Of a stretch of DNA of 64,000 bases, positions 1 to 64,000 are shown in pieces. Source of the DNA: Mesorhizobium sp. M3A.F.Ca.ET.080.04.2.1 (GTDB lineage Bacteria > Pseudomonadota > Alphaproteobacteria > Rhizobiales > Rhizobiaceae); NCBI RefSeq assembly GCF_003952525.1, contig NZ_CP034451.1, forward strand, positions 1,116,001 to 1,180,000, written 5' to 3'. A program made the translations under genes and the position numbers. Position 1 is the stretch's first letter. The number at the start of each line of letters is the position of its first letter. The notes below the pieces were generated by a model. It searched no databases. It was not told the DNA's origin and saw only the letters and a list, made by a program, of their open reading frames with translations.

Positions 1-899
1 AACAGCGCCTCGTCCTCGTCGCGCTGCTTGCCGCCCAGGGCGGCGGCAACGCTGGCGATGAAAGCGCCGACGATCATCGACAGGGCGCCGACGAAGGCGA
101 AGGTGGCGCTTGCCTTCCTGGCGGTGTCGGCGGCGGCCTTGGCCTTGTTCTTGGCATCCTCGACGTTGGCGATGACGGTATCGACGCGCTTGGCGGCATC
201 AGCCTCCGAGAGCCCTGTGCGGGCAGCGACCAGCTTCGCCAGATAGGCCTTGTCGTCGGCCGTCACTTCGCCCCTGGCTGCGCTGGCAACCAGGATGCGC
301 GAAGCTTGCGCAGTCGCACCGGCATCGTTCTGGCCAGCCGAGGCGACCGTACCGGCATCGGCAGGACGGAACAGCGTATCGACGAAATAGCCCATGCCGT
401 TGTCGGCGGTGCCATCACCGGCATTCGCCGCCGCGGCAGAAGACGCGCCCATCGCAGCGCCGGAGGCGACGTTGGAGGCCGCCTGCACGCCTGTGCCGAC
501 GGCCGCCGACAGAGCGGAGCTGAGCACGCCCGCAACGAGCAGCGTCGCGAGCGCCCAGGCGAGGAAGCCATGCGCGGTATCGCGGAAGGTGATCTCGTCG
601 TCGTGGATGCCGACCCACTTGGTCCGCAGGCGACCGGTGAGATAACCGCCGAGCCCCGCCGACAGCCATTGCACGACGACAAGCCAGACGGCGGCAGAAA
701 CCGCGAATGTGGTTGGCGAGGCGCTGCCGCCGGTCCATGGCGAGACCATGGTCAGGCCGAGCCCCGAGCCGATCAGCATCAGGATGATGGTCAGCGTCGA
801 AGCGGCGAAGGCGCCGGCGATGATCGGCCCCCAGCTCACCGCGGACGATGAGGATTCCTTGGCGCCGGAAACGGCGACGTCAGAAACTACGGTGCTCAT
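1..899 (-). CDS. Multi-pass membrane protein, conserved in rhizobia (3' end outside window)
   Basis: The frame is open from the ATG at 897-899 to the left edge, giving 299 visible residues and no stop, so the C-terminus is missing. Near the N-terminus is VSWGPIIAGAFAAST, followed by hydrophobic segments at about residues 22-46, 58-80, 108-132 and 268-290. An Ala-rich loop lies between them, with the amphipathic stretch DAAKRVDTVIANVEDAKNKA at about 236-255. I recognise it as a rhizobial hypothetical membrane protein, but no biochemical role is known to me. A ribosome site (AGGAG) sits about six bases before the start. It follows the 25-residue gene by nine bases, so the two are probably co-transcribed from the GGAAC-type promoter at 1017-1041. 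Confidence 0.85.
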   Translation of the reverse strand, partial: MSTVVSDVAVSGAKESSSSAVSWGPIIAGAFAASTLTIILMLIGSGLGLTMVSPWTGGSASPTTFAVSAAVWLVVVQWLSAGLGGYLTGRLRTKWVGIHDDEITFRDTAHGFLAWALATLLVAGVLSSALSAAVGTGVQAASNVASGAAMGASSAAAANAGDGTADNGMGYFVDTLFRPADAGTVASAGQNDAGATAQASRILVASAARGEVTADDKAYLAKLVAARTGLSEADAAKRVDTVIANVEDAKNKAKAAADTARKASATFAFVGALSMIVGAFIASVAAALGGKQRDEDEAL

Positions 900-908
900 C
901 TCGAACTC

Positions 909-986
909 CTACCGCGCGAACAGCATGAGCAGGATGATGATTGGAATCGGAACTCCGAGCAGCCAAAGCAGTATGCCGCGTCCCAT
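909..986 (-). CDS. 25-residue hydrophobic small membrane protein
   Basis: The tiny frame reads MGRGILLWLLGVPIPIII and continues to LLMLFAR. It is one transmembrane helix with an N-terminal Arg and a C-terminal Arg. A perfect AGGAGG lies six bases before the ATG, and the GGAAC-N18-TT promoter element ends about 30 bases upstream. The next gene starts nine bases after its stop. The strong ribosome site and operon position argue for a real translated protein. Similar 25-30-residue peptides with PIPIII occur in rhizobia (from memory). A role in membrane stress is inference from the promoter only. Confidence 0.75.
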   Translation of the reverse strand: MGRGILLWLLGVPIPIIILLMLFAR

Positions 987-1016
987 GGGAACCTCCTGTA
1001 TTTGAGACACAGTAGC

Positions 1017-1041
1017 AATTCCCGGAATCGGCTTTCGTTCC
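1017..1041 (-). promoter_or_regulatory. RpoE2/EcfG-type promoter (GGAAC-N18-TT)
   Basis: Reading the minus strand, GGAAC lies at 1041-1037 and TT at 1018-1017, with 18 bases between. This fits the rhizobial general-stress sigma consensus GGAAC-N18/19-TT. The TT is about 30 bases from the start of the 25-residue gene. Confidence 0.6.
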
Positions 1042-1140
1042 AAAGCTTTACACGGCGAAGTTCAGGGCAGGCCGCGGCAGTCATAGCCTTCGCCCAGCGC
1101 CCTTGCCGCTGCCGCGGCGAGGGCGCAGTCTCGCGGCAAA

Positions 1141-1165
1141 GGAACTTCAGCCGCGGCCAAATGTT
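1141..1165 (+). promoter_or_regulatory. RpoE2/EcfG-type promoter (GGAAC-N18-TT)
   Basis: GGAAC at 1141-1145 and TT at 1164-1165 are spaced by 18 bases. It lies about 76 bases before the ATG at 1242 of the broken two-helix membrane protein gene. That a promoter sits exactly here supports the idea that the gene began at 1242 before it was damaged. Confidence 0.5.
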
Positions 1166-1241
1166 CCACTTGGACGGCTCAGGGTTCGCAGACACGCTGA
1201 CCGGCGTTTTCGGAAACCACGACCGGGAATTGCACGACGCC

Positions 1242-1540
1242 ATGACAGATCGTCACTGCATCTGCTCAAGGGCCTTGGCTATTCGATCTCGACGGCAAGC
1301 GTCGTGCTGCTGACGATCGTCAGCTGGCAGCATGCGTCACAAAACCCACTGCTGATCGTCTGCCTGCTCGGCGGCACCTCCACCTCCGTCATCGGCATGT
1401 TCTGCCGCTGGCTTTCCTATGAAATCGAACACCGCCAGGAGGAGCGGCGGGACCACGCGACAGGGCAGCGTCCGACCGGACCGGTCAATCACCGGCCGGC
1501 AGCATCAACCATGCCTTCCTCCCCGCAGCTGCGAGATTAG
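1242..1540 (+). pseudogene. Small two-helix membrane protein with a frameshift just after the start codon
   Basis: The frame ending at 1540 encodes a convincing small membrane protein: RSSLHLLKGLGYSIS, a first helix around TASVVLLTIVSW, a second around LLIVCLLGGTSTSVIGMFCRW, then LSYEIEHRQEERR. It has no ATG, GTG or TTG near its conserved beginning. An ATG at 1242 is one base out of frame, reading ATG-AC-AGA-TCG-TCA. Restoring a single base would give M-T-R-S-S-L-H-L-L-K, which fits this type of protein. A one-base deletion is therefore the simplest reading. A much longer upstream start (TTG at 1103) would add an unlikely Arg-rich leader. Its last 36 bases overlap the convergent YihY gene. 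Confidence 0.45.
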
Positions 1541-2509
1541 CGTGGCGATCAGGCTGCTGATCACAATCCACCTGGTAACCTCACGGTCCGGCGTTTTGGT
1601 GACTGGCCGGCCGACCGGCCTTGCCTTGTCGCCGCTGGCTGCGGCCACCACGGGCGCGAGGTCGGGCCGGCTGCCGCGCCGCACCGAATAGGCGCGGGTG
1701 ATCTCGGCGCCGAACAGGAAGATCTGGGCCGAGTAATAGACCCACAGCAGCACCACCATCAGCGCGCCGGCCGCGCCGTAGGAGGTCGCGATCGAGCTGC
1801 TGCCGATATACCAGCCGATCAGCGACTTGCCGATGGTGAAGAGCAGCGTGGTGACCAGCGAACCTACGGCGACATCACGCCATTTCAGCCGACGGTCCGG
1901 CAGGACCTTGTAGATAGCGGCAAACAGAACCGCGATCAGCACGAAGGAGACGACGGTGTTGATCGAGCTCACGATCAACTCGCCGAACGGCAGGTGCCGA
2001 TTGATGACGTCACTCAGGGCCGAGATCGCGGTGCTCGCGGCGAGCGAGACCAGGAGCATGAAGCCGAGCGCGGCGACCAGTCCGAGGCTCGCCGCCCTCG
2101 CCCGCACCAGGCGCGAAAGCGAAACGCCATTGGGCTCGACCTTCCAGATCTCGTTCAGCGACTGCTGCATCTCGCCGAAAACGCCGGAAGCGGTGATCAG
2201 CAGCGTGACAAACCCGATGATGGTGGCGAGCGTTCCCGACCAGCGCTGCGAGGCGGTCTCGATCGTCGCCTTGAGCAGATCGGCGCTCTCCGGCCCCATC
2301 ACGCCCGAGATCTCCGCCGAGAGCGCGAGCTGGGCGGCGTCGTTGCCGATGACGAAGCCGGCGACCGCCACCACGATAAGCAGGATCGGCGCCAGCGATG
2401 TCGTGGCGTAGAAGGCCATGGCCGCACCATGGCTCAGCGCATTGTCGTTGAGGTAGCCGGTGAGGCTTTCCTTCAGCAGTATCCAGGCTTCCTGAAACCA
2501 GCGATGCAT
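1505..2509 (-). CDS. YihY/BrkB family inner-membrane protein
   Basis: The product is 334 residues from the ATG at 2507-2509; a GTG three codons earlier is an alternative. The family signature region AMAFYATTSLAPILLIVVA is near residue 31, and there are about six transmembrane helices, including GALMVVLLWVYYSAQIFLFG near residue 235. YihY/BrkB proteins were once called ribonuclease BN, but they are integral membrane proteins of uncertain function. The gene follows the flavodoxin-like gene by about 14 bases on the same strand, so the two form an operon. The hydrophilic C-terminal tail of about 60 residues is typical of rhizobial members. Confidence 0.9.
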   Translation of the reverse strand: MHRWFQEAWILLKESLTGYLNDNALSHGAAMAFYATTSLAPILLIVVAVAGFVIGNDAAQLALSAEISGVMGPESADLLKATIETASQRWSGTLATIIGFVTLLITASGVFGEMQQSLNEIWKVEPNGVSLSRLVRARAASLGLVAALGFMLLVSLAASTAISALSDVINRHLPFGELIVSSINTVVSFVLIAVLFAAIYKVLPDRRLKWRDVAVGSLVTTLLFTIGKSLIGWYIGSSSIATSYGAAGALMVVLLWVYYSAQIFLFGAEITRAYSVRRGSRPDLAPVVAAASGDKARPVGRPVTKTPDREVTRWIVISSLIATLISQLRGGRHG

Positions 2510-2523
2510 GGCTCTCACCGTCT

Positions 2524-3639
2524 CTATTTCGGGCGCGGATCCTCGAGCGCCGCTCCGATCGTCTCGAACGACCCGGCCCGGCGCTTTTCGACGGCCTCGG
2601 CGAGCGCCAGCGCGGCGTTGGCCACCTCCGTCTGCACGGCACTGTCGGCGTCGAGCTCGTCATGGCTGGTCGCATAGGGCTTCCAGTAGCCGATATAGCG
2701 GTGGAGCTCGGCCGCCTCGCCGACCTGGTCGAGCTTCATCGAGCGCAGCGCGTCGACGAGCGCGTGGCGCACGTTTTCGGCGCCTTCCGTGTCGCCATGG
2801 ACGACGACGGAAAACAGCCGGCCTTCGAGATGGCGTGGATAGGCCCAGCCGGCGAGCTCGGCCTGTTTGGCGAGCGTGGCGTTCTTGCCTTGCGTCAGCG
2901 ACGGATCGGGATTGCCGCCGTCGGCGCAGACCAGGCGGTCCATCATCAGCTTCACCGGCGAGGAGGTGTGATACCAGTTGACCGGCGTCACGATCATCAC
3001 GCCATGCGCCTCGACCCAGAGCGGGTAGATGTCGTTCATCCAGTCGTCGATCTGGCCGAGCGAATGGTTGGGATAGCAGGAGCACGGCCAGTGGCAGAGC
3101 GCCGCCGCCGTCGAGAAGCAGGCCTTGCACGGATAGATCTTGCGGCCGTATTCGGAGGCGAGCCGCGCCAGGTCGAGCAACTCGACCGAAAAGCCTGGCC
3201 TTGTCGCGATCGTCCGCCGCGCCAGCTCGACAAGCCGGAAACTCTTCGACATCTCGCCCGGACAGGTGTGCTCGCTTCGCGAGGAGCCGTTGATCAACAG
3301 GATGCGCGACGGCGCGGCCTTGTCCCGGTGGCGGCGCTGCGCCGCCTCGACCGCATCCCTCGCGGCCAACCATTCGACCGAGAGGTCATAGTCGGGATCA
3401 TGAAAGCCCTGCCCCGCCTTGCGGGTGATCGGGGCTTTGCGCTCCTCTCGATAGGCCTGCCAGGCGATCTCGGCCAGCCTAGCGACGGCTTCGTCCTCGG
3501 ACCGGAAGGCAGGGTCATAGAAGCGCCGGCGATAGCGCGCCTTGAATTCGTTCTCGTCCAGACGCGGGCTCGGCATTCCCTTGCGCGGCTCTTTGCTCGG
3601 CCCGGGTCCAGCTATCATCGGATTCATGTCTTTCGCCAT
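2524..3639 (-). CDS. Flavodoxin-fold NAD(P)H-dependent oxidoreductase with N-terminal extension
   Basis: The product is 371 residues, starting at the ATG at 3637-3639 (MAKDMNPM), which has a GGGG ribosome site about seven bases away. Residues 1-110 are a charged extension. The FMN-reductase fold then begins with ILLINGSSRSEHTCPGEMSK, the usual phosphate-binding loop, followed by YPCKACFSTA and TPVNWYHTSSPVKLMMDRLV, the second flavin-contacting loop. It most likely reduces quinones, nitro compounds or flavin with NAD(P)H in the cytoplasm; the substrate is unknown. It is first in an operon with the YihY gene. A GGAAC-N18-TT match lies about 140 bases upstream. Confidence 0.88.
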   Translation of the reverse strand: MAKDMNPMIAGPGPSKEPRKGMPSPRLDENEFKARYRRRFYDPAFRSEDEAVARLAEIAWQAYREERKAPITRKAGQGFHDPDYDLSVEWLAARDAVEAAQRRHRDKAAPSRILLINGSSRSEHTCPGEMSKSFRLVELARRTIATRPGFSVELLDLARLASEYGRKIYPCKACFSTAAALCHWPCSCYPNHSLGQIDDWMNDIYPLWVEAHGVMIVTPVNWYHTSSPVKLMMDRLVCADGGNPDPSLTQGKNATLAKQAELAGWAYPRHLEGRLFSVVVHGDTEGAENVRHALVDALRSMKLDQVGEAAELHRYIGYWKPYATSHDELDADSAVQTEVANAALALAEAVEKRRAGSFETIGAALEDPRPK

Positions 3640-3777
3640 GGATTGCCCCACGCCCGATCGGAGCGGGCCGGGTGGGACAAGAGCTCGACTGCCTCTTCGT
3701 TGGCCAGGGCGGGAAGCCGGAGAAACCAGCCCTGTTCTCTTTGCCACCAGGTCCGGCTGACGCGGCCCGCCAACATC

Positions 3778-3802
3778 AATTCGGCGTCGGCGCGATGGTT
3801 CC
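3778..3802 (-). promoter_or_regulatory. Possible RpoE2/EcfG-type promoter
   Basis: On the minus strand GGAAC (3802-3798) and TT (3779-3778) are 18 bases apart, upstream of the flavodoxin-fold/YihY operon. The distance to the chosen start is about 139 bases, longer than for the other sites in this region. A chance match is possible. Confidence 0.4.
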
Positions 3803-3836
3803 CTGCCTCGGCGAGGCCAGAGCTCCGATCGAAAAA

Positions 3837-3864
3837 CAGCCCCGGTTGGGAGGAACCGGGGCTG
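3837..3864 (-). terminator. Rho-independent terminator
   Basis: An 11-base-pair perfect stem (CAGCCCCGGTT with AACCGGGGCTG, loop of six) is followed on the minus strand by TTTTT. It lies about 90 bases past the stop of the 101-residue secreted protein, so it ends the SDR/secreted-protein transcript. Confidence 0.8.
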
Positions 3865-3955
3865 ACAAGTTCGGGAGTAAACACGAAGTTTCGGGAACTA
3901 CCCGCCAGAACTCGCGCCTTTGGCAAAAGTTCCAGGCAAGGCGAGTTTCTCTCCT

Positions 3956-4261
3956 TTACTTCGCTGTTTGCGGCGGCACGTCGCCCGGTTTGATGATCGG
4001 CATCTCGCTGCCGGTCGGCGGTGGCGGGGTGGCGTTCTTGTCGCCGGTCGGCGGCGGCTTCAGCACGCCGCCGCAATCGTTCAGCTGCTGCGACAACTCG
4101 TCCGTGTCGGCCTGCTGCTTCAGTTTCTGCTGCGGGTCGTTTGGATCGGGCTTTGCCTGGCAGTTCTGCGTCTGCTTGTGCATTGGCTCTTCGTCCGCCT
4201 GCGCCATCGCAGGCAGCGCCGACAAGAGCCCAATGACTGCTGCAAGAACAACTCTCTTCAT
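3956..4261 (-). CDS. Small secreted hypothetical protein, Pro-rich C-terminus
   Basis: The product is 101 residues with a clear Sec signal peptide: KR, a hydrophobic core, then an LPAMAQA cleavage region near residue 21. The mature part is Gln/Asp-rich (KPDPNDPQQKLKQQADTDEL), has two Cys at about residues 34 and 63 that may pair, and ends in a Pro-rich tail (ATPPPPTGS, GDVPPQ). AGGAGG sits five bases before the ATG. It follows the SDR gene by 15 bases and is likely co-transcribed. I do not recognise a function; periplasmic location is inferred from the signal. Confidence 0.8.
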   Translation of the reverse strand: MKRVVLAAVIGLLSALPAMAQADEEPMHKQTQNCQAKPDPNDPQQKLKQQADTDELSQQLNDCGGVLKPPPTGDKNATPPPPTGSEMPIIKPGDVPPQTAK

Positions 4262-4276
4262 GGGATCCTCCTCGGT

Positions 4277-5278
4277 TCAGTAACCCCCGACGATCGGCAG
4301 GATCTCGCCGGTGATGTAGCTGGAGCACTGCGGCGAGGCGAGGAACACATAGGCCGGCGCGATCTCTTCCGGCTGGGCGGGACGCTTCATCGGCGTCTTG
4401 GCGCCGAACTGCGAAACATCCTCGGCCTCCTTTTCCGACGGGTTGAGCGGCGTCCACACCGGTCCCGGCGCGACCGCGTTGACGCGAATGCCCTTGGCGA
4501 TCAGGTTGCCGGAGAGCGCCCGAGTGAAGGCGTGGATGCCGCCCTTGGTCATCGAATAGTCGACCAGTTCCCTCGAGCCCTCGATGCCGGTGACCGAGCC
4601 GGTGTTGATGATGGCCGAGCCCGGCTTCAGGTGTGGGACGGCTTCCTGCGCCATGTGGAAATAGCCGTAGAGATTGGTCTTCAGCGTGGTGTCGAAATGC
4701 TCCTCGGTGAGGTCGGCAAATTCGCTCGCATGAATTTGGAAGGCGGCGTTGTTGACGAGAATGTCGAGGTGTCCCAGCCTCTTGACGGTCTCGGCCACGG
4801 CCTTGCGGCAGAAGGCGCGTTTGGCGACGTCGCCGCGCAGGATGATGCAGCGCCTGCCCTCGGCCTCGACCGCCTGCTTGGTCGCCTTGGCGTCGCGGTC
4901 CTCGCTGAGATAGACGATGGCGACGTCCGCTCCTTCCCGCGCGAACAGCACGGCGACGGCCCGCCCGATGCCGGAGTCGCCGCCGGTGACCAGCGCCACC
5001 TTGCCGTCGAGCTTGTTCGATCCCTGCCAGAACGGCGCGTCGTAAAGGGGCGCCGGATCGATGGCCCATTCCTGGCCGGGCTTGGGATGATGCTGCTTCG
5101 GGAACGGCGGCTCCGGGTATTTGCGCGCGCCCGCCTGCATGGCGCCCGGCGACTTCGCTTTCGGCTTGGCCTTGTCCTTGGCCTTATCCTTGGCGTCTAT
5201 GTTGCGCTGCACGGCGCGCTGCTTGCGAACGGTCTGTTGGCTATCGGATTTCGTCGACATGGCGGAGTTTGCCGGCAT
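4277..5278 (-). CDS. SDR-family oxidoreductase (YghA/glucose-dehydrogenase-like)
   Basis: The product is 333 residues, started at the ATG at 5276-5278 because AAGGAGA precedes it. A Lys-rich N-terminal extension of about 85 residues (KDKAKDKAKPKAKS) precedes the Rossmann fold. The fold has TGGDSGIGRAVA for cofactor binding, NNAAFQ, and catalytic Ser, Tyr and Lys in GSVTGIEGSRELVDYSMTKG. The C-terminus YITGEILPIVGGY is typical of the YghA-like group. It uses NAD(P) to oxidise or reduce an unknown alcohol or aldehyde. Relatives are often stress-induced. It is the first gene of a two-gene operon with the small secreted protein. Confidence 0.9.
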   Translation of the reverse strand: MPANSAMSTKSDSQQTVRKQRAVQRNIDAKDKAKDKAKPKAKSPGAMQAGARKYPEPPFPKQHHPKPGQEWAIDPAPLYDAPFWQGSNKLDGKVALVTGGDSGIGRAVAVLFAREGADVAIVYLSEDRDAKATKQAVEAEGRRCIILRGDVAKRAFCRKAVAETVKRLGHLDILVNNAAFQIHASEFADLTEEHFDTTLKTNLYGYFHMAQEAVPHLKPGSAIINTGSVTGIEGSRELVDYSMTKGGIHAFTRALSGNLIAKGIRVNAVAPGPVWTPLNPSEKEAEDVSQFGAKTPMKRPAQPEEIAPAYVFLASPQCSSYITGEILPIVGGY

Positions 5279-5458
5279 CTCTTTCTCCTTCGCTTTCGAA
5301 GGACAACGCATGCCGGCGCAAAAAGTTTGGCTCGCATCGGTCGAGCCGCGGCGGGCTTGGTAAGGGGGCGCAGCTACATCAAAGTTAAATGCGCGCGGCC
5401 GAAAGGCGCGATATGCCTATCCCCGTTTTGGGGGGACTCTGCTCTCAGGAGGAGTCCC

Positions 5459-5635
5459 ATGGACGTTCGAAATCTGATCGGCAGACTGTCGGCGAAACTG
5501 CGCGGCCGGCATGCTGCCCTGTCACCACAGCCATACAGGCTGATCCGCGCCTCGCTTTCCGACGAGCCGCTGAAGCCGCGCCCGCGGCCGCCGCACAGGC
5601 CCGGGCCGCCGGTCCGGCCGGCAAGCAACATGTAG
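5459..5635 (+). CDS. Small basic Pro/Arg-rich hypothetical protein (58 residues)
   Basis: The ATG at 5459 has a strong CAGGAGG six bases before it. The product begins MDVRNLIGRLSAKLRGRH, an amphipathic basic helix, and ends in a Pro/Arg-rich tail (KPRPRPPHRPGPPVRP). No domain is recognised. The quality of the ribosome site is the main support. The tail could be disordered. Confidence 0.55.
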   Translation: MDVRNLIGRLSAKLRGRHAALSPQPYRLIRASLSDEPLKPRPRPPHRPGPPVRPASNM

Positions 5636-5712
5636 ACCTCGCCAACCGCACGAGTGCAACCCGGCGGCCCGGTCTTCGTTTATGGCGATCTCTGTCCCTG
5701 TGGTGTCAAAAC

Positions 5713-5823
5713 ATGAAAACCTTTCGGATGAACAACCCGCTTTTCGTTCTGGCGGCCGCCCTGCTGACGGCGGCCCCCTTCGTCGGGCTGGCCCTGCGCA
5801 CGCGCGAATGGCTGGGCTGGTGA
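5713..5823 (+). CDS. Candidate 36-residue single-helix membrane peptide
   Basis: The frame reads MKTFRMNNPLFVLAAALLTA and ends RTREWLGW, giving one transmembrane helix. The stop lies seven bases before the DUF982 start, which suggests co-translation. No good ribosome site is visible before the ATG at 5713 or the one at 5728, so confidence is limited. Confidence 0.4.
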   Translation: MKTFRMNNPLFVLAAALLTAAPFVGLALRTREWLGW

Positions 5824-5830
5824 GTGACGC

Positions 5831-6130
5831 ATGAGCCGATTTCTGCCTTTGACCATCCGCTTCGTGAACGGCGGCACGATGATGGTATCCTCGATCGCCG
5901 ACGCCAAGAAAGCGCTTGGCGGAGCATGGAAGAACAAGGATGCGCCCGACTACCTCGCAGCCGTGCGCCTGGTGGACGACGCGATGGCCGGGATCTGCCG
6001 GCCCGCGGTCGCCTTCGCACTCTTCAAGAAGGTTGCCGCACGGCAGGGACTGTTGAGGCCCGCCGAGCCCAGTGCCGCGCTCACCATGCTCGACGAGCTG
6101 TCCTCGCGCCGCAAGGCGCCGCCTGGATAG
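5831..6130 (+). CDS. DUF982 domain protein
   Basis: The product is 99 residues. It matches the rhizobial DUF982 pattern: a start around PLTIRFVNGGTMMVSSIADA, an Ala-rich helix with KKALGGAWKNK, and a C-terminal helix with AVAFALFKKVAARQGLL. Members are small, very numerous in Rhizobiales and of unknown function, and are often seen near stress genes. It begins seven bases after the preceding 36-residue frame. A short tandem repeat starts within its last codons. Confidence 0.85.
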   Translation: MSRFLPLTIRFVNGGTMMVSSIADAKKALGGAWKNKDAPDYLAAVRLVDDAMAGICRPAVAFALFKKVAARQGLLRPAEPSAALTMLDELSSRRKAPPG

Positions 6131-6220
6131 CGCAAGGCGCATCCTGGATAGGCGCCAAGCACATCTGAATAGCGTCGAGCTGCATCTGGATAGCGCCAGG
6201 CGCATTCCGCCAACGCGCAT
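6121..6220. repeat. Degenerate tandem repeat, about 21 bp, four units plus a partial
   Basis: Units begin at 6121, 6143, 6165 and 6186, each like CCTGGATAGCGCAAGGCGCAT with substitutions and one- or two-base length changes; a partial unit ends near 6220. The first unit overlaps the end of the DUF982 gene and supplies its stop codon (TAG at 6128-6130). The array lies between two convergent genes. Confidence 0.7.
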
Positions 6221-6228
6221 CCGTCAGG

Positions 6229-6948
6229 TCAGCGCGGCTCGCAGGTCATGCTGAGATAGGTCGGGTCGAACTCGGCAATCTCCGCCAGGCGATCCCAGTT
6301 GAGGATGGTGATCATATGGTTCGCCCAGCTGATCACGTTCATGCGGCGCAGCGTGCCGATGACGCGGTTCATGTGAACCACCGAAAGGCCGAGCACATCG
6401 GCGAGCTCGGCCTGCGACAGCGGAAGATGAAAGCTCATCTCGCGCGTCTTCTTGACGACCTGGAGGCGGACGAACAGCTCGCATATGAGATGCGCCAGAT
6501 GCGCCATCCTCGAACGGCGGCCCATGGCCACGATCCACTCGCGGTGGATGGCGCCGTCGACGAGCGTGTCCAGCCACAGCAGCCGCGTCAGATGCGGCGC
6601 CTTCTCGGTGATGGCGCGCAGCTTGGTGTGGTCCGCCGCGATGATGTGGCAGGGCGAGAGCGCGATGATGCCGTGGTCCATCGTCCTGAGCAGAAAAGCG
6701 TGCAGGTCGACGAAATCGCCGGCCACGTGCAAGGCGGTGAACTGCCGTCCGCCATTCTCCAGCACTTTGTAGCGTGCTGCGAAGCCGTCGAGGATCAGCG
6801 TGCTGAAGCTCGGCCGCGAGCCCATCGTCACGATGTCTTCTCCGGGGACGAAATATTTCTCGCTGGACATGGCGCCGGCCAGCAGCGCCTTCTCCGCATC
6901 CGAGAGGACATCGTGCTGGCCAAGGTTCAGATAAAGGGGCTCGAGCAT
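6229..6948 (-). CDS. Crp/Fnr family transcriptional regulator
   Basis: The product is 239 residues from the ATG at 6946-6948. Residues about 20-130 form the cyclic-nucleotide-type beta-roll (VPGEDIVTMGSRPSFSTLIL, then GDFVDLHAF). A dimerisation helix follows, and the C-terminal winged helix has LSQAELADVLGLSVVHMNRV near residue 180, the recognition helix. There is no FNR-type Cys cluster, so oxygen sensing by an iron-sulphur cluster is unlikely; the ligand is unknown. Such regulators are abundant in Mesorhizobium next to small stress genes. It is convergent with DUF982. A start 13 codons upstream is possible. Confidence 0.9.
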   Translation of the reverse strand: MLEPLYLNLGQHDVLSDAEKALLAGAMSSEKYFVPGEDIVTMGSRPSFSTLILDGFAARYKVLENGGRQFTALHVAGDFVDLHAFLLRTMDHGIIALSPCHIIAADHTKLRAITEKAPHLTRLLWLDTLVDGAIHREWIVAMGRRSRMAHLAHLICELFVRLQVVKKTREMSFHLPLSQAELADVLGLSVVHMNRVIGTLRRMNVISWANHMITILNWDRLAEIAEFDPTYLSMTCEPR

Positions 6949-7101
6949 GCAGCGTTTCCAATCCGCCGTTCGTACTTTCCAGCCCAACGCTCGGAAGCAT
7001 GCGTGGTTGCAGGCGGCCGCCGCGGCTGGCCGGCCGATGGTGCCGCTTCAGCGCGAACCTGCTCCTGGCCGGTCCAGCGTCCACCGCATCCCGCGGGTCT
7101 A

Positions 7102-7206
7102 GAAGCGCACCGCGCTGAAACGGATCCGGGCGACGCGCTTCAGGTCTTTGTTCTATGCATGTCGTCTCCGCAAAACCGCTGCACAGTTTTGCGCGACATG
7201 CAGTAA
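7102..7206. repeat. RIME1-like rhizobial intergenic mosaic element
   Basis: The element runs from GAAGCGCACCGCGCTGAAAC to the nested palindrome TGCATGTCGTC...GCGACATGCA around AAAACCGCTGCACAGTTTT. It matches the RIME1 type known from Rhizobium and Sinorhizobium. A second copy is at 32951-33053. It fills much of the 378-base gap between the Crp-type gene and the DUF6894 gene; I see no gene in that gap. Confidence 0.75.
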
Positions 7207-7269
7207 CCCTTTGCTTTTACGCCATTCCGGGCCGCGACAGGACGCTCATCGGCTCCGCACCAGGCGTTT

Positions 7270-7294
7270 GGAACCATGCCGGCTGCGAAGAATT
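7270..7294 (+). promoter_or_regulatory. RpoE2/EcfG-type promoter (GGAAC-N18-TT)
   Basis: GGAAC at 7270-7274 and TT at 7293-7294 are 18 bases apart, and the start of the DUF6894 gene is 33 bases further on. Spacing and distance both fit a functional general-stress promoter. Confidence 0.6.
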
Positions 7295-7326
7295 GAACAT
7301 CGACAATGCCGGGGATGGACTGACCG

Positions 7327-7557
7327 ATGGAACGCTTCTTCTTTGATCTCTACAACACCGAACAGACCCAGCTGGACGGCGAAGGACAGCTCTTTCCCAG
7401 CCGCGAGCGAGCGGGCATGGAGGCGCTGCGGATATTGCATGACATCGCCCGCGACGAGATGCCGGCCGGCGACCGCCTGAAGATCACCGTCAAGGTGCGC
7501 AACGAGAAGGAACAGATCTTCGAGGCTTCCCTCACTCTCGATTCCGCGTGGAGCTGA
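7327..7557 (+). CDS. DUF6894 family protein
   Basis: The product is 76 residues. It shows the family layout: an aromatic start (ERFFFDLYN), an acidic Gly turn (LDGEGQLFPS), the helix SRERAGMEALRILHDIARDE, a basic strand (LKITVKVRNE) and a final beta strand (FEASLTLDSA). Proteins of this family are small, cytoplasmic and of unknown role; they are common in rhizobia. A GGGGATGGA ribosome site and an EcfG-type promoter stand upstream. Confidence 0.85.
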   Translation: MERFFFDLYNTEQTQLDGEGQLFPSRERAGMEALRILHDIARDEMPAGDRLKITVKVRNEKEQIFEASLTLDSAWS

Positions 7558-7619
7558 GCACGGTCACGCAACTCGGCCGGGCACCTACGGGCGCCCGACC
7601 TGCTTGGATTGGAACCCCT

Positions 7620-7844
7620 TCACGCCGCCGAATGGTCGAACGCCAGGTTGCGGTGGCGTGCGATGGCTGCGCTTGCTACGAGATCGGCGATCTGCCTGTC
7701 GGAGAGCGTGCATTGCGGCAGCACGCAGCGGATGGCGGTCACGGCCTGTCCGGTGGAGATCGGCCAATCGTGACTCTTTCGGGTTTCGACATAATGGTCG
7801 ATGATGCGGGCCAGGTTCCTTGCAGGCATGTCGATCACGGGCAT
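7620..7844 (-). CDS. Conserved hypothetical protein, 74 residues
   Basis: The product starts MPVIDMPARNLARIIDHYVE and contains SHDWPISTGQAVTAIRCVLP and LSDRQIADLVASAAIARHRN. It looks helical and cytoplasmic, with two Cys. It resembles unnamed small proteins seen in Mesorhizobium; no function is known to me. The ribosome site is unusual: a pure GGA repeat of about five units abuts the ATG. The second ATG at 7829 gives a shorter alternative. Confidence 0.65.
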   Translation of the reverse strand: MPVIDMPARNLARIIDHYVETRKSHDWPISTGQAVTAIRCVLPQCTLSDRQIADLVASAAIARHRNLAFDHSAA

Positions 7845-7973
7845 CTCCTCCTCCTCCTCCTATCTCCCTGGGCCGACAATGGCGGTCAAACGCCCTCTCC
7901 ACCATTAAGTTTGTTAAAAGCCGGGAGAATTTTCGCCTGGCGCAGCTTGCTGCCGAGGGACGCGCCGATCCGC

Positions 7974-8207
7974 TCAGCTCAGCAGCGATGTCGCATAGGT
8001 CAAGGTGACGTAGATCGCCGGCGCGATGAGGAGGCAAAGCGCGATCGCGATCACGACCGCGATGCCCAGCCGCTCGGTCCTTCTGGCGATGTCGGCGGCA
8101 GCATCATCGTCGGCCGGGATGAGATCGAGGATCGATGGATTGTCGGAAGGATGATTGTCGTTGGCGGGTCCGCTTTCCGCTTCCCGCCGGATCGATATAG
8201 GGGTCAC
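7974..8207 (-). CDS. Small membrane-anchored hypothetical protein (GTG start)
   Basis: The product is 77 residues from the GTG at 8205-8207, chosen because GAGG lies six bases upstream. The N-terminal half is hydrophilic (SGPANDNHPSDNPS, then acidic PADDDAAADI). The C-terminal half is one strong transmembrane helix (GIAVVIAIALCLLIAPAIYV). No family is recognised. A longer frame reaches 8558, but that extension has no protein-like composition. Confidence 0.6.
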   Translation of the reverse strand: MTPISIRREAESGPANDNHPSDNPSILDLIPADDDAAADIARRTERLGIAVVIAIALCLLIAPAIYVTLTYATSLLS

Positions 8208-8587
8208 GCTTTGCCTCGGTGTCGATACCGCCGTTGCGGTTGGTAACAAATGGGGTGCCCGCCAGCACGGGGGGCTGGCAGGCACCCAGAACGGCCGCCG
8301 ATGGAGGGGGCTTTCTCGGACGGCCGCTGACCAAACTCGCAGCCCCGCTTCTGGTTTCGGCGGCAGGCCCAATGCGGTGCGTGATCGGACTTCAGTCCGA
8401 GCGCGGCTGCGACCGTGGGGCGTCGTGCGGCGCCGCCCCCCGCTCGGCACGATCCAGGAGAGCAGGCCTGCGACGACGGTCACGATATATTTCGGCGGGA
8501 ACATCCGATCTGGGCAATGATTAGGATTGCTCAAGGAAATCAACGCTCCTTGAAACAACCCTCAACCAAGACCAATGGAGCATCGAC
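8208..8587. other. Intergenic gap between divergent small genes
   Basis: There are 380 bases between two divergent genes. I see only the GGAAC-N18-TT element at 8498-8522 and no convincing gene or palindrome in the rest. Confidence 0.5.
8498..8522 (+). promoter_or_regulatory. RpoE2/EcfG-type promoter (GGAAC-N18-TT)
   Basis: GGAAC at 8498-8502 and TT at 8521-8522 are 18 bases apart, about 66 bases before the KGG-repeat stress protein. The ferritin-like gene behind it has no such site of its own, so one transcript for both is likely. Confidence 0.6.
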
Positions 8588-8881
8588 ATGGCCAATCAAG
8601 GCGGCAGCCACGAACAACATGTGAAGGCCGGCCAGCAGAGCCACAAGAACCGTGATCAGGATCAGCGCCCCAGCGGCGGACAACAGAACGCCGATGACAT
8701 GAACAAAAGGCGCGGCGGGCAGCAGCAAGCCGAGGACATGAACAAGGGCCGCGCCGGCCAGCAGGGCGGCGACATGGAAAGAGGCCAGCACGCTGGCGGC
8801 CAGCATAGGGGCGGCAGCGGCAACTTCGCCGAAGACCGCGAGCGCGCCTCGCAAGCCGGCCGCAAGGGCGGCCAGTCCTGA
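8588..8881 (+). CDS. KGG-repeat stress-induced protein
   Basis: The product is 97 residues, extremely hydrophilic and Gly/Gln/Asp-rich. It carries repeated motifs of the KGG/GsiB type: GQQSHKNRDQDQRPSGGQQ, RGGQQQAEDMNKGRAGQQGG, and at the end ERASQAGRKGGQS. Related proteins (GsiB of Bacillus, con-10-like proteins, YciG of enterics) are intrinsically disordered and made during general stress. In enterics yciG sits beside yciE/yciF, and here too the next gene is the YciE/F-type ferritin-like protein. GGAG precedes the start. Confidence 0.88.
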   Translation: MANQGGSHEQHVKAGQQSHKNRDQDQRPSGGQQNADDMNKRRGGQQQAEDMNKGRAGQQGGDMERGQHAGGQHRGGSGNFAEDRERASQAGRKGGQS

Positions 8882-8942
8882 CTTCGAAGCGGCGCTCGCA
8901 GCAAGGCGGGCGCCTTCCCCAATTCAACTGACGGAGACACAG

Positions 8943-9464
8943 ATGGCGAAGAAAAGTTCGTCCCAGGCCGCGAGCGGTCTCGAGACCCTGTTCGTGGACG
9001 GCCTCAAGGACCTCTACTATGCGGAAAAGAAGATCCTGAAGACGCTGCCGAAGATGGCCAAGGCGGCGCAGGCCGAGGAGGTGAGCGCGGCGTTCGAGAA
9101 GCATCGCATGGAGACGGAAGCCCAGGTCGACCGCCTCGAACAGGTGTTCGAGCTGCTCGGCAAGCCGGCGCGCGGCAAGACCTGCCCGGCGATCGACGGC
9201 ATTATCGAAGAGGGTTCGGAAATCCTCGAGGAGTACAAGGACGAGCCGGCGCTCGATGCCGGCCTGGTCGCCGCGGCCCAGGCGGTCGAGCATTATGAGA
9301 TCGCGCGCTACGGCACGCTGATCGCCTGGGCCGAACAGCTCGGCCTCAAGGACGCCCTGCCCTTGCTGCGCGAGACGCTGAAGGAAGAGTCGGCCACCGA
9401 CGAGACGCTGACCAAGCTCGGCGAAAGCGGCGCGAACGAGCGGGCCCTGCAGAAGGCCGCATAG
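8943..9464 (+). CDS. YciE/YciF-type ferritin-like protein (DUF892)
   Basis: The product is 173 residues, all-helical. The family core starts at LFVDGLKDLYYAEKKILKTL, with metal-ligand candidates in FEKHRMETEAQVDRLEQVFE and in VEHYEIARYGTLIAWAEQLG (the E..H pairs of a ferritin-like four-helix bundle). The length fits the family. These proteins are linked to desiccation, osmotic and oxidative stress; iron binding is inferred from the fold. It lies 61 bases after the KGG gene, repeating the yciG-yciE/F pairing. Confidence 0.92.
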   Translation: MAKKSSSQAASGLETLFVDGLKDLYYAEKKILKTLPKMAKAAQAEEVSAAFEKHRMETEAQVDRLEQVFELLGKPARGKTCPAIDGIIEEGSEILEEYKDEPALDAGLVAAAQAVEHYEIARYGTLIAWAEQLGLKDALPLLRETLKEESATDETLTKLGESGANERALQKAA

Positions 9465-9572
9465 CGGGTTTGGCACGCTCGCACACCAGCAAGCGGCCCT
9501 GGCAGCAGCCGGGGCCGCAACTTCGAGTTGATAGCGGTCATCTGAACACCAGCCTGCCGCTCCAGCCATTCT

Positions 9573-9597
9573 GGAACCACTTGCGCCTCCCGCAGTT
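9573..9597 (+). promoter_or_regulatory. RpoE2/EcfG-type promoter (GGAAC-N18-TT)
   Basis: GGAAC at 9573-9577 is 17 bases from GTT at 9595-9597. It lies about 55 bases before the ATG at 9652. This is one of the two best matches in the window because the base before TT is the preferred G. Confidence 0.65.
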
Positions 9598-9651
9598 GCC
9601 TAGGGATGGCCCCAACGGCCGCTTCACGCAGGACAACCAGTGGAGGCTCCG

Positions 9652-10149
9652 ATGTCCGTGCACACTCTTCACCCTGATAGCGTCGACGAGACGCGAACGC
9701 TGGCCTATTCGACCTTTGCCCCTGCCCTTCTCAACGCCTTGACGCAGCGGCTCGGCAGCTGTCTTGGGATGAAGGAACTGGACAAGGTCGAGCAGGCGCT
9801 GGTGCGCGTCGTCGAAGAGGCCGACCTCGCCGCGCCGCATGCGGACGCAATGAAGGAGTTCGCCGTCGAGCTCGTCATATCCACGATCAGGAACGTCCGC
9901 GAGCATCCCGACACCAAGAGCGACCTGGAGGAGATCGAGGGACGCCGCACCGAGGGCCGCTCCGAGAACGCGCAAACGCTGGAAGAGCAGTTGGAAGCGG
10001 GCCTGGAGGACAGTTTTCCGGCGAGCGATCCGCCTGCGGTCGTGTCGACCTCCATTTCCGGCGGCGCGAAGGACATCGTTGGAACCGACGAGGTGCTGCG
10101 CCGCAAGAAGGAGGCTTCGCTGCGCCGCGAGGAAAAGGCGGCAAGCTAG
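9652..10149 (+). CDS. Conserved hypothetical protein with SFPASDPP motif
   Basis: The product is 165 residues from the ATG at 9652, chosen because GGAGG ends five bases before it; a GTG at 9640 is too close to that site. The N-terminal half is helical (LAYSTFAPALLNALTQRLGS). The middle is charged. The C-terminal LEDSFPASDPPAVVS is a motif found at the end of many short alphaproteobacterial proteins of unknown role. It is under an EcfG-type promoter, so a stress role is likely but unproven. Confidence 0.75.
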   Translation: MSVHTLHPDSVDETRTLAYSTFAPALLNALTQRLGSCLGMKELDKVEQALVRVVEEADLAAPHADAMKEFAVELVISTIRNVREHPDTKSDLEEIEGRRTEGRSENAQTLEEQLEAGLEDSFPASDPPAVVSTSISGGAKDIVGTDEVLRRKKEASLRREEKAAS

Positions 10150-10253
10150 GCCCCGGGAGCTCATGAACGCTTTTTTCGAGCGCGCCGGCGCGCCGCCACG
10201 CTGCCTGGGCGCTCCAGAGCGGCCGAAGGCGGCACAAACCCGGGCCTGCGGAG

Positions 10254-10278
10254 GGAACCAGTCCCTCCCGCCAGGGTT
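10254..10278 (+). promoter_or_regulatory. RpoE2/EcfG-type promoter (GGAAC-N18-TT)
   Basis: GGAAC at 10254-10258 and GTT at 10276-10278 fit the consensus exactly. The ATG of the next gene is 26 bases downstream. It probably also serves the two small genes that follow closely. Confidence 0.65.
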
Positions 10279-10303
10279 GGTCCGTTATCGGAAGGAGAAA
10301 GCG

Positions 10304-10516
10304 ATGAACAAGAGCGAACTTCCGCACCGTCCCGGCGCCGGCCGCCAGCCGGCCGGCACGCATTTGCCGACAAAGGGCGGCGATGATCCTGACGTGCGCT
10401 TCCTGGCCGAGAACAGCGATCTGTCGCCGAAGCAGGCGCGCGAGCTGATCCGGGAGCACGGGCATGATCGCGACAAGCTTCTGAGGATCGCACGAACCAT
10501 GAAGGCGGAGGGCTGA
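10304..10516 (+). CDS. DUF3606-like small protein
   Basis: The product is 70 residues from the ATG at 10304, preceded by GAAGGAG. The N-terminus is polar and Gly-rich. The C-terminal 40 residues (DVRFLAENSDLSPKQAREL, then GHDRDKLLRIAR) fit the DUF3606 pattern, a short helix-turn-helix-like fold of unknown role. It is first in a likely three-gene run of tiny hydrophilic proteins, with 28 bases to the next. Confidence 0.7.
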   Translation: MNKSELPHRPGAGRQPAGTHLPTKGGDDPDVRFLAENSDLSPKQARELIREHGHDRDKLLRIARTMKAEG

Positions 10517-10544
10517 ACGGCTCTTCCGAAAGCGAGGCAGGACA

Positions 10545-10745
10545 ATGAGCAACACACCACGCACCGGACGCCCAGGCACTTCCGATCAATGGCCGCGGTG
10601 GGAAGGGCCGAAAGCCAACCGGCCAAGAGGCTACCTCCCGGCCAAGGACGACCCGGACGAGGACCGCGACGCGGCCGGCGAGAACAACCAGGACCCGGAA
10701 CGCTCCGACCTGGGCGACGCGGTGAAGAAGAAGAAGAATACATAA
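10545..10745 (+). CDS. Small disordered hydrophilic protein
   Basis: The product is 66 residues with no hydrophobic core: an Arg/Pro/Gly-rich N-terminus (TPRTGRPGTSDQWPRWEG), an acidic middle (DDPDEDRDAAGENNQDPE) and a KKKK end. Composition suggests an intrinsically disordered protein such as those made in stress. AGG precedes the start. No family recognised. Confidence 0.6.
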   Translation: MSNTPRTGRPGTSDQWPRWEGPKANRPRGYLPAKDDPDEDRDAAGENNQDPERSDLGDAVKKKKNT

Positions 10746-10790
10746 GGCCGGGTGGCCCTGGCCTTCACTCAGGCGCAAAGGAGAAGAAAA

Positions 10791-11111
10791 ATGCCACGCG
10801 GAGACAAATCGAAATACACCGACAAGCAGGAACGCAAGGCCGACCATATCGCCGAGGGCTATGAGAAGCGCGGCGTCTCCGAGAAGGAAGCCGAGCGGCG
10901 CGCCTGGGCGACCGTCAACAAGGACGACGGCGGCGGCAAGAAGGCCGGCGGCTCGGGACGCGGCAAGCACACCGGCCATCCGGCGGCGCACAAGGGTGGC
11001 AAGGCCGGCGGCAAGGCGTCAGCGTCACGCTCGGCGGCCGACCGTTCCGCCTCGGCCAAGAAGGCAGCAGCGACCCGCAAGCGCAACGCCGAGCATCACG
11101 CGCACCATTGA
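10791..11111 (+). CDS. Lys/Ala/Gly-rich 'plasmid stabilization'-like basic protein
   Basis: The product is 106 residues from the ATG at 10791, with AAAGGAG upstream. The folded N-terminus reads KYTDKQERKADHIAEGYEKR and GVSEKEAERRAWATVNKDDG, which is the conserved part of a rhizobial family usually labelled plasmid stabilization protein. The C-terminus is a histone-like Lys/Ala/Gly tail ending in a His cluster (AEHHAHH). DNA binding is plausible from charge; the family label is historical and not evidence of a toxin-antitoxin role. Confidence 0.7.
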   Translation: MPRGDKSKYTDKQERKADHIAEGYEKRGVSEKEAERRAWATVNKDDGGGKKAGGSGRGKHTGHPAAHKGGKAGGKASASRSAADRSASAKKAAATRKRNAEHHAHH

Positions 11112-11123
11112 TGCAAGACGCGC

Positions 11124-11636
11124 TCAGCGGCCGTAGAGGCCGATCTCGTCCGCGGTGATCGGAACCTTGCCGGCGCCATCGCCGGCGATCTCGGCAAGAC
11201 GCTGCTTCAGCATGACGTCCAACCCGTTGCCGGCGCGGCCCTGCGGATCGACGATCGCATCGACCAGCGTATCGAGCGGAATGCCAAGCTGGTCCAGGCC
11301 GAGCTGCTTCTCGATCTCGACAATGGCGGAGGGAGAGTGCTGCTTCAATGCCTCGACGGCGTTCTTGACGGCCGAGCCATAGGACATCACCGACGCGTAG
11401 TCGCCCTGCTCGAGGCTGAACTCCTTGCCCGCGCGCTCCATCAGCCGAACCTTCGTGGCCGTGACGTTGAGACCGGTCACGCTGAACAGGGAGTGGAGGG
11501 TCTGCGACCGGGACGCTCCGGCACCGGATGCCGCGGGACTGCTGCCCGCGGCCACACCGTCGCCGACCGGTCTGGCGATCGACACCGGGCGTTGCTGGAT
11601 CAGGACGGCGGCGTTCAGTGTCGGAGGTGAAGACAT
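11124..11636 (-). CDS. Hypothetical protein, 170 residues
   Basis: The frame is open with normal codon use. The N-terminal 45 residues are low-complexity Ala/Ser/Pro. The rest looks folded: TKVRLMERAGKEFSLEQGDY, then SAVKNAVEALKQHSPSAIVE and QLGLDQLGIPLDTLVDAIVD, ending ADEIGLYGR. There is no signal peptide or transmembrane segment. I do not recognise a family. It is convergent with the preceding gene, 12 bases apart. The ribosome site is weak. Confidence 0.6.
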   Translation of the reverse strand: MSSPPTLNAAVLIQQRPVSIARPVGDGVAAGSSPAASGAGASRSQTLHSLFSVTGLNVTATKVRLMERAGKEFSLEQGDYASVMSYGSAVKNAVEALKQHSPSAIVEIEKQLGLDQLGIPLDTLVDAIVDPQGRAGNGLDVMLKQRLAEIAGDGAGKVPITADEIGLYGR

Positions 11637-11778
11637 TGCCGGTCTCGCGGGTGCCCGTCGTCATTCCTGGGAAAAACAGTGGGTTCGGCAAGCAGGTAAA
11701 GGAATTCCATGAAGGATTTCCTAGGTGAGAGGGTTAGCGATCTCTTGCGCTCCGTCCCGGGCAGCGCGGTCGGCTGCG

Positions 11779-13875
11779 TCAGCCGAACCGCTTCTGCGGC
11801 AGTCCGCCGGTGGCCCGCGCGACGATCGCCTCCAGCGGCTCCGGGCGATGCAGCAGGAAGCCCTGGGCGTAGGTAACGCCCATGCTCCTGAGGATTTCCA
11901 GCGCGGCCTTCTCTTCGACCTTCTCGGCCACCACGGCAGCGCCCATGCTCCTGGCGATGCCTGAAATCGCCGAGACGATCTCGCGGTCGAAGCGGCTGTC
12001 GGCGATGTGCTCGATGAAGGAGCCGTCGATCTTGATGGCGTCGATCGGGAAGCGCCTGAGGTATTCGAAGGAGCTCATGCCAGCGCCGAAATCGTCGAGG
12101 CTGACGCGGCAGCGGCGCTCGCGCGCCCGGCGCACGAACTGCTCGGCGGCGTCGAAATTGGTTACAGCGGCGGTCTCGGTGATCTCGAAGCCGATGCCGG
12201 TCGGCGGCGCGCCGGTCTCGGCGATTGCCGCGTCGACGAAATCCCAAAGCTGCGGGTCCGACAGCGTCTGCGCCGACAGATTGAAGCCGAGCGAGATGGC
12301 GCCCGAACGCATTGCCTGGGCGTGGCGCATGAGCGCCGTGCGGATGATCCAGCGGTCGAGCCTCGCGGCGATGCCGAAGCGTTCGGCCACGGGTATGAAG
12401 TCGCCCGGCGGGATCATCCTGCCGTCGCGCCCGGCGAGCCTGGCCAGCACCTCGACATGGCGGCTTTCCGCCCAGGGCCGGTCGAGCTTGTGGATCTCCT
12501 GGCCGTAGAGCTTCAGCCTGCCGTCCTCCATGGCGTCGACCGTGTCGGCGGCAAGCCGCGCCGCGTTGAGGCCGCCCGAGCCCGACACCGCCTTCGGCGA
12601 GAACACGGCGAAGCGGTCGCGGCCGCCGGCCTTGGCCGCGTAGCAGGCGTCGTCGGCGCAGGCCAGCGCATCGGCAACCGTGATGTTGGCGTCGCGCACG
12701 AAGGCGATGCCGACGCTGGCCGCGAGCCTGCGCGAGGGCACGGCAAGGCCGAGATCGGCGTCGCGCACGGCGGCCAGCACGGCGCGTGCGAGCCGCTCTG
12801 CGCAGGCATCGTCGCAATTGGGCACGAGCAGCGCGAACTCGTCGCCGCCAAGTCGCGCGGCGTGCGCCGAGGGCGGCAGGCTGGCGAGGATGCCGGCCGC
12901 CACGCCTTTCAGGGCAAGGTCGCCGGCGGCATGGCCGGCGAAATCGTTGAGCGCCTTGAAGTAGTCGAGGTCGACATAGAACACGGCCAGCGGCAGCCGC
13001 CGCTGGGTGCCGATATAGTCGCCGAGCAGCCGGTCGAAGGCGGCGCGGTTCAGGAGGCCGGTCAGGGCATCGTGTTCGGCGGCGTAGGCCAGTTCGGCGG
13101 CGCGCTGCTTCTCCTCGGTGATGTCGCGCACCGTGCCGAGTATCTGTCCGGCGGAGCCCACGCCGGCAATGAAGCGCACCAGCGACTCGACGTGGCGGAC
13201 CACGCCGTCGCGGCGCACGATGCGGTACTGCACCGCCACCACCCTGTCGGAGCCGGCCGACACCTGATGCGCCTGTTCGGTGGCTTCCTTGTCGTCGGGG
13301 TGCAGGAAGGTGTGCCAGAGGTCGGCCGTCACCTCGTCCTTTTCGGCGACAAGGCCGAAGATTTCGCGGCTGCGGGCGTCCCAATAGCTCTTGTTGGTGC
13401 CGATGTCGTGGTGCCAGATGCCGGTGCCGCTGGCGGCGAGCGCCAGCCGGAAGCGGATGTTGACCTGCTCCAGCGCGGCCTCCGCCTCCTTCTGCTTGGT
13501 GATGTCGGTCTGCACGCCCATCAGCCGGCGCGGCTTGCCGTCGGCGTCGCGCTCGACAATGCCGCCGCGGTCGAGCACCCAGACCCAGTGGCCATCCTTG
13601 TGTTTGAGGCGCAGTTCCGTCTCGATGGACTCGGTCTGGCCGGCGATGTGGCGGTCGCCGCTGTCCATCGCGCGCTGGCGGTCGTCGGGATGGGTGAGCG
13701 TCAGCCAGAGATCGGCGGTGTTGGCAAGCTCGCCCTCCGCATAGCCCAGCATCTTCGACCAGGTCGGCGAATAGTAGCAGTCGCCGGTCGAGAGATTCCA
13801 GTCCCAGAGGCCGAGATGCGCGCGGTCGAGCGCCACCGCCCAGAACCTGCCGTTACGTGTCTTGCCGTCCGCCAT
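11779..13875 (-). CDS. PAS-PAS-GGDEF-EAL cyclic-di-GMP protein
   Basis: The product is 698 residues. Two PAS/PAC sensor modules lie at about 10-128 and 138-258. The GGDEF domain (about 265-425) has an intact GGDEF at 343-347, so diguanylate cyclase activity is possible. The EAL domain (about 445-690) has EVL at 475-477 in place of EAL. The other phosphodiesterase residues are present: FNLS near 531, FEITE, LDDFGAG and IKIDGSF. No transmembrane helix or signal peptide is seen, so it is a cytoplasmic sensor. It probably sets c-di-GMP and thereby motility or exopolysaccharide; which activity dominates cannot be read from sequence. Confidence 0.93.
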   Translation of the reverse strand: MADGKTRNGRFWAVALDRAHLGLWDWNLSTGDCYYSPTWSKMLGYAEGELANTADLWLTLTHPDDRQRAMDSGDRHIAGQTESIETELRLKHKDGHWVWVLDRGGIVERDADGKPRRLMGVQTDITKQKEAEAALEQVNIRFRLALAASGTGIWHHDIGTNKSYWDARSREIFGLVAEKDEVTADLWHTFLHPDDKEATEQAHQVSAGSDRVVAVQYRIVRRDGVVRHVESLVRFIAGVGSAGQILGTVRDITEEKQRAAELAYAAEHDALTGLLNRAAFDRLLGDYIGTQRRLPLAVFYVDLDYFKALNDFAGHAAGDLALKGVAAGILASLPPSAHAARLGGDEFALLVPNCDDACAERLARAVLAAVRDADLGLAVPSRRLAASVGIAFVRDANITVADALACADDACYAAKAGGRDRFAVFSPKAVSGSGGLNAARLAADTVDAMEDGRLKLYGQEIHKLDRPWAESRHVEVLARLAGRDGRMIPPGDFIPVAERFGIAARLDRWIIRTALMRHAQAMRSGAISLGFNLSAQTLSDPQLWDFVDAAIAETGAPPTGIGFEITETAAVTNFDAAEQFVRRARERRCRVSLDDFGAGMSSFEYLRRFPIDAIKIDGSFIEHIADSRFDREIVSAISGIARSMGAAVVAEKVEEKAALEILRSMGVTYAQGFLLHRPEPLEAIVARATGGLPQKRFG

Positions 13876-13948
13876 ACCCTGTTTTCTTCTCGCCCCCCGC
13901 GCAAGTCTGCACGAAACGAAAGAAGAAAGGGTTACCGGGGAAGCTGCT

Positions 13949-14130
13949 GATCTCCCCCCTCGTGGGGGAGATGGCCGGCAGGCCAGAGGGGGGCGCGACG
14001 GAACGCGGCGTTGGCGGACATTGTATGCGACCCGCTAACCGGCTCAAGTATGATGGCAACGACTTGAGAGGCTGGCAGGACAGCGCCCCCCTCTGCCCTG
14101 CCGGGCATCTCCCCCACGAGGGGGGAGATT
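13949..14130. repeat. Composite palindromic intergenic element, family A (arms inverted, no core)
   Basis: Two arms of about 48 bases (13949-13997 and 14083-14130) are inverted copies of each other. Each holds GGGGGAGAT and its complement around a CCGGC centre. The interior carries sequences such as GACGGAACGCGG that normally flank the element. It ends two bases before the stop of the amidohydrolase pseudogene. Confidence 0.85.
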
Positions 14131-14131
14131 G

Positions 14132-15291
14132 CTAATCGCCCGCCCCCAGCCTTCTCCTCACCACCGCGGCGTGAAAACGTGCGCCGTGGAGCAGACCGTC
14201 GTCGTTGAAGTCGTAGGACGGGTTGTGCAGCGGCGCGGAGTTGCCGTTGCCGAGGAAGACGAAGCAGCCGGGGACTTTTGTCAGGAAGCGGGCGAAATCC
14301 TCCGACGCGGTCATCGGCTCGGCGGCGATGCGGACGGCGTCGTCGGCCAGCACGGTGCGGGCTGCCGCAATTGCTTCGTCGACGAGCGCTGCGTCATTGA
14401 TCAAAGGCACGAACTCGCGCGTGTAGTGACTTCAGCCGCTACGTTATAGGCCTGCGCGGTACCCTCGGCGATGCGCCGCATTTCGTTCTCGATCGCGGCA
14501 CTCACTTCGGGGCGGAAAGTGCGGGAGTCGCCGAGAATGCGGGCGAGACCGGGCAGTGCGTTGCGGGTGCCGTCGGTGACGAGCTCGGTGACGGAAACGA
14601 CGCCGATATCGGCAGGGCTCAGGCGGCGCGAGACGATGGTCTGCAGATTGACGACCAGCGCGCAGGCGGCGACCAGCGTCTCCTGCCCGGCATGCGGCCG
14701 CGCCGCGTGGCCGCCGAGGCCCTTCAGCACGATCTCGAAATTGTCCTCGGCCGACATCACCGGCCCGCTCCGGGTCTCGAAATGACCAATGGGCAGGCCC
14801 GGCATGTTGTGCAGGCCGAAGATTTCCTCGAAGGGGAAGCGCTCGAGCAGGCCGTCCTCCAGCATGGCGAGCGCGCCCCTGCCCCATTCCTCGGCCGGCT
14901 GGAAGATGAAGCGCACCGTGCCCTCGAAGCCGCCTTCGGCGGCGAGCAGCTTGGCGGCGCCGAGCAGCATGGCCGTGTGGCCGTCATGGCCGCAGGCATG
15001 CATGATGCCGGGAGTCTGCGAACGATAGGCGCAAGCGCCCTGCTCGGCGATGCGCAGCGCGTCCATGTCGGCGCGCAACGCGATCGCGCGGTTGCCGCTG
15101 CCGCGCTTCAATGTGCCGACGACGCCGGTGCCGCCGACACCTTCGGCCACCTCCAGGCCGAACGCACGGAGCTTTTTTGCCACGAAGGCTGCGGTGCGCT
15201 TTTCCTCGAAGCCGAATTCGGGATGGGCGTGGAGGTCGCGCCGCCACGCCGTCATGTCCCGATGAAGCGCGTGCTGATCGAGTTCGGCCAT
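14132..15291 (-). pseudogene. M20-family amidohydrolase, frameshifted near its C-terminus
   Basis: Residues 1-290 read as an M20 peptidase/hippurate-hydrolase-like enzyme: LHAHPEFGFEEKRTA, ALRADMDAL, the metal-binding HACGHDGHTAML, FQPAEEWGRGAL and LHNMPGLPIG. The frame then stops at 14401. The missing C-terminus continues in another frame from 14410: FVPLINDAALVDEA, MTASEDFARFL and the metal-ligand region LHNPSYDFND. The join at 14415-14421 is CGCGCG where CGCG would keep the frame, a two-base gain in a CG run. It could be a real mutation or a sequencing error. Intact, it would cleave an N-acyl or amide bond in the cytoplasm. It neighbours the ammonia-lyases. Confidence 0.8.
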
Positions 15292-15382
15292 CGTCCCCTC
15301 ACTGTCGTTCCAGGCGCGCTTTCCCGCAATCGGGTTTCGTCTCCGCGCGATTCCAGACGGAAGGCCGCTTGCGGAAACTGCT

Positions 15383-16576
15383 TCAGGCAGTTTGCAGCAT
15401 CACGTCGTGCGGCGCCCCGACCAGTTCGGCATAGCGAGCCGGGTCGGTCGCGCCTTCCGAGTTGATGGTGAGCACGCGCGACGTCGCATCGAGCCCGAGA
15501 GCCGCCCGCATGTCCTTGCTTCCCGCGGCGCGGATCAGCCCGGCGAGCCCCGCGCCGCCGCTCTCGCCGGCGACGATTGCCGGATCGTTGCCGGCGGGCC
15601 GCGCCAGCCGCTTCATCACCGCGACCGCGTCTTCCTCCTCCACGGTCATGAAGGCGTCGGCGACGCGCGCCAGCACGCGCCAGGCGATCAGGGACGGCTC
15701 GGCGCATTCGAGCATCGCCATCACCGTCGACTGCTGATGGGCGATCGTCACGGGACGTCCGGCCTCGGCCGAGGCGTAGACGCAAGCCGAGCGCCTCGGC
15801 TCGACCACCACGGCCTTCGGCCGCCGCTCGCCGAGCAGAATCGCCAGATGGCCGGCGATCGCCGCCGCGAAGCCGCCGACGCCGGCCTGCAGGAAGACGT
15901 GGGTGGGCGCCTCCGGCATCTGCCGCAGCGCCTCGCGCAAGGACACCGTATAACCCTGCATGACAAGGCCGGGCACGCGCTCGTAGCCCAGCCAGGACGT
16001 GTTGGAAACGATCTTCCAGCCGCGCTCGGCGCCGACCCGAGCGACTTCGCGCACCGCATGATCATAGCCGCCCTCGACCTGGACGATCTCGGCGCCGAGG
16101 CGGGCGATGGCCGCGACACGCTCGGCGCTGACGCCGGCATGAACGAAGATGACCGAACGCGCGCCGACCACGCCGGCGCCTTGCGCGACCGAACGGCCAT
16201 GGTTGCCATCGGTGGCGCAGACAAAGATCATGCCGGACGCGATCTCGCGCACTCTTGCGTCGCCGATCTCGCCGACATCGACGGTGCGACCGAGGCGCTT
16301 GCCGGCCTCCTCCAGAACCAGCCGGATGACAGCATAGGCGCCGCCCAGCGCCTTGAAGCTGCCAAGGCCAAGACGCTGGCCCTCGTCCTTCACATGCAGC
16401 GCCGCGATGCCGAGGTCATCGGCCAGTGCCGGCAAGGCGTAAAGAGGCGTTTCAGGATGGCTGTGACGCGCCTTGAGATACTGCTCGGCGCGCTCGGCGC
16501 CCGCCATGCCGAGGGACTCGGCGTCGGCCGCCACCAAGGGCTGGTTGTGTTCGGGACCCTGGTTGAGCAGCATCAT
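15383..16576 (-). CDS. Diaminopropionate ammonia-lyase (copy 1)
   Basis: The product is 397 residues from the ATG at 16574-16576. It is a fold-type II PLP enzyme. The cofactor lysine is K75 in GLGSFKALGG, ATDGNHGRSVAQGA is the substrate loop, and the Gly-rich LQAGVGGFAAAIAGH holds the PLP phosphate. The family splits 2,3-diaminopropionate into pyruvate and ammonia; related enzymes act on serine or threonine, so the substrate is not certain. It is one of two tandem paralogues. The near-identical N-terminus (MMLLN) and shared insertions show recent duplication. An Lrp-type gene diverges upstream of the second copy. Confidence 0.85.
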   Translation of the reverse strand: MMLLNQGPEHNQPLVAADAESLGMAGAERAEQYLKARHSHPETPLYALPALADDLGIAALHVKDEGQRLGLGSFKALGGAYAVIRLVLEEAGKRLGRTVDVGEIGDARVREIASGMIFVCATDGNHGRSVAQGAGVVGARSVIFVHAGVSAERVAAIARLGAEIVQVEGGYDHAVREVARVGAERGWKIVSNTSWLGYERVPGLVMQGYTVSLREALRQMPEAPTHVFLQAGVGGFAAAIAGHLAILLGERRPKAVVVEPRRSACVYASAEAGRPVTIAHQQSTVMAMLECAEPSLIAWRVLARVADAFMTVEEEDAVAVMKRLARPAGNDPAIVAGESGGAGLAGLIRAAGSKDMRAALGLDATSRVLTINSEGATDPARYAELVGAPHDVMLQTA

Positions 16577-16647
16577 GGTATTTTCTTCGAGGCACTGGAC
16601 TTTTCGACGCGCGCGAGAATCGCGGCCCTGGTCTGAGCTAAGTGATT

Positions 16648-16702
16648 GAAGTTTGTTTCGATTTGATGTCGCCGGATGACAGCCTTGGCTGGACTCGACG
16701 CC
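16648..16702 (+). pseudogene. Relic of the Lrp regulator promoter and start codons
   Basis: The block AAGTTTGTTTCG...ATGAC...CTCGACGCC repeats the sequence just before and at the start of the Lrp gene (18021-18068), with one two-base gap before the ATG and a few extra bases after it. Similarity ends after CTCGACGCC. It marks the end of the tandem duplication that created the two lyase genes; only the first few codons remain. Confidence 0.55.
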
Positions 16703-16743
16703 GGTCCATGCCGGAAGGCGGCCGGCGTTGATGGTCAAATTGC

Positions 16744-17946
16744 TCATGCCGGCTCTTGTGCCCCCAAGACCTCTTCCAGCGCCATGCCGACCAGCTCGGT
16801 GTAGCGGCCCGGGTCGGTCGCGCCTTCGGAGTTGACGATCAGGACGCGGGAGCTGCTGTCGATGCCAAGCGCCATGCGCATGTCCTTGTCTTCGGCGGCG
16901 CGGATCAGCCCCGCGAGCCCTACCCCGCCGCTCTCGCCGGAGACGATCGCCGGATCGTTGCCCAGGGGGCGCGCCAGCCGGTTCATCACCGCGACCGCAT
17001 CTTCCTCGTCGACCGTCATGAAGGCATCGCCCAGGCGCGACAGCACGCGCCAGGCGAGCGGCGACGGCTCGTGGCATTCGAGCATCGCCATGACCGTCGG
17101 CTGCTCATGCGCAATCTTCATCGGGCGCCCGGCCTCGGCGGTGGCGTAGATGCAGGCAGCTCGAGCCGGCTCGACCACCACGACCTTTGGCCGCTGCTCC
17201 CCGAGCACGATCGCCAGATGGCCGGCGACCGCCGCCGCGAAGCCGCCGACGCCGGCCTGCAGGAAGACATGGGTGGGCGGCGCGGGCAGTCGCCGCAGCG
17301 CCTCGCGCACGATCACCGTATAGCCTTGCATGACAAGGCCTGGAATGCGTTCGTAGCCCGGCCAGGAGGTGTCGGAAACGACCGTCCAGCCGCGCTCGGC
17401 GGCAATGCGGGCGGCTTCGCGCACCGAATGGTCGTAGCCGCCCTCGACCCTGACCATCTCGGCGCCGAAGCGGGCGATCGCCGCGACCCGCTCGCGGCTT
17501 ACGCCGGCATGGACGAAGACCACCGAGCGCGCGCCGACCACGCCGGCGCCCTGCGCCACCGAGCGGCCGTGATTGCCGTCGGTCGCGCAGCAGAAGGTCA
17601 TCTGCGCGGCGACCGCGCGCACTGGTGCGTCGTTGATCTCGCCGACATCGACGGCGCGGCCGAGCCGCCTCCCGGCTTCCTCCAGCACCAGCCGGATGAC
17701 GGCATAAGCGCCGCCCAGCGCCTTGAAACTGCCGAGGCCGAGACGCCTGCCTTCGTCCTTGACGTGCAGCGCAGCGATGCCGAGCGCGCCAGCCAGCGCC
17801 GGCAGGGCGTGCAGGGGCGTCTCGGCATGGTTGTCGCGGGCTTCGAGGAAACGCTCCGCCTCCTCGGCGCCGGCGATGCCGAGGGTGGCGGCATCGGTCG
17901 CGGCAAGCGGCTGGTCGTGTTCGGGATGGCGGTTGAGCAGCATCAT
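16744..17946 (-). CDS. Diaminopropionate ammonia-lyase (copy 2)
   Basis: The product is 400 residues and aligns with copy 1 over its full length without large gaps. K75 in GLGSFKALGG, ATDGNHGRSVAQGA and LQAGVGGFAAAVAGH are all kept, so it should be active. It differs mainly at surface positions (for example NDAPVRAVAA against GDARVREIAS) and at the C-terminus (GMALEEVLGAQEPA). It is read away from the Lrp gene, from a shared intergenic region of about 100 bases. This is the usual layout of an Lrp-controlled catabolic gene. Confidence 0.87.
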   Translation of the reverse strand: MMLLNRHPEHDQPLAATDAATLGIAGAEEAERFLEARDNHAETPLHALPALAGALGIAALHVKDEGRRLGLGSFKALGGAYAVIRLVLEEAGRRLGRAVDVGEINDAPVRAVAAQMTFCCATDGNHGRSVAQGAGVVGARSVVFVHAGVSRERVAAIARFGAEMVRVEGGYDHSVREAARIAAERGWTVVSDTSWPGYERIPGLVMQGYTVIVREALRRLPAPPTHVFLQAGVGGFAAAVAGHLAIVLGEQRPKVVVVEPARAACIYATAEAGRPMKIAHEQPTVMAMLECHEPSPLAWRVLSRLGDAFMTVDEEDAVAVMNRLARPLGNDPAIVSGESGGVGLAGLIRAAEDKDMRMALGIDSSSRVLIVNSEGATDPGRYTELVGMALEEVLGAQEPA

Positions 17947-18047
17947 GGCGTTTTCCCTGTGGTGCGCTGAAATCTATTGCAGAGCGCATGAGAAAGGCGC
18001 TCTGATTTGGCCGCCTCCATGCAAGTTTGTTTCGTCTGGACGTCGCT

Positions 18048-18515
18048 ATGACCGCAAACCTCGACGCCCTCGACCGGGCGATCCTGTCCATCCTGCAGAA
18101 GGACAACACCACACCGCAGCGGATCATCGGCGAGGCGGTCAACCTGTCGGCGCCGGCCGTGCAGCGGCGCATCAGGCGCATGGAGGAGACAGGCGTCATC
18201 CGCGCCAATGTCGCGCTCGTCGATCCGGCCAGGGTCGGCCATCCGATCACCATCTTCGTCGAGGTCGAGGTGGAGAGCGAGCGCGCCGAACTGATCGACG
18301 CCGCCAAGCGCGGCTTCGCAGCCGTGCCCGAGGTGCAGCAATGCTACTACGTGACCGGCGAGGCCGACTTTATCCTCGTCGTCACCGTGGCGAGCATGGC
18401 CGACTACGAGGCGCTGACCCGACGGCTGTTCTTCGAGAACAACAACGTCAAGCGGTTCCGGACTTTCGTGGCGATGGACCGGGTGAAGGTCGGGATGGAA
18501 GTGCCAGTGGGGTGA
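18048..18515 (+). CDS. Lrp/AsnC family transcriptional regulator
   Basis: The product is 155 residues from the ATG at 18048. The N-terminal helix-turn-helix is typical (ALDRAILSILQKDNTTPQRI, then LSAPAVQRRIRRMEETGVI). The C-terminal RAM ligand domain has VQQCYYVTGEADFILVVTV. Such proteins form octamers and sense amino acids. The divergent ammonia-lyase is the likely target, by position. A TTG 21 bases upstream is an alternative start with no advantage. Confidence 0.93.
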   Translation: MTANLDALDRAILSILQKDNTTPQRIIGEAVNLSAPAVQRRIRRMEETGVIRANVALVDPARVGHPITIFVEVEVESERAELIDAAKRGFAAVPEVQQCYYVTGEADFILVVTVASMADYEALTRRLFFENNNVKRFRTFVAMDRVKVGMEVPVG

Positions 18516-18521
18516 GTGGCT

Positions 18522-18546
18522 ATCTCCCCTCTCGTGGGGGGAGATC
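18522..18546. repeat. Family A half-element forming a hairpin between convergent genes
   Basis: ATCTCCCC and GGGGAGAT pair around TCTCGTGG between the Lrp stop and the LivM stop, and the right arm includes the LivM stop codon. It could act as a two-way terminator, though it lacks a T-run. Confidence 0.5.
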
Positions 18547-19528
18547 AGCTGTCACCGCGGCCCCGCGCCAGCCATCTCGCATAGACCTCCCCGACGATCC
18601 CGCGCCGGAAGATCAGCACGCAGACCATGAAGATCACGCCGGTGGCGATCGTCACCGGGAAGCCGGAGGTGGCCAGCGTGTTTTCGAGCCCGACGACGAG
18701 GCCGGCGCCGACCACCGGGCCGACCATGGTGCCGATGCCGCCGAGCAGGGTCATCAGGATCACCTCGCCCGACATCTGCCAGGTGACGTCGGTGAGCGTG
18801 GCGAACTGGAAGACGATCGCCTTGGTCGCGCCGGCGAGGCCGGCAAGGGCGGCCGACATGACGAAGGCGGCGAGCTTGTAGCGGCCGACCGAATAGCCGA
18901 GCGAGATGGCGCGATTCTCGTTCTCCCTTATCGAGCGCAGGATCATGCCGAAGGGCGAGTTGACGATGCGCCAGATGGCGAAGACGCCGATCAGGAAAAC
19001 GGCGAGCACGAAGAAATACATGTTCATTGGCACGTTGAGATCGACGACGCCGAACAGATGGCCGCGCGGCACCCCCTGGATGCCGTCCTCGCCTTCGGTG
19101 AAGGGCGCCTGGACGCAGAAGAAATAGAACATCTGCGCCAGCGCAAGCGTGATCATGGCGAAGTAGATGCCCTGCCGGCGGATGGCGAGGAAGCCCATGA
19201 CGAGGCCCATGCCAGCCGCACCTGCGGTGCCGAGCAGGATCCCGGCCTCCGGCGGCCAACCCCAGGCCTTCACCGCATAGGCGCAGAAATAGGCGGCGCC
19301 GCCGAAGAAGGCGGCGTGGCCGAAGGAGAGCAGACCGGTATAGCCCAGGAGCAGGTTGAAGGCGCAGGCGAACAGCGCAAAGCACAGCATCTTCATCACG
19401 AAGATCGGGTAGATGAGGAAGGGGGCTGCGACGAGCGCCAGGATGCCGAGCGCAACCAGCGCCCGCTCCATTCTGATGGAGGCAGCGGCGCGCTCTTGGT
19501 GAAGGGTCGCCTCGCTCATCTCAGGCAT
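18545..19528 (-). CDS. livM: Branched-chain amino-acid-type ABC transporter permease LivM
   Basis: The product is 327 residues with about nine transmembrane helices. It carries the LivM signatures FNLLLGYTGLLSFGHAAFFG near residue 58 and a Gly-rich EVILMTLLGGIGTMVGPVVG near residue 250. It forms the inner-membrane channel with LivH. The ATG at 19526-19528 overlaps the livH stop by eight bases, so the two are translationally coupled. The substrate may not be branched-chain amino acids; neighbours point to a sugar acid or related compound. Last gene of the transporter operon. Confidence 0.93.
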   Translation of the reverse strand: MPEMSEATLHQERAAASIRMERALVALGILALVAAPFLIYPIFVMKMLCFALFACAFNLLLGYTGLLSFGHAAFFGGAAYFCAYAVKAWGWPPEAGILLGTAGAAGMGLVMGFLAIRRQGIYFAMITLALAQMFYFFCVQAPFTEGEDGIQGVPRGHLFGVVDLNVPMNMYFFVLAVFLIGVFAIWRIVNSPFGMILRSIRENENRAISLGYSVGRYKLAAFVMSAALAGLAGATKAIVFQFATLTDVTWQMSGEVILMTLLGGIGTMVGPVVGAGLVVGLENTLATSGFPVTIATGVIFMVCVLIFRRGIVGEVYARWLARGRGDS

Positions 19529-20408
19529 CCCTTCCGAACAGGCCGGCGGGCCGAAGCAGCAGCACGATCGCCATGATGACGAAGACGACGAGGTTCGAGG
19601 CCTCGGGATAGAAAACCTTGGTCAGGCCCTCGGCGAGGCCGAGCATGTAGCCGGTGACGATGGCGCCGAGGATCGAGCCCATGCCGCCGACCACGACGAC
19701 GGCGAAGACGACGATGATCAGGTCCGAGCCCATCAGCGGGCTGACCTGGTAGACGGGCGCGGCGAGGATGCCGGCGAGGCCGGCAAGGGCGGCGCCCAGC
19801 CCATAGGTGAGCATCAACAGCAGCGGCACGTTGACGCCGAAGGCTTGCACCAGTTCGGGGTTCTCGGTCGCGGCGCGCAAATACGAGCCGAGCCTGGTCT
19901 TCTCGATCAAGAGCCAGGTGCCGATGCAGACGATGAGCGAGGCCACCACCACCCAGCCGCGATAATTGGGCAGGAACATGAAGCCGAGATTGGTGCCGCC
20001 GGCGAGCAGCGTCGGCACCGCGTAAGGGTTGCCGGAGACGCCGTAGTAGAAGCGGAACACGCCTTCGATCACGAGCGCCAGGCCGAAGGTGAAGAGCAGC
20101 CCGTAGAGCGGGTCGAGGCGGTAGAGGCGCGACAGCGCGAGACGTTCCACCACGATGCCGAACAGGCCGACGGCCAAAGGCACGACGACCAGCGCCGGCC
20201 AGTAGCCGATGCCCAGATGCACCAGCAGCAGATAGCCGATGAAGGCGCCGAGCATATAGAGCGCGCCATGGGCAAAGTTGATGATGCGCAACAGCCCGAA
20301 GATGACGGCCAGCCCGAGGCTGAGCATGGCGTAGAAAGAGCCGTTGATCAGACCGACAAGGAGTTGGCCGAGCAGGGCCTGGATGGGGATGCCGAAGATC
20401 ATGGTCAT
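19521..20408 (-). CDS. livH: Branched-chain amino-acid-type ABC transporter permease LivH
   Basis: The product is 295 residues with about eight helices. The LivH signature is at residues 20-50: GLINGSFYAMLSLGLAVIFG and INFAHGALYMLGAF. The EAA-like VVVGGMGSILGAIVTGY loop is near 250. It pairs with LivM. GGAG stands before the ATG. The 331-base gap from livF is filled by a palindromic repeat element, which separates the ATPase genes from the permease genes of one operon. Confidence 0.93.
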   Translation of the reverse strand: MTMIFGIPIQALLGQLLVGLINGSFYAMLSLGLAVIFGLLRIINFAHGALYMLGAFIGYLLLVHLGIGYWPALVVVPLAVGLFGIVVERLALSRLYRLDPLYGLLFTFGLALVIEGVFRFYYGVSGNPYAVPTLLAGGTNLGFMFLPNYRGWVVVASLIVCIGTWLLIEKTRLGSYLRAATENPELVQAFGVNVPLLLMLTYGLGAALAGLAGILAAPVYQVSPLMGSDLIIVVFAVVVVGGMGSILGAIVTGYMLGLAEGLTKVFYPEASNLVVFVIMAIVLLLRPAGLFGRDA

Positions 20409-20458
20409 GGCGTGATCTCCGCGAGAACTGCGGATATCGGCAAGTCCAACTGTCCTCG

Positions 20459-20642
20459 CCGGCGCTGCCCCTCACCTGCCTGCCGGCATCCTCTTCCCGT
20501 ATAGTGACGGGGAGAGGGACGCTGTCGCCGACGGTTTCGCCAATCACCAACGTTGCAAGAAGGGCGATGAGGTTGCGGCCAGCCCCTTTTCCCCGTCTCT
20601 ATACGGGGAGAAGTGCCCGGCAGGGCGATGTGGGGCGGCGCC
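20459..20642. repeat. Composite palindromic intergenic element, family B
   Basis: The ends are inverted copies: GGCGCTGCCCC at the left and its degenerate complement at the right. Inside are CCCGTATAGTGACGGGGAGA and its partner TCTATACGGGGAGA. The centre reads GGTTTCGCCAATCACCAACG, the same core found in family A elements. The second copy is at 36031-36215. It lies inside the liv operon, between livF and livH. Confidence 0.8.
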
Positions 20643-20739
20643 GACGCCCGGAAGGCAAGGGCCAAGATGCAATCCGCACGCGATCGGAGGCGTCCCGAAG
20701 GCTCCCCCTCTCCTGCAGGTGTTCCTTGCGTTGCTGCCA

Positions 20740-21436
<697 letters not shown>

Positions 21437-21444
<8 letters not shown>

Positions 21445-22237
21445 GCTCGGTCCCCATATAGGCGACCCGCACGCGCTCGTCCCGGCTGACGGTCGCATAG
21501 TCGCCGGCGGCCAGCACCTGGCCGCGCTGCATGACGGTGATCCAGTCGCAGAGGTCGGCGACGACGGCGAGGTTATGCTCGACCATCAGCACCGCGCGGT
21601 CGCGGGCCAGCGAGCGGATGATGCCGGAGATCATGCCGACATCCTCATGCCCCATGCCGGCCATCGGCTCGTCGAGCAGAAGCACCTTGGGGTCGAGCGC
21701 CAGCGTGGTGGCGATCTCCAGCACGCGCTTGCGGCCATAGGAGAGGTCGCCGGCCAGCCGGTGCGCGGCATCGTCGAGGCCGACGATCGCGAGCAGCTCG
21801 CGCGCCCTCGGCGTCAGCCGGTCCAGGGATGCGAGCGAGCGCCAGAACTGGTAGCCCAGCCCGCCCGGCCGCTGCAGCGCCACGCGCACATTGTCGAGCG
21901 CGGTGAGATGCGGAAAGATCGCCGAGATCTGGAACGAGCGCACCAGCCCCATGCGCGCCACCCTGGCCGGCGGCGTGCGGGTGATGTCGGTGCCGAGCAG
22001 CTCGATCCTGCCGCTGGTCGGCTGCAGGAATTTGGTCAACAGGTTGAAGATGGTGGTCTTGCCGGCGCCGTTGGGGCCGATCAGCGCATGGATCTTGCCG
22101 TGATGGACGTCGAGATCGACATCCTTGACCGCGACGAAGCCGGCGAAGTCGCGCCTGAGGCCGCGGGCGGAAAGCACCACCCGCGGCATCTGTTTTGTGC
22201 CGTCCCGTCGGATGGCGGTCGTGGTGTCGAGCGTCAC
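21437..22237 (-). CDS. livG: Branched-chain amino-acid-type ABC transporter ATPase LivG
   Basis: The product is 266 residues from a GTG at 22235-22237 that overlaps the livK stop (GTGA). Walker A is GPNGAGKTTIFNLL, the signature is LSYGRKRVLEIATTL, and Walker B is KVLLLDEPMAGMGHED. The N-terminal 16 residues before MPRVVLSARG are unusual, so the ATG at 22189 is a possible true start. It partners LivF. Confidence 0.92.
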
Positions 22238-23442
22238 TTGCTGACGAGCGGACAGCCGCTTTCCTCGGCCTTCAGGAAGGCCTTGTCGCCGGGAATGGTC
22301 GCCAGATAATTGTAGTAGTCCCAGTCCTTCTTGCTCTCTTCCGGCTTCTTGACCTGGTAGAGATACATGTCGTGCACCATCGAGCCGTCGGCCTGCACCT
22401 TGCCGTTGACGGTGAACACGTCGTTGACCGGCATCTCATGCAGCTGCTTGGCGACCGCCTCGGTCTCGTCGGTGCCGGCCTTGTCGATGGCCTTCAAATA
22501 CTGTGTCACCGCCGAATAGGTGCCGGCCTGGATCATGTTGGGCATGCGGTTGGTGCGCTTGAAGAAACGCTGCGCGAAATCGCGGCTCACGTCATCGCGG
22601 TCCCAGTAATAGCCTTCGGTCAGCACCACGCCCTGCGCCGCCTGGAGGCCGAGGCCATGCACCTCGGCGAGCGTGAAGAGCAGTGCTGCCAAGCGCTGGC
22701 CGCCGGCGACGATGCCGAATTCGGCCGCCTGCTTGATCGAGTTGGAAGTGTCGAGGCCGGCATTGGCAAGGCCGATGATCTTGGCGCCGGAGGACTGCGC
22801 CTGCAGCAGGAAGGAGGAGTAGTCGGTCGAGCCCAGCGGGTAGCGCACCTCGCCCAGCACCTTGCCGCCGCTGGCTTCGACCAGCTTGGCGGTCTGCTCC
22901 TTCAGCGAATAGCCGAAGGCGTAGTCGACGGTGATGAAATACCAGCTGTCGCCGCCCTGCTGCACCAGGGCGCCGCCGGTGCCGACGGCCTGCGAATGGG
23001 TGTCATAGGCCCAGTGAAAGCCATAGGGCGAGCACTGCTTGCCGGTGAGGTCGGTGGAAGCGGCGCCGGTGACGATGTCGATCTTCTTCTTTTCCTTGGA
23101 AAGCCCCTGGACGGCGAGCGCCACGGAAGACGTCGTAAGCTCCATGATCGCGTCGACCTGTTCGGTGTCGTACCACTGGCGCGCGATGTTGGAGGCGATG
23201 TCCGGCTTGTTCTGGTGGTCGGCGCTGACGACCTCGATCGGCGCGCCCTGCACCTTGCCGCCGAAATCCTCGACCGCCATCTTGGCGGCCTCGACCGACC
23301 ATTTGCCGCCGAAATCGGCATAGACGCCCGACTGGTCGTTGAGGATGCCGATCTTGACCTTGCCGTCGGAAATTTCGCCAGCCGCCGCCGGCATTGCGGT
23401 TGCCGCAATGAGCGCGGCTGAGACGAGATAGGATGCTTTCAC
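22234..23442 (-). CDS. livK: ABC transporter periplasmic binding protein (LivK/Leu-Ile-Val type)
   Basis: The product is 402 residues from the GTG at 23440-23442, chosen because AGGGAGG lies nine bases upstream. The signal peptide is VKASYLVSAALIAATAMPAA with cleavage near AAAG. The mature protein has the family start KVKIGILNDQSGVYADFGG and the ligand region SSVALAVQGLSKEKK, GFHWAYDTHSQAVGTG and VDYAFGYSL. Its ligand is unknown; the same fold binds amino acids, aromatic acids and sugar acids. It heads the transporter part of the operon, 250 bases after the aldolase gene. Confidence 0.93.
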   Translation of the reverse strand: MKASYLVSAALIAATAMPAAAGEISDGKVKIGILNDQSGVYADFGGKWSVEAAKMAVEDFGGKVQGAPIEVVSADHQNKPDIASNIARQWYDTEQVDAIMELTTSSVALAVQGLSKEKKKIDIVTGAASTDLTGKQCSPYGFHWAYDTHSQAVGTGGALVQQGGDSWYFITVDYAFGYSLKEQTAKLVEASGGKVLGEVRYPLGSTDYSSFLLQAQSSGAKIIGLANAGLDTSNSIKQAAEFGIVAGGQRLAALLFTLAEVHGLGLQAAQGVVLTEGYYWDRDDVSRDFAQRFFKRTNRMPNMIQAGTYSAVTQYLKAIDKAGTDETEAVAKQLHEMPVNDVFTVNGKVQADGSMVHDMYLYQVKKPEESKKDWDYYNYLATIPGDKAFLKAEESGCPLVSK

Positions 23443-23692
23443 TGATGGTTCCTCCCTTGTGGTCAACCACGTCAAACGCGGCTGCCTCGCAATGGTTCAA
23501 CTATCCCCCAATTTTCGTGAGAATACGGACCCGCTCCCGCTCGCCACCTCCATCCCGCGGGATCATGCCGCTGCCTGCCGAGTGGCAGGCGTGGCGACCC
23601 TAGCACCGGGCCCGCGGCTGCGAGAATGCTATTTTCGTAGCATGCCGGGTCTGCGCCCTCGCCCTGTTGCTCACGTCTGCGTGAAGGTGAAT

Positions 23693-24616
23693 TCAGCCGG
23701 CCGCGCCCGATACCTTGATGGAGGCGAAACCGGTCTTGCCCAGCCGCTCGAACAGGTCCGCACGCTCCGAGGGCGACAGGCGGCGCAACGGCGGCATCAG
23801 CCGCTCCCAGCCGGCCTCGCCGGTCATTTCGGCAAGTGCTGCCTTGACGCTGGCCATCAGCGGGAAGCCGGCGAGCGCGCCGCGGATGGCCATCGCCGCG
23901 GCCGCCGCCTCGCGGCCATTATCGCCTTCGGGATCCGACCAGGCGATCTGCGACAGCGCGCCGGTGACGTTGGTGGTGGCCGAGATGCAGCCGGCGAATC
24001 GCGCGCTCCTCCACTCGCTCAGGCTCCCTTCGGAGCTCGGGAAGACATCGAAGCCCGGGAATTGAGCGGCCAGCGCGCGCGAGAAGGCGATGTCGCCCGA
24101 GGAGTCCTTCAGGCCGATGACGACCTCGGCATAGCGCTGGCGCAGCCTGGCGATCGTCTCGGAGCTGAAGGAAACGCCGGTGTTCTGCGGGATGTGGTAG
24201 AGGTAGATTTTCACGCCAGAGGCGCCGGCCATGCCGATGACCTCGCCGACATAGTCGGCCAGGCTCTCGGCATCGATGCCCTTGTAATAGAAAGGCGGCA
24301 GGAGCAGCGCCCCGGCAAAGCCGAGGTCGCGCACAGCCCTCGTCAGCGCCGCGGCATCGGCCATCGCCGAGGCCCCGGCGCCGACCATCACCCGCTCCAG
24401 CGGCAGGCCGGAAGCGGCCACCGCCCGCATCGCGGCAACGCGCTGCTCGACCGAAAACGATGTCGCCTCGCCGGTGGTGCCGAGCAGGTTGATGCCGTCG
24501 CAGCCGCCCTCGCCGAGCAGCCAGCGGCAATGGGCGATCAGACGGCCGGTGTCGATCGTGAGATCGGCGTTGAGCGGGGTCGGGGTGGCGGCGATGACGC
24601 CTTGCAGTCTGTCCAT
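23693..24616 (-). CDS. DapA-family class I aldolase (dihydrodipicolinate-synthase-like)
   Basis: The product is 307 residues. GTTGE lies at 46-50, the catalytic Tyr at about 138-140 in KIYLYHIP, and the Schiff-base lysine is K170 in IGLKDSSGD. The length fits the family. It follows an IlvD/Edd dehydratase by 44 bases. In such pairs the dehydratase makes a 2-keto-3-deoxy acid and the aldolase cleaves it to pyruvate and an aldehyde. True lysine-biosynthesis DapA is unlikely in this context. The exact substrate is not readable from the sequence. Confidence 0.9.
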   Translation of the reverse strand: MDRLQGVIAATPTPLNADLTIDTGRLIAHCRWLLGEGGCDGINLLGTTGEATSFSVEQRVAAMRAVAASGLPLERVMVGAGASAMADAAALTRAVRDLGFAGALLLPPFYYKGIDAESLADYVGEVIGMAGASGVKIYLYHIPQNTGVSFSSETIARLRQRYAEVVIGLKDSSGDIAFSRALAAQFPGFDVFPSSEGSLSEWRSARFAGCISATTNVTGALSQIAWSDPEGDNGREAAAAAMAIRGALAGFPLMASVKAALAEMTGEAGWERLMPPLRRLSPSERADLFERLGKTGFASIKVSGAAG

Positions 24617-24660
24617 CTATGACTTTCCGTCGCGTGGTTGCGAAACCGGGCCGGTCGCGT

Positions 24661-26388
24661 TCATTCGTCCCCCTGGCCATGGCCCGCGCCGGCTGGGGGC
24701 GCGGCCAGGAAATCGAAGTCGCAGCCCTGGTCGGCCTGCAGCACGTGGTCGTGATAGAGCCGCGCATAGCCGCGCGCCGGGCGCTTCAAGGCGGGCCGCT
24801 GGGCGGCGGCCCGCGACGCCAACTCCGCCTCGTCGACCAGCATGTCGATGCGCCGTGCCGGCACGTCGAGACAGATCCTGTCGCCGTTGCGGACCAGGGC
24901 GAGCGGCCCGCCGGCTGCGGCTTCGGGCGAGACATGCAGCACCACGGTGCCGAAGGCGGTGCCGCTCATGCGCGCGTCCGACAGCCTGACCATATCCTTG
25001 ACACCGTGCGCCGCAAGCTTCTTCGGGATCGGGATGTAGCCGGCCTCCGGCATGCCTGGCGCGCCCTTCGGGCCGGCATTGCGCAGCACCAGCACGTCGC
25101 CGGCCGCGACGTCGAGCGCCGGATCGTCGATGCGCTCGGCAAGGTCGGCGACCGACTCGAACACGACGGCGCGGCCGGTGTGCCGCATCAGCGCAGGCGA
25201 GGCCGCCGAATGCTTGATGACGGCGCCGCGCGGGCAGAGATTGCCGGAGAGCACGGCGATGCCGCCCTGCGGTTTGAGCGGCCGGCCGAGCGGCCGGATG
25301 ACGTGCTGCTCGTGCATGGCCTCGCGCTTCATCACCCGCTCCGCCAGCGTGCCGCCGTCGATCACCGGCACGCCGAGATCGAGAAAGCCGGCGAGTTCGG
25401 CGAGCAGGCGCGGCACGCCGCCCGCTTCATGGAAATGCTCCATGTAATGCTCGCCCGAAGGTTTCAGGTCGACCAGCACCGGAACCTCGCGGCCGATCCT
25501 GTCGAACTCGGCGAGATCGACCGAATGGCCGGCCCGGCCGGCGATCGCGGCGAGATGGATGATGCCGTTGGTGGAGGCGCCGATCGCCTGCATGACAACC
25601 ATGGCGTTGCGCAGCGCCGCCGGCGTGACCAGCGCGCCGGGAACGGGCGCGCCGGAGACGGCGATTTGCGCGGCCACGCGGCCGGAAGCCTCGGCCGATC
25701 GCACCCGCTCGGCCAGCGGCGCGGGAATGGAAGCGGCGAAAGGCACGGTGAGGCCCATCGTCTCGGCGATGATGGCCATGGTGCTGGCGGTGCCCATGAC
25801 CATGCAGGTGCCGACCGAAGGCGCCAGCCGGCCGCTGGCCAGCTCGATCTCGGCATCGCCGATGGCGCCGGCACGATGGTCCGACCACAGCCGGCGGCAG
25901 TCGGTGCAGGCCCCCAGCGTCTCGCCCTTGTGGTGGCCGACCACCATCGGCCCGACCGGAACCACCACCGTCGGCAGGCCGGCGCTGATGGCGCCCATGA
26001 TCTGCGCCGGCAAGGTCTTGTCGCAGCCGCCGACAACGACCACGGCGTCCATCGGCTGCGCGCGCACCATCTCCTCGGTGTCCATCGCCATCAGGTTGCG
26101 CAGCACCATCGAGGTGGGATGAGCGAAGGCCTCATGGATGGAGATGGTCGGAAAGACCATCGGCAGCGCGCCCGACAGCATGACGCCGCGCTTGACCGCC
26201 TCGATCAGCTGCGGCGCATTGCCGTGGCAGGGGTTGTAGTCGCTGGCCGTATTGACGATGCCGACGATCGGCCGCCCCAGCGCGTCGTCCGAATAGCCGG
26301 CGGCCTTGATGAAGGCGGTGCGCAAAAACAGCGAGAAGGCCGCGTCGCCATAGCTGGTCACTCGCTTTTTGAGGCCGCGATAAGCCAA
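24661..26388 (-). CDS. IlvD/Edd-family dehydratase
   Basis: I chose the TTG at 26386-26388 (575 residues) because AAAGGTG lies just before it and relatives begin a few residues before KKRVTSYGDAAF. The longer frame would add 51 unlikely residues. The iron-sulphur cysteines are in DYNPCHGN, VVGGCDKTLPAQIMG and GACTDCRR. The enzyme removes water from a dihydroxy or sugar acid. The first gene of the cluster, it is divergent from a GntR regulator, which fits a sugar-acid catabolic role rather than valine biosynthesis. The C-terminal 20 residues are low complexity (APPAGAGHGQGDE). Confidence 0.9.
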   Translation of the reverse strand: MAYRGLKKRVTSYGDAAFSLFLRTAFIKAAGYSDDALGRPIVGIVNTASDYNPCHGNAPQLIEAVKRGVMLSGALPMVFPTISIHEAFAHPTSMVLRNLMAMDTEEMVRAQPMDAVVVVGGCDKTLPAQIMGAISAGLPTVVVPVGPMVVGHHKGETLGACTDCRRLWSDHRAGAIGDAEIELASGRLAPSVGTCMVMGTASTMAIIAETMGLTVPFAASIPAPLAERVRSAEASGRVAAQIAVSGAPVPGALVTPAALRNAMVVMQAIGASTNGIIHLAAIAGRAGHSVDLAEFDRIGREVPVLVDLKPSGEHYMEHFHEAGGVPRLLAELAGFLDLGVPVIDGGTLAERVMKREAMHEQHVIRPLGRPLKPQGGIAVLSGNLCPRGAVIKHSAASPALMRHTGRAVVFESVADLAERIDDPALDVAAGDVLVLRNAGPKGAPGMPEAGYIPIPKKLAAHGVKDMVRLSDARMSGTAFGTVVLHVSPEAAAGGPLALVRNGDRICLDVPARRIDMLVDEAELASRAAAQRPALKRPARGYARLYHDHVLQADQGCDFDFLAAPPAGAGHGQGDE

Positions 26389-26636
26389 TCGGCACCTTTG
26401 GGCTGCGCTTGCATGGGCGGCGGAGTGACATCTGCCCTCCCCGACGGCCAGCTTAAGTGACTCACTCAAACTGTCAATAATTCTGATCCAAGCCCTTTGG
26501 CCACACCCGGTTTTTCCGGGCATATCGAGACAGTCCGGCATTTATATTATCGATGATCGTGACAGATCGCTTCTGTTGCGAGGAATCCGGCTCTGCGGCT
26601 AGAGTGGGTCGGGGAAGCCGGCGCGAGGACATCAAG

Positions 26637-27302
26637 ATGCTCACCAGGACGGACTATGGCGGCAAGGAAGCCGACGTCGTCAGAGCGCTTGAGGAAGACA
26701 TCATCTTCGGCCGGCTGGCGCCGGGCGCACGGCTGGTCGAGGATGGGCTGCTTGCCCGCTTCCCGGTCTCGCGACACAGCATCCGCCAGGCGCTCTACCA
26801 GTTGGAGAAGCTCGGCATCGTCACGCGCGAGCGCAACAAGGGCGCGATGGTGAGACGGCTCTCGTCCGAGGAGGTCAGGCAGATCTACGAGGTGCGCGAG
26901 CTGTTGCAGCGGCAGGCGGCGCTGATGATCCCGCTGCCGGCCAGCGCGGCACTGATCGACGAATTGATGGAGATCCACAGCATCTACAGCGCCCATGTCG
27001 ACGCCAACTACCTGCGCGGCATCCACGAGGCCAACGACCGCTTCCACCTCACCATGTTCTCGGCCTGCGGCAACGCCTATCTTGTGTCGTCGATCGAGCA
27101 ATATATGCGGCTCAGCCTGCCGGTGCGGGCGAACTCGCTGGCCGACCGCGAAAAGCTCGAAGTGTCGCGCCAGCACCACTGCTTCATGATCGAGGCGCTG
27201 AAGCGCCGCGACAACTGGGTGCTGGCGCAGCTCTGCATCGACCATTTGCAGCCGAGCAAGGCGTTCTACCTGCAGGAGATCGGGAAGAGCGAGGAGGTTT
27301 GA
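26637..27302 (+). CDS. GntR-family regulator (FCD subgroup)
   Basis: The product is 221 residues from the ATG at 26637, with GAGGAC upstream. The winged helix is at the N-terminus: DIIFGRLAPGARLVEDGLLA, then VSRHSIRQALYQLEKLGIV. The FCD ligand domain follows, with EVRELLQRQAALMI, ANDRFHLTMFSACGN and HHCFMIEALKRRD; the Asp/His metal ligands are recognisable. It diverges from the dehydratase and is its likely repressor, responding to the pathway's acid substrate. The 248-base region between them should hold its operator; I could not fix one. Confidence 0.92.
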   Translation: MLTRTDYGGKEADVVRALEEDIIFGRLAPGARLVEDGLLARFPVSRHSIRQALYQLEKLGIVTRERNKGAMVRRLSSEEVRQIYEVRELLQRQAALMIPLPASAALIDELMEIHSIYSAHVDANYLRGIHEANDRFHLTMFSACGNAYLVSSIEQYMRLSLPVRANSLADREKLEVSRQHHCFMIEALKRRDNWVLAQLCIDHLQPSKAFYLQEIGKSEEV

Positions 27303-27340
27303 GGCGGTGGAACTGGCTTGGCCGCCATGCGAGGCCGAGT

Positions 27341-27508
27341 TCCGTCACATCCCCTTCTGTCCTGTCGGACATCTCCTCCGCAAGGGGGGAGATTGGCAGC
27401 CTCGGCCTCTTGCCCAATTCTGCGGCGTTGAAAATTGGCGAAAGCCGAGGCGAGATCTGATCTCCCTCCTTGCGGGGGGAGATGCCCGGCAGGGCAGAAG
27501 GGTGCTCA
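27341..27508. repeat. Composite palindromic element, family A (core type)
   Basis: Two inverted arms, with CCCTTCTGTCC...GGGGAGATT on the left and GATCTCCCTCC...GGGCAGAAGGG on the right, flank a core containing ATTGGCGAAAGCCG. It lies between the GntR gene and the convergent YdeI-like gene. Confidence 0.8.
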
Positions 27509-27534
27509 AGCGCCACCGATTGGATGATCCCTGC

Positions 27535-28134
27535 TCACCTCTTCTGCGGATAAATCGTCTCGCCGCGCTTCAGCATCGCCACGAACGTCTCGATCTTCTT
27601 CTTGCGCCCGGCTTCGGTCTTCATGTTGTGGGTGCGGAAGGCGAGCGCGAAGCGGTTCTGGGCGGAAAGCTTGGCCAGCATTTCCCTCGCCTTGGGCTCG
27701 GCGTCGATCGCCGCCTGCAGGTCCGGCGGAATGGTCATTTCCTTGCCTGAATCGTAGGCGCGGTCCCAGCGGCCGTCGGCCTTGGCGGCCTCGACCTGCT
27801 TGAGGCCATGCTCGGTCATGCGGCCCTCCTCGATCAAGCGTGCGACATTGTCGACGTTGATCCTGCTCCAGATGCTCTTTTTGCCGCGCGGCGTGTAGCG
27901 CTGCAGGAAGCTCTTGTCGTCGAGCGACTTGCGGACCGCATCGATCCAGCCGAAGCAGAGCACCACGTCGATCGCCTGTTTCGGCGTGATCGAGGGCAAC
28001 CCGGACCCGACTTTGTGGATCTTGATCCAGACCTCGCTTTCGCTGGCGTGGTTGTCGGCCAGCCAGGCGTAGAAGCTTTCCGCGTCGGGGAATTCATGGA
28101 CCTTGTCCGGATCGACCTTGATTGCGGGCATCAT
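27535..28134 (-). CDS. YdeI/OmpD-associated family protein
   Basis: The product is 199 residues from the first of two adjacent ATG codons, with GAGGTG directly before. Family marks are ESFYAWLADNHASESEVWIK, the long helix TPKQAIDVVLCFGWIDAVRK, and YTPRGKKSIWSRINVDNVAR. The C-terminal part has MTIPPDLQAAI and the AFRTHNMKTEAGRKKKIETF tail. Members are small cytoplasmic proteins, some linked with resistance to cationic peptides; biochemical function is unknown. It diverges from the SDR gene. Confidence 0.88.
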   Translation of the reverse strand: MMPAIKVDPDKVHEFPDAESFYAWLADNHASESEVWIKIHKVGSGLPSITPKQAIDVVLCFGWIDAVRKSLDDKSFLQRYTPRGKKSIWSRINVDNVARLIEEGRMTEHGLKQVEAAKADGRWDRAYDSGKEMTIPPDLQAAIDAEPKAREMLAKLSAQNRFALAFRTHNMKTEAGRKKKIETFVAMLKRGETIYPQKR

Positions 28135-28320
28135 CACCTCGTCCAGTTGTCTCGACCACAGACAATCTGGACGATTCCGCCGCTGTTGTGGCGACCGTTG
28201 ATGGCAGTTTTCGTCAGGAGGCGAGCGGGCATCATCGGAGTTGCCGATACCACTATCGATTGCTTCCGTTTCCATCCCGAGCTCTGGCCTGCCACATCGT
28301 CGTCCATGCAAAGGAAAGGC

Positions 28321-29046
28321 ATGGACATGGACAAGCAAAGAATACTGATCGTCGGCGGCGGTTCCGGCATGGGGCTGGCACTGGCCAGATGCTGCCTCGA
28401 CAAAGGCGCGACGGTCATCATCGCCGGGCGTGGTGAAGCGAAGCTCGATGTGGCACGGGGCGAGCTCGGACGGGCCGCGCTGGAGACGGCGGCGGTCGAC
28501 ATCAGCCGCGAGGCCGAGGTCGCGGCGCTGTTTCAGCGCACCGGCGAACTCGACCATATCGTCAGCACCGCCGCCGCGATCGAAGGCGCCTACCGGCTGC
28601 TGCCCGAGATCGAGCTGGAGGCCGCGCAGCGCGTCGTGGAGAGCAAGTTCTACGGGCCGCTGCTGTTGGCAAAGCATGGCGCGCCAAAACTGTCGGCCAA
28701 AGGCTCGTTGACCTTCGTCTCCGGCATTGCCGCTTATCGGCCGGCGGCGCGCGGCTCGGTGGCCGCGGCCGTCAACGCCGCGCTCGAAGGGCTGGTCCGG
28801 GCCTTGGCCGTCGAACTGGCGCCGATCCGCGTCAACGCCGTCTCGCCCGGCTGGGTGGACACGCCGATCTGGGAGCTCGTCGCCGGCGACAGGAAAGCGC
28901 AGACATTGGCCGCCATGGCGGAACGGCTGCCGGCGGGACGGGTCGGACGGCCAGAAGACATTGCCGATGCAATCAGCTTCCTGATGGGCAACGGCTTTAC
29001 GACGGGAGAGACACTGCATGTGGAGGGCGGGCACCGGCTGGTTTGA
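28321..29046 (+). CDS. SDR-fold protein with degenerate catalytic Tyr/Lys
   Basis: The product is 241 residues from the ATG at 28321 (AAAGGAAAGG upstream). The cofactor loop IVGGGSGMGLALAR and NAVSPGWVDTPIW are those of a short-chain dehydrogenase. The active-site stretch reads VSGIAAYRPAARGSVAAAVN followed by AALEGLVRA. At the usual Tyr and Lys of YxxxK there are Ala and Asn. The Ser is kept. It may be a non-catalytic or altered SDR. Its 3' end overlaps the convergent LysR gene by 50 bases. Confidence 0.85.
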   Translation: MDMDKQRILIVGGGSGMGLALARCCLDKGATVIIAGRGEAKLDVARGELGRAALETAAVDISREAEVAALFQRTGELDHIVSTAAAIEGAYRLLPEIELEAAQRVVESKFYGPLLLAKHGAPKLSAKGSLTFVSGIAAYRPAARGSVAAAVNAALEGLVRALAVELAPIRVNAVSPGWVDTPIWELVAGDRKAQTLAAMAERLPAGRVGRPEDIADAISFLMGNGFTTGETLHVEGGHRLV

Positions 29047-29953
29047 CGGTCGTGAAATTCTCGCTCACGACGCCCAGCAGCGCCTTCAGCGCCGGCGGCT
29101 GGACCCGCCGTCGACGCCAGACCATGACGAGGTCGGCCGAACGGACCGGACCAGGCCACGCCACCTCCGTCACCACGCCGCGACCAAGCGCATCGGCAAC
29201 CGCGAGCCGCGGCACGATGCCGAGGCCCGCGCCAGCGGCCACCAGGCCAGCGATCGCGTCGATGCTGCCGACCTCGGCGGCGAGCCTCGGCTTGCCGAGC
29301 CCCGCTTCGACGAAAGCGCTGTCGAGCATGGCGCGATAGACGCATCCGGCTTCGGTGGCGACGAAGCGCTTTTCGGCAAGCTCGGCCAGATCGACATCCG
29401 TCCGGTTCTCGCCTGGCGGCGCGATCAGCACCAGCGGCTCGGCCGCGACAATGCGTCTGGTGAAGCGCCGGTCCGGCTCGCCGGCATCGACATCAAGCTT
29501 GGGGGACCGCTGAAAGCAGAAGGCTACGTCGATCTCGCCCTGCCCCAGCCTGCGCAGCAATTCGCCGCTGCCGGCGATCTTCAGCTTGATGTCGATCTCG
29601 GGATAGGCGGCGCGGAAATCGCCAAGCCAGCCGGCGAGCCTTGCGGCAGCAATCGACTCCAGCGCGCCGACCGACAATATGCCGGCGGTCTGTCCGGTGG
29701 AGGCGTCGATCGCGGCGCGGGCCTCGTCAGCGAGCGCCAGCAGCTCCTCGGCGTAAGGTTTCAGCGCCTCGCCCGCCGGGGTCAGTTCCAGCCCCTGGCG
29801 CGAGCGTGAGAAAAGGCTGGCGCCGAGTTCGACCTCCAGCGCCTGGATCTGGTCGCTGACGCTCGACTGCGCGAGATTGACCTCGGCGGCGGCGCGCGTC
29901 ACGTTGCGCGTCCGCGCGACCGTCAGAAATGTCTTCAGCAGCCTTGGGTGCAT
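28997..29953 (-). CDS. LysR-family transcriptional regulator
   Basis: The product is 318 residues. The N-terminal helix-turn-helix is standard (LLKTFLTVARTRNVTRAAAE, then LAQSSVSDQIQALEVELGAS LFSR in the wing). The substrate-binding domain runs from about residue 92, with ILSVGALESIAAARL and SIDAIAGLVAAGAGLGIVPR. The target is unknown; no gene diverges from it within a typical distance, since the neighbouring protease-like gene lies upstream on the same strand. Its end overlaps the SDR gene. Confidence 0.92.
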   Translation of the reverse strand: MHPRLLKTFLTVARTRNVTRAAAEVNLAQSSVSDQIQALEVELGASLFSRSRQGLELTPAGEALKPYAEELLALADEARAAIDASTGQTAGILSVGALESIAAARLAGWLGDFRAAYPEIDIKLKIAGSGELLRRLGQGEIDVAFCFQRSPKLDVDAGEPDRRFTRRIVAAEPLVLIAPPGENRTDVDLAELAEKRFVATEAGCVYRAMLDSAFVEAGLGKPRLAAEVGSIDAIAGLVAAGAGLGIVPRLAVADALGRGVVTEVAWPGPVRSADLVMVWRRRRVQPPALKALLGVVSENFTTVKPAGARPPHAVSLPS

Positions 29954-29966
29954 CGGGCGAGCGGCG

Positions 29967-30869
29967 TCACTGCAGCTGCGGCTTCTTGAGGAAAGAGTTG
30001 CGGTCGGCGGATTTTATCCGCAGCCAGGTCTCGCGGCCGTCGCGCACCACGCGCAGCGGGATCTCCGCCCCGGCCGGGTTCTGCCAGAGCTTGCGGTAGA
30101 AGTCGGCGAGCCCGTCGACCTCGCCGTCGCGCACGTCGGAAATAATGTCGCCCTGGCGCAGGCCGGCCTGCGCCGCCGGGCCGCCCTCGGCGACGCTCAT
30201 CACCACCACCATGCCGTTCGACTCGGCCGAGAAGGCGCCGAGCCACGGGCGCGGCGGCTTCGCCACCTGGCCGCGTTTCACCAGATCCTCGAGGATCGGC
30301 GTCAGCAGGTTGATCGGCACCACCATGTTGATGTCGGCGACCTCGCCGGCGCGGCTCATCTGCAGGCGCAGCGAGCCGACCCCGAGCAGCTTGCCGTGCT
30401 TGTCGAAAAGTGCGGCCCCGCCCCAGGACGGGTGCGCCGGCGCGGTGAAGATCGCCTCGTCGATCAGATATTCCCAATAGCCGGCAAATTCCTGCTTGGT
30501 GACGATATGCGCATCGACCTGCTGGCCGATGCCGTCGGCAAGCGTCACGGCGTCGCCGATATTGGCCTTCCTGGCGTCGCCGAAGGCAACCGCAGGCAGG
30601 TTGAGCGGCGACAGCGCCTGCACCAGGCCAAAGCCGGTCTCCTGGTCGTAGGCCAGCGCATGCGCGGGAACCACGCGGCCGTCCTGGTCGGTCAGCCAGA
30701 CCTCCTCGGCCTCGGTGATGAGATAGCCGATGGTAAGCACCAGGCCATTGTCGCGGATCACCACGCCGCTGCCTTCGCGGCGCGTGCCCAGCGCATTGGC
30801 GGTGAAGGCGTCGTCCGGAACCGTGGCGCGCACGGCGACGACGGAGCGGGAGACTTTTTCGACGGTCAT
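29967..30869 (-). CDS. Trypsin-like PDZ protein lacking a recognisable catalytic triad
   Basis: The product is 300 residues from the ATG at 30867-30869 with AGGA upstream. Residues 1-190 follow the HtrA/DegP fold (GSGVVIRDNGLVLT, then AIFTAPAHPSWGGAALFDKH), and a PDZ domain follows (GPAAQAGLRQGDIISDVRDG). Where HtrA has His in TxxHV there is IGYLI, where it has Asp in DLAxL there is GFGLV, and where it has GNSGGP there is PSWGGAA. It therefore looks proteolytically dead. No signal peptide is visible, so it is probably cytoplasmic. It lies 13 bases upstream of the LysR gene. Confidence 0.82.
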   Translation of the reverse strand: MTVEKVSRSVVAVRATVPDDAFTANALGTRREGSGVVIRDNGLVLTIGYLITEAEEVWLTDQDGRVVPAHALAYDQETGFGLVQALSPLNLPAVAFGDARKANIGDAVTLADGIGQQVDAHIVTKQEFAGYWEYLIDEAIFTAPAHPSWGGAALFDKHGKLLGVGSLRLQMSRAGEVADINMVVPINLLTPILEDLVKRGQVAKPPRPWLGAFSAESNGMVVVMSVAEGGPAAQAGLRQGDIISDVRDGEVDGLADFYRKLWQNPAGAEIPLRVVRDGRETWLRIKSADRNSFLKKPQLQ

Positions 30870-30942
30870 CGGACGATCCTGGATTGCGGGGCTTTTGCCT
30901 ATAGGTATGGCGGAAGCAGACGGGCGCAAGGGCAAGCTTTTC

Positions 30943-31116
30943 CTTCTCCCCTTGGGGTCCGAAGGACGGGGTGAGACCCGCGGCTCGCCCCCGGGCGGTG
31001 GGTCGGCGCGCAGCGCCGAGACGGCCGGGGGTGCTCCAGCGGAGTGAGACGCCGGCGTTTCCTGGAACACCCCTCAACCGTCGCCTTCGGCGACCCCTTT
31101 CCCACAAGGGGAGACG
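30943..31116. repeat. Degenerate palindromic intergenic element (family D)
   Basis: CTTCTCCCCTTGGGGTCCG at the left and CCACAAGGGGAGA at the right are inverted relatives, with CAACCGTCGCCTTCGGCGAC inside. It occupies most of the 385-base gap between divergent genes. The type is common in rhizobia. I see no gene inside. Confidence 0.5.
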
Positions 31117-31140
31117 GGAAAAAGCCCTGGCACAAACGTT

Positions 31141-31160
31141 AGTTCAAAAAAACTTGAACT
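31141..31160. promoter_or_regulatory. Perfect inverted repeat, likely operator
   Basis: AGTTCAA and TTGAACT form a perfect 7-base inverted repeat around AAAAAC, in an AT-rich stretch 95 bases before the GST start. The location and symmetry suggest a regulator site; the regulator is unknown. Confidence 0.5.
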
Positions 31161-31254
31161 TTTCTATTTGAAGCGTGCGCCGCCGCTCCTAAGTAGAGGG
31201 CATGCGCGCCTCGTCCGATCAATCCGACCCCGCAAGAGACAAAGGCCTCCCACG

Positions 31255-32124
31255 ATGAATCAGTACACCCCGCCGAAAGTCTGGACCTGGAACAAGCCGA
31301 GTGGCGGCACATTCGCCGCGATCAATCGGCCGGTCGCCGGGCCGACGCATGTGAAGGAGCTGCCGGTCGGCAAGCATCCGCTGCAGCTTTATTCGCTGGC
31401 CACGCCCAACGGCCAGAAAGTGACGATCATGCTGGAGGAGCTTTTGGCGCGCGGCCACAAGGGCGCCGAATATGACGCCTGGCTGATCCGCATCAACGAC
31501 GGCGAGCAGTTCGGCTCAGGCTTCGTCGAGGTCAATCCCAACTCCAAGATCCCGGCGCTGATGGACCGCAGCGGCGACAAGCCGATCCGTGTGTTCGAAT
31601 CCGGCTCGATCCTGACCTATCTGGCGGAAAAGTTCGGCGAGTTCCTGCCGACGGATCCAGCCGCCCGCGCCGAAACTTTCTCCTGGCTGTTCTGGCAGAT
31701 GGGCTCGGCCCCCTATCTGGGCGGCGGCTTCGGGCATTTCTATGCTTATGCGCCGGAAAAGATCGAATATGCCATCGACCGCTTCGCCATGGAGACCAAG
31801 CGGCAGATGGACGTGCTCGACCGGCGGCTCGCGGAAAGCGAATATCTGGCCGGGCCCGACTACACGATCGCCGACATGGCGGTCTGGCCCTGGTATGGCG
31901 GGCTCGCCAAGGGCCGCAGCTACAACGACGCCCACCAGTTCCTGTCGGTGCATGAGTACAGCCACGTGCAGCGCTGGGCCGACGCGATCGACGCCAGGCC
32001 GGCGGTGAAGCGCGGCCGCATGGTCAACCGTATTTCCGGCGACCCGGCCTACCAGCTGCACGAGCGCCACGACGCCAGCGACTTCGAGACGAACACGCAG
32101 GACAAACTGCAGGCGGCGGAGTGA
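31255..32124 (+). CDS. yghU: YghU-type glutathione-dependent disulfide-bond oxidoreductase
   Basis: The product is 289 residues from the ATG at 31255. It is a nu-class glutathione transferase: an N-terminal extension (YTPPKVWTWNKPSGG), the thioredoxin fold with SLATPNGQKVTIMLEEL, the glutathione-binding PNSKIPAL and FESGSILTYLAEKF, and a helical C-domain with DYTIADMAVWPWYG. YghU reduces disulfides with glutathione and has weak peroxidase activity. The length is typical. The gene stands alone, behind the palindrome at 31141-31160. Confidence 0.92.
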   Translation: MNQYTPPKVWTWNKPSGGTFAAINRPVAGPTHVKELPVGKHPLQLYSLATPNGQKVTIMLEELLARGHKGAEYDAWLIRINDGEQFGSGFVEVNPNSKIPALMDRSGDKPIRVFESGSILTYLAEKFGEFLPTDPAARAETFSWLFWQMGSAPYLGGGFGHFYAYAPEKIEYAIDRFAMETKRQMDVLDRRLAESEYLAGPDYTIADMAVWPWYGGLAKGRSYNDAHQFLSVHEYSHVQRWADAIDARPAVKRGRMVNRISGDPAYQLHERHDASDFETNTQDKLQAAE

Positions 32125-32176
32125 AAGGGGCTGCTTCGCCTTCCCGTGTAGTTGGCGAAGGCGGGGATGACGGGGC

Positions 32177-32357
32177 AATCTCCCCCCTTGCGGGGGAGAT
32201 GTCCGGCAGGATAGAGGGGGGTGCTGTCCCGCCAGCCTCTCAGCCAATTCCGGCCGCACCTCAACGCGAGCGCTCGAAATCGCGATCAGGTCAACGCCGC
32301 GTTCCTTCACAACCCCCCTCTGCCCTGCCGGGCATCTCCCCCGCAAGGGGGGAGATC
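32177..32357. repeat. Composite palindromic element, family A (no core)
   Basis: Left arm 32177-32221 and right arm 32311-32357 are inverted copies. The interior has GTGCTGTCCCGCCAGCCTCTCAGCC and GCGTTCC, flank sequences of other copies, and lacks the ATTGGCGAAAG core. It lies between two convergent genes. Confidence 0.85.
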
Positions 32358-32376
32358 GGACGTCACCAGCGCCGCG

Positions 32377-32922
32377 CTATCTCCCAAACGTATACGTCAC
32401 ACTCGCCTCTCCCAGCGCCTGGCTTTTGGCTGCCACCGATACCATCTCCGGCGAGGGATTGTCCGGCGTGCGCAGCTTCGCTTCGCCCAGCGCATAAAGG
32501 GTGAAGACATAATGGTGCGCGCCGCTGCCGGGCGGCGGGCATGGGCCGAAATAGCTGGCGCGGCCGATGTCGCCCTTGCCGAGCACCGTGCCCTTGGGCA
32601 AGCCCTTGCCGCGTTTCGAGCCGGCGCCCTCGGCCAGGCCCTTGGCGCTTGCCGGAATGTTCCATGCCAGCCAGTGCCAGAAGCCCTTGCCGCCATTGGC
32701 ATCGCGATCGAACATGGTGAGCACGTAGCTTTTGGTGCCGGCCGGCGGACGCTTCCAGGCGAGCGCGATCGAGACGCTGTTGCCGCCGCATCCAGGCTTG
32801 TCGCCGAGATATTTCGCATCCCACTTGCCGTCGGAGACCGACGGGCTCGAGATTTCGAAAGCGGATGCCTGGCCGGCGAAAGCAATAGCGGCAAGCGCGA
32901 TGAGGCTGAGGCGCGGGATCAT
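32377..32922 (-). CDS. YbhB/YbcL-family (Raf kinase inhibitor-like) secreted protein
   Basis: The product is 181 residues from the second ATG (32920-32922), because GGGAGG is adjacent to the first ATG and correctly spaced for the second. The signal peptide is IPRLSLIALAAIAFAGQASA. The PEBP fold is shown by KPGCGGNSVSIALAWKRPPA, FDRDANGGKGFWHWLAWNIP and YFGPCPPPGSGAHHYVFTLY, the last holding the ligand pocket. PEBP proteins bind phosphate-bearing ligands; the bacterial role is unclear. A periplasmic location is inferred. Confidence 0.9.
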   Translation of the reverse strand: MIPRLSLIALAAIAFAGQASAFEISSPSVSDGKWDAKYLGDKPGCGGNSVSIALAWKRPPAGTKSYVLTMFDRDANGGKGFWHWLAWNIPASAKGLAEGAGSKRGKGLPKGTVLGKGDIGRASYFGPCPPPGSGAHHYVFTLYALGEAKLRTPDNPSPEMVSVAAKSQALGEASVTYTFGR

Positions 32923-32950
32923 GGCCATCCTCCCTGGCTGAGCTGCTCCC

Positions 32951-33053
32951 TGAAGCGCGTCGCGCTAAAACCGATTCAGTGCCGCGCTTCAGATCCTGGT
33001 TCTGATGCATGTCGTTGTCTCGGAACCGCTGCACATTTCCGAGCGACAAGCAT
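32951..33053. repeat. RIME1-like rhizobial intergenic mosaic element
   Basis: The element runs from TGAAGCGCGTCGCGCTAAAA to GAGCGACAAGCAT and includes TGATGCATGTCGTTGTCTCG and CCGCTGCACAT. It is homologous to 7102-7206. Confidence 0.75.
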
Positions 33054-33133
33054 CGGCTGAACTGCCGAGTTTAGCTGAAAGCCGGCGCCGCGCCGAGCAA
33101 CTTTGCGTGACGGGTCGCCGGCCCGTCGGAAAC

Positions 33134-33300
33134 AAAAAAGCCCCGCCGGTGGAGGCCGTCGGGGCTCTTTCGTTGAGGCCGTTGAGGTGGGACCCCACAG
33201 CCAGTGATCCAGGGGGTGTTGGATCGAGGGTGAAACTAGCCGAAGACCGGATCAGGCGAAAATCACGCCTGCGCACTACCAATCACGCTTGTGCGAGAAT
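33134..33300 (-). ncRNA. Candidate small RNA ending at a strong terminator
   Basis: Reading leftward from about 33300, the sequence is unique and contains possible hairpins (for example TGTGGGGTCCCACCTCAACG). It ends at a strong terminator with TTTTTT. No annotated gene lies directly upstream on this strand; the aminotransferase ends at 33504 with a repeat element between. The 5' end and promoter could not be set. It might instead be the tail of the aminotransferase message. Confidence 0.35.
33139..33166 (-). terminator. Rho-independent terminator
   Basis: AGCCCCG and CGGGGCT pair around a GC-rich loop. The minus strand continues GGCTTTTTTGTT, a clear T-run. It serves either the small RNA candidate or the aminotransferase transcript. 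Confidence 0.75.
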
Positions 33301-33318
33301 GAGGTGATGGGGCGGCGC

Positions 33319-33482
33319 GAGGCACCTCCCTCTGGCCTGCCGGCCATCTCCCCCTCAAGGGGGGAGATCAGACGTCGCACCGGCTTTCGCCAATCACCAG
33401 CGTCGCAAAGATGTGCCGCAGGCCAAACTGCCAATCTCTCCCCTTGAGGGGGAGATGCCCGGCAGGGCAGAGGGGGGGTGCG
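33319..33482. repeat. Composite palindromic element, family A (core type)
   Basis: Arms at 33322-33369 and 33432-33480 flank a core GGCTTTCGCCAATCACCAGCG. This core is very close to that of the family B element at 20459-20642. Confidence 0.85.
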
Positions 33483-33503
33483 CCCCGCGACACCTGCCGT
33501 CCC

Positions 33504-34709
33504 TTACTTCAACACCCTCGCCAGCCTCGGCACGCCCTCGCTCACGGCGCGGTCGTCGGCCAGGGTGAACGACATGCGCAGCGTGTTGCGGCCGGTGCCG
33601 TCGGCGAAGAAAGCGTTGCCCGGCACGAAGGCGACGCGCGCCTCCTTGACCGAACGCGCCAGCAATTCGGTGGCGTCGGCGCCTTCGGGCAACGTCAGCC
33701 AGACGAACATGCCGCCGTCCGGCCGGCTCCAGGAAATGCCTTGCGGCATCTCGGCTTCGAGCGCGCCAAGCAGCGCGTCGCGGCGCCGGCGGTAGGCATC
33801 GATCAGTTTTTCGACCTGATCGTCGAAGATGGTCTCGGCGACACGGTGCATGACGATCTGGTTGATCGACGGGCTGTGCAGGTCGGACGCCTGCTTCATC
33901 AGCACCAGCTTTTCCACGACATGGCGCGGCGCGCAGACCCAGCCGACGCGCATGCCGGGCGACAGGACTTTCGAAAAGGAGCCGCAAAAGAGCGTGCGCG
34001 CTTTCTCGATGCCGCCGGAGCGCGCGCAGTCGAGCGCCAGGATCGGCTGCTCGCCCTCGCCGTCATAACGCAGCGCCCGGTACGGAGCGTCCTCGATGAC
34101 GGCGGTATCGAGCTCGTCGGCGAGATCGAGCACCGCCTCGCGCTGCGCCCGATCAAGCGTCTCGCCGGTCGGGTTGGCGAAGTCCGGCACCAGATAGGCG
34201 AACTTGACCCGCCCGCCATTGGAGGCCGCGGCGGCGCGATAGGCTTCCGGCGTCATGTTGCCGCCAGCGGCGTTCAGCCGGTCGTAGCGCGGCTCATAGG
34301 CGTTGAAGGCCTGCAGCGCGCCGAGATAGGTCGGCCAGGTGACCAAAGCCGTGTCGCCGGGCGACAGGAACAGCTTGCCGAGATAGTCGAGCGCCTGCTG
34401 CGAACCGGAGGTGATGAAGATGTTGCTCTCGTCGCACGGAACGCCGAGCTTGCCCATCTGGCCCGCCAGCCATTTGCGCAGCGGCAGGAAACCCTCGCTG
34501 ACCTGGTACTGCAAGGCCGTGGCCGCCTCGGCGCCGCCGAGCACCGCCTGATAGGCATCGCCGATGGCCTGCGCCGGGAACAGCGACGGATCCGGGATGC
34601 CGCCGGCAAAGGAGATGATGTCGGGCTGGTCGAGCAGCTTCAACAACTCGCGGATTTCCGAGGCTTTCATGCGCGAGGCGCGCGAAGCCAGAAGGTTCAA
34701 CAGGGTCAA
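33504..34709 (-). CDS. PLP-dependent aminotransferase (2-aminoadipate type, fold I)
   Basis: The product is 401 residues from a TTG at 34707-34709; GGGAGG lies six bases before it, which decides the start. Family marks are ISFAGGIPDPSLFP, SGSQQALDYLGKLFLSPGD, the PLP region YLVPDFANPTGETL and EDAPYRALRY, and the Schiff-base lysine in GSFSKVLSPGMRVGW. It transfers amino groups from an aromatic or branched amino acid or 2-aminoadipate to a keto acid; the substrate is uncertain. A perfect palindrome 45 bases upstream is a likely operator. It has no N-terminal MocR DNA-binding domain. Confidence 0.92.
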   Translation of the reverse strand: MTLLNLLASRASRMKASEIRELLKLLDQPDIISFAGGIPDPSLFPAQAIGDAYQAVLGGAEAATALQYQVSEGFLPLRKWLAGQMGKLGVPCDESNIFITSGSQQALDYLGKLFLSPGDTALVTWPTYLGALQAFNAYEPRYDRLNAAGGNMTPEAYRAAAASNGGRVKFAYLVPDFANPTGETLDRAQREAVLDLADELDTAVIEDAPYRALRYDGEGEQPILALDCARSGGIEKARTLFCGSFSKVLSPGMRVGWVCAPRHVVEKLVLMKQASDLHSPSINQIVMHRVAETIFDDQVEKLIDAYRRRRDALLGALEAEMPQGISWSRPDGGMFVWLTLPEGADATELLARSVKEARVAFVPGNAFFADGTGRNTLRMSFTLADDRAVSEGVPRLARVLK

Positions 34710-34754
34710 GGCGCACCTCCCGCAGTGCTTCGTTTGGTATTTTTGCTTCGCATT

Positions 34755-34775
34755 TAGGTCAGCTTGGTTGACCTA
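34755..34775. promoter_or_regulatory. Perfect palindromic operator before the aminotransferase
   Basis: TAGGTCA and TGACCTA form a perfect 7-base inverted repeat with a 7-base spacer. It lies about 45 bases upstream of the TTG start, where a repressor or activator would act. No regulator gene is adjacent, so the protein is unknown. Confidence 0.6.
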
Positions 34776-35118
34776 TTATCAGACCATGTCTCTCCCGTGA
34801 ATGCACAAAAGCGGCATGGCGAACCATTCAGCGACATTGGCGCACGGATTTCGCGAATGCTCATGAATCCTGTCACTCGAACGCGCAACACAGTCATCAA
34901 GGCCGGCAGCGTTGAACCGCCTTCAGGGCCATGGCGGGATTGTCGTCATATTAGAATAGGCGCATATTGTCGCCAGCCGAAGCATTGCTGCGGCCGAACC
35001 GCCCGTTGGCCATGATTGCCCAGGCGGTCCACAGACCAGGTCAAATGTCAGAGACAGGAAAGTCCGTGCTGCCCCACAGATCGGGCAGCGCGAGACATGG
35101 GTATTTGGAGGAGAAGCC

Positions 35119-35433
35119 ATGAAGGTTACCATATTGGCAAACTATGAACCCCACGCCGCCAAAGGGCTGATGCAGGGATCGAACCGCGAGGTTGCAATCC
35201 AGGCGCTTTTTGAGAGCGTCGGCGGCAGGTTGACCAGCGTGACATTTACACGCGGCCTCTATGACGTGGTCGTCAATGGCGAAGTGCCGAATCAGGTTGC
35301 AGGGATGGGCATGGCGCTTGCAGTGCGGGCTAGCGGTTCGATCAGGGACCTCGTCGTCCTCGAAGAGCTAGACATGAAGGCAGTGCTGGCGGTCGCCAAC
35401 AAGGCTGCCGGCGCTTACAAGCCCGCCGGCTGA
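35119..35433 (+). CDS. GYD domain protein
   Basis: The product is 104 residues, with TTGGAGGAG before the ATG. The GYD fold is shown by KVTILANYEPHAAKGLMQG, the middle TFTRGLYDVVVNGEVPNQVA where the GYD motif sits as GLYD, and LVVLEELDMKAVLAVANK. These small ferredoxin-like proteins are common in rhizobia and have no known activity. The gene stands alone. The 409 bases upstream hold only the palindrome at 34755-34775. Confidence 0.88.
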   Translation: MKVTILANYEPHAAKGLMQGSNREVAIQALFESVGGRLTSVTFTRGLYDVVVNGEVPNQVAGMGMALAVRASGSIRDLVVLEELDMKAVLAVANKAAGAYKPAG

Positions 35434-36255
35434 TCAGCCTTGCCGGCCAGGCGGCACGGCGATTGCCGGTGCCGCCTGCCAGCCCCTTAAACAAGAGACG
35501 GAGGAGTCTTCACCGGTCGCACTTACCGCTGATGAAACCCGGCCGGCCATGCCAAGATCGGCGAAAAGCTGATGGTTTGCGGCGGCCGGCGTGCGATCGA
35601 CTTTCGGCAATTCGCTGTTGGGCGGCGGGCTCGCCGCTCGAGGCTGGACGGCGGCGACGCTGCGGCCAATAGGGGCGCATGCTCCGCGCAGCTTGACGGC
35701 CGCGCACGGACCCGGCGGCGAATCATGGAATCCTGCCTCGTGTGACCGAGCCGACACGCCGGCCGGCAAAGCGCGCCGACGGACAGACATTAGCGGGGGA
35801 AAAGCGGAAAAGCGGGCTTTTAAATAAAGATTCGCTAATATTAGTTCGACATAGCCGGCTACCCACCTTGCCGGTTAGGCCCGGCGGCCCCCCTGATCCC
35901 ACCCCAACAGGCTGTCGGGCCGCTGACACGTGCGCGGCTTCTCCACCGAGCGGATATTGCCAGGCTGGCGCATTGCCCCAGCCTATGGGTGCTTCAGCTT
36001 CCAACCATTGTTCGAGATGATCGATTGCCAGGGCCGGCGCTGCCCCTCATCGCCATGCCGGGCACTTCTCCCCGTATAGTGACGCGAAGAAGGGGCCGAC
36101 CGCAATGCCGGCGCCGTTGTTGCAACGCTGACCGTTGGCGAAACCGCCGATGAGGGCACCCCTCTCCGCGTCACTATACGGGCAGAGGACACCGGCAGGC
36201 CGGTGAGGCGCAGCCCTCGCCCGCCGCCATTAAGGAGACGGCACGGCCACACCCG
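35434..36255. other. Long intergenic region, one repeat and no supported gene
   Basis: There are 822 bases between the GYD gene and the DUF1127 gene. Apart from the family B element at 36031-36215, I see no frame with a ribosome site or recognisable product. Short frames on both strands have Arg/Pro-rich, non-protein-like composition. Confidence 0.5.
36031..36215. repeat. Composite palindromic intergenic element, family B
   Basis: The left end GCCGGCGCTGCCCCTCATCG is matched by an inverted right end GGCCGGTGAGGCGCAGCC. CCCGTATAGTGACGCG and CGCGTCACTATACGGG are perfect inverted copies. The core GTTGGCGAAACC is the reverse of that at 20459-20642. Confidence 0.85.
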
Positions 36256-36411
36256 TCAGAACGGCAAGCGGATCTCGTTGTCCTGGGGCAATTCCGGCCA
36301 GCCGATGTCCTTGCGGATCTCCGGCGGCAAATCGTTCAGCGAGCGCATTGTCCTCCGGCGCTCGCTGGCCCGTGCAAAGGCGGCTCGAATTCGGCCAAGT
36401 CTCTCAAACAT
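36256..36411 (-). CDS. DUF1127 domain protein
   Basis: The product is 51 residues from the ATG at 36409-36411, chosen because GGAGGTG lies five bases before it; earlier ATGs sit too close to that site. The sequence (MFERLGRIRAAFARASERRR, then LNDLPPEIRKDIGWPE) carries the whole DUF1127 pattern: Arg-rich helix then LxDLPxxxRxDIG. Small DUF1127 proteins have been tied to RNA metabolism and phosphate or stress responses in alphaproteobacteria. No partner gene is adjacent. Confidence 0.88.
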   Translation of the reverse strand: MFERLGRIRAAFARASERRRTMRSLNDLPPEIRKDIGWPELPQDNEIRLPF

Positions 36412-36825
36412 CGACACCTCCATATCGTAAGCGGCAGAACGATGGTTCACCGGGTGCCGCTTTTGAGGTGCGTCTGTATCCGATCGATTGCGCGCGAACG
36501 GTGAAGAGCTTCACGAAACCGCGCCAGCCTGAAACATATGCACACAAACCAGTTTGGAAAAGGCGCAAGCACAGGCGCGGCGCGATCCCACAAAGCTGGG
36601 CCGTGCGATATCAGGCGTTTAGCCGCGAACCTTGAAGCGTCGATGCACCCACGGGCTGGGGGCGAGCGGTCAAGCCGTTTGCGGACCCGAAGGAGCCTGC
36701 TGCGCGGCCTGCGCCGGGAACCGGCCTTTGCGAGCGAGCGTCGGCTTCGAATATTGACGAAGTCTCCCGCCCGCGGCAGGTCCCGCCGCACTGTCAAGCC
36801 GAGCGGAGGAGCCTCCCGGCCGATC
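36412..36825. other. Intergenic region, nothing supported
   Basis: There are 414 bases between the DUF1127 gene and the end of the amidohydrolase gene. I see no known repeat, ribosome site with a protein-like frame, or terminator. Confidence 0.4.
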
Positions 36826-38019
36826 TCACGCCACCGTCCCGTCCCGCGCCACTACCCTGCCGGCGCGGTAGACGGTGCGCGGTTTCGGCACCGCCACGAC
36901 GGCTTCCGGTATGTGCTCCGCCTTCAGCGCAACGAAGTCGGCCTTGGTGCCGACCTCGATGCCATAGGCCTCGAGGCCAAGCGCCTTGGCCCCGGCATGG
37001 CTCACCACGTCGTAAGCCGCCTCCAGCTCCCAGTCCTCATAGAAGCCGGAGCGGTAGCCGATCATGTTGGCGCGGTTCAGCATGTCGCCATCGCCATAGG
37101 GCCACCACGAATCGCGAATGTTGTCGGAGCCTGCAAAGACGGTGACGCCGGCCTTGCGCAACGCGGCCACCGGCGGAAAAGAATGACTGCCCGGCGCGTT
37201 GGTCATGATGGCGACGCCCGCGGCGGCGAGCCTTTCGCCGGCCTTGGCCAGCGCGTCGGCGGAAATGTCGCCGAGCGCATAGGCGTGGCTGACGGCGACT
37301 TGTCCTGCCATGCCGAGCGCATTGGTCCGGGCGCATATTTCCTCGATCTCATACAGGCCAAGCGTGCCGGCGTCATGCAGATGGATGTCGACGCCGGCGC
37401 CGCGCTTTTCGGCGAGGCCGAAGACGACGTCGAGATGGCCCTTCACGTCACGGTCGAAACTCGCCGGGTCGAGCCCGCCGACCAGGTCGCAGCCGAGTTT
37501 CAGCGCCTCCTCCAAAAGCTCGGCCGTGCCGGGCGAGGAGAGGATGCCGCTCTGCGGGAAGGCGACGAGCTGGATGTCGATCAGCTCGCGACAATTTTCG
37601 CGCACGGCAAGAATGGTCTCGACATGCTTCAGCCCGACCGTGGCGTCGACCATGACATGGCTGCGCATCGCCAGGCTGCCATTGCCGACGCAGAGCTCGA
37701 GCTGGTTCTTCGCCCGCTCTTCCATCGGCGCCGCCAGGCTGAGGTTGCGCATCTGGACGGCGACGCGCTCGCGCACGTCGAAGCCGTCCGTGCAGGGAAT
37801 GTGCGGACGCCAGGCGTCGCCATAAAAGGAGGTGTCGAGGTGAACATGGCCCTCGACGAAGCCCGGCAGCACCAGCAGGCCGCCGAGATCGACGGCGCCT
37901 GCCGGCGGGGCGGCTGCATGCGCCGCGGGGACGATGGCGCTGAAGCGGCCGCCGGCGACGGTGAGATCGGCGAGCGAACCGTCGGTGAGCCTGGCGTTGA
38001 GAAAATGGGTCTGGTGCAA
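36826..38019 (-). CDS. Amidohydrolase, cytosine-deaminase-like
   Basis: The product is 397 residues from a TTG at 38017-38019 with only a weak ribosome site, so the start is tentative. The metal site of a subtype with HxH is present: PGFVEGHVHLDTSF, GVDIHLHDAG, VAVSHAYALG and VFAGSDNIRDSWWPY. It is closest to cytosine deaminase and N-isopropylammelide-type hydrolases, which remove amino groups from heterocycles. A purine/pyrimidine or triazine substrate is possible. No transporter or partner gene is adjacent. Confidence 0.88.
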   Translation of the reverse strand: MHQTHFLNARLTDGSLADLTVAGGRFSAIVPAAHAAAPPAGAVDLGGLLVLPGFVEGHVHLDTSFYGDAWRPHIPCTDGFDVRERVAVQMRNLSLAAPMEERAKNQLELCVGNGSLAMRSHVMVDATVGLKHVETILAVRENCRELIDIQLVAFPQSGILSSPGTAELLEEALKLGCDLVGGLDPASFDRDVKGHLDVVFGLAEKRGAGVDIHLHDAGTLGLYEIEEICARTNALGMAGQVAVSHAYALGDISADALAKAGERLAAAGVAIMTNAPGSHSFPPVAALRKAGVTVFAGSDNIRDSWWPYGDGDMLNRANMIGYRSGFYEDWELEAAYDVVSHAGAKALGLEAYGIEVGTKADFVALKAEHIPEAVVAVPKPRTVYRAGRVVARDGTVA

Positions 38020-38106
38020 GATGCAATCCGTTGAATGAAAGCATTACTTGTCGCTCAGGAAGGCCTGGTCAATGCGGTGGCCGACAGAATGCGATTCGCG
38101 GCGCCT

Positions 38107-38148
38107 GATCTCCCCTCCTTGAGGGCGAGATGCCGGCGAAGCGGGTGC
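38107..38148. repeat. Family A half-element
   Basis: GATCTCCCCTCC...GAGGGCGAGATGCCGG is one degenerate arm; no second arm is close by. Confidence 0.55.
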
Positions 38149-38189
38149 TCCCGCACGCAGCGCCAACGCCTTCCGCGCCCCGCGATTTC

Positions 38190-38422
38190 GTAAGCATTCG
38201 TTTACCATAATCCCACGCGGCAGTGGGGGAGTCGCCGTTGGCGGCCTATTCCGCGTTCACGGAAGTTTCCGCGCGCAAAAAATATGCGATGGTTCGATCG
38301 CGGTACGAGGCCGCCGTGGTCGACGCGGACGCCCAAGCACATCCCCAACAATGCGCCCCCAACGGCCGCGTCGACCATGTATATCGTGTTGCGGCGACCC
38401 CAGCGGTCGCCGTTTTGTTTTG
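38190..38422 (+). ncRNA. Candidate small RNA or short message
   Basis: A strong plus-strand terminator at 38392-38421 ends a transcript that no annotated plus-strand gene can explain. Upstream is unique sequence starting near an AT-rich stretch (CATTCGTTTACCATAATCCC). A frame of 44 residues from 38289 ([20 protein letters not shown]...) ends inside the terminator T-run. It has no ribosome site I trust, so an untranslated RNA is equally likely. Confidence 0.35.
38392..38421 (+). terminator. Rho-independent terminator
   Basis: CGGCGACC and GGTCGCCG pair perfectly around CCAGC and are followed by TTTTGTTTT. Confidence 0.8.
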
Positions 38423-38451
38423 ACGGGACTTCAACAACAAATGTCGGCGGG

Positions 38452-38614
38452 ACAGCGCCCCCCTCTGTCCTGCCGGACATCTCCCCCACTTGGGGGGAGA
38501 TTAGACGTCGCGCCGGCTTTCGCAAATTACCGGCGTGGCAAGAGGAGCGAGGCGCAGAAACTGCCAATCTCCCCACCCGTGGGGGAGATGTCCGGCAGGA
38601 CAGAGGGGGGCGCG
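38452..38614. repeat. Composite palindromic element, family A (core type)
   Basis: Arms at 38455-38503 and 38565-38614 flank a core GGCTTTCGCAAATTACCGGC. Confidence 0.85.
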
Positions 38615-38636
38615 ACGGATCGCGGCCTTTCTCTAC

Positions 38637-39188
38637 TCAGCCGCCGACCAGCGCCGCGGTCGTCGTCATCCGCGCGCCCTGCGTGGCAAAGGCATCATTG
38701 TGGCGGGCGATGATGTCGGGCGCCTTCTCTTGCTGCGTATCCAGCGTCGAATGCGCGTCGGAGACCACGGTGACGGCAAGCCCCTCGGCAAAGGCGCCCT
38801 GGACGGTGGCGGCGACGCAGAAATCGGTCTGGGCGCCGATGAGCACCACATCGCGTGCGCCCTGCCCCGCCACCCACTGGCCGAGCTCGGCATTGGAAAA
38901 GGCATTGCGTACCGTCTTGCCGAAGGTCGGCTCGTCGGCGGCCTGGCCGAGCTGTGGCCATACCGGCCAGCCGGAAGCGCCCGGCGCCAGCGGATCGCCC
39001 GCCGGCCCGTCGTGACGCACGAACGCCACCTTGCGGCCGGTTCGACGCGCCCAGTCGATCAGCGCGCGGGCGCGCTCGGCGATGGTGTCCGCATCATGGA
39101 TCGGCGGATCGAAGCGGCCGTCGAACATGCCGGTCTGCAGGTCGATGACGATGAGCGGCGCGACGGCGGAGGGGATGGTGTCTGGCAT
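38637..39188 (-). CDS. Isochorismatase-family hydrolase
   Basis: The product is 183 residues. The cysteine-hydrolase triad is visible: D16 in [11 protein letters not shown]91 in FGKTVRNAF and C124 in [14 protein letters not shown]. The cis-peptide GAQTD motif is intact. The family includes nicotinamidases, isochorismatases and biuret-type hydrolases; the substrate is unknown. A family A element lies just past its stop, as for many genes here. Confidence 0.92.
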
Positions 39189-39321
39189 GGCGGCGAAGAT
39201 AGCGGGTGTCGTTGGTAGGTCAAGAATGGAGAGGACCGTGATCTCCCCCTCGTGGACAGATCGACGGTTTCGGAGCGCTAGCCACAGTTTTGGTTCAGGC
39301 GGTACGGGCTATGAGCGTCTG

Positions 39322-39765
39322 CTAGCGGTTACTCAGAACATAGACACTGCCAACAAGGAGGCCCACCGCCATGGCGAACAACACGAGGGCAATAGCGATC
39401 CGCCAGGCAGTACCCACTGAGCGGTGACCCAGCGGCGAACCGCCGGCTTCGCGCATTGTTCTGCCGGCCACCTTGAGAATTTCCAGGGCGAGAACAACGC
39501 AAACCGCCGTAGTCATGAAAGCCAGAAGCTTCTTCGGTGCAGGTGGATGACTGTATAGACCAATGGTTGCCTTGCCGAACTGGTAAAGGAAGATCGGTGC
39601 GTATCCTATCGACGCGAAAAGGCCGCCACCCACCGCAAAGTACATCGCCAGGCGCCAAGGCCAGTCAGAAGGCCGTCGTTCACTTGCCAGTCTTCGGACT
39701 CGATAGTCGAGCGCCGCAAAACACAGCGTGCCAAATACCCAGCAGGATCCGATCCACCAATTCAT
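39322..39765 (-). CDS. Hypothetical membrane protein
   Basis: The product is 147 residues with four hydrophobic segments at about 5-20, 40-66, 83-98 and 122-143 (IAIALVLFAMAVGLLVGSVY). The N-terminus is MNWWIGSCWVFG. No family is recognised. The base composition is lower in GC than its neighbours, which may indicate transfer. The ribosome site is weak. Confidence 0.6.
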   Translation of the reverse strand: MNWWIGSCWVFGTLCFAALDYRVRRLASERRPSDWPWRLAMYFAVGGGLFASIGYAPIFLYQFGKATIGLYSHPPAPKKLLAFMTTAVCVVLALEILKVAGRTMREAGGSPLGHRSVGTAWRIAIALVLFAMAVGLLVGSVYVLSNR

Positions 39766-39861
39766 TCATGCGTTCTATCGCGTCAGCGGTTAGCCTGAGA
39801 TTAAGCCCTCAGATCTGCGCCCGGCCTCTCTGAGAGGAAAGGACGCTGGTGGCGGGGCGCT

Positions 39862-40035
39862 CAATCTTGTTGTGGGGGAGATGCCCGGCAGGGCAGAGAG
39901 GGGAGCGAAGGAACGCGGCTTGGTCCTTATTTTGCACTCTGGCGATGTCGAACGAGGTGGCGATGTCGACCGAGATGCCGGAGGGACAGCGCCCCCCTCT
40001 GGCCTGCCGGCCATCTCCCCCACGAGGGGGGAGAT
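39862..40035. repeat. Composite palindromic element, family A (no core)
   Basis: Left arm GTGGGGGAGATGCCCGGCAG and right arm 39989-40035 face each other; the interior has GAAGGAACGCGGC but no ATTGGCGAAAG core. It ends 16 bases before the amidase stop. Confidence 0.8.
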
Positions 40036-40051
40036 CGGCAGCTTCAGCTCC

Positions 40052-42097
40052 TCACTCAATCCCACCCGTCACCACATACGCCCCCGCCGTACGTCCGTCC
40101 GGCAACCGTACGATCGCCGTGACGATGGAGCCGTAGGAGCCGCGCCAGACGCTGTGAAAACCCTGATGCGTCGAGGCGGGAACAACCACCCGTCCGGTGT
40201 AGCGGTTGCCGCGAGCCTGCATGAGAACAGGTTCGCCGTTGACGTGGACGTTCACAATCGCGGCCTTCGTTTCGGCTGAGATCGAGCCAAGCGTACCGCC
40301 CGCCTCGATCTGCAGCGCAATCGCGATCTCGTCGGTCTCGCCGGCGCGGGTCGTCTCCGCGGTCAGCGAAAGCCCGAGCGGCGCTTCGCCAGGACCGCCG
40401 GGCGCGACCCTGCCCTTGCCCGCAAACACATCATCCGCCAATGCCGGGGTGCGCGGCGGGGCGGTGCGGCGCTTTGTGGCGCGCTCGTAGTCGCCGGCGA
40501 GGCAAATCAGCGCCTCGTCGTCATAGGCCTTGCCGGCAAAGGTGAGACCCACCGGCATGCCGATGTCGGCCATGGTGCCCATCGGCACGGTCACCGTCGG
40601 GATGCCGAGATGCCGCCAGACCAGGTTGCCGTTGGCGACCCAGGTGCCGTTGCGCCAGGCAAGGTCGGCGGACGCCTCGTTGACGTCGGCATCGGCCGGA
40701 CCGACATCGGCGACGGCCGGCAGCACAACGGCATCGAGGCGGTTGCTGTCGAGCCAGTCCTCGAAATCGACGCGGCGGGCTGCCTCGAGGCCCTTCAGCC
40801 CCTCCCCGATGGTCGGGATATCCTCGAGCGGCGTCACACCTTGCTTCGCCCGCTCGACATAGTCGGCGAGGTCGAAAGCGTCCTCGCCGTAGCGGTCGGG
40901 CAGCGTGCCCGGCGGCTGCGGGAAAATCCTGGGCCCGTCGACGGAGGCGAGATCGGGCAGCGCCGGATCGGCATTGGCGCGCAGGAAATCGTCCCACGAC
41001 CAGATGCAAAGATCCCAGATCTCGCGCGCGGCGAAATCTTCCGGCATTAGACCGCGATCGACTATGGAGCGCGCGCCGGGCCGATCGCGCTCGTAATTGG
41101 AGACGACGGGCAAATCGACCTCGACCACCTCGGCGCCGAGCGCTTCCAGGTCGCGCGCGGCCTGGCGCCAGAGCTCCAGCACCGAGGCGCGCGTCTCGAT
41201 CGGCCGCGGCGCGCCGCTGTCCTTGCCGATATACATTCTCGGCACGCCGAGCCGCTTGCCCTCGAGCGCGCCCTGCAGCAACAATCCGGTGTAGGAGGCC
41301 GGCCTCAGCGCCGAGGCCTTCGGGATCGGCAGCCATGGCTGCACGCGCCAGAAATCGCCGCGCTTCTGTTCATCGTCGGCAACGATCACGTCGAGCAGTT
41401 CCAGCATGTCGGGAACACTGCGCGCGTGCGGCACCACCACATCCATGGTCGGCACCAGCGGCCAGTTGCCGCGCACCGAGATCACGCCGCGCGAGGGCGT
41501 GTAGGCGGTGAGCGCGTTGTTGGAGGCCGGCGCGCGGCCCGACGACCAGGTCTCCTCGCCCAACCCAAAGGCGGCGAAGCTCGCGGCCGTCGCCGTGCCC
41601 GAGCCGTTGGACGAACCGGAGGCGAAGGCGGCAGTGAGAAAGTCCTTGTTGTAGGGGCTCTCGGCGCGGCCATAAAGACCGCGCTGCATGCCGCCATTGG
41701 CCATGGGCGGCATGTTGGTGAGGCCGAGCAGCACGGCGCCCGCCGCGCGCAGCCGGGCGATGGTGTAGGCGTCCTCGTTTGCCGTGAGATGGCCGAAAGC
41801 CGGCGAGCCGGCCGCGACGCTCAGGCCCTTCGCCTTGTAGCTGTCCTTGGCGGTGTAGGGGATGCCGTCGAGAGGCCCGAGCGTCTTGCCCTGGCGGCGA
41901 CGGCGATCGGAGGCTTCGGCCTGCTCGAACATTTTTGGATTGAGGATGGGCACGGCGTTGAGCGCGATGCCGTGGCGGTCGTAATGGGCAATGCGCCTGA
42001 GATAGGCGCCGACCAGCTCGACGCTGGTGACGGTGCCCTGGTCCAGCGCGCGGCGCAGGTCGGCGATCGAGGCTTCGACGATGTGGAGGTCGGGCAT
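40052..42097 (-). CDS. Amidase-signature family hydrolase with C-terminal extension
   Basis: The product is 681 residues, longer than the usual 450-500. Amidase-signature residues are visible: the Lys in GIPYTAKDSYKAKG, a Ser-rich FASGSSNGSGTATAASF, and the nucleophile region GLGEETWSSGRAP. The last 130 residues, after about 545, form an extra beta-rich domain (GLSLTAETTRAGETDEIAIA, NVHVNGEPVLMQARGN) not seen in GatA. It hydrolyses a linear amide in the cytoplasm; no signal peptide is visible. No partner gene is adjacent. Confidence 0.9.
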   Translation of the reverse strand: MPDLHIVEASIADLRRALDQGTVTSVELVGAYLRRIAHYDRHGIALNAVPILNPKMFEQAEASDRRRRQGKTLGPLDGIPYTAKDSYKAKGLSVAAGSPAFGHLTANEDAYTIARLRAAGAVLLGLTNMPPMANGGMQRGLYGRAESPYNKDFLTAAFASGSSNGSGTATAASFAAFGLGEETWSSGRAPASNNALTAYTPSRGVISVRGNWPLVPTMDVVVPHARSVPDMLELLDVIVADDEQKRGDFWRVQPWLPIPKASALRPASYTGLLLQGALEGKRLGVPRMYIGKDSGAPRPIETRASVLELWRQAARDLEALGAEVVEVDLPVVSNYERDRPGARSIVDRGLMPEDFAAREIWDLCIWSWDDFLRANADPALPDLASVDGPRIFPQPPGTLPDRYGEDAFDLADYVERAKQGVTPLEDIPTIGEGLKGLEAARRVDFEDWLDSNRLDAVVLPAVADVGPADADVNEASADLAWRNGTWVANGNLVWRHLGIPTVTVPMGTMADIGMPVGLTFAGKAYDDEALICLAGDYERATKRRTAPPRTPALADDVFAGKGRVAPGGPGEAPLGLSLTAETTRAGETDEIAIALQIEAGGTLGSISAETKAAIVNVHVNGEPVLMQARGNRYTGRVVVPASTHQGFHSVWRGSYGSIVTAIVRLPDGRTAGAYVVTGGIE

Positions 42098-42142
42098 GGC
42101 TCATCCTCTGCGATGGCCGCACGCCAAAGGCCGCGTTCCGTC

Positions 42143-42190
42143 ACACCCCCCTTTGCCTTGTTGGGCACCTCCCCCGCAAGGGGGGAGGTC
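42143..42190. repeat. Family A half-element with core
   Basis: ACACCCCCCTTTGCCTTGTT...GGGGGGAGGTC is one degenerate arm, followed by a core-like GCGTTCGCCAAATTGCCAGC up to the stop of the Sel1 gene. The second arm is missing. Confidence 0.6.
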
Positions 42191-42238
42191 GATGTCGCGC
42201 AGGCGTTCGCCAAATTGCCAGCCTTGAAGGCACTTGCC

Positions 42239-43729
42239 TCACAAGGTCTTGCTGTCGAGCTGCCCGTTTTGCTTCATGAGTTCGATATAGGTCTTGGCCT
42301 GGGCGTTGCCGTGTTCGGCCGCCTTCAGGAACCACTTGGCTGCTTGCGGGTAATCCGGCTTGCCGCCAATCCCGCGGTAATAGAGCGTGCCAAGGCTGAA
42401 CTCGGCATCGACATTTCCCGCCTTGGCCGCTTCCAGCCACCACGTCTCGGCGGCTTTGTCGTCCCTGGCGATGCCCTTGCCATTGGCATAGGAGTACGCC
42501 ACCCACAATTGGGCCGTAACATCCCCCTGCTTGGCCGCCTTCAACCACCATTGCACCGCATTCGCATCACTCTGGGTCAGGCCAGCGCCTTTTGCATAGG
42601 CGGCACCCAGATTGAGCTGCGCGCTGGCATCGCCCTGATTGGCCGCCTTCAACCACCAAGACGCCGCTTCCGCGTCGCTCCGGGCCACACCTTTGCCTTG
42701 CGCATACATGCCGCCCAGACTGGATTGCGCAAAAGCGTCGCCTTGATTGGCCGCCTTGCTCATCCACGCAAATGCCTGAATGTCATCCCTGGCCACGCCT
42801 TGGCCCGCGGCGTAGGCGCCTGCAACGCTGGACTGCGCCTGATGAACGCCGCTGGTCGCGGCCTTCATCCACCATTGAAATGCCAGGCTATCGTCCTGCA
42901 CCATCCCCTCACCGAGGTGGTAGAGAACGCCGAGCATGTATTGGCCGTCTGCGTTTCCCTGATCCGCAGCCTTGCGAGCCCAGGTGGCGGCAAGCTGGCT
43001 GTTCTTGTCGACACCCAGACCGAACTTGTAGGCCGTGCTGAGAACATAGGCGGCTTCGGCATATCCCTTGTCGGCCGCCCTGCGAATCCACATCGCTCCG
43101 ATTTTGTCATCTTTCTTGATGCCCAGACCCTTAAAGTAGGCTTGACCGAGACTGTACGCGGCCTCGACACTTCCCGCATCGATCGCCTTGCGCCACCAAT
43201 AGAGCGCTTGCTCATCGCTTTTGGTTAGCCCCTGGCCTCGAGAATAGAGAACGCCGAGCTGGTACTCACCATTTGCATTGCCCTTGTCCGCCGCTTCTCT
43301 CGCCAAACTGGCAGCAAGCCGATCGTCCTTGGCGACACCGCGCCCGAGAGAATACGCCTGACTAAGCGCAGCCGCAGCCTCCGCATTTCCTTGGTCGGCA
43401 GACTTGCGCCACCAGAAGACCGCCTGCTCGTCGTTCTGTTCGGTTCCCTCGCCGCGCCAGTGCATCGCGCCAAGGTAGCCCTGCGAATCCCGGTTGCCCA
43501 TTTTCGCCAACAACGACAGCTGACGAAATTCTTCGCTGTAGTCCTTGGCTAGGGCGGCAGCTTGCATCTTCCTTATGGCAGACCATTGCACATAATAATT
43601 TCGCACAGGCCCGAGCAGCGCAAAGGTGGCCAGCAATAGCAGGATTATCGGTAGAATTTTTCTGCGACGCCGCACAGGCGGACTGATGGCAGTCGTGTCC
43701 GCTTCAAGCGGCCAGTCGTTCTTGCTCAC
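42239..43729 (-). CDS. Membrane-anchored Sel1-repeat protein
   Basis: The product is 496 residues from the GTG at 43727-43729 (GGGGG just upstream); a GTG at 43753 has no ribosome site. After 20 polar residues comes one transmembrane helix (ILPIILLLLATFALL). From about residue 75 there are eleven full 36-residue Sel1 repeats and a partial twelfth, each with the pattern LG..Y..G.G...D...A..WW.KAA..G. Sel1 proteins are scaffolds, often for cell-envelope or signalling complexes; in rhizobia ExoR is the known example. The repeat tract is at the cytoplasmic or periplasmic side depending on orientation, with positive RRRRK before the helix favouring outside. Confidence 0.9.
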   Translation of the reverse strand: MSKNDWPLEADTTAISPPVRRRRKILPIILLLLATFALLGPVRNYYVQWSAIRKMQAAALAKDYSEEFRQLSLLAKMGNRDSQGYLGAMHWRGEGTEQNDEQAVFWWRKSADQGNAEAAAALSQAYSLGRGVAKDDRLAASLAREAADKGNANGEYQLGVLYSRGQGLTKSDEQALYWWRKAIDAGSVEAAYSLGQAYFKGLGIKKDDKIGAMWIRRAADKGYAEAAYVLSTAYKFGLGVDKNSQLAATWARKAADQGNADGQYMLGVLYHLGEGMVQDDSLAFQWWMKAATSGVHQAQSSVAGAYAAGQGVARDDIQAFAWMSKAANQGDAFAQSSLGGMYAQGKGVARSDAEAASWWLKAANQGDASAQLNLGAAYAKGAGLTQSDANAVQWWLKAAKQGDVTAQLWVAYSYANGKGIARDDKAAETWWLEAAKAGNVDAEFSLGTLYYRGIGGKPDYPQAAKWFLKAAEHGNAQAKTYIELMKQNGQLDSKTL

Positions 43730-43812
43730 CGTCCCCCACCCACTTGCAGCCACCAGTAATCATTAGCGCAAGTCGCGCTGTTCTGGAATATGGGCGCTGA
43801 TGTATGCTTCCG

Positions 43813-45414
43813 TTACTCCGGCGCGCCCGCGAACAGCACCACGCCATCCCCTCCCGTTGCCGGCCAGCCGCGGATGGTGCGGTCGATGCCGCCGGTGAGC
43901 AGCGTGCCGTCGGCGGCGAAGGCGACCGAATAGATCGGGCCGGTGCCGGGGTCGAATTCGGCGATCTCGGCGCCGGTCTCCATATTCCAGATCCTTGCCG
44001 TGCCGTCGAGCGAGCCCGATGCCAGCCGCTTGCCGTCGGCGGACAGCGCTAGCGAGTAGACGGTGCCGGAATGACCGTCCAAGCGGCCGACCTCCTTGAA
44101 GCTGTCGAGGTCCCAGAGCTTGATCGTGTAGTCGCCGCTGCCGGTCACCACATGATGGCCGTCGGCGGTGAAGACGGCGCCATAGGTGCCGCGCTCATGG
44201 CCGTGCCAGCTGCGCAGTTGCTTGCCGGCGACAATGTCCCAGAGCTTCAGCTCGCCGTCGATGCTGCCGGTGAGCGCCCTGGTGCCGTCAGGCGAGACGG
44301 CGACGGAACTGACCGGCCACTGGTGTCCGGGCATCACATGCAAGGCCAAGCCCTTCTCGATGTCCCAGACAATGACCTTGCCGGTGCTGTCGTGGCCGCT
44401 GACGGCGCGCTTGCCGTCCGGGGTGATCGCCAGCTTGTTGACACCGCCGTTCAGGCCTGACGAGAAGACACGCAGCACGGTGCCATCCGATAGCCGGCGC
44501 AGCACGATCTCGCCGTCGTCGCCGCCGGTGAGCGCGCTTTTCCCGTCGGGCATGAAGAGTGCTGCGCGCGCCATGTCCTTGTGCTCGCCGAGATTGCGGA
44601 TCAGCCGCTTGCCGTCGATGTCCCAGAGCTTGATCATGCGGTCGGTGCTGGCGCTCAGGATCTCGTGGCCATCGGGCGAGACCGCCAGCCAGACGACGGC
44701 ATCGCGATGGCCGTCCGGCGCGGTCGGCTGGGTGGGCGGCGAAGGCGGCGGCGCCACCGTCACCGGCGGCGTGGCGGGCGGCAACGCGATTTGCTGGGTG
44801 GCAGCTGCGGGTGCCGGGGCCGTCTCTTGCGTCGACGGCTGGGCTGGCGTCGACGGCGGCGATCGCGGAGGATGCGCCAGGTCGGGCGGCACCTCGGCCA
44901 AGGGCACCTGGGGAAGCGTCGGCTGGGCAGGCGTCGCGATGGGCTCGGCGGGCGGGGTCGCTGCCTTTTCCTGAGCAGGGCTGGCCGGCTGCGGAGCTGG
45001 CGCAGGCTCTATCGGCGTCGCGGGCGCTGCCGGGGCGGCGACTTCCCTGGATTGTGCCGGTTCGCCGCTCGGCGCAAACCAGGCACCGGTCTGGTCGGCG
45101 ACGATCGCCAGCACGGCAAGCAGCGGCACGGTAAGCACGATGCCGCGCAGCCGAGGACGCCCGGCCGGCGCGATCTCGGCATCGCGGCCGAACAGCGGCG
45201 CCGACGGGTCATGCCTCGCGGCGGCCGGCAGCAGGCCGGCGATGAACAGCAGCCCGGCCATGACCGAGAGCAGGCCGGCCGCGCCGAACAACTCGGAACG
45301 AAGCGAGGCGAAGCCTTCCAGGCCGGGCCCGAGCGCGAGATAGAGCTTGGCGAAGCAGGCGGCGCCGACAGCCAACATCACCAGCGCCAGCAGCCTGTCG
45401 GTCGATCTTCGCAT
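43813..45414 (-). CDS. Membrane-anchored WD40 beta-propeller protein
   Basis: The product is 533 residues with GGGGGGAGAACCG before the ATG. Three hydrophobic segments (about residues 8-28, 42-64 and 88-106) anchor the N-terminus. A long Pro/Ala linker follows (residues about 115-235, for example PAQPTLPQVPLAEVPPD). The last 300 residues carry seven WD40 blades, six with a plain S/T-PDG-x-x-x-x-S/T-G...WD pattern, enough for a closed propeller. It is a protein-interaction module on the membrane; partners are unknown. It lies directly upstream of the Sel1 gene on the same strand. Confidence 0.9.
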   Translation of the reverse strand: MRRSTDRLLALVMLAVGAACFAKLYLALGPGLEGFASLRSELFGAAGLLSVMAGLLFIAGLLPAAARHDPSAPLFGRDAEIAPAGRPRLRGIVLTVPLLAVLAIVADQTGAWFAPSGEPAQSREVAAPAAPATPIEPAPAPQPASPAQEKAATPPAEPIATPAQPTLPQVPLAEVPPDLAHPPRSPPSTPAQPSTQETAPAPAAATQQIALPPATPPVTVAPPPSPPTQPTAPDGHRDAVVWLAVSPDGHEILSASTDRMIKLWDIDGKRLIRNLGEHKDMARAALFMPDGKSALTGGDDGEIVLRRLSDGTVLRVFSSGLNGGVNKLAITPDGKRAVSGHDSTGKVIVWDIEKGLALHVMPGHQWPVSSVAVSPDGTRALTGSIDGELKLWDIVAGKQLRSWHGHERGTYGAVFTADGHHVVTGSGDYTIKLWDLDSFKEVGRLDGHSGTVYSLALSADGKRLASGSLDGTARIWNMETGAEIAEFDPGTGPIYSVAFAADGTLLTGGIDRTIRGWPATGGDGVVLFAGAPE

Positions 45415-45471
45415 CGGTTCTCCCCCCGGGCCGAGCGCATCTCCATGCTGGGAGAAGCGATTTCACCAGCT

Positions 45472-45508
45472 TAGAGCGGTTCACCGTTTCAGGGAAACGG
45501 CACCGCCG
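45472..45508. repeat. Short rhizobial palindrome (AGAGCGGTTCACCGTTTC type)
   Basis: AGCGGTTCACCGTTTC and GAAACGGCACCGCC pair around AGG with a few mismatches. This element type recurs between genes in rhizobia. Confidence 0.6.
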
Positions 45509-45633
45509 CAAGAGCCGGAATCGACAGGAGAGCACATAAGCCTGCCGCCGTCGGTGATGCCCTTCACGTTCGTGACCACGGCTAGGTTGCAGATTTTCTC
45601 GCCTCGCGACGCCAATATCTGGGCAAAGGTGGA
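45481..45633 (-). other. Protein-like fragment without a start codon
   Basis: Between a stop upstream and the TGA at 45481 the frame reads STFAQILASRGEKICNLAVV and continues TNVKGITDGGRLMCSPVDSG to a Cys. The composition is protein-like with three Cys. Its last residues lie in the palindrome at 45472-45508. No ATG with a ribosome site is present, so it may be a remnant of a gene. Confidence 0.25.
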
Positions 45634-45771
45634 CTGCGCTGCTGGTCAAGTGTTGACGGCGTGCAACAGAAGTCCGAATTCCTCAAGAATAAACAGGAAC
45701 ATCCGCCCGCTTCGTTGACAGCAGACCGGCATGTGACATTATCCGCCGGGGATTTTCAGGAGAGACACGGC

Positions 45772-45861
45772 ATGAAGAGGACCTACGAGAAGCCCATTGT
45801 CGTCCGGAAAGGCAAGCTTTCGGCTATCACGGCAAACGCTCCGGTATCGGGCGCGGATTGA
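45772..45861 (+). CDS. Lasso/RiPP-type leader peptide, copy 1 (29 residues)
   Basis: The ATG at 45772 has CAGGAGAG eight bases upstream. The leader carries TYEKPIVVRKGKLSAIT, the YxxPxLxxxGxLxxxT pattern of lasso-peptide and related rhizobial RiPP precursors, with Ile for Val at one position. What follows is only ANAPVSGAD, eight or nine residues. The T-x boundary would give a core of NAPVSGAD with Asp at position 8. The first residue is not the usual Gly, Ala, Ser or Cys, and there is no tail to thread. No cyclase, protease or RRE gene is near. It is tandem with copy 2. Confidence 0.7.
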   Translation: MKRTYEKPIVVRKGKLSAITANAPVSGAD

Positions 45862-45931
45862 TCGGCGCAGGTTTCGAACGTGACACCTTTGCCTTGAGCG
45901 TTTCGCCAAGGCGCTGCAGGGGGATTGAACC

Positions 45932-46042
45932 ATGAAGAAGAGCTACGAGAAGCCCAGCTTGGTCCGCAAGGGCAAGCTGTCCGCGATCACCGCCGGCAAC
46001 GGCGCTTCGATCATAACGCCTCCGCCTCCGCCTCCAGCCTGA
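45932..46042 (+). CDS. Lasso/RiPP-type leader peptide, copy 2 (36 residues)
   Basis: The ATG at 45932 follows GGGGGATTGAACC. The leader reads SYEKPSLVRKGKLSAITA, nearly identical to copy 1, while the tail differs completely: GNGASIITPPPPPPA, ending in a run of six Pro. Conserved leader with a variable tail is the hallmark of a precursor family. Only 70 bases separate it from copy 1, so a tandem duplication with tail divergence is likely. The poly-Pro tail has no Asp or Glu for a lasso ring; a linear or unmodified product is possible. Confidence 0.7.
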   Translation: MKKSYEKPSLVRKGKLSAITAGNGASIITPPPPPPA

Positions 46043-46203
46043 TCTACCCGTTTCGCATCATCAGGACCGGCATCACGCGGCGCTTCGTTTGGTGCGGCGG
46101 GGTTTTTGATGTCGGGCGCTTGAGGCGTCGTGCTGAAGAACAGATCCAGCTGACGCGCTTAAGTCGTTCGTCTTGATGGGAAATTGCTCTGGGCATTAGG
46201 CGC

Positions 46204-47382
46204 TCAACGCGCCAGCACCAGGTCGTCCAGCACAAGCTGCCAACAATGCCTGGTGGAGATGCGCACGCGCGTCACAGCCTTCAGCATCGGCGCGTAATGC
46301 ACCGGCGCCAGCGCCGAGAGCACGATTTCGTCGCTGCCGACCAGTTCATCGCCCAACCAGCTTTCGATCAACGCCACCTCGCCTTCCGAGGCCAGCCATG
46401 CCGCGGTGAGCATCACCGAATGGAAGCCGAAGGGCGAGGCGGCGCCGAACTCTGCGGCATGGCCGCTGCTGGTATAGGCGCTGTGATTGCCCGAACTGTT
46501 GCCGTTCAGATAGCCGTGGCTGTCCTTGACGTAGTTCCTGGCGATGGCGTTGAGGTTGCGCCAGTCGAGCCCGCCATAGCCGGACGGGATCTTCTGGAAC
46601 GCCAGCGGCGTGACATCGTCGAAGCCGATCGTCTCGAGCGCGGCGTCGGCGGCGATCGCATCCGGCCGCAACCGGCCGAGGTCGATGGGGTAAGCCGATA
46701 GCGCCAGGCGCCGGTCGAGGCCGGAGCCCGAAACCCTGAGCATGTCGGCTCCCGCGGGAAGATCGACGAGGAAGTTGCCGGGCGTGAGCTGCCTGGTCTG
46801 CAAAACCCCACCGCCGCCCAGAAGCACAAGTGTTGCCTCGGCCGCCGCCATGCCGCGCACGAAGCGTGCGGGGACAAGGCCGACCGCCTTCGGCAGGTCC
46901 TCGCCGGCAAGACCCGCGGGCGAGCCCGGCAGTTCATCGAGGCGCAGCGTCTGGGTCTCGTTGCCGGTGCTGACGCGCCAACCTTTCGGCACCGAGACGG
47001 AGAACCGATAGGCGCCGGCGTTGCGCAGGATCGCGCGGCGCTTGCTCGCCGACATGACGAAATTGGCGAAGCCGCCATTGTTGGTGCGCACCGCGGCGAG
47101 GAAGGCGCCGCTGTCGTCGAACGCCCGCACCACGATGCCGCCCATCGGCCGGTCGGCCAGGCCGAACCTGCCGTCGCCGTCGACATCCATGAACACGAAG
47201 GACGAAAAATTGAGCCCGCCGCCTTTGCCGCGCCAGTTGGTGCGGGACGCATAGTCGCGAGCCGGGTCGGCGCTGCCGCGCGCCTTGCGGCGCCTGCGGC
47301 GCAGATGAAAGGTGAGCAAGACGAGGGCGACGGCGCCGATGAGGACGAGGATAGAGACGAGGACGACGAGGGCGTCAGCCAT
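46204..47382 (-). CDS. SdrD-B-like/PEP-CTERM-type envelope protein, membrane-anchored
   Basis: The product is 392 residues. An N-terminal transmembrane helix (LVVLVSILVLIGAVALVLLT) is followed by RRRRRK, so the rest lies on the cytoplasmic side by the positive-inside rule, or the anchor acts as an uncleaved signal. Residues about 60-165 resemble an SdrD B-like repeat: FVFMDVDGDGRFGLADRPMG, then GGFANFVMSASKRR and GAYRFSVSVPKGW. The C-terminal half has FDDVTPLAFQKIPSGYGGLD, a motif of choice-of-anchor and PEP-CTERM-linked domains, and ends WQLVLDDLVLAR. Function unknown; carbohydrate or surface binding is a guess. It is convergent with the RiPP-like peptides. Confidence 0.75.
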   Translation of the reverse strand: MADALVVLVSILVLIGAVALVLLTFHLRRRRRKARGSADPARDYASRTNWRGKGGGLNFSSFVFMDVDGDGRFGLADRPMGGIVVRAFDDSGAFLAAVRTNNGGFANFVMSASKRRAILRNAGAYRFSVSVPKGWRVSTGNETQTLRLDELPGSPAGLAGEDLPKAVGLVPARFVRGMAAAEATLVLLGGGGVLQTRQLTPGNFLVDLPAGADMLRVSGSGLDRRLALSAYPIDLGRLRPDAIAADAALETIGFDDVTPLAFQKIPSGYGGLDWRNLNAIARNYVKDSHGYLNGNSSGNHSAYTSSGHAAEFGAASPFGFHSVMLTAAWLASEGEVALIESWLGDELVGSDEIVLSALAPVHYAPMLKAVTRVRISTRHCWQLVLDDLVLAR

Positions 47383-47538
47383 GGCGGAAGCGCGAGGGCG
47401 AAAGAAGAATATCCAGAATGACAGGCATAAATCGGAGTCCCCCCTTTAAGTCCGGCAAAACTAACGTGAGAGATCGTTGGCGCACAACGGACACTGGCGA
47501 GATGTTGGCAGTAAGGCCGAGATGTCGGCGGGACAGCG

Positions 47539-47568
47539 CCCCCCTCTGTCCTGCCGGACAGAGGGGGG
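47539..47568. repeat. Family A derived perfect hairpin
   Basis: CCCCCCTCTGTCC and GGACAGAGGGGGG form a perfect 13-base-pair stem around TGCC. It equals the outer part of one family A arm joined to its own inverted outer part, with the inner GGGGAGAT part lost. Confidence 0.8.
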
Positions 47569-47605
47569 TGGGCGGGAACCCGGCGTTTGATCGCTTTAAA
47601 TAGCC

Positions 47606-48376
47606 TCACCCCAACTCCACCCACACCGGGGCATGATCGCTGGCGTTGCCCTCGCCGCGCACCTCGCGGTCGATGCCCGCACCCTTCAGCTTTCGCGCCA
47701 GCTTCTTCGACAGCAGGATGTGGTCGAGCCTGAGCCCCGCGTCGCGCGGCCAGCGGTTCCGGCGATAATCCCAGAAGGTGTAGAGCGTCTGCTTGGGGAA
47801 GACTTTTCGCAGCGCGTCGGTCCAGCCCTGCTCGAGCAGCGCTGAAAAGGCGGCGCGGCTTTCAGGCTGCACCAGCGCGTTGTCGTCATAGGAGCGCGTG
47901 GCGTAGATGTCGCGCGGCTCGGGCACGATGTTGAAATCGCCGGCGAGCACCACCGGCAGGCCGGTGTCGAGGAGTTCGGCGGCATGCGCTGCGAAGCGTT
48001 CGTGCCAGGCGAGCTTGTATGAAAATTTCGGCCCCGGCTGCGGGTTGCCGTTGGGCGCATAGAGGCAGCCGATGACGATGCCATTGACCGCCGCCTCGAT
48101 GTAGCGCGCCTGCCGGTCGGCGTCGTCGCCGGGCAGCGCGTCACGCGTCAGCACCGGTTCGGAGCCGCGCGCCAGGATGGCGACGCCGTTCCAGGTCGGC
48201 TCGCCCTTCCACACCGCCCCATAGCCGGCCTTGGCGAGCCGGCTCAGCGGGAACTGCGTGTCGCGCGCCTTGAGTTCCTGCAGGCAGACGACATCGGGTT
48301 TTGCCTTGGCAAGCCAGGCCAGCAGGTTTTCGAGGCGGCTGTTGATGTTGTTGATGTTGAAGGTGGCGAGTTTCAT
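47606..48376 (-). CDS. xth: Exodeoxyribonuclease III
   Basis: The product is 256 residues, full length for the family. The motifs are NINNINSRLENLLAWL, the metal-binding Glu in VVCLQELKARD, YAPNGNP, the catalytic AGDFNIVPEPRD, WDYRRNRWPRDAGLRLDHIL and the terminal GNASDHAPVWVEL. It is an AP endonuclease and 3'-5' exonuclease in base-excision repair, in the cytoplasm. It is followed by the hydrolase gene on the same strand only after a long repeat, so it is probably its own transcript. Confidence 0.95.
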   Translation of the reverse strand: MKLATFNINNINSRLENLLAWLAKAKPDVVCLQELKARDTQFPLSRLAKAGYGAVWKGEPTWNGVAILARGSEPVLTRDALPGDDADRQARYIEAAVNGIVIGCLYAPNGNPQPGPKFSYKLAWHERFAAHAAELLDTGLPVVLAGDFNIVPEPRDIYATRSYDDNALVQPESRAAFSALLEQGWTDALRKVFPKQTLYTFWDYRRNRWPRDAGLRLDHILLSKKLARKLKGAGIDREVRGEGNASDHAPVWVELG

Positions 48377-48397
48377 TTGCCGGGGACGCTTTTCGCT

Positions 48398-48543
48398 TCG
48401 TCATCCTCGGGCTTGGCCCGAGGATCCATGCCGTGACGCTCGCCGTGGAACGCGGCGGGGCAGAATTCTGAACTGTTGCAGCGGTTTGGCGTCACGGCAT
48501 GGATCCTAGGGTCTGCGCGCGTCGCTTCGCCCTAGGATGACGA
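48398..48543. repeat. Long palindromic intergenic element (family C)
   Basis: TCGTCATCCTCGGGCTTGGC...ATCCATGCCGTGACG and CGTCACGGCATGGATCCTAG...CCTAGGATGACGA are inverted copies around a centre of about 50 bases. The type is widespread in alphaproteobacteria. The right arm includes the stop codon and last codons of the adjacent hydrolase. Confidence 0.75.
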
Positions 48544-49185
48544 GCCGGAGGGCTGCGCGAATTTAGCGCCGATTGTCTCCGCCACCGTCTTCAGATGATC
48601 CGCCGTCGAAAAACCGGAGATCGCCTTGCGCGGCTTCAGATCGTGGTCGCCGTCCTCCAACCAGATCACCTCTATTGCCGCCGACAGGCCGTAGGTCGCC
48701 ACCTCGTCCCTGGTGCCGAACTCGTCGCGCGTGCCTTGAAAAATCAGCGTCGGCGTTTTCAGGTCGGCGAGATGCTTTGTGCGCAACTGCTCCGGCTTGC
48801 CCGGCGGATGGAAGGGATAGCCGAGGCAGACCAGGCCGGCGATCTCGCCCTTGGCGAACATCTCGTCGGCGACCATGGAGGCGACGCGCCCGCCCATCGA
48901 CTTGCCGCCGATGATGAGCTTGCCGCTCACGCCCTTGGCGCGCAGATCGGCGATCGCCTTGATGTATTCCGGGTTCACCGTCTCGGCTCTGGGCGGCGGC
49001 TTGCGGTGCCCGTAGCGGCGCGCCGCCATGTAGTGGAATTCGAAACGCGCGACGCGGAAACCGGCGGCAGCGAGCGCCTTGGCGGTGGCGGCCATCGAGG
49101 CGGAGTCCATTGGCGCGCCGGCCCCGTGAGCGAGCAGGATGGTGACGGGAGCGGTGTCGGGGCCATCGAAGAGGAAGTGGGTCAC
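48532..49185 (-). CDS. Alpha/beta hydrolase (dienelactone-hydrolase/Tex30-like)
   Basis: The product is 217 residues from the GTG at 49183-49185, with AGAGG seven bases before. A longer frame exists but its first 40 residues are translated repeat (DLPPCGGDARQGRGG), so it is rejected. The fold has LLAHGAGAPMDSASMAATAK, the nucleophile Ser in IIGGKSMGGRVASM, LIFQGTRDEFGT and DGDHDLKPRK for the Asp and His. The substrate is unknown. The last residues (SGSSS) lie in the family C element, so the insertion may have altered the C-terminus. Confidence 0.88.
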   Translation of the reverse strand: MTHFLFDGPDTAPVTILLAHGAGAPMDSASMAATAKALAAAGFRVARFEFHYMAARRYGHRKPPPRAETVNPEYIKAIADLRAKGVSGKLIIGGKSMGGRVASMVADEMFAKGEIAGLVCLGYPFHPPGKPEQLRTKHLADLKTPTLIFQGTRDEFGTRDEVATYGLSAAIEVIWLEDGDHDLKPRKAISGFSTADHLKTVAETIGAKFAQPSGSSS

Positions 49186-49219
49186 GGGGTGGCCTCTATA
49201 GCCTCTATAGAGAGGCCGA

Positions 49220-49385
49220 GTTCCGTCGCGCCCCCCTCTGCCCTGCCGGGCATCTCCCCCGCAAGGGGGGAGATCAGCAGTTCGGGCGCCCTGCCCATTC
49301 CACAAACGTTGGAGATTGGCGAAAGCGGCAGAGCGCTCAATCTCCCCCCTTGCGGGGGAGATGTCCGGCAGGACAGAGGGGGGTG
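49220..49385. repeat. Composite palindromic element, family A (core type)
   Basis: Arms at 49226-49274 and 49339-49385 flank a core CACAAACGTTGGAGATTGGCGAAAG. It lies between the TPR gene end and the hydrolase start. Confidence 0.85.
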
Positions 49386-49405
49386 TTCAAGCGCAAACAT
49401 CTCGC

Positions 49406-50545
49406 TCACCCCGCCGTGCGCGCCATATGCAAATCCACGAACTGGATCCCCTTTTGCGCCAGCCTTGCCCATTCGGACACCGCATCCAGCTCCAGATACC
49501 GCACCCACAGCCGGCGCGCCTCTGCCAGGTTGCCGGCGTCGAACTCCAGCCGGGCCAGATTGAAGACCGGGTCGGCATAAGCCTTGTCGAGCGCGATCGC
49601 CTTCTGCAGATGCCGCCGCGCCGACGCCACCTTGCCCTCGTCACTCATTAGTCCGGCGAGGTTGAACCAGGCTTCGACGAAGCCGGGATCGAGCTTTATC
49701 GCGCGGGCGTAATCGTGTGCGGCTTCCGCCGCGCGGCCGGCGCCGCGCAGGCAGTTGGCGCGGTTGAAGGCGGCGATGGCGTCTTTCGGGTCGATCGCCA
49801 GGCAGCGCTGGTAGAGCGCGGCCGCATCGTCGTGGCGCCCCTCTTCTTCCGCCGCTTCGGCCTCGGCGAACAGCTCCTCCAGCGTGTCGTCTCCAGACAC
49901 TCCCGAATTTGGGGAACCGAGGTCGAACAGCAGCTGGCCGTCGAGCTCGCTCGTCCCGTCGTCGAGATAGATCGCGTCGGGGCGGCCGTGCTGCGAGCCG
50001 AGATTGAGCGACTTGGCGGTGAGCGAGGCGACCGGGCCGGAGCGATGGACCGAGCGCGCGATCGCGCCCCAGCCGGCGCCGCTGGCGATCAGCCCGGCAT
50101 ATTTGCGCGCCAGGATCAGATCGCGGAAGGAATAGGGTTCGGCGTCATGCTCGAAGGCGTCGAACAGCGACAGCAAGTCGAGATCCGCGCCGGCCAGCCG
50201 CGACTGGTCGATGAGCGACTGCCGGGACAGCGATGACGTCTCCGGCGCCTTGATAAGCCCAAGCAGGCGCAGGAAGCCGTTCTCGCTGATCAGTTCGCGC
50301 CCGGCCTCGCGCTCGGCTCTTGCCCGGCGCTCGATGGCGGCATCGCCGGTTCTCGTCATGGCGGCCTTGGCGAGTAGGGTTCGGCCGAACACGACATGGG
50401 TGGTGCGCCGCGTGACGCCGCGCCTCAATTCGGCATGGCGGCGCTCGACCTCGCGCGCGGCAAGCCGCAATGGAAAGGCGGCCAGAGCGCCGACGACGCC
50501 GAAGACGGCGCCCGGAACGATGACTGGCCCCGTGGTTGCCGTCAC
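49406..50545 (-). CDS. TPR protein overlapping Ku
   Basis: The product is up to 379 residues from a GTG that overlaps the Ku stop by four bases (GTGA). The ATG at 50357-50359 (MTRTGDAAIERRARAERE) gives a shorter form. The conserved central part has SFRDLILARKYAGLIASGAG and WGAIARSVHRSGPVASL, which resembles a MerR-like helix-turn-helix used in a known rhizobial family. Three TPR units follow from about 240: DDAAALYQRCLAIDPKDAIA, AAEAAHDYARAIKLDPGFVE, ASARRHLQKAIALDKAYADP. Coupling to Ku suggests a link with double-strand-break repair, but that is inference from position. Confidence 0.82.
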   Translation of the reverse strand: MTATTGPVIVPGAVFGVVGALAAFPLRLAAREVERRHAELRRGVTRRTTHVVFGRTLLAKAAMTRTGDAAIERRARAEREAGRELISENGFLRLLGLIKAPETSSLSRQSLIDQSRLAGADLDLLSLFDAFEHDAEPYSFRDLILARKYAGLIASGAGWGAIARSVHRSGPVASLTAKSLNLGSQHGRPDAIYLDDGTSELDGQLLFDLGSPNSGVSGDDTLEELFAEAEAAEEEGRHDDAAALYQRCLAIDPKDAIAAFNRANCLRGAGRAAEAAHDYARAIKLDPGFVEAWFNLAGLMSDEGKVASARRHLQKAIALDKAYADPVFNLARLEFDAGNLAEARRLWVRYLELDAVSEWARLAQKGIQFVDLHMARTAG

Positions 50546-51450
50546 TTCTTGCTCTTGCCGACGGCCTTCAAGAGGTTCGCCTTCAGCGGATTTTCAGCGG
50601 CGCCGCCAGCGGCCGCCTTCTTGGCGGGTTTGGCCGGCGCTTCCTCGGCCTTGCTCTTCGACTTGGCCGGCGGCTTGGCCGACTGCGATAGGCTGGCCTT
50701 CAGCGCATCCATCAGGTTGATGACGTTGCCGCGCTCCGGTGCCGCCGCGATGATCGGCTTGTGGCCCTTGAGCTTCTCGCGGATCATCGCCATCAGCGCC
50801 ACCTCGTAGCGATCCTCATAATTCTTCGGATCGAAGGTGGTCTCCTTCTGCTTGATCAGAGCCTCGGCGAGCTGCAGCATTTCGGGATCCGGCTTGCCGG
50901 CAGGAATGTTGCCGAAATATTCAGCCGTGCCACGCACTTCGTTGGGATTCCTCAAGGTGCAGACGAACATGCCGTTCTCGCGCGGGCCGATCGTCACCAC
51001 GCGCTCGCGGCTCGACAGCACCAGGCGCGCGATCGCCAGCTTGCCGGACCGGCGCATCGCCTCGCGCAGCACCGCGAAGGTTTCCTCCGCCATGGCGCCG
51101 TCGGGCGCCAGATAGTAGGGCGAGTCCTGATAGATGACATCGACCTCGCCCTCGTCGACGAAGGCCTCGATGTTCATCGTGTGGTTGGATTCGATCCTGA
51201 CCGCTTCGAGGTCGGAGTCCTCGATGATGATGTACTGCTTGTCCTCGTATTCGTAACCCTTGACCAGGTCCGAGCGCTCGACCAGCCCGAGCTCGGGATC
51301 GACCGGCTTCATATTGATGCGGTTGTGGGTCTTCTTGTGCAGCTGGTTGAACGCGATGCGTTCGCTCGCGCTGGTGGCCGGATAAAGCCGGACCGGACAG
51401 CTGACGAGGCTGAGCTTGAGGTAACCTTTCCAACTTGCCCTGGGCGCCAT
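50542..51450 (-). CDS. ku: Ku protein (non-homologous end joining)
   Basis: The product is 302 residues. The bacterial Ku core is present: MAPRASWKGYLKLSLVSCPV, then RINMKPVDPELGLVERSDLV, VKGYEYEDKQYIIIEDSDLE and the strand-threading beta region ARLVLSSRERVVTIGPREN. The C-terminus is a Lys/Ala/Pro tail (KPPAKSKSKAEEAPAKPAKK), which in bacterial Ku helps DNA binding. It forms a homodimeric ring on broken DNA ends and recruits LigD, which is the next gene upstream on the same strand, across a family A repeat. Confidence 0.95.
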   Translation of the reverse strand: MAPRASWKGYLKLSLVSCPVRLYPATSASERIAFNQLHKKTHNRINMKPVDPELGLVERSDLVKGYEYEDKQYIIIEDSDLEAVRIESNHTMNIEAFVDEGEVDVIYQDSPYYLAPDGAMAEETFAVLREAMRRSGKLAIARLVLSSRERVVTIGPRENGMFVCTLRNPNEVRGTAEYFGNIPAGKPDPEMLQLAEALIKQKETTFDPKNYEDRYEVALMAMIREKLKGHKPIIAAAPERGNVINLMDALKASLSQSAKPPAKSKSKAEEAPAKPAKKAAAGGAAENPLKANLLKAVGKSKK

Positions 51451-51669
51451 GATGAACTCCTACGCGGCCATGCACTGACATTCATGTTGGAGCATTTTCA
51501 TGCTCTCTGCAGCGCTTCGTCCGTAAGGACGGTTGGCGCCGTGGAAATCCTACACCGACCCTTGATGGTACGCGCAAATTGCTGACGAAATGTTTTCTGG
51601 GGCGGGTTTGGTGAGAGGATAGTTCAAATTGTAAGAAGCGTCGATTGGAGATGGAGGTGAGACGCTGGC

Positions 51670-51838
51670 GGGACAGCGCCCCCCTCTGTCCTGCCGGACA
51701 TCTCCCCCGCAAGGGGGGAGATTGGCAGCTTTGCGGGCTGCGCCAGCCTTGCAACCCTGGAGATTGGCGAAGGGCGGCGCGACAGCTGATCTCCCCCCTT
51801 GCGGGGGAGATGTCCGCCAGGACAGAGGGGGGTGTGAC
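51670..51838. repeat. Composite palindromic element, family A (core type)
   Basis: Arms at 51676-51723 and 51787-51836 flank a core GGAGATTGGCGAAAGGCGG. It separates ku from ligD. The rest of the 406-base gap (51451-51856) shows nothing I can support. Confidence 0.85.
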
Positions 51839-51856
51839 GGAACACTACGCCTCCAA

Positions 51857-54352
51857 CTACCTCTCCCCCATCACCGGCAAGTCCCTCGCCGCCTCATCGA
51901 TCTCCGCCCACGGATCGCCCGCCGTCTCCAAGAGCCCCGGCAGCGAGGCGTAGTTCAGGTCCTCGGGCGCGTCGATGGCCTCCAGGTCGGTCCAGCTCAC
52001 CGGCGTCGAGGCCGGCAGGTTGGTGCGAGCGCGCAGCGAATAGGGAGCGGCGGAGGTGTGGCCGCGGGCGTTGCGGTGGAAGTCGATGAAGATGCGGCGC
52101 TTGCGGTTTTCCTTGCCCATGGTGGTGACGAAAGTGTCGGGCGCGGTCGCGGCCAGCATGGTGGAAATGGCGCTCGAGGCCTGGTGCAGCTTCTTCCAGT
52201 TCTGCTTGCGCGTCACCGGCACGGTGATGTGGACGCCCTTGCCGCCCGACGTCTTGGCGAAAGGCACCAGTCCCAATCCCTCGAGCCCGGCCTTGATGTG
52301 GACCGCCGCCTCCACCACCTCGCGCCAGGTGATGCCCTCGCCCGGATCGAGGTCGAAGACGATCTGGTCGGGCTTGTCGAGCTTTGTCCGGTGCGTGCCC
52401 CAGGTGTGGAACTCGACGACGCCGAACTGCGCCAGCGCCAGATAGCCCTTAGCGTCCTCGACCGAGAGATAGGTCTTGGTCTCGCCTTCCGAATTGACGG
52501 AGTCGAACACCGCCACCGAGGCCGGCATGCCGGTGAAGGCATGGCGCTGGAAGAAGCAGTCCTGCGGCCGGCCGGTCGGGCAGCGCACCAGCGACACCGG
52601 GCGGCCGATGATGTGCGGCAGCATGAAATCGCCGACCAGCGCGTAATAGACGGCGATGTCGAGCTTGGTCGGCCCGGTCTTGCCGAACAGGCGGCGCTCC
52701 GGGTTGGTGACCCAGATGGTGGCGAGGTCGGATTCGGCGATCAGCCGCTTGCGCTTGACCGGCACCGGCGTGGTCAGGCCGCCGACGTCGCGCAGGCCGC
52801 GAAAGACGCTGTGGCGCAGCGCATTGTCGGCGGTGCGGTTGGCATAATGGATATGCGCCGACAGCAGCGGCTTCACCCAGTGCATCTCGCGCATCACTTC
52901 GCGCGGCACGCCTTCGGGCGGGGTCGCGCCGGCGGTCAGCCGCTCCAGCCGGGCGAGCAGGTCTTTCGCCATCTCCCTGTCGAAACCCGTGCCGACCTTG
53001 CCGCGATAATGCAGCTCGCCGTCCTCGAATTCGGCGAGGCCGAGCGCGGCCAGCCCCTCGGCCCGGTCGGAAACCGTGAAGCCGGCAATGATGAAATCGC
53101 CCTTCTGGCGCGCCTTGATCTTGGTCCAGCTCTTGGTGCGGCCGCTGAGATAGACGGCGTCGGCGCGCTTGGAAACGACGCCCTCCAGTCCAAGCTCGGT
53201 CGCCTGGTCGTAGAGTCCTTGGCCCGAGCCCTCGACATGGTCGCTGAACTGGATGGCGGAATTGGAGGCCTGGCCGGCGAGCAGTTCGGCAAGCAGCGCC
53301 TTACGCCTTTGCAGCGGCGCCTTGCGCAGATCCCAGCCGTCGAGATGCAGCAGGTCGAAGGCATAGAAATGCAGCTTGCTGCCGGCCCCGATCGAGAGCG
53401 CATCCTGCAGCAGCGCGAAACGGGAGATGCCCTTGTCGTCGAGCACGACGATCTCGCCGTCGATGATCGCCTGGCTGACGGGCAGTCGCGAAAAGGCCTG
53501 CGGGAGATCGCCATAGCGCTTGGTCCAGTCGAGGCCGCCGCGGGTGATCAGGCGCACAGTGCCGTCAACCACATGCGCCATGGTGCGGTAGCCGTCGAAC
53601 TTGATCTCGTGCAGCCAGAGCTCGCCGGTGCGCTCGGCCGGATCATCGCCGCCCGGCGGTTTCGGCACCTGCGTGGCGAGCTGCGGCTCGATGCGGGCGG
53701 GCGGCTCGGCCTTGACGGCGCCGGGCAGCGCTCCCGGTTTCAGCGAGCCGGGCTTAGGCGGCAGGCGTTCCGGCTTTTTGGAAGGCGCCGCCAGCTCCTC
53801 GATGCGGCGGCCCGACTTCACGCTTTCCGGGCGCGCCTCGAGAATGTCGAGCTCGGTGTCGGAAGCGAGGTCGCGCTCCTTGAACAGCAGCCAGTTCTTC
53901 TTGTGCTCGTCCTCGCCGGGCTTGGGCTTGAGCCGCGTCAGCATCCAGCCGCCGTTCAGCTTCTCGCCGGCCAGGCGGAACTTGAAAGCGCCGGTGCGCA
54001 AACTCTTCTCGACATCCTCCATCGGCGCCCAGATGCCGGTGTCCCAGACGATCATCGGTCCGCCGCCATATTCGCCCTCGGGAATGACGCCCTCGAAGTC
54101 GATATATTCGATCGGGTGGTCCTCGGTCTCGACGGCGAGCCGTTTGTCGGCCGGGTTGAGCGAGGGTCCGCGCGGCACCGCCCAGCTTTTCAGCACGCCG
54201 CCGACTTCGAGGCGCAGGTCGTAATGGTCGGCGGTGGCGTGATGCTTGTGGACGACGAAGCGATTGCCGCCCTCGCCGGCAGGTCCGCCTGCGGGTTCCG
54301 GCGTGCGGGAGAATTCGCGCTTGGTGCGGTAGCTTTTGAGTTTGGTGGGCAT
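51857..54352 (-). CDS. ligD: ATP-dependent DNA ligase D, three-domain
   Basis: The product is 831 residues and complete. The N-terminal 3'-phosphoesterase domain (about 20-165) has FVVHKHHATADHYDLRLEVG. The ligase domain (about 225-530) has the adenylated lysine K251 in EIKFDGYRTM, then IDGEIVVLDDKG and LEGVVSKRADAVY. The C-terminal primase-like polymerase domain (about 545-825) has IVFDLDPGEGI and KTSGGKGVHITVPV with its metal Asp pair. Order PE-LIG-POL is the common rhizobial one. With Ku it repairs double-strand breaks by end joining. Confidence 0.96.
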   Translation of the reverse strand: MPTKLKSYRTKREFSRTPEPAGGPAGEGGNRFVVHKHHATADHYDLRLEVGGVLKSWAVPRGPSLNPADKRLAVETEDHPIEYIDFEGVIPEGEYGGGPMIVWDTGIWAPMEDVEKSLRTGAFKFRLAGEKLNGGWMLTRLKPKPGEDEHKKNWLLFKERDLASDTELDILEARPESVKSGRRIEELAAPSKKPERLPPKPGSLKPGALPGAVKAEPPARIEPQLATQVPKPPGGDDPAERTGELWLHEIKFDGYRTMAHVVDGTVRLITRGGLDWTKRYGDLPQAFSRLPVSQAIIDGEIVVLDDKGISRFALLQDALSIGAGSKLHFYAFDLLHLDGWDLRKAPLQRRKALLAELLAGQASNSAIQFSDHVEGSGQGLYDQATELGLEGVVSKRADAVYLSGRTKSWTKIKARQKGDFIIAGFTVSDRAEGLAALGLAEFEDGELHYRGKVGTGFDREMAKDLLARLERLTAGATPPEGVPREVMREMHWVKPLLSAHIHYANRTADNALRHSVFRGLRDVGGLTTPVPVKRKRLIAESDLATIWVTNPERRLFGKTGPTKLDIAVYYALVGDFMLPHIIGRPVSLVRCPTGRPQDCFFQRHAFTGMPASVAVFDSVNSEGETKTYLSVEDAKGYLALAQFGVVEFHTWGTHRTKLDKPDQIVFDLDPGEGITWREVVEAAVHIKAGLEGLGLVPFAKTSGGKGVHITVPVTRKQNWKKLHQASSAISTMLAATAPDTFVTTMGKENRKRRIFIDFHRNARGHTSAAPYSLRARTNLPASTPVSWTDLEAIDAPEDLNYASLPGLLETAGDPWAEIDEAARDLPVMGER

Positions 54353-54394
54353 GGATCAGGCGTGGGTGGCGGCTCGCGCGCCTTCCGGACGTCG

Positions 54395-54569
54395 CGTTCC
54401 GTCACACCCCCCTCTGTCCTGCCGGACATCTCCCCCGCAAGGGGGGAGATCAGATGTGACCACCGCCTTCGCCAATCGCAAATATTGCAGGAAAGGCGCC
54501 GGCAACGAAACCGCCAATCTCCCCCCTTGCGGGGGAGATGTCCGGCAGGACAGAGGGGGGTGCTGTCCC
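54395..54569. repeat. Composite palindromic element, family A (core type)
   Basis: Arms at 54405-54450 and 54516-54567 flank a core CGCCTTCGCCAATCGCAAATATTGC. It lies upstream of ligD. Confidence 0.85.
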
Positions 54570-54599
54570 GCCAGCCTCTCAGTCGTCATCCGTGAGTGC

Positions 54600-54824
54600 T
54601 CAATCGTCGGCGGCCGGCGTCAGTTCCAGCTCGGCGGGCGTAAGCCCCTGCCGCAGCTGGTCAAGCCGGAACTCGTCGACCCAGTAGGCTTCGCCGTCGA
54701 CGAGCACGCGGGCGCTGTAGGTGCCGCCGGAGAAGTGCTGCGCGGTGACATAGACCTTATGGCGCTCGAGCGCCTTCTTCACCGCGGCGCGGCGGGAATT
54801 CTCTCTGGCGGCGGAACTGGCCAT
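54600..54824 (-). CDS. Small hypothetical protein, 74 residues
   Basis: From the ATG at 54822-54824 the product reads MASSAARENSRRAAVKKALE, then KVYVTAQHFSGGTYSARVLV and YWVDEFRLDQLRQGLTPAEL. It is basic at the start and acidic at the end, with a likely beta-hairpin. A TTG four codons earlier is an alternative. No family is recognised. It lies between groEL and the repeat near ligD, on the same strand as both. Confidence 0.6.
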   Translation of the reverse strand: MASSAARENSRRAAVKKALERHKVYVTAQHFSGGTYSARVLVDGEAYWVDEFRLDQLRQGLTPAELELTPAADD

Positions 54825-54980
54825 GGCTTCACTCAAAACACGCTGCCGCGAAGACGCGGCCGACCATAAGGATGACGGAGAGCGGAGACCGAGTCAATTT
54901 TGCGGGGCGAAGGAGCGCCGATCTCCCCACCTGGCCAGGCGGTGGAGATCGCCTGTCACGCGCGCCTAAAGCACGCCGCC

Positions 54981-56651
<1,671 letters not shown>

Positions 56652-56846
56652 CTATCGCAACTAGTCTGGCGCGAAGGGGTTTCAAGAGCGCCGGCCGGGA
56701 ATTTTTCGCCCCCGGTCTTAATTTCAAGGCGCTGTAAACACAGAGTTATTCGGGATTGGGGTGCGGTGGACTTTGTGCGGCGCAGCATTCCCGTCGCCGG
56801 ATGGCGGAGAGCGGCAATGAGTCAATTTGGCGAAGCGGTGGAGCGC

Positions 56847-57033
56847 TGATCTCCCCCCTCGTGGGGGAGATGGCCGGCAGGCCAGAGGGGGGCGCGAAGG
56901 AACGCGGCGTTGGAGCAATACGCAGGAATTGTGCGATTTGCCTCAACCGGTTTCTGAGTGGATAAGTTCGATCGGTCGGCGGGACAGCGCCCCCCTCTGT
57001 CCTGCCGGACATCTCCCCCACTTGGGGGGAGAT
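56847..57033. repeat. Composite palindromic element, family A (no core)
   Basis: Arms at 56847-56894 and 56985-57033 are inverted copies. The interior (about 90 bases) has GAAGGAACGCGGCGTTGG and GGCGGGACAGCG, which are outer flank sequences in other copies. Confidence 0.85.
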
Positions 57034-57084
57034 TGGCTGTCCCGGCGCTTCGCCATATCTTTGAAGCAAACCAAGGAGGCTGCC

Positions 57085-57574
57085 ATGACCCACATTCGGG
57101 CGATGACGAAGAACGACCTCACCGCCGTCTCGCGGCTGCTGGGAGGCTCCTGGCGGCGCACCTACTCGCCGATCATGGGCGAGCAAAACACGGCCCGGCT
57201 GTCCGACGAGAAGCATGCGCCGGAGAAGCTGGCGGCCGAGCTCGCCGACAATAACAAGATGTCGTTCGTCGCCGAGCGGACCGACGGCTCGATCGCCGGC
57301 TATGCGATGGCGGCGATGGACGAGAAGGGCGGCGTCCTGCTCGACCGGCTGCATGTCGAGCCGGAAGAGTTCGGAAGCGGCCTCGCGGTCGACCTGCTGC
57401 ACGCCGTGCTCGCCGCCCATGCCGGCATTCCGAGCATCGCGCTGGAGGTGATCGAGGGCAACGATCGGGCGATCGCCCAAGCACGGCTTCGAAGTGGTCG
57501 AGCGCCGGCCGGCCGCGCATGGCGTCGGCGGCCACGCGTCGCTGATCATGCGCCGGCTGCTGCCGATGGCTTGA
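57085..57574 (+). pseudogene. GNAT N-acetyltransferase, frameshifted by a short deletion
   Basis: The ATG at 57085 has CCAAGGAGG. The frame reads HIRAMTKNDLTAVSRLLGGS, then LDRLHVEPEEFGSGLAVDLL and SIALEVIEGNDRAIA, the acetyl-CoA fold of a GNAT. At about 57478 the expected continuation (FYRKHGFEVVE) loses FYR and shifts frame. KHGFEVVERRPAAHGVGGHA is found in the next frame, ending at the TGA at 57572-57574. An eight-base deletion explains both. The unshifted frame instead runs on to 57609 with an Arg/Ala-rich tail. The encoded enzyme is probably non-functional. Confidence 0.8.
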
Positions 57575-57777
57575 TGCGGGCTGGCATGCGGTCCGGACGG
57601 TTCCTGTAGCGGCCGTCCGGAGCCATTCACCCGTCCGCCTCGTGTCCTTCCCAAGACAGGCGAAGGATACGATCCTCTTGCCGCCGCTGCCTTGATCCTG
57701 ATCAACTGGGCGTCCGGCTGGACGCTTGGCGCCCGGCCTCTATATTTTCGCAAGCGCTAATTTTCGGAGACAGGCAG

Positions 57778-58785
<1,008 letters not shown>

Positions 58786-58818
58786 TCAGGTTCGAATTGC
58801 TTGCTAATGCTGGCGGGG

Positions 58819-58982
58819 CAGCGCCCCCCTCTGTCCTGCCGGACATCTCCCCCACGAGGGGGCAGATTGGCAGCTTCGGCGGCTCGCCCGTTCCTGGAAC
58901 GTTGGAGATTGGCGAAAGCCGGCGTGACATCCGATCTCCCCCCTCCTGGGGGAGATGGCCGGCAGGCCAAAGGGGGGCGCGA
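58819..58982. repeat. Composite palindromic element, family A (core type)
   Basis: Arms at 58821-58867 and 58933-58980 flank a core CTGGAACGTTGGAGATTGGCG. It separates two convergent genes. Confidence 0.85.
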
Positions 58983-59018
58983 AGGAATGCTGCCTGGCAG
59001 TCTTTGGCGTTCAGCACC

Positions 59019-59246
59019 CTACTGCTTGTTGCAATCCGCCAGGGCCGCCATGGCCTTCCTGGCCTCGGCCTCGCTGGCGTATTTCTTCTTGCCGAGATCG
59101 ATGACGAGCGTCCCGTCCGGCTTCTTCGGCACGATCTCGCACTGCTTCGAAACTGCGTCTCTGGCGACCCAATATTGCTCCTCCGCCATGGCGGGGGCGC
59201 TGCCGAAAGCGGCGGCGAGAACTGCGAAAGCGATGGCGCGAACCAT
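59019..59246 (-). CDS. Small secreted hypothetical protein
   Basis: The product is 75 residues. A Sec signal (VRAIAFAVLAAAFGSAPAMA) is cleaved after AMA. The mature 54 residues have EEQYWVARDAVSKQCEIVPK and ARKAMAALADCNKQ with two Cys, likely a disulfide. GGAGG precedes the ATG. This resembles a common rhizobial family of tiny periplasmic proteins of unknown function. Confidence 0.82.
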   Translation of the reverse strand: MVRAIAFAVLAAAFGSAPAMAEEQYWVARDAVSKQCEIVPKKPDGTLVIDLGKKKYASEAEARKAMAALADCNKQ

Positions 59247-59372
59247 TTCCTGACCTCCATTTGCAGTTGCCGGAAAGCAGGGCCAAACTGCCGCGCGTCA
59301 AACAGGCCGGCAAGCCGCGCCGGCACGCCGCCTTTTCGGGAACGCCCTTCCCCGCCCTTCTGTTCCGGGAGG

Positions 59373-60002
59373 TCAGCCGCCCGAATGCGGATCGATGCTG
59401 TAGGGATGCACGGGATAGTTGGGGCCGATCACGCCGCTGACGCGGTCGATCCAGACGCTGAGCGCCGGATAATCGGCAAGCGAGAAGCCGCAATCCTCGG
59501 CGCGGTGGCTATAGGCATAGACGGCGATGTCGGCGATGGTCAGCGCGCCGCCGGCAAGGAAGCGCGTGTCCTGCAGGTTGCGCTCCAGCGCGCCGAGCGC
59601 GCGCACGGCCGCCTCGCGCTTGCCGGCAACCAGCGCCTTGTTGCGCTCCAGCCGGCCGGTCAGCGTCCAGAAGCGCAGCGAGCCGATGACCGGCTCGATG
59701 TAATACTGCTCGAAGAACAGCCATTGCATGACCTTGGCGCGAAGATAGCGGTTCGCCGGCAGATAGGGCGAGACCTCGCCGAGATAGACCAGGATGGCGT
59801 TGGACTCGGCGATCGCCTCGCCCTCGTCCAGCCCCAGCACCGGAACGGCGCCGGCCGGATTGAGCTTGAGAAAGTCTTCCGTGTGGCTCTCGCCCTCGAA
59901 GATCGACACCATGCGGGTCTCGTAGCTGATGCCGAGCAGCCCGAGCAACACCCTCACCTTCCAGGCATTTTGCGACGGCAGATAGTCGTAGAACGTGAGC
60001 AT
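59373..60002 (-). CDS. Glutathione S-transferase family protein
   Basis: The product is 209 residues from the ATG at 60000-60002, with CAGGGG before it. The thioredoxin-like half has LTFYDYLPSQNAWKVRVLLG with the usual Ser at the glutathione site, NPAGAVPVLGL and AESNAILVYLGE. The helical half has LTIADIAVYAYSHRAEDCGF. It conjugates or reduces electrophiles with glutathione; the substrate is unknown. Confidence 0.9.
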   Translation of the reverse strand: MLTFYDYLPSQNAWKVRVLLGLLGISYETRMVSIFEGESHTEDFLKLNPAGAVPVLGLDEGEAIAESNAILVYLGEVSPYLPANRYLRAKVMQWLFFEQYYIEPVIGSLRFWTLTGRLERNKALVAGKREAAVRALGALERNLQDTRFLAGGALTIADIAVYAYSHRAEDCGFSLADYPALSVWIDRVSGVIGPNYPVHPYSIDPHSGG

Positions 60003-60085
60003 GGTGGATTCCCCTGTGCACCCCAGCAGTGGCTTCGCATGGAACATGCATGGGCGCCACCCGAATTGTGGCGGCAGCTAGTCTG

Positions 60086-60124
60086 CGAGGGGGAGATGTC
60101 GCCGAAGGCGACAGAGGGGGCGCA
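60086..60124. repeat. Family A-like half-element
   Basis: CGAGGGGGAGATGTCGCCGA and AGGCGACAGAGGGGGCGC look like one arm whose centre is TCGCCGAAGGCGA in place of CCGGC. No second arm is close. Confidence 0.5.
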
Positions 60125-60144
60125 TCCCGCCGACTTTCTTTTCT

Positions 60145-60390
60145 TCAGGCAAAGTCTCCAGCGGGCCCGCCCCGCGCTTCCGGCTCGTCCTCGGGGGGAT
60201 CGAGGATCTCGATCAGCCTTGCCACGCGCGGACCGGGCATGGCGTGGCCTTCGTTGACCAGCGCCTCGTCGGCGCCGATCCAGGCGACGGCCTCGCGCAG
60301 CTCGTCCAGGCTGGCGCCGGTGAGCGCGATGTCGGCGATCACCGCCTCGTCGACGGGGCCAAGCACGGAGATGATGTCGTTGCGGGTCAT
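60145..60390 (-). CDS. Hypothetical acidic protein, 81 residues
   Basis: AGGGAAGGAACG precedes the ATG. The product reads TRNDIISVLGPVDEAVIADI, LREAVAWIGADEALVN and RVARLIEILDPPEDE. It is helical and strongly acidic at its end. I recognise it only as a small protein common in Mesorhizobium; no function known. Confidence 0.7.
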   Translation of the reverse strand: MTRNDIISVLGPVDEAVIADIALTGASLDELREAVAWIGADEALVNEGHAMPGPRVARLIEILDPPEDEPEARGGPAGDFA

Positions 60391-60493
60391 CGTTCCTTCC
60401 CTCGGGTCGGAGGTGATGCGAAGAAAACGGCTGGTGGGTGGAAGGGGTTCCGGCGGAGCGGCGCAAGAGAGGCGACTACAAACGCAGGCTTTC

Positions 60494-60658
60494 CTTCACG
60501 CCCCCTTCTGTCCTGCCGGACATCTCCCCCACGAGGGGGGAGATTGGCTGCTCCGTCGACGGCGCCATTCCTGCAACGTCGGCGATTGGCGAAAGCGGGC
60601 GTAACATCTGATCTCCCCCCGCGTGGGGGAGATGTCCGGCAGGACAGAGGGGGGCGCT
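60494..60658. repeat. Composite palindromic element, family A (core type)
   Basis: Arms at 60500-60546 and 60610-60656 flank a core CCTGCAACGTCGGCGATTGG. The rest of the 306-base gap (60391-60696) shows nothing I can support. Confidence 0.85.
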
Positions 60659-60696
60659 GTCCCGCCAGCCTCCAAAGCTTTACTCAGCCAATCCCC

Positions 60697-61344
60697 TCAC
60701 CCCTTCTTCGCCAGCATTTCCATGCCTTCGCCAAGATGCCTCTTCAGCACGGCGACCGCTTGCTCGACGTCGCGCTTGCGGCAGGCGGAAAGCAGCTCGC
60801 GGTGCTCGGCCTGCGAGCGGGCGCGGTGGTTGAGGTTCGACAACAGCACGCGCACATAGCGGTCGGCGGCATTGTGGTGCGCCTCGATCAGCGACAAGAG
60901 CCGGGCGTTGCCGCAGGCGCCGTAGAGCGCGAGATGGAAGGCCCGGTTGAGCGCGCCCCAGCGGCCGACATCGGGCTCGGCGTCGATGCGGGCGAGCACG
61001 CCCTCGGCCTCGTTGAGCCTGTCCTGGCCGAGCTTGGGCAGGGAGAGTCTCAGAGCCTCGCTTTCCAGCAGCTCGCGCAGGGCAAATATCTCGCGGATCT
61101 CGGCGGCGTTCATGCCGGCGACATGCGCGCCCTTGGTCGGATGGATCGACACGATGCCTTCGGCCTCGAGCTGGCGCAGCGCGTCGCGGATCGGCATGCG
61201 GCTGAAGCCGAAGCGCTCGGCCAGATCGTCCTGGCGCAGCGTGGTGCCGGCGGCCAGGCTGCCATCGGCGATCGCTTCGCGCAGCACGTTGGCGACCTGC
61301 TCGGCCACGGTCAGCGGCCGCTGGACCTCGGCAAAACCCCGCAT
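60697..61344 (-). CDS. GntR-family regulator (FCD subgroup)
   Basis: The product is 215 residues from the ATG at 61342-61344, with AGGAGG eight bases before; the TTG at 61360-61362 lies upstream of that site. The winged helix is VANVLREAIADGSLAAGTTL, then FGFSRMPIRDALRQLEAEGI. The FCD domain has ALRELLESEALRLSLP and AEHRELLSACRKRDVEQA with the metal His. Its target is unknown; the divergent gene is a protease and no catabolic operon adjoins. Confidence 0.92.
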   Translation of the reverse strand: MRGFAEVQRPLTVAEQVANVLREAIADGSLAAGTTLRQDDLAERFGFSRMPIRDALRQLEAEGIVSIHPTKGAHVAGMNAAEIREIFALRELLESEALRLSLPKLGQDRLNEAEGVLARIDAEPDVGRWGALNRAFHLALYGACGNARLLSLIEAHHNAADRYVRVLLSNLNHRARSQAEHRELLSACRKRDVEQAVAVLKRHLGEGMEMLAKKG

Positions 61345-61537
61345 CGCGATTCCTCCTGCCAATGCGCCTGCCTAGCAGAAACGCGTTTGGGCGGACAGAT
61401 TTCCGTATACGAGAATACAGAAGGGGCCGACAGCCGAGGGCAAAAAGCCGCCAGCCGCCGACATCTTCTGCCGCCTTTGCGCCTGCCCTCGAATGCCGCT
61501 ATGCACGAAGCCTTGCCCGCAACCTTGCCGAGACCCC

Positions 61538-62137
61538 ATGAAGCCTGTCCTCCTTCTCATCGCCCTGCTCCTTTCCGCGCCGGCGTGGGCCGACTGGAAG
61601 CCGGTCGAGAAGACCGAGACCTATGCCATCCCAGGGCAGACCGCGGAGGCGCTCTATCGCGCGATCGGCGAGAAGGGTCCGGTGGTGGGCAAGGACTCGG
61701 CCGGCAACGCGCGGCGCGTGATCGCGCATACCAATTTCAAGCTCACCTGGCAGCGCGACTACCGGCCGGAGAGCGGCGGCTGCGTGCTGAAGTCGGCGCG
61801 GCCGAAGCTGATCATCACCTACACGCTGCCGAAGCCCGCCGGAACGCTCTCCGCACCTGTCCAGGCGCGTTGGGATATCTTCGCCGCCGGGCTCGCCGCG
61901 CATGAGAAGGTGCACGGCGCCGGCATCGTCGAGATGGTCGACAAGATCGTGGCCTTCAGCGTCGGCCTCACCGTCGCCGACGACCCCGGCTGCACCAAGA
62001 TCAGGACCGAGTTGACCAAGCGCCTCGACGAACTGTCGAAGGCCCAGCGCCAGGCCAGCCGCGACTTCGACAAGGTCGAGTTCGGCCCCGGCGGGAACCT
62101 GCAGAAGCTGATCGCGGCGTTCCTGATCGGCGGGTAA
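61538..62137 (+). CDS. DUF922-family predicted zinc protease, secreted
   Basis: The product is 199 residues from the ATG at 61538. A signal peptide (KPVLLLIALLLSAPAWA) is clear. The zinc motif HExxH is present as AAHEKVHG near residue 127, and the N-terminal strand domain has AHTNFKLTWQRDYRPESGG. A second ligand may be the downstream Glu. DUF922 proteins are predicted secreted Zn-dependent proteases. It diverges from the GntR regulator. A weak GAG is the only ribosome site. Confidence 0.85.
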   Translation: MKPVLLLIALLLSAPAWADWKPVEKTETYAIPGQTAEALYRAIGEKGPVVGKDSAGNARRVIAHTNFKLTWQRDYRPESGGCVLKSARPKLIITYTLPKPAGTLSAPVQARWDIFAAGLAAHEKVHGAGIVEMVDKIVAFSVGLTVADDPGCTKIRTELTKRLDELSKAQRQASRDFDKVEFGPGGNLQKLIAAFLIGG

Positions 62138-62605
62138 GCCGGCCGGGACGCGCCCTGCGGCGGCGGTTTCGCTTACCGGCACCTTGGCGGATTCACAGCA
62201 ATGACGGCTCGCCGAATGAGAGCGGCCAATGCCGTCTCTCCTTGAACGCTGACGCGTCAGCTTTTCGCGGGCAAGTTGAAATCTATCATCTTAGTCATGT
62301 CTAATATTACGCAACTTCTACTTGAAGGTTGAACGGCAACAGCGCGATCCGGCGTGGATGCACTGCCTCCCCAGGCAAGCTTCGATCATCTGTTCTGACC
62401 AGCGGAAGAAGAACTGTTGCGCCGCCGCTTTACAGGCGGGTTTGGTAGCGCTACCGTCTTGCAGTCGCGTGACCAGGGGGAGCTTGGGCAGCCGTCGCCG
62501 ACGTCAGTGGTGGATTCCTGCCGTCTTGCCGGCATCCGTTTCAAACCACGCCGGAAAGAAAACGGTTCCCCGCGATGATCCGCAGGGAGCATCGGGAGGA
62601 ATTCG
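62138..62605. other. Intergenic region with promoter and operator for the sugar transporter
   Basis: There are 468 bases between the protease and the ABC transporter operon. An AT-rich stretch lies near 62280-62330, and a LacI-type palindrome at 62444-62455. I see no gene in the rest. Confidence 0.5.
62444..62455. promoter_or_regulatory. LacI-family operator
   Basis: GGTAGCGCTACC is a perfect palindrome with a central CG, extended to TGGTAGCGCTACCG. This is the classical LacI-family operator shape in alphaproteobacteria. It lies about 160 bases upstream of the transporter ATPase gene, so a LacI-type repressor likely controls this operon. The regulator gene is not in the window. Confidence 0.7.
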
Positions 62606-63682
<1,077 letters not shown>

Positions 63683-63718
63683 GCCGCGCAACGAGGAAGC
63701 GAACAGGAGGAAACGAGC

Positions 63719-64000
63719 ATGAAGTTCACCAGACGAGACGTCATCCGCACGACCGCCGGCGCGGCGGCGGGAGCCTTGGGCAGCCGCTTCGTCGGCTCCA
63801 GCGCCTTCGCCCAGGAGGGCCTGACCTACAAGCCGGAGGATGGCGCCAAGCTCAGGCTGCTGCGCTGGTCGCCTTTCGTGCAGGGCGACGAGGACCAATG
63901 GCTGAAGAACACCAAGCGCTTCACCGAAGCGACTGGCGTGGAGGTGCGTGTCGACAAGGAAAGCTGGGAAGACATCCGACCCAAGGCGGCGGTCGCGGCC
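63719..64000 (+). CDS. ABC transporter extracellular sugar-binding protein (partial)
   Basis: The frame begins at the ATG at 63719, with CAGGAGG upstream, and runs off the right edge after 94 codons. The N-terminus is MKFTRRDVIRTTAGAAAGAL with a twin-arginine-like TRRDVI, followed by SSAFAQEG as the cleavage site. The mature part has KLRLLRWSPFVQGDEDQWLK and FTEATGVEVRVDKESWED, the family 1 binding-protein start. It delivers a carbohydrate to the transporter whose ATPase precedes it; the permease genes should lie just beyond the window. Confidence 0.9.
   Translation, partial: MKFTRRDVIRTTAGAAAGALGSRFVGSSAFAQEGLTYKPEDGAKLRLLRWSPFVQGDEDQWLKNTKRFTEATGVEVRVDKESWEDIRPKAAVAA

Follow-up and report, generated by a model that had tools for sequence, protein, structure and literature searches.

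How could two small peptides with a lasso-like leader be processed if neither their tails nor the surrounding genes fit lasso biosynthesis? This question is raised by two short open reading frames (ORFs) that lie in tandem on the single 6.17-Mb contig (C1) of a genome of Mesorhizobium, a genus known for legume symbionts. The window, i.e. the whole analyzed stretch of 64,000 nucleotides (C1:1116001-1180000), had been described in a first-pass annotation that regarded the two ORFs as RiPP-type precursors with a common leader, possibly served in trans. Both ORFs are present at the positions described (Table 1), and the absence of a leader peptidase and a cyclase, already noted at that time, is borne out by searches in which no Transglut_core3 (leader peptidase) or Asn_synthase (cyclase) match was found within the 64-kb window. 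We propose, with a probability of roughly two thirds, that the ORFs encode the precursors for a RiPP system that derives from lasso biosynthesis but has no cyclase, with B1/B2 cleavage and Ser phosphorylation.

The precursor pair and its family

The leader halves of both ORFs form a 63-nt direct repeat of 81% identity, which encodes a 21-residue leader with TA as its end. The resemblance of this leader to lasso leaders holds, as peptide 2 scores above the NF033521 cut-off and peptide 1 somewhat below it (Table 1). The promoter-like and terminator-like elements at the pair are consensus matches; the former was found once versus 0.3 expected in shuffles, which is not evidence of function, and sites of the latter type were found three times in the region versus 0.6 expected.

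Table 1. Features of the window and of the two biosynthetic clusters of the same genome (positions with C1 refer to the contig, with L012 to a fetched locus, all others to the window).
Feature	Position	Strand	Details
Decayed family copy	36670..36759	-	RQYSKPTLARKGRFPAQAA + QQAPSGPQTA, Ser at +5 kept; profile match E 1.5e-4
WD40-repeat gene	43813..45414	-	left flank of precursor site; Pfam WD40 175.4 bits
Promoter-like site	45715..45742	+	TTGACA-16-CATTAT, TG before second hexamer; consensus match only; 30 nt upstream of precursor 1
Precursor 1 ORF	45772-45861	+	MKRTYEKPIVVRKGKLSAITA then NAPVSGAD, 29 aa
Precursor 1 leader	45772..45834	+	MKRTYEKPIVVRKGKLSAITA; NF033521 17.4 bits (cut-off 19, below)
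Precursor 1 predicted core	45835..45861	+	NAPVSGAD + stop, Ser at +5; putative cleavage site
Precursor 2 ORF	45932-46042	+	MKKSYEKPSLVRKGKLSAITA then GNGASIITPPPPPPA, 36 aa
Precursor 2 leader	45932..45994	+	MKKSYEKPSLVRKGKLSAITA; NF033521 21.6 bits (cut-off 19, above)
Precursor 2 predicted core	45995..46042	+	GNGASIITPPPPPPA + stop, Ser at +5, six Pro; putative cleavage site
Terminator-like stem-loop + T run	46082..46103	+	consensus match only; 3' of precursor 2
SdrD_B-like gene	46204..47382	-	right flank of precursor site; PF17210 20.3 bits, sub-threshold (cut-off 29.7)
B2 leader peptidase, transglutaminase-like	C1:2871448-2871879		NF033537 72.6 bits (cut-off 33)
PqqD/B1 protein	C1:2871882-2872166		PqqD 42.6 bits (cut-off 23.4)
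True lasso cluster	C1:2894324-2901753 (L012:6325-13754)		precursor, PqqD, B2, cyclase, HprK-like, ABC transporter, NTP_transf_5

The two peptides do not stand alone. Searches for further peptides in the genome and for conservation in Mesorhizobium, both of which the first-pass annotation had recommended, were positive: five additional clear members were found in the same genome (C1:1222855, 1230839, 1230640, 1432139 and 2857074), and the family is present in 100 of 146 same-genus genomes (profile search, E <= 1e-4). The pair 1230839/1230640 has the same order as the window pair, with a P-x-SG type followed by an NG-x-SI type. The window itself contains a decayed copy (Table 1), for which its ORF list has no ORF with an ATG, GTG or TTG start. 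Among 139 leader rows from the genus, Y5 and P8 are each found in 134, L10 in 119 and T20 in 98, and the family thus has the Tyr, Pro, Leu and penultimate Thr that characterize lasso leaders. Nine other family precursors were scanned with NCBIfam, and none scored above any cut-off; relatives in two plasmid records are annotated as hypothetical protein or not at all. An identity as ribosomal protein S21 was rejected, as the Pfam score is far under the cut-off.

The family is under coding-type selection. Uncorrected pN/pS values of three orthologue groups (14, 7 and 4 sequences) are 0.24, 0.28 and 0.17, and the mean identity in these groups, at 0.75-0.78 within the ORF, falls to 0.34-0.66 on its upstream side and to 0.27-0.30 downstream. 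With a broad G-rich pattern as the criterion, a Shine-Dalgarno-like stretch was seen ahead of 49 of 60 distinct family ORFs versus 50 of 312 control ATGs. Decaying or non-coding repeats from mobile DNA would also appear as a dispersed multicopy family, and the decayed copy in the window would suit such an origin, but the low pN/pS, the concentration of conservation in the ORF, the Shine-Dalgarno enrichment and the occurrence at sites common to several genomes rule it out for practical purposes. Together with the co-occurrence with a leader peptidase described below, the larger family and its coding-type conservation support the original assignment as RiPP-type precursors.

A serine at a mostly fixed distance from the leader

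The tails had been described as unrelated, and this cannot be maintained: both carry a Ser at position +5 after TA (NAPVS, GNGAS), as do most family members with the penultimate Thr. Tails were collected by a leader-only profile from fetched loci, which had been picked by tail-including profiles so that some selection bias applies. For the genus this gave 94 distinct Thr-type tails, and 83 of these have Ser at +5. When the residues were shuffled within each tail, the mean was 14.3, and none of 5000 shuffles reached 83; in other genera, 13 of 16 Thr-type tails have the Ser at +5 (shuffled mean 2.2; 0/5000). In an earlier set, from which near-duplicates had been removed, it was found in 35 of 38 tails. 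Other tail positions around this Ser vary. Genus leaders that lack the penultimate Thr (mostly VA; 34 tails) also keep a Ser, mostly at +2 to +4, and there is no enrichment at +5 (4/34 versus 5.6 shuffled). None of the 148 distinct tails counted lacks a Ser.

The six-Pro tail of peptide 2, which had been considered unusual, loses this status in the family context, as PPP occurs in 12 of 157 family tails, spread over three genera. The judgement that the tails are unfit as lasso cores holds: only one of 157 family tails, and neither window peptide, agrees with a lasso-core rule of G/A/S/C at position 1, an acid (D/E) at 7-9 and five or more residues beyond it. A lasso product of the window pair is ruled out, as there is no ring acid. 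In 20 of 157 rows (L038, L047, L049, L085, L086, L095, L158-L163, L168, L195), a Cys pair brackets the Ser and could close a disulfide loop.

A second cluster without cyclase

The search for B1/B2 proteins suggested by the first-pass annotation revealed two clusters in the genome, one of which is a true lasso cluster (Table 1). Its cyclase matches NF033535 with 734.6 bits (cut-off 525), and its own precursor (...GAGTTALDAAFPAHTPFDQLTFS) has a Ser at the C-terminal end, as paeninodin-type kinases require, and would have an Asp at core position 8 if the cut gives a core that starts with GAGTT. The second cluster, ~25 kb from the true lasso cluster and 1.7 Mb from the window pair, comprises the genes for PqqD/B1, B2 and an HprK-like protein together with an NTP_transf_5 gene in convergent orientation, and it has no cyclase. 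Divergent lasso-type clusters were also seen in two other genomes (G015, L129; G019, L130 and L132), with a cyclase ~28% identical to that of the window genome, and these two genomes have no match to the precursor family.

The second cluster was found in 29 of 37 genomes of a first set, with all four genes in each fetched stretch. Including 11 loci from other genera, B1 and B2, which are also expected of lasso systems, are present in 40 of 40 clusters, as is the kinase gene, and the nucleotidyltransferase is equally constant. No cyclase was found in any of the 40 stretches (29 of the genus at E <= 1e-4, 11 of other genera at E <= 1e-3), which were 8.8-19 kb long and in some cases ended by contig ends. 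The true lasso cluster lies outside the fetched second-cluster stretches; in G020, the end of the cyclase is ~9 kb from the second B2. Family precursors are inside the stretch in 9 of 29 genus loci, either directly upstream of B1 or past the nucleotidyltransferase. A transporter was not identified for the second-cluster system, and a solved-structure search with B2 gave no match.

The HprK-like protein, 62 of whose 66 named relatives are from Mesorhizobium, has an orthologue in M. ciceri WSM1271. It matches HPr kinase chains in a profile comparison but stays under the Pfam and NCBIfam cut-offs, and its P-loop, H137, D177 and D178 are invariant in 40 of 40 sequences. In fold comparisons, the 50 matches listed in each are PEP carboxykinases or a PEPCK-containing model, with no HPr kinase chain among them. 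An alternative is that the proteolysis is as proposed while the Ser is not phosphorylated, but serves recognition or is modified otherwise, by transfer of a nucleotidyl, glycosyl or acyl group. The kinase-like protein would then act on a different target or catalyse a different reaction. The divergent, sub-threshold relationship to HPr kinases and the fold matches listed would agree with this, and so would the nucleotidyltransferase, which is as constant as the kinase; moreover, the known lasso kinases need a C-terminal Ser, and the Ser here is internal. The invariance of the P-loop, His and Asp-Asp residues, the presence of the kinase gene in all 40 clusters and of a Ser in all 148 tails argue against it, and we regard this alternative as unlikely.

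Co-occurrence of precursors and enzymes

Which of the two clusters serves the peptides? Among 146 genomes of the genus, the second-cluster B2 is present in 97, and all 97 have peptides, with 3-26 matches each. Of the 49 genomes without it, 46 have none, including G004 with one weak match at 8.3e-4, and three (G076, G147, G159) have one match each; the copy of G076 (L169) is intact, with the core QIVASGVVLGE. An orthologue of the lasso cyclase (E <= 1e-120) was found in 102 of the 146 genomes. Six genomes have the second B2 but no cyclase orthologue (among them G151, which is 79% complete) and contain 5-14 peptides, 11 have the cyclase but no second B2, eight of them without peptides and three with one, and the 38 genomes with neither have no peptides. 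The peptides thus track the second-cluster B2 rather than the true-lasso cyclase, which supports the earlier idea of a service in trans, by a cyclase-free cluster 1.7 Mb away.

These distributions bear on two further alternatives. The precursors might be substrates of the true lasso cluster, whose B1, B2, kinase and nucleotidyltransferase would act on them, possibly with the cyclase. The leader resembles a lasso leader, that cluster also has PqqD, B2, HprK-like and NTP_transf_5 proteins, and the cyclase orthologue is present in 91 of the 97 peptide-rich genomes, but the six peptide-containing genomes without the cyclase, the lack of peptides in eight of the 11 genomes that have the cyclase but not the second B2, the single ring-capable tail among 157, the lasso cluster's own precursor, and the precursors found beside the second cluster (9 of 29 genus loci and 9 of 11 loci of other genera) make this improbable. 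Nor does the distribution of the peptides match that of the cyclase on an rpoB tree, although this concerns two pairs only. The other alternative is that the ORFs encode unprocessed small proteins or regulators, of which the leader-like part is functional itself and the tail incidental. It would account for the three genomes with one copy but no second B2, yet it is very unlikely, given that the peptides and the leader peptidase occur together almost without exception and that the +5 Ser recurs inside otherwise variable tails.

For the rpoB tree, 40 genomes were picked by hand, exceptions being favoured; 39 of them had rpoB and make up the tree. The best tree requires seven changes of cluster state, two of which are forced by well-supported branches, and the peptides follow the cluster. 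As the well-supported branches yield no more than two independent pairs, which is too few for significance, the co-occurrence within the genus is hardly separable from descent. A better replicate than the genus tree is a survey of the order, in which the B2 was found in 17 of 397 genomes, namely six Mesorhizobium genomes and 11 that belong to seven other genera, the latter with 42-50% identity. All of these 11 have B1, B2, kinase and nucleotidyltransferase, and no cyclase match in the fetched 11-16 kb. A leader-profile match of at least 10 bits was found in 9 of the 11 stretches. Family peptides were detected in 16 of the 17 genomes with B2, versus 1 of 380 others (a weak partial match), in a survey that scored at most 20 first-look candidates per genome and may have missed some. 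Of the 11 genomes from other genera, 10 have peptides (G221 is the miss); five of the 11 contributed rows to the profile and five were found independently, three of which are congeners of a contributor.

Proposed mechanism and relation to known systems

We suggest that the 21-residue leader (MKKxYEKPxLxKRxKLSAxTA) would be bound by the stand-alone RRE, PqqD/B1, and that B2 would cut after TA, as expected from the lasso leader rule, to give a short core of mostly 6-13 residues. Because the cluster has no cyclase, the core would stay linear, or may be closed by a disulfide in the subtype whose Ser is bracketed by two Cys. The HPr-kinase-like protein would phosphorylate the conserved core Ser, to which the nucleotidyltransferase may add a further group, like PsmN in pseudomycoidin. 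Each genome would thereby have a single enzyme cluster for its 3-26 precursor genes, which it would serve mostly in trans, while the residues around the Ser are free to vary. Products of this pathway might also be exported.

The cyclase is what defines lasso biosynthesis. As two defining features, the cyclase in the cluster and the lasso core, are lacking, these are not lasso peptides, and the pathway would rather work like the front half of lasso biosynthesis, minus ring closure, combined with the enzymes that tailor phosphorylated lasso peptides. Similar to lasso peptides of the B1/B2 split type are the leader with Y..P.L and penultimate Thr, the PqqD/B1 RRE and the B2 leader peptidase; different are the absence of a cyclase in 40 stretches and of a ring acid, the very short cores and the many dispersed precursors. 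In the case of prochlorosins, one enzyme set likewise acts on many dispersed precursors with conserved leader and variable cores, but the chemistry is that of lanthipeptides, and the enzymes are unrelated.

The closest parallels are found in paeninodin and pseudomycoidin (PadeK/PsmK, PsmN), which have an HPr-kinase-like protein beside B1 and B2, a conserved core Ser and, in pseudomycoidin, a nucleotidyltransferase in the cluster (PsmN). The known lasso kinases modify a C-terminal Ser, whereas here the Ser is internal and conserved mostly at +5, not at the tail end, both window peptides continue past it, there is no cyclase, and the enzymes are mostly remote from the precursors. The bsf cluster of Bradymonas sediminis consists of BsfA, B1, B2, C, D, K and N (PMC10368454). 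It shares B1, B2, kinase and nucleotidyltransferase with the second cluster, and its penultimate leader residue is other than Thr, comparable to the VA/AA/IA minority here; it differs in its lasso cyclase and its ABC transporter (PMC10368454).

No cyclase-free system of this kind was found in the openly licensed literature searched, parts of which were available as excerpts. The peptides may form a separate RiPP class, an assignment to which we give somewhat less than even odds: short, cyclase-free peptides with a phosphorylated and perhaps glycosylated core Ser, occurring in Mesorhizobium and scattered genera of the order, with one B1-B2-kinase-nucleotidyltransferase cluster and dispersed precursors in trans. 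If this is true, the variable residues around the Ser could yield small phosphopeptides in many combinations, as signals or effectors. More generally, if the mechanism proposed here applies, a lasso toolkit minus the cyclase makes other, probably linear, products, and such systems would tend to escape genome mining that takes the cyclase, or precursors next to it, as the starting point. The peptides of the 97 Mesorhizobium genomes are a directly testable set in this regard.

Genomic sites of the dispersed precursors

The site of the window pair between the WD40-repeat gene and the SdrD_B-like gene (43813-47382) is a recurrent place of precursors, at which copy number and core vary by genome. 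In 11 other genomes, 1-4 family precursors lie next to relatives of one or both flanking genes. G002, for example, has the core QVAPSA on the WD40 side of its corresponding site and NAPVSTTTPPPA as the other core. Outside the genus, in G384, G508 and G520, the precursors are likewise scattered over several contigs. A single partner gene beside the dispersed copies was considered and rejected, since the commonest neighbour families adjoin 24, 23, 21 and 21 of 122 dispersed precursors; among these surroundings, the WD40/SdrD_B-like site of the window is the one that was identified. A second recurrent neighbourhood (L036, L041, L095, L135) adjoins 12-13 dispersed precursors, whose tails include QQATS and QTVSS. 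Finally, a fusion of a family leader with an endosialidase chaperone domain (Peptidase_S74, PF13884, 34.7 bits) was seen near the second-type cluster of G303 (L184:5857-6255, minus strand).
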